Shown in pieces: positions 1-20,205 of a stretch of 20,205 bases of DNA. The notes under the pieces are model-generated. The model made no database searches, was not told the DNA's origin, and worked only from the letters and a program-made list of their open reading frames with translations. The stretch spans positions 1 through 20,205 of IMG/VR virus record IMGVR_UViG_3300006919_000627. One strand, 5' to 3'. Origin of the DNA: a virus. A program made the translations under genes and the position numbers. Numbering within the stretch: the stretch's first letter is position 1; each line of letters begins with the position of its first letter.

Positions 1-378
1 TAATTCTTTAACTTGTTCAAAGTTAATCATTTGGTCTATCGAAGAAGCTTCATCGATTGTATTTTCATCTTCGATCATCTCGTCGATCATACATCCGATT
101 TCAAACAGAGGGTTATACTTTGGTGATACCATCGGTAAGTCTAAAGGCACTTTTAAACCATTATACTCTCCATACTCTCCTATATCAGTTGTTTCTAATA
201 ACTCTTGATCTTCTTCTGAAAGTTCTATTTCTTCGTTATTATAAGCTTCTCTAGCTTCTTTAAACAGTTGTATAAAGGCATCTGAGTTATAGCGGTAGAC
301 ATGCTCATGTAAAGAGAGTTTATTGTCTATGTGGTACTTTAGTGATGGGTATCCGATTATTTCTTTTAGTTTAATCAT
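1..378 (-). CDS. Hypothetical protein, N-terminal part only (runs off the window)
   Basis: The frame is open from an ATG at 378-376 to the window edge, giving 126 residues with no stop. The protein begins MIKLKEIIGYPSLKYHIDNK and becomes strongly acidic (ELSEEDQELLETT, later MIDEMIEDENT). No signal peptide or membrane segment is visible. The start overlaps the stop of the upstream endonuclease gene in an ATGA arrangement (378-375), which supports translational coupling and this start. I do not recognise the family. Its position after the fibre genes could place it near packaging or further structural genes, but nothing in the sequence shows this. Confidence 0.75.
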   Translation of the reverse strand, partial: MIKLKEIIGYPSLKYHIDNKLSLHEHVYRYNSDAFIQLFKEAREAYNNEEIELSEEDQELLETTDIGEYGEYNGLKVPLDLPMVSPKYNPLFEIGCMIDEMIEDENTIDEASSIDQMINFEQVKEL

Positions 379-839
379 AATTCAAAGTCTTTTCTATAAA
401 ATTTACCTAGAATATTATCGTTAATATAGTTATTTCTAGAGTCTAATACTTCATTTATAAATAGGTACTTACACTCAAAATATGTAAGCAGTTTCTTATT
501 AGATACATACTGCAAGATTTTTTTAGTAAATGCATCAGGACCATCTCGTTTTAAAAGTTCTTTTATTTTAAGGTGAGAACCAAAATAATCTTTCCAGTCT
601 GATTCGGTTATCACTTTTTGCTTAAGTGGTGTTCTACCCTTCATTCCTTTTTTAGCACGCTCTTCTTTTAATGCTGCTAATGCTTTTTTTCCTAATCTCT
701 TATTTCTTTCAAAGTATAATACTTTTTTACCTATATACTTCTGCTTACTCTTAGTATGAGTCACTTCGTATATAAAACCATAAGTGCCTTCGGGCATATC
801 CTCGATAGAGTGTATCTCTTTGTCTTTATATAACCACAT
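375..839 (-). CDS. SegE-like GIY-YIG endonuclease
   Basis: This 154-residue protein has the GIY-YIG nuclease layout. A YGFIY strand (residues 20-24) matches the GIY element, and YIG lies at residues 35-37. A basic stretch (about 44-75, rich in K and R) follows, then WKDYFGS (82-88). A Glu (E122 in YFECKYLF) is suitably placed to be the metal ligand, and an Asn lies in YINDNILGKFYRK (N142). The pattern most resembles the SegE-type free-standing endonucleases of T4-like phages, which nick or cut DNA and can spread their own gene by homing. It sits between the fibre gene cluster and an unknown gene and lies in no visible intron. It could instead be a domesticated nuclease. The family call is fairly sure; the homing activity is inference. 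Confidence 0.75.
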   Translation of the reverse strand: MWLYKDKEIHSIEDMPEGTYGFIYEVTHTKSKQKYIGKKVLYFERNKRLGKKALAALKEERAKKGMKGRTPLKQKVITESDWKDYFGSHLKIKELLKRDGPDAFTKKILQYVSNKKLLTYFECKYLFINEVLDSRNNYINDNILGKFYRKDFEL

Positions 840-864
840 TATTATAATTTACGAATTAATTTTT

Positions 865-3738
865 TTATAAGCCACAGATCCCTCCAGAGCCTCCTGATTG
901 AGTCCATACCCCGCTACCGTTAGTAAGACCTACACTTGACCCATCTGATACGTATGTGTTAGCTATTACAGATGTTCCAGAAGAATTATAAACTACAGTT
1001 GAACCGTCAACAAGTTGTCCACCGCCGAACCCATCGTCAGTAGTAACTTTAAAGCTCGACCCTCCATCAAAGTTTATATCATCGCAAGCGTCTTGACCTG
1101 AGCTTGCATCTGTTCCTAAAGTCATGTTATATAGAGTAACTGCTGCGTTAGTAGGAGTAGGTGTTTGAGTTGGAGTAGGTGTCGGTGATGCTGGAGTAGA
1201 TCCATATATACCGCAATCTCCATCTGTAGTAAATTCACTACCGTTCCAGTATTTCCATATTTCACCGTCTGAGTAGTATTGAGCTGTTGCATGGTCAGCA
1301 ACTAAACAAGTAGCAGCATCATATAAATTATTTGCTGTTGATAACTCTGTACTGTCTATGTAGAATGTTGCTCCGCCGTCGACATAGTCATCACATGCTA
1401 TACCGTAAGTAGACCCTTCACCTAGTGTAACTTCAACACAAGAAGTTTGAGATGGAGAAGGTGTAGGTGTTTGAGTGTTTGTAGGAGTGTTTGTTGGTGT
1501 AGGAGTTTGTGTGTTTGTAGGTGTAGGAGTAGGTGTTGTTTCTGTACAACAAGTTAATCCTGTACTTACAATACCTGCAGCACTATATCCAAAGTAAGTA
1601 TTTTGAGGACCAACTCCACAAGTACCTGAAGTGTCTACATAACTAACATATCCTCCACCAGATAGTTTAGTAGTTCCGATGTATAGATCATCTCCAATCT
1701 CTGGGTATCCATTACTTCCACCGTTAGCTACAGACTTAACTATTTTTATAGTTTTCTGTTTACTTCCGTCTCCAATAGCTTCACAAGCTAAGCCTCCAGC
1801 AGCATCTCCACCTGATGTAGTAGTTATAGGTCCGTTAGATGAAAATACATCTATAGAGTATTGAGCTCTCGATGGAGTTGGCGTAGGTGTTGGTGTATTA
1901 GTTGGAGTTTGTGTATTAGTAGGAGTTACGGTATTCGTAGGTGTATTAGTTGGAGTTTGTGTATTAGTAGGAGTATTAGTAGGAGTATTAGTTGGTGTTT
2001 TTGTAGGAGTTTGAGTATTAGTTGGAGTATTAGTTGGTGTCTTGGTAGGAGTATTCGTAGGCGTTACAGTATTAGTAGGAGTGTTTGTTGGAGTATTTGT
2101 AGGCGTAGGTGTATTCGTTGGAGTGTTAGATGGTGTATTAGTCGGAGTATTTGTAGGTGTAGGTGTATTCGTTGCAGTACCAGTTGGAGTTTGAGTATTA
2201 GTTGGAGTATTAGTTGGTGTTCCAGTTGGCGTATTACTTGGAGTATTAGTTGGGGTAGGAGTGTTAGTTGGAGTATTACTCGGAGTATTAGTTGGTGTGT
2301 TACTCGGGGTATTAGTTGGTGTAGAGGTATTAGTAGGAGTATTAGTTGGTGTTTTTGTAGGGGTATTAGTTGGAGTATTAGTTGGCGTACTAGTAGGTGT
2401 CTGAGTAGGTGTTGCTGTTGGAGCTGCTTCTTCAGTTACTATAATATCAAAGCTACAGTCTAATGTAGGTGTAGGTGTGTTAGTTGGGGTAGAAGTATTA
2501 GTCGGTGTTTGAGTTGGTGTACCGGTAGGGGTATTAGTCGGTGTACCAGTCGGTGTTCCTGTTGGAGTATTAGTTGGTGTATTAGTTGGAGTACTAGTCG
2601 GTGTTGGAGTTTGAGTAGATGTTTCAGTTGGAGTTGGTGTACTAGTAGCAGTACCAGTCGGTGTTTGAGTTGGTGTTTGAGTTGGTGTATTAGTAGGTGT
2701 ATTAGTTGGTGTCTGAGTTGGCGTAGGAGTATTAGTAGCAGTAGGAGCAGGTTCATCATCTACGTCTATTTCAAAACTACAGTCTAATGTAGGTGAAGGA
2801 GTTGGTGTGCTAGTATTAGTCGGGGTAGGTGTATTAGTCGGAGTATTTGTAGGCGTACCAGTTGGTGTACCTGTTGGAGTTCCTGTCGGAGTGTTAGTTG
2901 GAGTGTTAGTTGGAGTTTGAGTAGGCGTAGCAGTTTGAGTTGGTGTGCTAGTTGGCGTAGGAGTATTTGTTGCAGTAGGAGCAGGTTCGTCATCTACTTC
3001 TATTTCAAAGCTACAGTCTAATGTAGGTGTAGGTGTGTTAGTTGGAGTATTGGTTGGTGTAGGAGTATTCGTTGCAGTAGAAGTCGGTGTTGGAGTATTA
3101 GTAGCAGTAGGAGCAGGTTCATCGTCTACATCTATTTCAAAACTACAATCTAATGTAGGTGTAGGTGTATTAGTAGGTGTATTAGTAGGAGTAGGGGTGT
3201 TAGTAGCAGTTGATGTAGGAGTAGGGGTATTTGTAGCTGTTGGTGCAGGTTCGTCATCTACTTCTATTTCAAAGCTACAATCCAGTGTCGGAGTAGGGGT
3301 ATTAGTTGGAGTTGCTGTACTAGTAGGTGTTGGAGTATTAGTTGGAGTATTTGTAGGTGTTGGTGTACCTGTCGGTGTATTACTAGGTGTATTAGTTGGT
3401 GTAGGTGTACCTGTAGGTGTGTTACTAGGTGTGTTAGTAGGGGTACTAGTAGACGTTGGAGTGTTAGTTGGAGTATTTGTAGGCGTTGGAGTATTGGTTG
3501 GAGTTCCTGTCGGAGTTCCTGTCGGAGTATTAGTTGGTGTTTGAGTTGGTGTACTCGTGTTAGTAGGAGTTACTGTGTTAGTAGGAGTTACTGTTGGAGT
3601 ATTTGTTGGAGTTGGTGAAGGTAGTATAACAGGTATATTATCTCCAAAAAGATAAACACTGTTACTGACATCGACAGTTTGTTCTTTTTTAGCTTGTTTA
3701 TAAACTATAAGGGATGATATGTTGTTAGAAAATCCCAT
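865..3738 (-). CDS. Long Thr-Pro-rich fibre/adhesin protein with repeated Cys-containing inserts and three tip domains
   Basis: The 957-residue protein has four parts. An N-terminal segment (1-40) contains VYLFGDNI and is shared with the upstream fibre gene, so it is probably the virion anchor. A Thr-Pro stalk (about 40-622) is built from [12 protein letters not shown] and P-T-P-T units. It is interrupted five times by a 15-residue insert, [15 protein letters not shown] or a close variant. A domain at about 622-730 matches the C-terminal domain of the protein at 10209-10850. Two further Cys-containing domains (about 765-850 and 865-957) are joined by Thr-Pro linkers and resemble each other. 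The start overlaps the upstream stop by one base (TAATG). Role as a distal tail fibre or surface adhesin is inferred from architecture and neighbours. No enzyme motif is visible. Confidence 0.85.
2419..2787 (-). repeat. Two further, dispersed copies of the LDCSF insert
   Basis: Copy four is at 2787-2743 and reads [15 protein letters not shown]. Copy five is at 2463-2419 and is diverged to [15 protein letters not shown]. Spacings from the preceding copies are 234 and 324 bases, both multiples of three. Each copy carries a single Cys followed by an acidic patch, set in the Thr-Pro stalk. Confidence 0.9.
2977..3285 (-). repeat. Tandem 132-bp (44-residue) repeat inside the stalk
   Basis: The insert [15 protein letters not shown] is encoded at 3285-3241, 3153-3109 and 3021-2977, exactly 132 bases apart. 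The complete units 3285-3154 and 3153-3022 encode the same 44 residues except one Glu/Asp exchange. Their DNA differs in about 25 of 44 codons. Confidence 0.9.
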
Positions 3739-4478
3739 TATGGCGTATCACAGTTATAAATTTGAACAACATCTCCAGGATGATCTCCTATACTATCATC
3801 TACTCTTAAGAATGCATTAACATCTGTACCTGTTGCTGAACTACTATCGAATGCATAATAAGTATTAGGAGATGGTGTACAAGTGTCATTTGTAAATACA
3901 GTCAATGATCCTCCTCCGTCTAAGTATGCTTGAGTTGGAGGCCATGAACCGCTATAGTCAGTATATAATACCTGTGCTATAGTTTCACTACAAGCTCCGT
4001 TAAATATTGTTTCTAAAGAAGCACTAAATACTGTTGCATAACATGCTGCGGTATTACTAGGAGTTGGTGTTACAGTGCTAGTAGGTGTTGGCGTACTAGT
4101 TGACGTTGGTGTTGGTGTTGCACTATTTGAAGGAGCCGGAGGGGTACTTGTAGGTGTACCTGTAGGTGTTGATGTGTTAGTAGGAGTAGGAGTATTTGTA
4201 GGCGTACCGGTAGGTGTACCTGTTGGAGTTTGAGTAGGTGTTTGAGTTGGCGTAGGGGTTTGAGTTTGAGTAGGTGTAGGTGTTTGAGTGGGTGTTGGAG
4301 TAGGAGTTGGGTCTATTACTTCTATATTATCACCAAATAAGTATACAGTAGCGTTAGTACAAAACTTTTTAGACGCTTGGTAGTGTGAAATTACTAGATC
4401 TTGTTGTACTAGTTTTTTAAACGCTGAGTATGAAGCATTTTCATTAAATTGATTCTCTATATTTTTGAATGAACTCAT
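3738..4478 (-). CDS. Short Thr-Pro-rich fibre protein, paralogue of the downstream long fibre
   Basis: The 246-residue protein has an N-terminal anchor-like segment (1-56) with [11 protein letters not shown] at 45-55, matching the same block at the N-terminus of the next gene. A Thr-Pro/Gln/Ser linker follows (about 57-140), then a C-terminal domain of about 105 residues. That domain holds four Cys (in ACYATV, GACSE, DTCTP and YNCDTP) and Asp/Gly-rich turns. It is about one quarter of the length of the paralogue, mainly because the stalk is short. The start at 4478 lies directly after the stop of the small frame at 4482-4625. A role as a tail-fibre or adhesin subunit is inferred from architecture and position. 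Confidence 0.8.
4055..4310 (-). repeat. Thr-Pro linker of the short fibre protein
   Basis: About 85 residues of [10 protein letters not shown] and T-S-T-P units lie between the YLFGDNI anchor and the Cys-containing C-terminal domain. The composition is the same as in the downstream stalk, but there are no LDCSF inserts. Confidence 0.85.
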
Positions 4479-4481
4479 TCA

Positions 4482-4625
4482 TTAATAATCAAGCTTGATA
4501 CGTACTAATGCTTCTTTAGTAAAGTCTTTTAATAGTGGACGTGATAACTTTGATACTGCAAGTAAATCGTTATTGTCATTATAAAGGCCTACAGCTGTAA
4601 TATAAGATTGAGGTGAATCAATCAT
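4482..4625 (-). CDS. 47-codon frame: detached C-terminal end of the preceding structural gene
   Basis: ATG at 4625-4623 opens a 47-residue frame that starts MIDSPQSYITAVGLYND, continues LLAVSKLSRPLLKDFTKEAL and ends at TAA 4484-4482. It is in the same frame as the gene at 4641-5504, whose TAA lies only six codons upstream of this ATG. From memory of related T4-like virion proteins, the YIT-x-VGLYND ... LAV-KLS-P ... F-KEAL-KL pattern is the normal C-terminus of such a protein. It is therefore either the far side of a nonsense codon or a separately started small subunit. No Shine-Dalgarno sequence precedes the ATG. Confidence 0.7.
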   Translation of the reverse strand: MIDSPQSYITAVGLYNDNNDLLAVSKLSRPLLKDFTKEALVRIKLDY

Positions 4626-4640
4626 ACTACTGTGTCTAAG

Positions 4641-5504
4641 TTAACCTGATCCTGTTATGTTAGATGGGTTAGTTGAGTAATTAAATTCACTGTTTCTTGC
4701 TCTTACGAACACGTAGTTAGAAGATACTGTTTCTTCGGACCTTAAGGTAAACTCTCCATTACTAGGTGCTTCTAATTTATCATATAAAAGTGCCATATTT
4801 TCAACAGCAGGTGCAACTGAACCTGTTCCTGAACCTAGTGCTATACCTCCGTTAATTACTGTATCGTCTAATGCTTTACCGTTTAGTATAATTAACCCTG
4901 TATCAGGAAGAAATAGACCGTATGATCCGTGTTGTTTAGAGTTTCCTTTAGCGCCTGTGTCTACAGGTGAAGAAGTTTTTGTTCCTGCTGAGCCGCTTAT
5001 GATCTGAAATACTCTACCTGCATCCGTAAATGTTTGAGTAGTTACTTCTTTACTATTATCGGTAAGAAACAAATCACCTAATCTTAAAGTTAAAGAACCA
5101 GGAAGAAGTTTTTCTTTGTATCTAGCTCTTTGTATTGACAGGGCATAGATGTGAGTTACATCTGTACCATCAAAAGATAATTCTATATCTTCTGAGCCAT
5201 TGATTAGACTTCTATACTGTTTATAGATTATACTACTTGGTGTATTTCCTGCTACAGAAAGGTTGATAGCAGCAGAACCTGATCCTTCTTTATTTCCATA
5301 AGCAATCGAAAATTGAATTTGTGAAGCTTCTAATGCTGCATCTCCATTATATACGTCGTAGAAATAATTACCTGTTGCTCCATTTACTTGTGCGGAAGAA
5401 GTAAAAAAGTTCTGTAAAGTTACCTGATTACCGGTCCATGCAGGACTAGAAATCGAGTCAGCACTTATTACTATATCTTCGTTATCGAATCTTTTGAATG
5501 ACAT
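4641..5504 (-). CDS. Virion structural protein, apparently shortened by an in-frame stop
   Basis: The frame codes for 287 residues. Recognisable stretches include YALSIQRARYKEKLLPGSLT, GLFLPDTGLIILNG and, near the end, FVRARNSEFNYSTNPSNITG, a set I associate with a conserved structural protein of T4-like marine phages. Family members normally continue past the NYS-NPS segment. Here the frame ends at TAA 4643-4641, yet the same frame reopens at once and carries the expected ending (4625-4482). Read through, the product would be about 340 residues. The protein is rich in Ser, Gly and Asn and has no signal peptide, as expected for a phage particle protein. The start overlaps nothing and lies 6 bases after the upstream stop. 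The exact role is unknown. Confidence 0.8.
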   Translation of the reverse strand: MSFKRFDNEDIVISADSISSPAWTGNQVTLQNFFTSSAQVNGATGNYFYDVYNGDAALEASQIQFSIAYGNKEGSGSAAINLSVAGNTPSSIIYKQYRSLINGSEDIELSFDGTDVTHIYALSIQRARYKEKLLPGSLTLRLGDLFLTDNSKEVTTQTFTDAGRVFQIISGSAGTKTSSPVDTGAKGNSKQHGSYGLFLPDTGLIILNGKALDDTVINGGIALGSGTGSVAPAVENMALLYDKLEAPSNGEFTLRSEETVSSNYVFVRARNSEFNYSTNPSNITGSG

Positions 5505-5510
5505 ATCTTA

Positions 5511-6170
5511 TTAGTTATTTACTTTAATTATAGTTACGGGAATAGTAATTCTAGCTCCTGAGTCTCTACCCACTAAGGTAAGTGTTGTTTGTAGCTGTGT
5601 TCTACTGCCGAATAGGGTATTAACAGTCGTAGCAGTAAGGTTTATAGAAGTTCCTATTACTGTTTTAGAGACATTAGTACCTGCTGTTGTTACTGAGTTA
5701 AGTCTTTCAGCTTCTTCTGTATTTACTCCTACACCAGAAAAATTAGACACTACTCTTACATCTGCAATTGTTGCTGTATATCCTGCTGCTTCAAAAGTAG
5801 AAGTTGCTCCTAAATAATTAAGAGTTTGAGGAGTAATAGCTAAAGATGCTCCTTGTTTTATTCTTATAGCAGAATATCCTGCTTCTAGTAATGGAAGTTT
5901 AGATGTTCCTCTTGGTAGAGTAGCTAGCTTATACTTCATAATCTGATTTTCATCTGGAAACGCTTCTAGTATTGGCATTGCTTCAATAGCTTCTCCGTAA
6001 AACGATGAACCAGAAGGATGTGTTGTGTTATAGAGTGTGTAGTCTATTTCATCATCAGATAAAGCAAATTGTGTAATTTTGAAAGAGCCGTCTCCTCTAG
6101 CTAAAAGCTCTCTTCCTTTTTTAGTTAAAATTGCGTCGACTGTTACGACTGCGTTGTTTAAGTATCCCAT
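5511..6170 (-). CDS. Conserved virion structural protein (LTKKGRELLARGDG family)
   Basis: The 219-residue protein carries the N-terminal block AILTKKGRELLARGDGSFKI (residues 13-32), followed by QFALSDDEIDYTLYN. I recognise this block from a structural protein that accompanies the baseplate/neck genes in T4-like marine phages. The C-terminal half is Thr-rich with alternating hydrophobic residues (LTATTVNTLFGSRTQLQ, ITIPVTIIKV), which suggests beta strands. It has a 42-base leader gap upstream, one of the longer gaps in the cluster, with a candidate late promoter before it. It lies between two other virion genes. The precise location in the particle cannot be told from sequence. Confidence 0.75.
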   Translation of the reverse strand: MGYLNNAVVTVDAILTKKGRELLARGDGSFKITQFALSDDEIDYTLYNTTHPSGSSFYGEAIEAMPILEAFPDENQIMKYKLATLPRGTSKLPLLEAGYSAIRIKQGASLAITPQTLNYLGATSTFEAAGYTATIADVRVVSNFSGVGVNTEEAERLNSVTTAGTNVSKTVIGTSINLTATTVNTLFGSRTQLQTTLTLVGRDSGARITIPVTIIKVNN

Positions 6171-6212
6171 TTTTAGTCTCTTTTATATAAATATATGTTT
6201 ATTATGTTTTAT

Positions 6213-7145
6213 TTATGTACATATAGTACCTTTATTTATAGCATATCCATCTTGGTTAATATATACAATAGTTCTGTTTGCCTCAACAAAAACTTTTCTA
6301 TCTCTCAAAGGTATTATTTGATTGCCGTTTAAAGTAAATATTCTACTACCAGATGTAGGGTTAACACCGTAGTCTTCAGCCTCTGATGTAGGATAACTTT
6401 CTGGTATGCTGAATAATAGGTTTTCTATATTTCTATCAGCATCTGATTGACTACATATGAACGTATTTTCAGACGACGAAACATAGATTGAAGCTCTTAT
6501 TTCTTTCGCATTTATAGCTGAGTTAATTCCGTATTCAAGAATGGATGTTTTTGCTCCATCGTATCTACTGTTTACTAATCCTATTTGTTCGTGATTAGTT
6601 CCTTGAAATTCTGCTAGTGCAGCAGTACCGCTATTTATAGCATCTATATTAGCAATTTCTATTGCATCATTTTTTTTGTCTACTTGATATATAAAATGTG
6701 TAGTTGCACTTTTTTCTGAATTGTTTTCAATAGCTTGGTATACGCTTTTGGAAAAGCCTGCATCATTAGGAGATGGATTAAATCTTGCTACTTTATTAGT
6801 AAATAAAATAGCATTATCGGTTAATTCGTTGAAATAAAAAGAAGAGGTTACGTTGCTACTAAATTGAGGAGCTGAGGTAACACTAAAAGGTTCAATTTCA
6901 AAATTCCAATACCTTCCTTTGTTTTTAGCTGATATAGGTATTATAGTTCTTGTTACTCCTAATATGTCTGTAGTTACAGATATCAGCCTTGATAATGAAT
7001 TTATAAGGTCGTTTTCTCCTTTATCTCTAGTACTAATATTGATAGCTTCAACTGTATTCATAGTTGTTGAAGATTCTATAAAAACTAATATGTGTGCTCC
7101 GTAATCTAATGGAGATCTTTCGCTAAAGTCTTGTTTAGTTCTCAT
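6213..7145 (-). CDS. Putative virion structural protein
   Basis: The 310-residue protein is not assigned to a named family. It has no signal peptide or membrane segment and is rich in Asn, Ser, Thr and Ile, like its neighbours. A block around residues 190-200, LVNSRYDGAKTS, resembles a short motif seen in several T4-like structural proteins. N-terminal residues 1-30 (MRTKQDFSERSPLDYGAHIL) are followed by a long mixed alpha/beta region. It begins 12 bases after the large baseplate-associated gene. The context, a run of late structural genes on one strand, points to a tail or baseplate component. Function is otherwise unknown. Confidence 0.7.
   Translation of the reverse strand: MRTKQDFSERSPLDYGAHILVFIESSTTMNTVEAINISTRDKGENDLINSLSRLISVTTDILGVTRTIIPISAKNKGRYWNFEIEPFSVTSAPQFSSNVTSSFYFNELTDNAILFTNKVARFNPSPNDAGFSKSVYQAIENNSEKSATTHFIYQVDKKNDAIEIANIDAINSGTAALAEFQGTNHEQIGLVNSRYDGAKTSILEYGINSAINAKEIRASIYVSSSENTFICSQSDADRNIENLLFSIPESYPTSEAEDYGVNPTSGSRIFTLNGNQIIPLRDRKVFVEANRTIVYINQDGYAINKGTICT
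6233..6240 (-). promoter_or_regulatory. Candidate T4-type late promoter, TATAAATA
   Basis: Read on the minus strand, GCTATAAATAAAGG contains the exact T4 late -10 octamer. It lies about 63 bases before the ATG at 6170, in the last codons of the upstream gene, and a near match (CATAAATA) follows at 6217-6210. A gp55-type sigma factor in the same window makes such a promoter plausible. In DNA this AT-rich a few exact octamers are expected by chance, and two others fall inside genes. Confidence 0.3.
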
Positions 7146-7157
7146 ATTATTTTTTTA

Positions 7158-10100
7158 TTATAGACCTGATCCTTCAGTAATGTTTAAGTCGATAGCAATA
7201 ATACCTAGACTAGCATCGAAGTTATCGAGGGTGTAATTAAAGTTAATATTATTATTAGAGCTAAATATATCACTAGTAGGTGAAACATCTAGATGAGTTA
7301 TATCGTAGTTACTCCATTCAATGCTTCCAACAGCTATCGCACTACCGTCTGGTTCGACTCTTAGAACATTTACAAGTACCTCGTCGTTACCGCTAACATT
7401 ATAAAGGTTTAGGTTTACAAAGCCGCCTGCTAAGTCACCTGTAGTAATTGAAGTAGAAGAAGGAGAAGATGAAGGTGTTGCAGTTATCTTATATTCTATA
7501 TCATTATTATTTTCCTGTACACCTATGTTAGGGTATATTCTAATTCTTAGTTGGAACGTTCCGGCTGTACTAGGTGTAGGTGTCATAGTAGGAGTTGGTG
7601 TTGGTGTAGCACTTACTGGTGGCTGCTCAGTTGGTGTTGGTGTTGGAGTCATAGTTGAGGTAGGAGTAGGTGTAGGAGTAGGAAGAACAGCGGACGAAGA
7701 TACATAAGCTATATCTACTATATTTTCTATCGCATCAACATATTTAAATGAGTTATTAATATTTAATTCTCCGTTTGAAATGTCTATCTTACTACCTGAA
7801 AATTCTCCGTCGTATTTAGCTTGTTCGTGACTATGTAAAAAGCTGGCTGCGAATCCACCAGATGTCATATAGAACTCTGTGTATGATGATGAATACTGGT
7901 TTCTACCGCCAAATGCTCCTCCTTCACTCCCTGTAGTCTCTTGTATGCTTATTGATTGAGAAAATTCATTATGTCTTTCAGTAGTAGGTTCTACCTGCTT
8001 TATTTTGTTTCTTTCAAGAAGGTGAGGCTTTATTACAAGTCCGGTATTTACGTTACTTCTTGCTGGTAAGAAATCTATTACTGTTTTAAAAAGTAGATTA
8101 TCGTAATACTTTAATAATCTTGAAAATGCATTTAGATCGTACTTACTTGTGTCAGTAGTAGCAGGTAGATACTCCTCTGCTTTATTTATTAAAGCTTCAT
8201 AGCTACTTGAATATGCATACCCAGGATCTCCTAATATGGAATCTATATCGAAAGAAGCTGCACTTGAAGATGTTATTATTATATCATTGACTTCATCTGT
8301 AGGAGAAAAACCTACCTGGATAGTGTTTAAATCTTTTGAGTATTTGTCACTATCTTGAGTAATGTTTACATATCTTGAAAGAGTAGTACCCTCTATACTA
8401 CCTGTATCACTTATTCTTATTTTACCTAGAGATGCTGTAGTATACTGTAATGGTCCTAGATTATAACTTCCTGATACACTCCCGCCTAGTTGTAAAACGT
8501 TTATACCGGAATGTGAACCAGATGAGTAGAAAGACGGTATACCGAAAGTACTTAATAAAGCTCTCATTCCTCTATCAGTACCTTTGCTCTTTAATAGTAG
8601 AGGTAAATTGTGGTATACTCTCTTATAAATCTGTTTTCTGTAATTTTCTTGAGATGTTACTGTATTTGATCCACTAACAACTTCAACTGGTAAAGTTGAG
8701 GAGTTACCTTCACTTCCAGTTAGGTACGTTTGACCAGTAAACATTTCAAATAGTTCTTGAGTAGACTTATTACTGTTGTATAGTTTTACTCCGAAATTTT
8801 TTAAAGCATCATCAATAAGATCTTTTGATATACCAAAGTCAAGTCTGTTATCAGAATTATACTTATCTGTAACGTTCTTTGCATAGATCCACAAGTTGTC
8901 AAAATGTTGAGCTACCATGTGAATGAAAGTAGTATACTTAACGTTACTAGGATCTTCTCTTAAGAATTCTGGTACTGTATTAATTAGTTGGTTAGGATTA
9001 GTATTATCGAAGTCAGAAGCTGATATAAGCTGACTGTTATACCATGAACCTGTTGCAGATCCTATTACCGGTATATAGGGTTTATCGTTACCTGTTTTTG
9101 GCCAGCTATAAGAGCTTGATTCATAGTATAGAAATCTATCATAATGATCAAAATTAGAAAGTACAGTATTGATTAAATTATCGTAGTGTTCTACACTTGC
9201 GGTAGAATAACTACCTGCTAGTCTTATGTCATTACTTGAAGACTGGTAGCTGTTAATTAAGTCAAGCTTATACTTAAAGTTTCTTAATCTTTCTTCAGCA
9301 GAACTAAAATTGATAAAAGAGTTATAATCTGAATGATCTATAGATAAAGAAGCTCCTTTTTCTTCGAATAAAGACTTTACTTCATAATATGAATTAGTAA
9401 CCGGATAGCTAAATGCTTCATCTATACTTAAGTACTGGGTTGGGCTTGAAGTACCTTTACCTTCCTGTATGTTAAAGTTAGGTCCTTTTAAATATTTAAT
9501 TTTTGGCTCAGCTAAAATTATTTCAGAGTCTACCTTATATGCAATTGAATCGTTAACTTGAGAGTTAATACTCAATTGTTGTTTAACTAATATATCGCTA
9601 GGAAGTTGGTTGTATAGTTTTACTACAACCGAGGTATCTTCTTTATAGTCTAAAGTATCTATATTAGTACAGAGTAGTAATCTATTCTTACCTAAATTAA
9701 GATAGAATGTTTCTGCGTCTGATTCGCTAAGAGAAGTTTTAATTTCTGCTGTACTAGTTTCTACTGATTCTCTACTTGCTTTCGTAGTAACTAGTCTTAG
9801 CTCTTTTCTATCAGGAGATATTTCTTCTATGAAAAACTTTAATTTAGAATTATCTTGAGTGTAGTAATCGTTTAAAAAGTTATAGTAAAGGTATACATCA
9901 CCTGCTTCATACCCTCCAAGTTTAACGTCATCTTCTGTTCTTAGAGTTAATGTAGATAAGCTATTATTTAGAGTAGACTCACTATCTTGATTTGATCTAA
10001 AATTAGTATAGTTGTTTATAGATTTAAGTAACCTACCGTCTAAAGTGTAGTAATGAAGCTCAATAAAATTTGAAAATTGATTAAAGGTACTGTTAACTTT

Positions 10101-10196
10101 AAAGTCCTGTAGCAGCTCGCTATCAGCTGAACTAAAGCTATCTATCTGAATTATCTCAGACGGCTGTACTGGTATAAAGTTATAGTTATACTTCAT
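7158..10196 (-). CDS. Large tail/baseplate structural protein with a C-terminal Thr-Pro linker and extra domain
   Basis: At 1012 residues this is the largest protein in the window. The main body (1 to about 830) includes FIHMVAQHFDNLWIYAKN and, at about 520-550, KRVYHNLPLLLKSKGTDRGM. The latter is a Leu-Lys-x-KGT-x-RG-like element that recalls tail proteins of the P2 gpI type and large baseplate-associated proteins of T4-like marine phages. A Thr-Pro linker follows (about 838-875), then a C-terminal domain of about 135 residues with a beta-strand pattern. The linker and extra domain look like an addition to a conserved core. Its position downstream of gp25 and gp6 suggests the place taken by gp7 and its neighbours in T4, but I cannot show homology to gp7. 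The start follows the upstream stop by 12 bases. Confidence 0.75.
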   Translation of the reverse strand: MKYNYNFIPVQPSEIIQIDSFSSADSELLQDFKVNSTFNQFSNFIELHYYTLDGRLLKSINNYTNFRSNQDSESTLNNSLSTLTLRTEDDVKLGGYEAGDVYLYYNFLNDYYTQDNSKLKFFIEEISPDRKELRLVTTKASRESVETSTAEIKTSLSESDAETFYLNLGKNRLLLCTNIDTLDYKEDTSVVVKLYNQLPSDILVKQQLSINSQVNDSIAYKVDSEIILAEPKIKYLKGPNFNIQEGKGTSSPTQYLSIDEAFSYPVTNSYYEVKSLFEEKGASLSIDHSDYNSFINFSSAEERLRNFKYKLDLINSYQSSSNDIRLAGSYSTASVEHYDNLINTVLSNFDHYDRFLYYESSSYSWPKTGNDKPYIPVIGSATGSWYNSQLISASDFDNTNPNQLINTVPEFLREDPSNVKYTTFIHMVAQHFDNLWIYAKNVTDKYNSDNRLDFGISKDLIDDALKNFGVKLYNSNKSTQELFEMFTGQTYLTGSEGNSSTLPVEVVSGSNTVTSQENYRKQIYKRVYHNLPLLLKSKGTDRGMRALLSTFGIPSFYSSGSHSGINVLQLGGSVSGSYNLGPLQYTTASLGKIRISDTGSIEGTTLSRYVNITQDSDKYSKDLNTIQVGFSPTDEVNDIIITSSSAASFDIDSILGDPGYAYSSSYEALINKAEEYLPATTDTSKYDLNAFSRLLKYYDNLLFKTVIDFLPARSNVNTGLVIKPHLLERNKIKQVEPTTERHNEFSQSISIQETTGSEGGAFGGRNQYSSSYTEFYMTSGGFAASFLHSHEQAKYDGEFSGSKIDISNGELNINNSFKYVDAIENIVDIAYVSSSAVLPTPTPTPTSTMTPTPTPTEQPPVSATPTPTPTMTPTPSTAGTFQLRIRIYPNIGVQENNNDIEYKITATPSSSPSSTSITTGDLAGGFVNLNLYNVSGNDEVLVNVLRVEPDGSAIAVGSIEWSNYDITHLDVSPTSDIFSSNNNINFNYTLDNFDASLGIIAIDLNITEGSGL
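7570..7682 (-). repeat. Thr-Pro linker in the large structural protein
   Basis: About 38 residues of P-T-P-T units, broken by Met, Glu-Gln and Val-Ser-Ala, join the core to a C-terminal beta-type domain. It lacks the Asn-rich T-N-T-P units of the fibre stalk. Confidence 0.8.
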
Positions 10197-10208
10197 TTGA
10201 ATTCTCTA

Positions 10209-10850
10209 TTAACAGCTTGCTAATGATTGTACTTGTCCTCCAGCATTAACTGCAACTGATTTAGTTTCTGGTCCTGAACCAAAGTTTCCGCTATAACTTA
10301 GATATCCACCGTTAACAGGTGACCCTGAAATTTTAAGTACATCGTTCACTTCTGGGTAGTTATTGCTTTGCCCATTACCTGAGTCTTTATGTATGTCTAG
10401 AGTTCTATTATAAGCTCCATCAGCAACTACACCACATGCTGTTGACGCATCTGCATCTCCTCCACTAGAAGTTAGGTTACTACTTACTGAGAAGAAATTA
10501 CTATTGCTAAAGACAGCTAAGTTTGTAGGTGTTGGTGTATTAGTAGGTGTAGCTGTAGGTGTTGGGAATACCCAAGTAGCAAATGCTTGTTCGCCATCAC
10601 ATGTTCCGTTCTCTACCTCTACGATAGATCTTGTAACATCGTTATCATCTATTCTTACATTTATTCCTGCGTCTAGAGATGCTTTAGAAATACCTGTTGG
10701 TGAGTTTACATAACCACCACTTCCACTAAGGTAAATTGAACCTGAGGATGGGTTACCATCTGCTAGTGGAGCTTTTACTATCTTATAGGTAGTATCTGAT
10801 TGGTGTGCGTTTCCAAAATTAGCTCCGTTAAAATCTTTGTACTGTGCCAT
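10209..10850 (-). CDS. Small virion protein with Thr-Pro linker and a fibre-type tip domain
   Basis: The 213-residue protein has an N-terminal domain (1-93) beginning MAQYKDFNGANFGNAHQ, a short Thr-Pro linker (about 94-109) and a C-terminal domain (110-213). That domain contains SSGGDADASTAC, NYPEVNDVLKI and NGGYLSYSG. It aligns with residues about 630-730 of the long fibre at 865-3738, which has [24 protein letters not shown] and GGGYVSYV in the same order. It therefore shares a module with a fibre encoded about 7 kb away. It is probably displayed on the baseplate or tail, perhaps as a receptor-binding or decoration protein. The gene is 12 bases upstream of the large structural gene and 1 base downstream of the small coiled-coil gene. 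Confidence 0.75.
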   Translation of the reverse strand: MAQYKDFNGANFGNAHQSDTTYKIVKAPLADGNPSSGSIYLSGSGGYVNSPTGISKASLDAGINVRIDDNDVTRSIVEVENGTCDGEQAFATWVFPTPTATPTNTPTPTNLAVFSNSNFFSVSSNLTSSGGDADASTACGVVADGAYNRTLDIHKDSGNGQSNNYPEVNDVLKISGSPVNGGYLSYSGNFGSGPETKSVAVNAGGQVQSLASC

Positions 10851-10851
10851 T

Positions 10852-11202
10852 TTATATTGTATTTACGTTTGAAAGTTGTTGTTCTAATTCTTCAATAGTT
10901 TCGTTAGCTTGTAAAATTTGCTCTCTTAAATTAGTTATTTCGTCAAGAAGAGGTTGTATATCACTATTATCTTTTTCGAAAGTTACTAGTTTAGAGCTCT
11001 CTTCTATTAAAGTAGTATGAGATGACTCCCCTTCTAGAGGAATATCCATATAAAGTTTATCGTATAGTCTAAATAATTCAAAGACTGTATCAGTTTCTAC
11101 TTCATCAACAGGTTGAATAAAAGTTGTAAACTCTCTCGAAATTACTTTTTCAAGTTCGTTTTTTTGTATAGCTGTCTTTTGTATACTTATTTTTTTAGCC
11201 AT
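10852..11202 (-). CDS. Small coiled-coil virion-associated protein
   Basis: I prefer the ATG at 11202 (116 residues, MAKKISIQKTAIQKNELE). A frame three codons longer opens with TTG at 11211, but TTG is a poor start beside a good ATG. The C-terminal third (about 80-113) is a strong heptad-like coiled coil, ending EQILQANETIEELEQQLSNV. The middle is acidic. The start overlaps the end of the upstream gene by 8 bases. Its small size, coiled coil and place among baseplate genes suggest a connector, chaperone or fibre-attachment protein, but no family is recognised. Confidence 0.7.
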   Translation of the reverse strand: MAKKISIQKTAIQKNELEKVISREFTTFIQPVDEVETDTVFELFRLYDKLYMDIPLEGESSHTTLIEESSKLVTFEKDNSDIQPLLDEITNLREQILQANETIEELEQQLSNVNTI

Positions 11203-12331
11203 TTCTAACAACTTTAAAACTTATATTATTATCTATGACTGTATTAGTGCCGTCTAATTCTGTTTTTATCAAAACTCTATAATGCCTTTCTGGTTGAAGA
11301 ACGTCCATGTATACGTCGAAAAAAGGACCTGTTGCATCGCAGCTTATTTTTGTATACGAAGTGTCAAAAGGAATAATCATTTCTTCTGTAAATTCATCTC
11401 TTATACCCCAGTAAGATGCTGTTGGTAAAGCGTAATTTGTAGTATATGAGGAACCAGTAGTAAACGTTCTTGTAGGGTACTTCGGACGTGCTTTTAATCT
11501 AAATCTTTGTTTTCCTTCGTCTACATACTTTCCTTTATTATTAGTTATATTTATAAAACTTTCATCGGTATTTAGCAGTGAAAGAGAACCCGTTGAGTAA
11601 GAACTATCATCCCACTTAAATTCAACATAAGGAGGGTAGATGGTATTAGTATCGTTACTATAATACTTAAGACGAGTATAAGAAGAAGTTGAAAATTCTA
11701 AACTATCTTGAAGCTTTACTATGTACCCGTTATTGTTGATAGACTCACTGTAGTGAAGTGTAACAGCATTGGTTATATTAATGTCTACATCATGATCATC
11801 TCCTACGTTATAAAGTTTAGAAGATTCTAAATTAACTCCTGCAGAACCGGTATACCACGCTCCTCCACCGCCGTAACCGAGTGAACCGGTAGGGCTATAT
11901 GATGATGTTACGTTAGCAGGAACAGAGGTATATACTGGTGTGGTCCATTTAGTACTGTTCGCATTTTCATACCCTGTAGGGAAAGACCATGCAACACCTG
12001 AGTTATCTACTGGTACGTCTCCATACTTACCTACTCCCGGTGTATAGCTATCATATATCGGATAAGAATATAGAGTGTAGGCTTGAGGAAGTTCGTATGC
12101 TGAAGCTAAGGATAAGTGTAGTGAAGCAGTAAAAAGATTAGCTCCTACTTTATTATTAATAGTTGACTGTATGTCTTCTGTTTTAACTTTTACTATTATT
12201 CTAGAAGCTTGCCCTACTCCTGCTACAGGGTAGCCTCCGATTTCATTTATTTCATCTAAACCAGCGTTACCTGTAATATTTTCTGTGAATATAAAAGTAT
12301 CGTTTTCGGGAAAAATTCTATATATTGCCAT
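11195..12331 (-). CDS. Beta-rich structural protein next to gp6
   Basis: The 378-residue protein begins MAIYRIFPENDTFIF and is very rich in Tyr, Thr, Ser and Gly. Alternating hydrophobic patterns suggest beta sandwiches. A PPYVEFKWDDSSYSTGS segment lies at about 232-248, and a glycine run (GYGGGGAWYTGS) near 152-163. The start is one base after the gp6 stop, so the two are probably co-translated. In T4-like phages the slot after gp6 is taken by other baseplate wedge proteins, which makes a baseplate or fibre-attachment role likely. I cannot name the T4 counterpart. Confidence 0.7.
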   Translation of the reverse strand: MAIYRIFPENDTFIFTENITGNAGLDEINEIGGYPVAGVGQASRIIVKVKTEDIQSTINNKVGANLFTASLHLSLASAYELPQAYTLYSYPIYDSYTPGVGKYGDVPVDNSGVAWSFPTGYENANSTKWTTPVYTSVPANVTSSYSPTGSLGYGGGGAWYTGSAGVNLESSKLYNVGDDHDVDINITNAVTLHYSESINNNGYIVKLQDSLEFSTSSYTRLKYYSNDTNTIYPPYVEFKWDDSSYSTGSLSLLNTDESFINITNNKGKYVDEGKQRFRLKARPKYPTRTFTTGSSYTTNYALPTASYWGIRDEFTEEMIIPFDTSYTKISCDATGPFFDVYMDVLQPERHYRVLIKTELDGTNTVIDNNISFKVVRNG

Positions 12332-12332
12332 T

Positions 12333-14138
12333 TTATATAATTGTTACTCGTCCTTTAATGTCTTGGTTAGGATATTTGATTTCGAAAATACAAGGATCAT
12401 ACGACGGGTAAACCGTATTATTTTTTGTAGCTCCTTCTATATCGTAAGCGTAAGCTGAGTAAGTTACTCCGGTGCTATCTTGTTTATTTGTTATTTTTAA
12501 ATTTTGTACTGTTTGTACGCCTTTTACTTTATCTAGAAGAGTATAAATACCTGCAATATTTATAGACTGGTTTATACTTCTTTTATCGATATTAAAAAAA
12601 TCTTTTAGAGCTACATTACACTGGTTGATAACATCTCTACCGGAGTAATTAGGTCTTAGTATAATATCGTATTCAATACCGATATTTACGATAAATGCAT
12701 CCTTTATATTAACAGAATCGGATACCATAATGTGTTCTGATAAATAAGTTTTAAGGTTATTTTTCAACTGTGAAGATGCTGTTATAAGTTTTTTATCTTT
12801 ATCATAAGCAAGTACATACAACCCTAATGCAAAAGGATTATAGTTTTGTACTGTATTAGGATCTATATTGCTATTTAAAATTTGCTCTTGTATTACTAGT
12901 GCTTTAGCAACGCTTCCGAATTGAGGGGGTAAAGAGAGAGCTCTAACAGCATAATCATTCAACGTCACTGTTCTACTTTGTTCGTTAAAAGCTCTTAAAG
13001 AGTTTTCTCTTAACTCCTCTACACTATCTCCATCTCTTCCACCTTCTGCTGCTTTTGGATTAGTAAATGTTAAAAAAGCACTTGATGTTCTAGATGAATC
13101 GCCGTTAGCTAATACATTAAAAGATATAGTATTTAGAGTGTCGGCAGGAATATTTGAGCTTACTCCTCCTCCTTTTAAGTACCTAACAGTAAGGTTTGAA
13201 TCAGGAGCTATTCCGTAAGATTTAGTATGTAAAAAGTTAGAAGGATCGTACGCCTTGTTAAACTTATCTCTTACATTGCTACTTTTTATAGTAGTTGGGT
13301 CAGGGAGTATAATTGAGTCGTCGCTATCGTTGGTTCCTGCTCCAAACTGGATTTGTAAATTACCGTTAGAGGTGAATCTACTCACAAACCTTCTCGGTAC
13401 TTTTTGTATAGCTAGATCACTAGAAGAGGAACCGGATACAAAAATAGTATCTTGTCCTAAATAATCTACTTCTGTCCATTCATTCCCTTCAGCATCTACT
13501 ATATCTAATATACCTACTATGTTAGAGTCTTGTACAGTTAAAGTTTTAAACTGTTCTACGGAATCTATAGAAAAATTAGTTGTCACTATTTCACTTGAAA
13601 ATACATCTACATTTTTTACAAGTTTATATTCTGATGGGTTACCGCTGTCTAAACTATGGATAGTTACTTCAGTTGGATCGTAGGAGCTTGAAAATTGGAA
13701 ATCAACTCTACTATCTATTAAAAATTTAGTCTGAGATGAATCGGTTGAAGTGATTGTAGAGTTTTGAGGTATTATAGCAGCTTGATTCCATTTTGGTAAA
13801 TATGGACTTGATGAGTTAGCTTGTATAATTTGAGTTATTTGTAATTTAGTTGATGATACTCCTGTTGTTTTAGGTTTATAACCCATCATGTAGGCTAAAG
13901 AATATAAATTCTTTGGATCTTTTGCATGAGTTAAGAAAGTTTCTTGAAGCTGACTATCTTGGTAGAAAGATAGGATATCCCCTACATAGGATGCCATCTC
14001 TATAAACATCATTCCAGGTGAAGTAGGAGAAAAGTCATTATAGGTATTAGGAAAGTAGTTCTTTGTATACTCTATTAGTTGTGATCTAAAGTCATTAAAT
14101 CCTCTATTTACGTATTTTATTTCTCTATCTTGAGCCAT
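12333..14138 (-). CDS. gp6: Baseplate wedge protein gp6-like (baseplate J family)
   Basis: The 601-residue protein matches the gp6/baseplate-J type. Diagnostic is the N-terminal block at about residues 35-90: NDFSPTSPGMMFIEMASYVG, then DILSFYQDSQLQETF and LAYMMGYKP. This is the typical opening of wedge protein gp6 in T4-like phages. In T4, gp6 forms the continuous ring of the inner baseplate and binds gp25, gp53 and gp7. The stop codon of gp25 and the start of this gene overlap by one base. Later segments such as AKALVIQEQILNSNIDPN and NYSGRDVINQCNVALKDFF fit the conserved C-terminal half. The length is close to that of T4 gp6. The start lacks a Shine-Dalgarno sequence. Confidence 0.9.
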   Translation of the reverse strand: MAQDREIKYVNRGFNDFRSQLIEYTKNYFPNTYNDFSPTSPGMMFIEMASYVGDILSFYQDSQLQETFLTHAKDPKNLYSLAYMMGYKPKTTGVSSTKLQITQIIQANSSSPYLPKWNQAAIIPQNSTITSTDSSQTKFLIDSRVDFQFSSSYDPTEVTIHSLDSGNPSEYKLVKNVDVFSSEIVTTNFSIDSVEQFKTLTVQDSNIVGILDIVDAEGNEWTEVDYLGQDTIFVSGSSSSDLAIQKVPRRFVSRFTSNGNLQIQFGAGTNDSDDSIILPDPTTIKSSNVRDKFNKAYDPSNFLHTKSYGIAPDSNLTVRYLKGGGVSSNIPADTLNTISFNVLANGDSSRTSSAFLTFTNPKAAEGGRDGDSVEELRENSLRAFNEQSRTVTLNDYAVRALSLPPQFGSVAKALVIQEQILNSNIDPNTVQNYNPFALGLYVLAYDKDKKLITASSQLKNNLKTYLSEHIMVSDSVNIKDAFIVNIGIEYDIILRPNYSGRDVINQCNVALKDFFNIDKRSINQSINIAGIYTLLDKVKGVQTVQNLKITNKQDSTGVTYSAYAYDIEGATKNNTVYPSYDPCIFEIKYPNQDIKGRVTII

Positions 14139-14548
14139 TATTGATCTATATTTATTAGGATTTCGTCTTGAATACTAGAGTTTATAATCTTATATTTAAG
14201 GTACACTCTAAGTGTGTTATTATCTGGGTCGCCAGATATCTCAAATGATGTTTTTTTAACTCTAGGAAAAAATGTCCCTATTTCTGATATTATACGTGCT
14301 TTTAATTCTATGATTGTATCTTCTGATACATTATCAAAAAGAAGTAACCTTATGTCTGAACCAAATAAAGGGTTAAGGTATCTCTCTCCTTTGTTTGTAA
14401 GAAAGTAATTTATCAAATTAGCTTTTATTGCTTCTTTTGTGGTATAGGTAGTGTTAAAGACGGCGTTACCAGAAAAGGGTAGATTTACACCTACACCTAC
14501 TGATGTTCTTATATCTAACGGGTCTTTTTGTTCAAACCTTACTATCAT
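14138..14548 (-). CDS. gp25: Baseplate wedge subunit gp25 (GPW/gp25 family)
   Basis: The 136-residue protein carries the hallmark of the family, LINYFLTNKGERYLNPLFGS followed by DIRLLLFD (residues 45-72). The N-terminal half includes VGVGVNLPFSGNAVFNTTYT. gp25 is a lysozyme-like but non-enzymatic wedge protein that helps start sheath assembly. Its length equals that of typical family members. It lies immediately upstream of gp6 with a one-base overlap, and the two proteins contact each other in the particle. The start follows the upstream stop by 3 bases. Confidence 0.93.
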   Translation of the reverse strand: MIVRFEQKDPLDIRTSVGVGVNLPFSGNAVFNTTYTTKEAIKANLINYFLTNKGERYLNPLFGSDIRLLLFDNVSEDTIIELKARIISEIGTFFPRVKKTSFEISGDPDNNTLRVYLKYKIINSSIQDEILINIDQ

Positions 14549-14551
14549 ATA

Positions 14552-14962
14552 TTATCGTCCTTGTCTATCTTTTTCGTATGATTTATCCAGTATAGACTTC
14601 GCTTTACTTACAAAATCTAATTTAGATATATCTATGCCTGGCATAGGTCCAGAGTTTTCAGTTAATCCCATACCGGATGCTATATTTGAAGCAAAATTTG
14701 GTTTCGTAGGTCCAGGATTGTTTATCATGTTATTATAATCTTGACTTGACATTTCTTGTCTTGTAGATTCTAGCATAGCATCTAGAGAGGCGCTTTTACC
14801 AGTTGACCATCTTTTAGGTTGGTTTTTTGGTACCTCTTTATAGGTAGCTTGCTGCGGAGTACTAGCTATTTTTACTGCTTCGGAGATTACGTCTTGTAAC
14901 TCTTCCTTAACAGCTGCTCTTACTTCTTCTCGTATGATTTTTCTTAATTGATCGAGTTTCAT
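14552..14962 (-). CDS. Small helical protein with KLDQLRKIIREEV N-terminus
   Basis: The 136-residue protein begins with a strongly amphipathic helix, MKLDQLRKIIREEVRAAVKE, continuing ELQDVISEAVKIAS. Similar openings occur in several small proteins of T4-like marine phages, some near capsid or baseplate genes. The rest is Pro, Ser and Asn-rich and probably flexible (about 45-115), with a second helix near the C-terminus (KLDFVSKAKSILDKSYEKD). It sits between the coiled-coil structural gene and gp25, after a 43-base gap. I do not recognise a named family. An assembly or connector role is a guess from context. Confidence 0.7.
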   Translation of the reverse strand: MKLDQLRKIIREEVRAAVKEELQDVISEAVKIASTPQQATYKEVPKNQPKRWSTGKSASLDAMLESTRQEMSSQDYNNMINNPGPTKPNFASNIASGMGLTENSGPMPGIDISKLDFVSKAKSILDKSYEKDRQGR

Positions 14963-15005
14963 ATATATAAATAGTTAAGTTATGGAAGTTGTTTATAATT
15001 TTTTT

Positions 15006-16145
15006 TTACATTACTCTGTTTATCTGGTATTGGTTTGCACCAAACTCTCTTAATTCGTTTCGTATTTCATCATCGTCTAATCCTTTTGCAACTAGTTGTC
15101 TATACTTTTTCTGTACTTCTGGATACCTTCTGGTTTGTCTTTTAGGTTTGCTCGGTAGTGGCGTAGGGGTAACTACAGGTAAAGGAGTGGCGGTTGGGTT
15201 ATTGCTTGAGTCTTTACTGCTATCTTCATCTATAATACCTAAACCTAACTCTACTGTAGCTCTTTTCTTGAGTATATCATCTATTGATGAACCTGCTGAT
15301 TTTTCTACGGTAACGATATTATTTGCTTTTAGTTGATTAAGTCTAAATTTTACTTCGTCAACCAATATTTCTGGGCTACTGGCAAAAGATTTAGGACCTG
15401 TTAAAACAGTAATCCCTCTAAAGTCTATCGCAACTGCTTGTCTTCTAGCAGATATAGGAGGTGAGTCTGGATCTCTTAGTACCTTAATAGTGTATGTTTC
15501 GCCGCTTTCAGAGATAAATGTTATTCCTTTAACGTATATGTCATCAGTTTTAGATTGAACATCATCTATTATCTTTCTCCTTTCTTCATCAGTTAAATCC
15601 TGTTTAGAGTAACATGCATCTATAAGATCTTGAATAATAGTTACTAATGCTAAAATTGGAGCTATACTATTTTTTGTTGTAAGTACAGCAATTTTTATAG
15701 TCTCTTTTACCTCTTCTAAATCTTCTAATCTTTCTTCTGCTCTTCTAATTCTTTCTTCTAGTTTAGTTAGGTTAGTTGTTTTTTTAGCACCAGTAGGGGT
15801 ACCGGTTGTTCCTGTAATAGGGCTTGAGACAAAGTCAGGTCTAAGATGAAATTGAATGTCTAGGTATAATTTTAATGCTAATATAGCAGCATCTAACAGT
15901 AGAGGTAATTTCTGTATCCTGTCTATTACTTTTTGAACTCTATTAAGTGTCTTTTGTATAGTATCAAGTTTTTTTGTAAGTGCTTTAAGTTGTGCAGGAG
16001 GAGGGCAAGTTTTAGAGAGCTTGTTTAGAACGTCATTTACTATAGAAAAAACTCTAGATATTACTAACGCTCTAGCCATCCCTAGAACGGTTATTGCATA
16101 TTCAGCTAGCTTCGATTTCAATTTAGGTTTAAAAGTGTGTGGCAT
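15006..16145 (-). CDS. Coiled-coil virion protein with short Thr-Pro linker and basic helical tail
   Basis: The 379-residue protein has three visible parts. A helical N-terminal half (to about 190) contains coiled-coil stretches (KALTKKLDTIQKTLNRVQKV at about 54-73, and LEERIRRAEERLEDLEE). A central domain (about 200-285) includes SARRQAVAIDFRGITVLTGP. Then come an Asp/Ser-rich stretch, a short Pro-Thr linker (NPTATPLPVVTPTPLPSKPK, near 316-335) and a basic helical C-terminus (PEVQKKYRQLVAKGLDDDEI). It overlaps the end of the gp5-like hub gene by one base (TAATG). The central motif is familiar from structural proteins of T4-like marine phages, but the function is unknown. A hub or central-tail role fits the position. 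Confidence 0.7.
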   Translation of the reverse strand: MPHTFKPKLKSKLAEYAITVLGMARALVISRVFSIVNDVLNKLSKTCPPPAQLKALTKKLDTIQKTLNRVQKVIDRIQKLPLLLDAAILALKLYLDIQFHLRPDFVSSPITGTTGTPTGAKKTTNLTKLEERIRRAEERLEDLEEVKETIKIAVLTTKNSIAPILALVTIIQDLIDACYSKQDLTDEERRKIIDDVQSKTDDIYVKGITFISESGETYTIKVLRDPDSPPISARRQAVAIDFRGITVLTGPKSFASSPEILVDEVKFRLNQLKANNIVTVEKSAGSSIDDILKKRATVELGLGIIDEDSSKDSSNNPTATPLPVVTPTPLPSKPKRQTRRYPEVQKKYRQLVAKGLDDDEIRNELREFGANQYQINRVM

Positions 16146-17275
16146 TACTCTGTATATACTTTACGTGATTTCAATAATGATGCTCCGTTAGGGTTGATTT
16201 GTTTATCAAGTGCTTTCATGGCAGCGACAACTGAAGGACCTATAAGGTTAATATCAGGTATTGGACCTCCGCTATTCTTAGCTTTTGTTAAACCTTTACC
16301 TATATCTATCATGGTATCTAAAAGGCTTTTAAGAAATAGCTCTAATGCTTCTCCTTTGATAACAGGTTGCTGTTCGGTTCTTTTAGCTTGTTCACCAAGA
16401 TAAATCTTTTTAGCATCTAATCCAATATACTCTTCTGAATCAATAAATGTCTGTTTAGATGATATACCTAAGGAGTTAGTTGCTGTAAATATTATATCTT
16501 CTTCAGTAGAGTTGAAAAATAATCTACCGCTATTTAAAATTATCTGTTTACCTTCATATGCATCGGATAAAATAGGTCTTGTTTTAGCTCCAGCAAATTT
16601 TACTTTAGATTGTTTTAGAGGTATGGTATGCTGAGAAGTTAGGTATATAGATGAGTCGTCTTTATTAATGTCTTCTACATATAATTCAGTTACTTCTAAC
16701 TCTTCGTGTCCATTGGTGAGTATGGTAATGGGTTTTTCTTTATTAGAGTTGTTAGTTAAAGTATTCATAGGAGACTTTGCTCCTCCAAACCTTATAGAGT
16801 TACCTAACCTACCTTGTACTATGGTATCACCGTTAAAAGGGTACAGAGGTCTAATACCGCTATTTTCTTCATATTCATAGCCGGGGGCATCTTCATCTTG
16901 AGGTTCACTTTCCTTCTCTAGAGGTAAGTAATTAATATCGTTATATATTCCTAATATAGAAATGTAGTAGTCGTATTGAGATAGTTCTTCTGATTCTCTC
17001 GGCCCTTTGACTAATAGTACTACTTCGTTTATAAGAGGAAGTGTAGTGTTAAAAGAATTGATAGGAAAAGCATAAGGTAGAGTTTTAGTATCTTCTACAT
17101 CAATAGATTGAGTAAGGTTTACGTATTTAATTACTCCTATTCCGTCTATAGGTTTAAATTTACCTGATACAATCTCAGGGTGGTTTTTATCTAATATAAT
17201 ATCTTTTACTCTTACCGGTATAATATTATCGGCAGAAATATTGTTAATACTAGAAAGGGGGTTATTAAATTGCAT
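16145..17275 (-). CDS. gp5: gp5-like baseplate hub protein without lysozyme domain
   Basis: The 376-residue protein reads as a hub/spike. The N-terminal half has an OB-like pattern with GVIKYVNLTQSIDV (47-60) and PLINEVVLLVKGPRESE (80-96), as in gp5-type proteins. A GRLGNSIRFGG motif lies at 155-165. The C-terminal half (about 245-295) has short alternating strands (IILNSGRLFFNS, IIFTATNSLGI, KKIYLGEQA) that recall the needle of gp5/VgrG proteins. PVIKGE lies at 304-309. In T4 gp5 a lysozyme domain sits between the OB fold and the needle; here nothing of that size or motif is present. The gene lies among baseplate genes and overlaps the preceding stop by 11 bases. The call is good; the loss of the lytic domain is seen directly as missing sequence. 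Confidence 0.75.
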   Translation of the reverse strand: MQFNNPLSSINNISADNIIPVRVKDIILDKNHPEIVSGKFKPIDGIGVIKYVNLTQSIDVEDTKTLPYAFPINSFNTTLPLINEVVLLVKGPRESEELSQYDYYISILGIYNDINYLPLEKESEPQDEDAPGYEYEENSGIRPLYPFNGDTIVQGRLGNSIRFGGAKSPMNTLTNNSNKEKPITILTNGHEELEVTELYVEDINKDDSSIYLTSQHTIPLKQSKVKFAGAKTRPILSDAYEGKQIILNSGRLFFNSTEEDIIFTATNSLGISSKQTFIDSEEYIGLDAKKIYLGEQAKRTEQQPVIKGEALELFLKSLLDTMIDIGKGLTKAKNSGGPIPDINLIGPSVVAAMKALDKQINPNGASLLKSRKVYTE

Positions 17276-17636
17276 CCTCTCCTTCTTCAGGTTTTTCTAC
17301 TTCTTGTATTTCATTTTCCATCGTTTCTTGTTCTTCTAATAGGTCTTGAAGATCAGAAAAATCAAATTCACCTGATTCACCTTTAGCAGCAGCAGCTTCT
17401 ATTCGCTGAATTACTGTGGCTAGTTTAATTAAGTGTTCGTCGTTTTTTACTCCTATCTCCATATACTCCTTTATCATAGGTACTATAAGAGTTGCATCTC
17501 CTATATTCTCTATAAGAGGTTTTAGTTCTCCTATTAACCCTTTTACCTGTCCTTTGGTTTCTTTAGAATTATCGTATATTTCAGAAAAAAGATCAGATAA
17601 CGTTTTGCCTTTAAATATTTCTTTATCTAAGCTCAT
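17265..17636 (-). CDS. Small acidic conserved protein between sigma factor and hub
   Basis: The 123-residue protein is mostly helical (GKTLSDLFSEIYDNSKETKG, VKNDEHLIKLATVIQRIEAA). It ends in a very acidic tail (about 90-123: DLLEEQETMENEIQEVEKPE and onward). The sequence style matches a small protein that often neighbours the hub gene in T4-like marine phages, but I cannot give a function. The acidic tail could act as a DNA mimic or a chaperone-type tail; this is inference. It starts 23 bases after the sigma factor gene stops and overlaps the hub gene by 11 bases, so translation is probably coupled. Confidence 0.7.
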   Translation of the reverse strand: MSLDKEIFKGKTLSDLFSEIYDNSKETKGQVKGLIGELKPLIENIGDATLIVPMIKEYMEIGVKNDEHLIKLATVIQRIEAAAAKGESGEFDFSDLQDLLEEQETMENEIQEVEKPEEGEDAI

Positions 17637-17659
17637 ATAATAGTTTTATTATAAATAGA

Positions 17660-18364
17660 TTATATGTAACTATTGTTTAAAAGTCCTTGATCGTACATTT
17701 TTTGGTATATGGCATACCATTCTTTCTTAAGTATGTTTACTACTTTCGTTAGAGTAGGGGTGTCGCAATCAGTCATTTCTCTTATATAAATGTAGAGTGC
17801 TTTCTTTTTAAATATTTCTATATCATTTCTAGTTTTAAAAACAACTAAAACGGCATCGGCTATTTTTCTATCTGATGGTTTTTCGAAAAGTTCATCTAAC
17901 CTTTCGTACATATCTTCAATCCAGTTATCTAATACTAGAATAAGAGTCTTTCTGTTTACTTTATCCGCATTACTACCTGGTTCGTAAGATTCTTCCATTT
18001 CAGAGAATTGACCTATTCTTTTTAGCTTCTTATAGTTTTTATTGTTATAATTAATCAACCATCTTTTAACTATGGTACCGAAATAAGAGTATGCTTTAGC
18101 TCCATTAGTAGGGTCAAACTTCATAATCTTATCTTCCAACAGTACAGCTACAAGTTCGTGCTTTAGATCTTCGATTTTATCTACATCTGTATAGTAGAAT
18201 TTAAAAGTATGTATAATATTCTCGGATAGTTTATAAAAAGGGAGGTAGATGTGATCTGTAAAGATTTTGTTTCTATAGTCTTGATCAGTAGACTCGTTAT
18301 ATTTAACTATATATTCTTCAGTTTCTTTTGTAAAGTAATTAGCTTTCGCTTTTTTTCTTGCCAT
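17660..18364 (-). CDS. gp55: Late-gene RNA polymerase sigma factor, gp55-like
   Basis: The 234-residue protein starts MARKKAKANYFTKETEEYIV, the usual opening of gp55-type factors. It contains a sigma-70 region 2-like core: a helical stretch DKIEDLKHELVAVLLEDKI (62-80), then KFDPTNGAKAYSYFGTIVKR (82-101) and WLINYNNKNYKKLK (102-115), comparable to regions 2.2-2.4. There is no sign of region 4, as expected, since T4 gp55 lacks a full one. In T4, gp55 directs host RNA polymerase to TATAAATA late promoters with the gp33 co-activator and the sliding clamp. It sits just upstream of baseplate genes, which it would be expected to transcribe. The start overlaps the end of the small membrane-protein gene by 26 bases. 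Confidence 0.88.
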   Translation of the reverse strand: MARKKAKANYFTKETEEYIVKYNESTDQDYRNKIFTDHIYLPFYKLSENIIHTFKFYYTDVDKIEDLKHELVAVLLEDKIMKFDPTNGAKAYSYFGTIVKRWLINYNNKNYKKLKRIGQFSEMEESYEPGSNADKVNRKTLILVLDNWIEDMYERLDELFEKPSDRKIADAVLVVFKTRNDIEIFKKKALYIYIREMTDCDTPTLTKVVNILKKEWYAIYQKMYDQGLLNNSYI

Positions 18365-18659
18365 AATTTTCAGGGAGCATATATCGGTTTAGCTCTTTTT
18401 GTACGTTTTCCATTTGTTTAAAAAAATAACCGACCTCATCGTCTGACTGAAATGTACCTTTCTGATCAAGATTCTTTAGGTGCTTTTGACCTTCGCCTAC
18501 GGCGTTTGATATATTCTGTAAGTATTGTACTTGGTCCTGTACAACATCTTCATAATTTTCTACTTTTCTTAGTAGATTATATACAATATATGATAATATT
18601 CCGGAAAAAGCAACTAGACTTCCGAGAATTACGTAAAATAGTGTTGGATTTATTTCCAT
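18339..18659 (-). CDS. Small single-span membrane protein with coiled coil
   Basis: The 106-residue protein has one hydrophobic segment at about residues 7-30 (LFYVILGSLVAFSGILSYIV). A charged, helical stretch follows, with RKVENYEDVVQDQVQYLQNI at 31-50 and KQMENVQKELNRYM further on. It ends in a basic tail (YGKKKSES). No lipobox or enzyme motif is present. The topology suits a membrane-anchored scaffold, a small holin-like protein or a spanin-like partner, none of which is shown by the sequence. It starts 9 bases after the HD-domain gene ends and overlaps the sigma factor start, so it belongs to the same transcript. Confidence 0.7.
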   Translation of the reverse strand: MEINPTLFYVILGSLVAFSGILSYIVYNLLRKVENYEDVVQDQVQYLQNISNAVGEGQKHLKNLDQKGTFQSDDEVGYFFKQMENVQKELNRYMLPENYGKKKSES

Positions 18660-18668
18660 TTTATGAAT

Positions 18669-19403
18669 TTATAAGTTTTTTAACATGTTTGACAGTCCGT
18701 CTGATGAATTTACCCGTCTGCCTGTAGTAGATTTGGTTTTAGAAACCTTAGATTGAGTGTTACCACCGTTTTTAAGCCAAATATCGTACTCAACTTTAGA
18801 GGCTAAGAAGTCTGCAGTGTGAAGAACTGAAATAATAGAGGTTTTCTGTCGGGATGACTGTACGTTGCTGAAAAAGTACGCTTCGTTAGCTTTATCAAAA
18901 ACTCCATCATGGCATCTTATAGCTAAAAACTCTTTTTGACTTACTTTTATACCAAATTTTTGTAAGATAAATAGAGATCTATCTGGTATAAGCATAAAAT
19001 CTAAGTCTGGGTTGTATGTATACATCTCGGATAACTTATCTTGCCTCCATTTATCAGTCTGAGGTATAAAATTAGGTGAATCTCCGTCGCCTATCTTACC
19101 TAAATCGTGGAACAATGCGGCAAATACCAGTTCTTCTTCGGTGAAATCAATAGAACCACCCATTTCTTCGTATAACCTAGACTGTTTTACCGCAAATTCC
19201 ACTACTCTGTTAACATGATCGACATATCCTCCTGCAAATGCATTATGATACCAAGTTTTTCCACTAGCAGGTGCCATAACATAAGTATCCTCCATGTGGT
19301 TAAGCATTGAAAGTATACCCTCCTTACGATCTCCTATGTAAGTATCTATAATCTTAAGGTGCTTTTGGTAGTTTTTAGATATTTTTTCTGCCGATAATGC
19401 CAT
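18669..19403 (-). CDS. HD-domain metal-dependent phosphohydrolase
   Basis: The 244-residue protein has the HD superfamily ligand set in order. H63 is in YVDHVNRVV, H99-D100 in FHDLGKIGD, H165-D166 in IRCHDGVFD, and D198 follows in LHTADFLA. HD enzymes use one or two metal ions to hydrolyse phosphate esters such as nucleotides or signalling nucleotides. The full motif set suggests an active enzyme; the substrate cannot be told. The C-terminal 30 residues are Ser/Thr/Lys-rich and probably disordered. The gene follows a 118-base A/T-only-like gap that is the largest intergenic space in the window, so it may begin a transcription unit running into the sigma factor. Similar genes occur near late genes in T4-like marine phages, by my recollection. 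Confidence 0.85.
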   Translation of the reverse strand: MALSAEKISKNYQKHLKIIDTYIGDRKEGILSMLNHMEDTYVMAPASGKTWYHNAFAGGYVDHVNRVVEFAVKQSRLYEEMGGSIDFTEEELVFAALFHDLGKIGDGDSPNFIPQTDKWRQDKLSEMYTYNPDLDFMLIPDRSLFILQKFGIKVSQKEFLAIRCHDGVFDKANEAYFFSNVQSSRQKTSIISVLHTADFLASKVEYDIWLKNGGNTQSKVSKTKSTTGRRVNSSDGLSNMLKNL

Positions 19404-19521
19404 ATTATATTAATTCTTTATTATATTATATTATTACTATTAAATTATATTAAAATTAACTTATATACTATATAATATTTTATATATTAATTAAGATAAT
19501 GTTTTTAGAGCAGAAAAGCAA
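19404..19521 (-). promoter_or_regulatory. Extremely A/T-rich intergenic gap, possible promoter region
   Basis: Positions 19404-19500 contain only about five G or C bases. On the minus strand there is a TATAAAATA (19484-19476), one base longer than the T4 late octamer. In such composition TATA-like strings are uninformative. No stem-loop terminator follows the lipoprotein stop at 19522. No reading frame of note is present. Confidence 0.35.
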
Positions 19522-20151
19522 CTATTTTACAATAAACTTTTCTAAATACTTTGATTTAGTTATCGTACTTGCTCCTGCATCCCAATTTACTCGCATATAA
19601 ATTGTAATAGTATCACCAATCATCTGCGGAATAAATGGACCTAAATAACGCCTAGTAGTAAATTTATTATCTTTTTCTCTAAAATACAACTCCGTACGCT
19701 GTGCTATGTTAACTTCAATTCCTTTATACTGAGTTAATGCTAGATCTGTATAGTCCACCGGTAAAGGAATACCTGTAGATGTAACCGGACCAAAAGGTGA
19801 GTATATAGGTTGCTGTATTACTAATGTATCTCCTATCTTCCAAGAGGTATTACTATCAAACTCTGCTGTTACTACCGAAGAATTATTATACCGGTATTGA
19901 GGGCTAGTTCTATCTGCTTGAACATCTACATAAAAGTAAGGTAAGTACTCTCCTGTCCAATCTAACTCTACATGGTAATAACCGTTACTATCCTTATCTC
20001 TATAAAACTCTATATAACTACTACAATCACCGCTTTCACAAACAGCAGGTAAAAGGGGTTCGGGTGAGCAAGAGAGGGTAAGGTAGAATATAAGGCCTAC
20101 GGCCGCCGCGCGAAACGCGCGAAGTTGCCACGAAAAATTTCTACTTATCAT
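19522..20151 (-). CDS. Putative phage-encoded lipoprotein
   Basis: The 209-residue protein opens with a signal sequence: a basic start (MISRNFSWQLRAFR), a hydrophobic core (AAAVGLIFYLTLS) and Cys28 directly followed by SPEP. The lipobox is TLSC, not the textbook L-[AST]-[GAS]-C, so lipidation is likely but not certain. The mature part is rich in Tyr, Asp and Thr with alternating strands (YIEFYRDKDSNGYYHVELDW) and looks like an extracytoplasmic beta domain. Two further Cys (in AVCESGDCSS) lie soon after Cys28. Phage lipoproteins are known to block receptors against superinfection (Llp of T5), which is one possible role. The codons for residues 11-20 contain two GC-rich inverted repeats in otherwise AT-rich DNA. 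The start overlaps the end of the preceding frame by 11 bases. Confidence 0.75.
   Translation of the reverse strand: MISRNFSWQLRAFRAAAVGLIFYLTLSCSPEPLLPAVCESGDCSSYIEFYRDKDSNGYYHVELDWTGEYLPYFYVDVQADRTSPQYRYNNSSVVTAEFDSNTSWKIGDTLVIQQPIYSPFGPVTSTGIPLPVDYTDLALTQYKGIEVNIAQRTELYFREKDNKFTTRRYLGPFIPQMIGDTITIYMRVNWDAGASTITKSKYLEKFIVK
20107..20121. repeat. Perfect GC inverted repeat, 6-bp arms and 3-base loop
   Basis: CGCGCG-AAA-CGCGCG lies in the first codons of the lipoprotein gene, about 30-45 bases after the ATG. A second small inverted repeat, GGCC-TAC-GGCC, adjoins at 20094-20104. Both would fold in the mRNA. Confidence 0.85.
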
Positions 20152-20205
20152 TTTTACCAGTATAACGTTCTCCTAATCTTTCGATTACAGCTTTCGCTTC
20201 ATCTA
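20141..20205 (-). CDS. C-terminal end of an upstream gene (partial)
   Basis: A frame open from the window edge ends at TAG 20143-20141. The last 20 residues are DEAKAVIERLGERYTGKNDK, helical and charged, which reads like a genuine protein end. The stop lies 11 bases inside the lipoprotein gene, the usual overlap style of this cluster. Nothing can be said of function. Confidence 0.55.
   Translation of the reverse strand, partial: DEAKAVIERLGERYTGKNDK

Follow-up and report, generated by a model that had tools for sequence, protein, structure and literature searches.

Qbeta, an RNA phage, has a constitutive readthrough system. Its A1 readthrough coat protein is an established example of a phage virion protein made by programmed readthrough (PMC8067240), and the gene examined here, on a 20,205-nucleotide stretch of virus DNA (IMG/VR record IMGVR_UViG_3300006919_000627; hereafter the window), resembles A1 in that the frame of a putative virion protein is interrupted by a stop and runs on beyond it. 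Its stop, however, was unique to one copy and was absent from all relatives listed.

The nearest annotated relatives of the gene product came from Flavobacterium phage immuto (Immutovirus) and Microcystis phage Mel-JY01, where all are named "hypothetical protein"; a "T4-like" label, as given in the original prediction, was therefore not established. Besides these two phages, the family comprised an unannotated 484-kb phage, many viral contigs and, weakly, Rhodothermus phage RM378. The immuto homologue (QQO92082.1 of vB_FspM_immuto) was 50.5% identical over residues 1–287 and 85% identical over the last 75 residues, and the gene upstream of it, immuto35A_163, is about the same size as the window's neighbour. 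In immuto, however, the homologue is one intact 337-residue gene, followed by a different gene and then by tail fibre and tail spike genes. No significant family match was found in PHROGs or Pfam, and searches of PDB by sequence and by fold gave nothing significant. The better matches of a BFVD fold search were uncharacterised or unnamed phage proteins, and weaker partial matches bore lectin-like or laminin G-like names. A literature search on Mel-JY01 found no paper, and the paper on Baltic Flavobacterium phages does not mention immuto. Judged by its position, the product is at best guess a baseplate- or tail-associated structural protein, and a role in the tail or baseplate is plausible because the gene shares its module with a baseplate-wedge-like gene. 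The name "virion protein", which derives from nearness to that gene, is accordingly kept here as putative.

The interrupted frame and its near-identical intact copy

As listed in Table 1, the minus-strand frame of the window read MSFKRFDNED...NYSTNPSNITGSG up to an internal TAA, and the unshifted frame beyond this stop read LRHSSMIDSPQ...VRIKLDY up to a second TAA. Joined across the internal TAA, the two parts made a 340-residue protein. When the frame was followed past the stop, residues 1–340 aligned over their full length with intact homologues; with a TAA at residue 288, the window copy does not itself form a single uninterrupted frame. The continuation showed 100% protein identity to the C terminus of the intact copies L001 and L002 and was conserved across the 106 relatives among the matches listed, indicating that it is not a chance extension of the frame. 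Thus, it was confirmed that an in-frame TAA cuts the gene, that the same frame runs on to a terminal TAA, and that the ending expected for the family lies just past the internal stop.

Table 1. Features of the interrupted gene and its surroundings (window coordinates)
Feature	Position	Strand	Description	Basis
Gene, 5′ part	4641..5504	-	Residues 1–287 and premature TAA	Window reading frame, intact homologues
Premature TAA	4641..4643	-	Glutamate codon in G001/L001 and L002–L005	Contig comparison
Same-frame remainder	4482..4640	-	52 residues past the stop position and normal terminal TAA (4484–4482)	
47-codon ORF from ATG 4625	4482..4625	-	Mechanically listed; internal Met codon, not an evolved start	
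Gene junction TAATGAATGAG	4474..4484	-	Conserved; terminal TAA, back-up TGA and ATG of the next gene	
Upstream neighbour	5511..6170	-	219 aa; about same-sized gene at the same place in phage immuto	
Baseplate wedge subunit	12333..14138	-	PHROG 6; puts the gene in the tail/baseplate module	

The public contig IMGVR_UViG_3300006916_000265, a second record (G001, also L001), covered the whole window with unchanged gene order. The two were collinear and identical at 20,197 of 20,205 bases (99.96%), with eight substitutions and no indels. Within the gene, G001 differed only at coding base 862, in the first position of codon 288; it has a glutamate codon there instead of the TAA and hence the full 340-residue frame. 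The expectation that one base change would restore a protein of about 340 residues was thereby borne out by a natural contig. On the coding strand, the substitution of the window was G to T, turning the glutamate codon into TAA. Glutamate also occupied residue 288 in the sister contigs L002 and L003, with 90% identity over the whole protein, and in the more distant L004 and L005, with about 59% amino acid identity. A search for the TAA allele elsewhere with an allele-neutral 23-base pattern matched three contigs only (L019, L028 and L056, which are other names for contigs L002, L003 and L001, respectively), and all three carried GAA.

Readthrough, split gene and recoding

Four explanations had been offered in the original prediction: nonsense mutation, sequence error, programmed readthrough and a split gene. 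The first two jointly remain, whereas the latter two had no case among the 106 relatives listed. These 106 distinct homologous C termini came from three scans, one with a DNA pattern, one of viral contigs with a profile and one of bacterial genome contigs, and more relatives exist. None of the 106 among the matches listed held a stop within the stretch matching the window's stop and continuation, and none had the fragment as a separate gene, three flagged cases being merely cut by contig ends. Nor did any of them end at the stop point and carry an independent small gene after it.

Programmed readthrough of the TAA, which would yield short and long forms of the protein, accords with a frame that continues unchanged into a conserved C terminus. 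Such a mechanism, however, needs a stop that is kept by selection, and the stop was found in 0 of 106 relatives listed, the 99.96% identical contig included. Furthermore, RNA structure in the 100 bases past the stop was not significant (z = −1.17), intact copies use the sequence 3′ of the stop as ordinary coding sequence, and the window contained no tRNA gene and, within it, no suppressor tRNA was found. Of the three stops, UAA is also the one least prone to readthrough. Readthrough as a conserved mechanism was therefore refuted, and we consider it highly improbable that the stop is read through by programme.

The 47-codon ORF would be an independent small gene or a second subunit if the gene were split, and the presence of an ATG five codons past the internal TAA agrees with such an arrangement. 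Against it, this ATG aligned with internal, variable residues (M, F, L and others) of intact homologues, and in no relative among the matches listed did the two halves occur as separate genes. Supportively, a tblastn search of phages with the last 75 residues matched seven records, and no free-standing C-terminal gene was seen in the annotations read: in immuto, Mel-JY01 and RM378 the match was the end of one longer gene, LR756508 being without annotation. Every homologue with annotation that we examined was one gene. A split gene was thus refuted by the homologues listed and, like readthrough, is given very little credence.

That the phage reads TAA as sense is an idea suggested by one in-frame TAA within a conserved gene, but 18 of the 20 complete genes of the window terminate in TAA, including this gene at its own normal end, as do 100 of the 106 homologues among the matches listed. 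Recoding was refuted by this stop usage, and its probability is practically negligible.

The lost C terminus and the origin of the stop

The DNA as written would yield a 287-residue protein, and the 53 residues lost from it form the most strongly conserved segment of the protein. Mean column identity was 0.77 in residues 288–340 versus 0.58 in the rest, and 9 of the 27 invariant positions fell in this segment. Comparison of the sister phages found seven synonymous and no non-synonymous differences in residues 288–340, versus 54 synonymous and 55 non-synonymous differences in residues 1–287. A moderately confident structure model (mean pLDDT 69, pTM 0.65) placed three beta strands there (301–308, 314–325 and 331–339), all missing from the truncated form. 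Because of this conservation and the three predicted strands, the 287-residue form is most likely non-functional.

Tandem paralogues were seen in Mel-JY01 (L008; 4907–5977 and 5983–7038) and in L053 (7023–8027 and 8046–9260), and they share the same motif at the C terminus, GLY with a K.D/E-Y/F end after it. This sharing of the motif suggests that the conserved C terminus could be a reusable assembly or docking module.

Taken together, sequence error and real allele very probably account for the stop as a private nonsense change in one assembled copy: a single private G-to-T substitution makes the glutamate codon of residue 288 a TAA in an otherwise ordinary 340-residue protein of the structural module. 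If some of the differences between the window and G001 are unselected, a nonsense change needs no special cause, since eight unselected substitutions with the observed transition/transversion mix, placed at random in the genes, would be expected to include at least one nonsense with a probability of 0.24. Polarisation by the outgroup G003 assigned six differences, five derived in the window and one in G001, which in so small a sample is a weak sign that private changes are in excess on the window side.

Within this private change, the base is probably an error of the metagenomic consensus, introduced by sequencing or DNA damage at low depth or by assembly, because a probably non-functional allele would not be expected to predominate in a healthy population of phages. 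G-to-T change is a familiar DNA-damage artefact. An error or an unfit single-copy variant is accordingly favoured over an established allele, with a small remainder for other readings. A real nonsense allele, in a defective or attenuated genotype that intact co-infecting phages complement or that is tolerated because the gene is partly dispensable, is the less likely of the two, though a serious possibility. Its surroundings are clean, with no indels relative to G001. Furthermore, four of the eight differences from G001 were synonymous, a share slightly above that expected of unselected errors (P of four or fewer changing = 0.14), which suggests that some of them are probably real polymorphisms and that the contig includes real variation. 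However, the part lost is the most conserved of the family, the TAA occurred in no other contig in the 23-base pattern scan or among the 106 C termini listed, and a lethal variant, expected to be rare, should not often make its way into a consensus. It is very unlikely that the TAA is a real allele that segregates in a population of aquatic phages and whose truncated product is tolerated or complemented, in which case the conserved C terminus would be conditionally dispensable.

A consensus error, or a single unfit variant, is in itself an ordinary finding of little consequence. Before readthrough or a split gene is proposed for an in-frame stop in a metagenomic phage contig, near-identical contigs should be consulted. 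In this record, neither the automatically listed 47-residue ORF nor the 287-residue truncation is a product that the gene normally makes in the family.

Gene junction and other features of the window

The junction TAATGAATGA, in which the terminal TAA is followed by an in-frame TGA and the ATG of the next gene, was present in at least 50 of the 106 relatives among the matches listed, and its TAATGA start in 66 of the 106. It may allow translation of the two genes to be tightly coupled while providing a back-up stop.

Thr/Pro repeats (PTNTPTPT...) occurred in the minus-strand genes at 865–3738, 3738–4478, 7158–10196 (C-terminal part) and 10209–10850. In a 957-aa protein these repeats are interspersed with near-identical 18-letter blocks; the same protein carries three of the eight differences between the window and G001, and it is also less similar to the sister contig G003, at about 75–81% identity around those sites. 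A GIY-YIG endonuclease of the SegE type is encoded at 375–839 on the minus strand (Pfam PF19835, E 5e-26), and its gene has one private window change, Gln to Leu at codon 117. At 19522–20151 (minus strand), a 209-aa protein begins with a signal-peptide and lipobox-like sequence (LIFYLTLSC) and may be a phage-encoded lipoprotein that acts at the surface of the host. Near the structural module, an HD-domain phosphohydrolase-like protein is encoded at 18669–19403 on the minus strand (Pfam PF01966 above cut-off, PHROG 28876).
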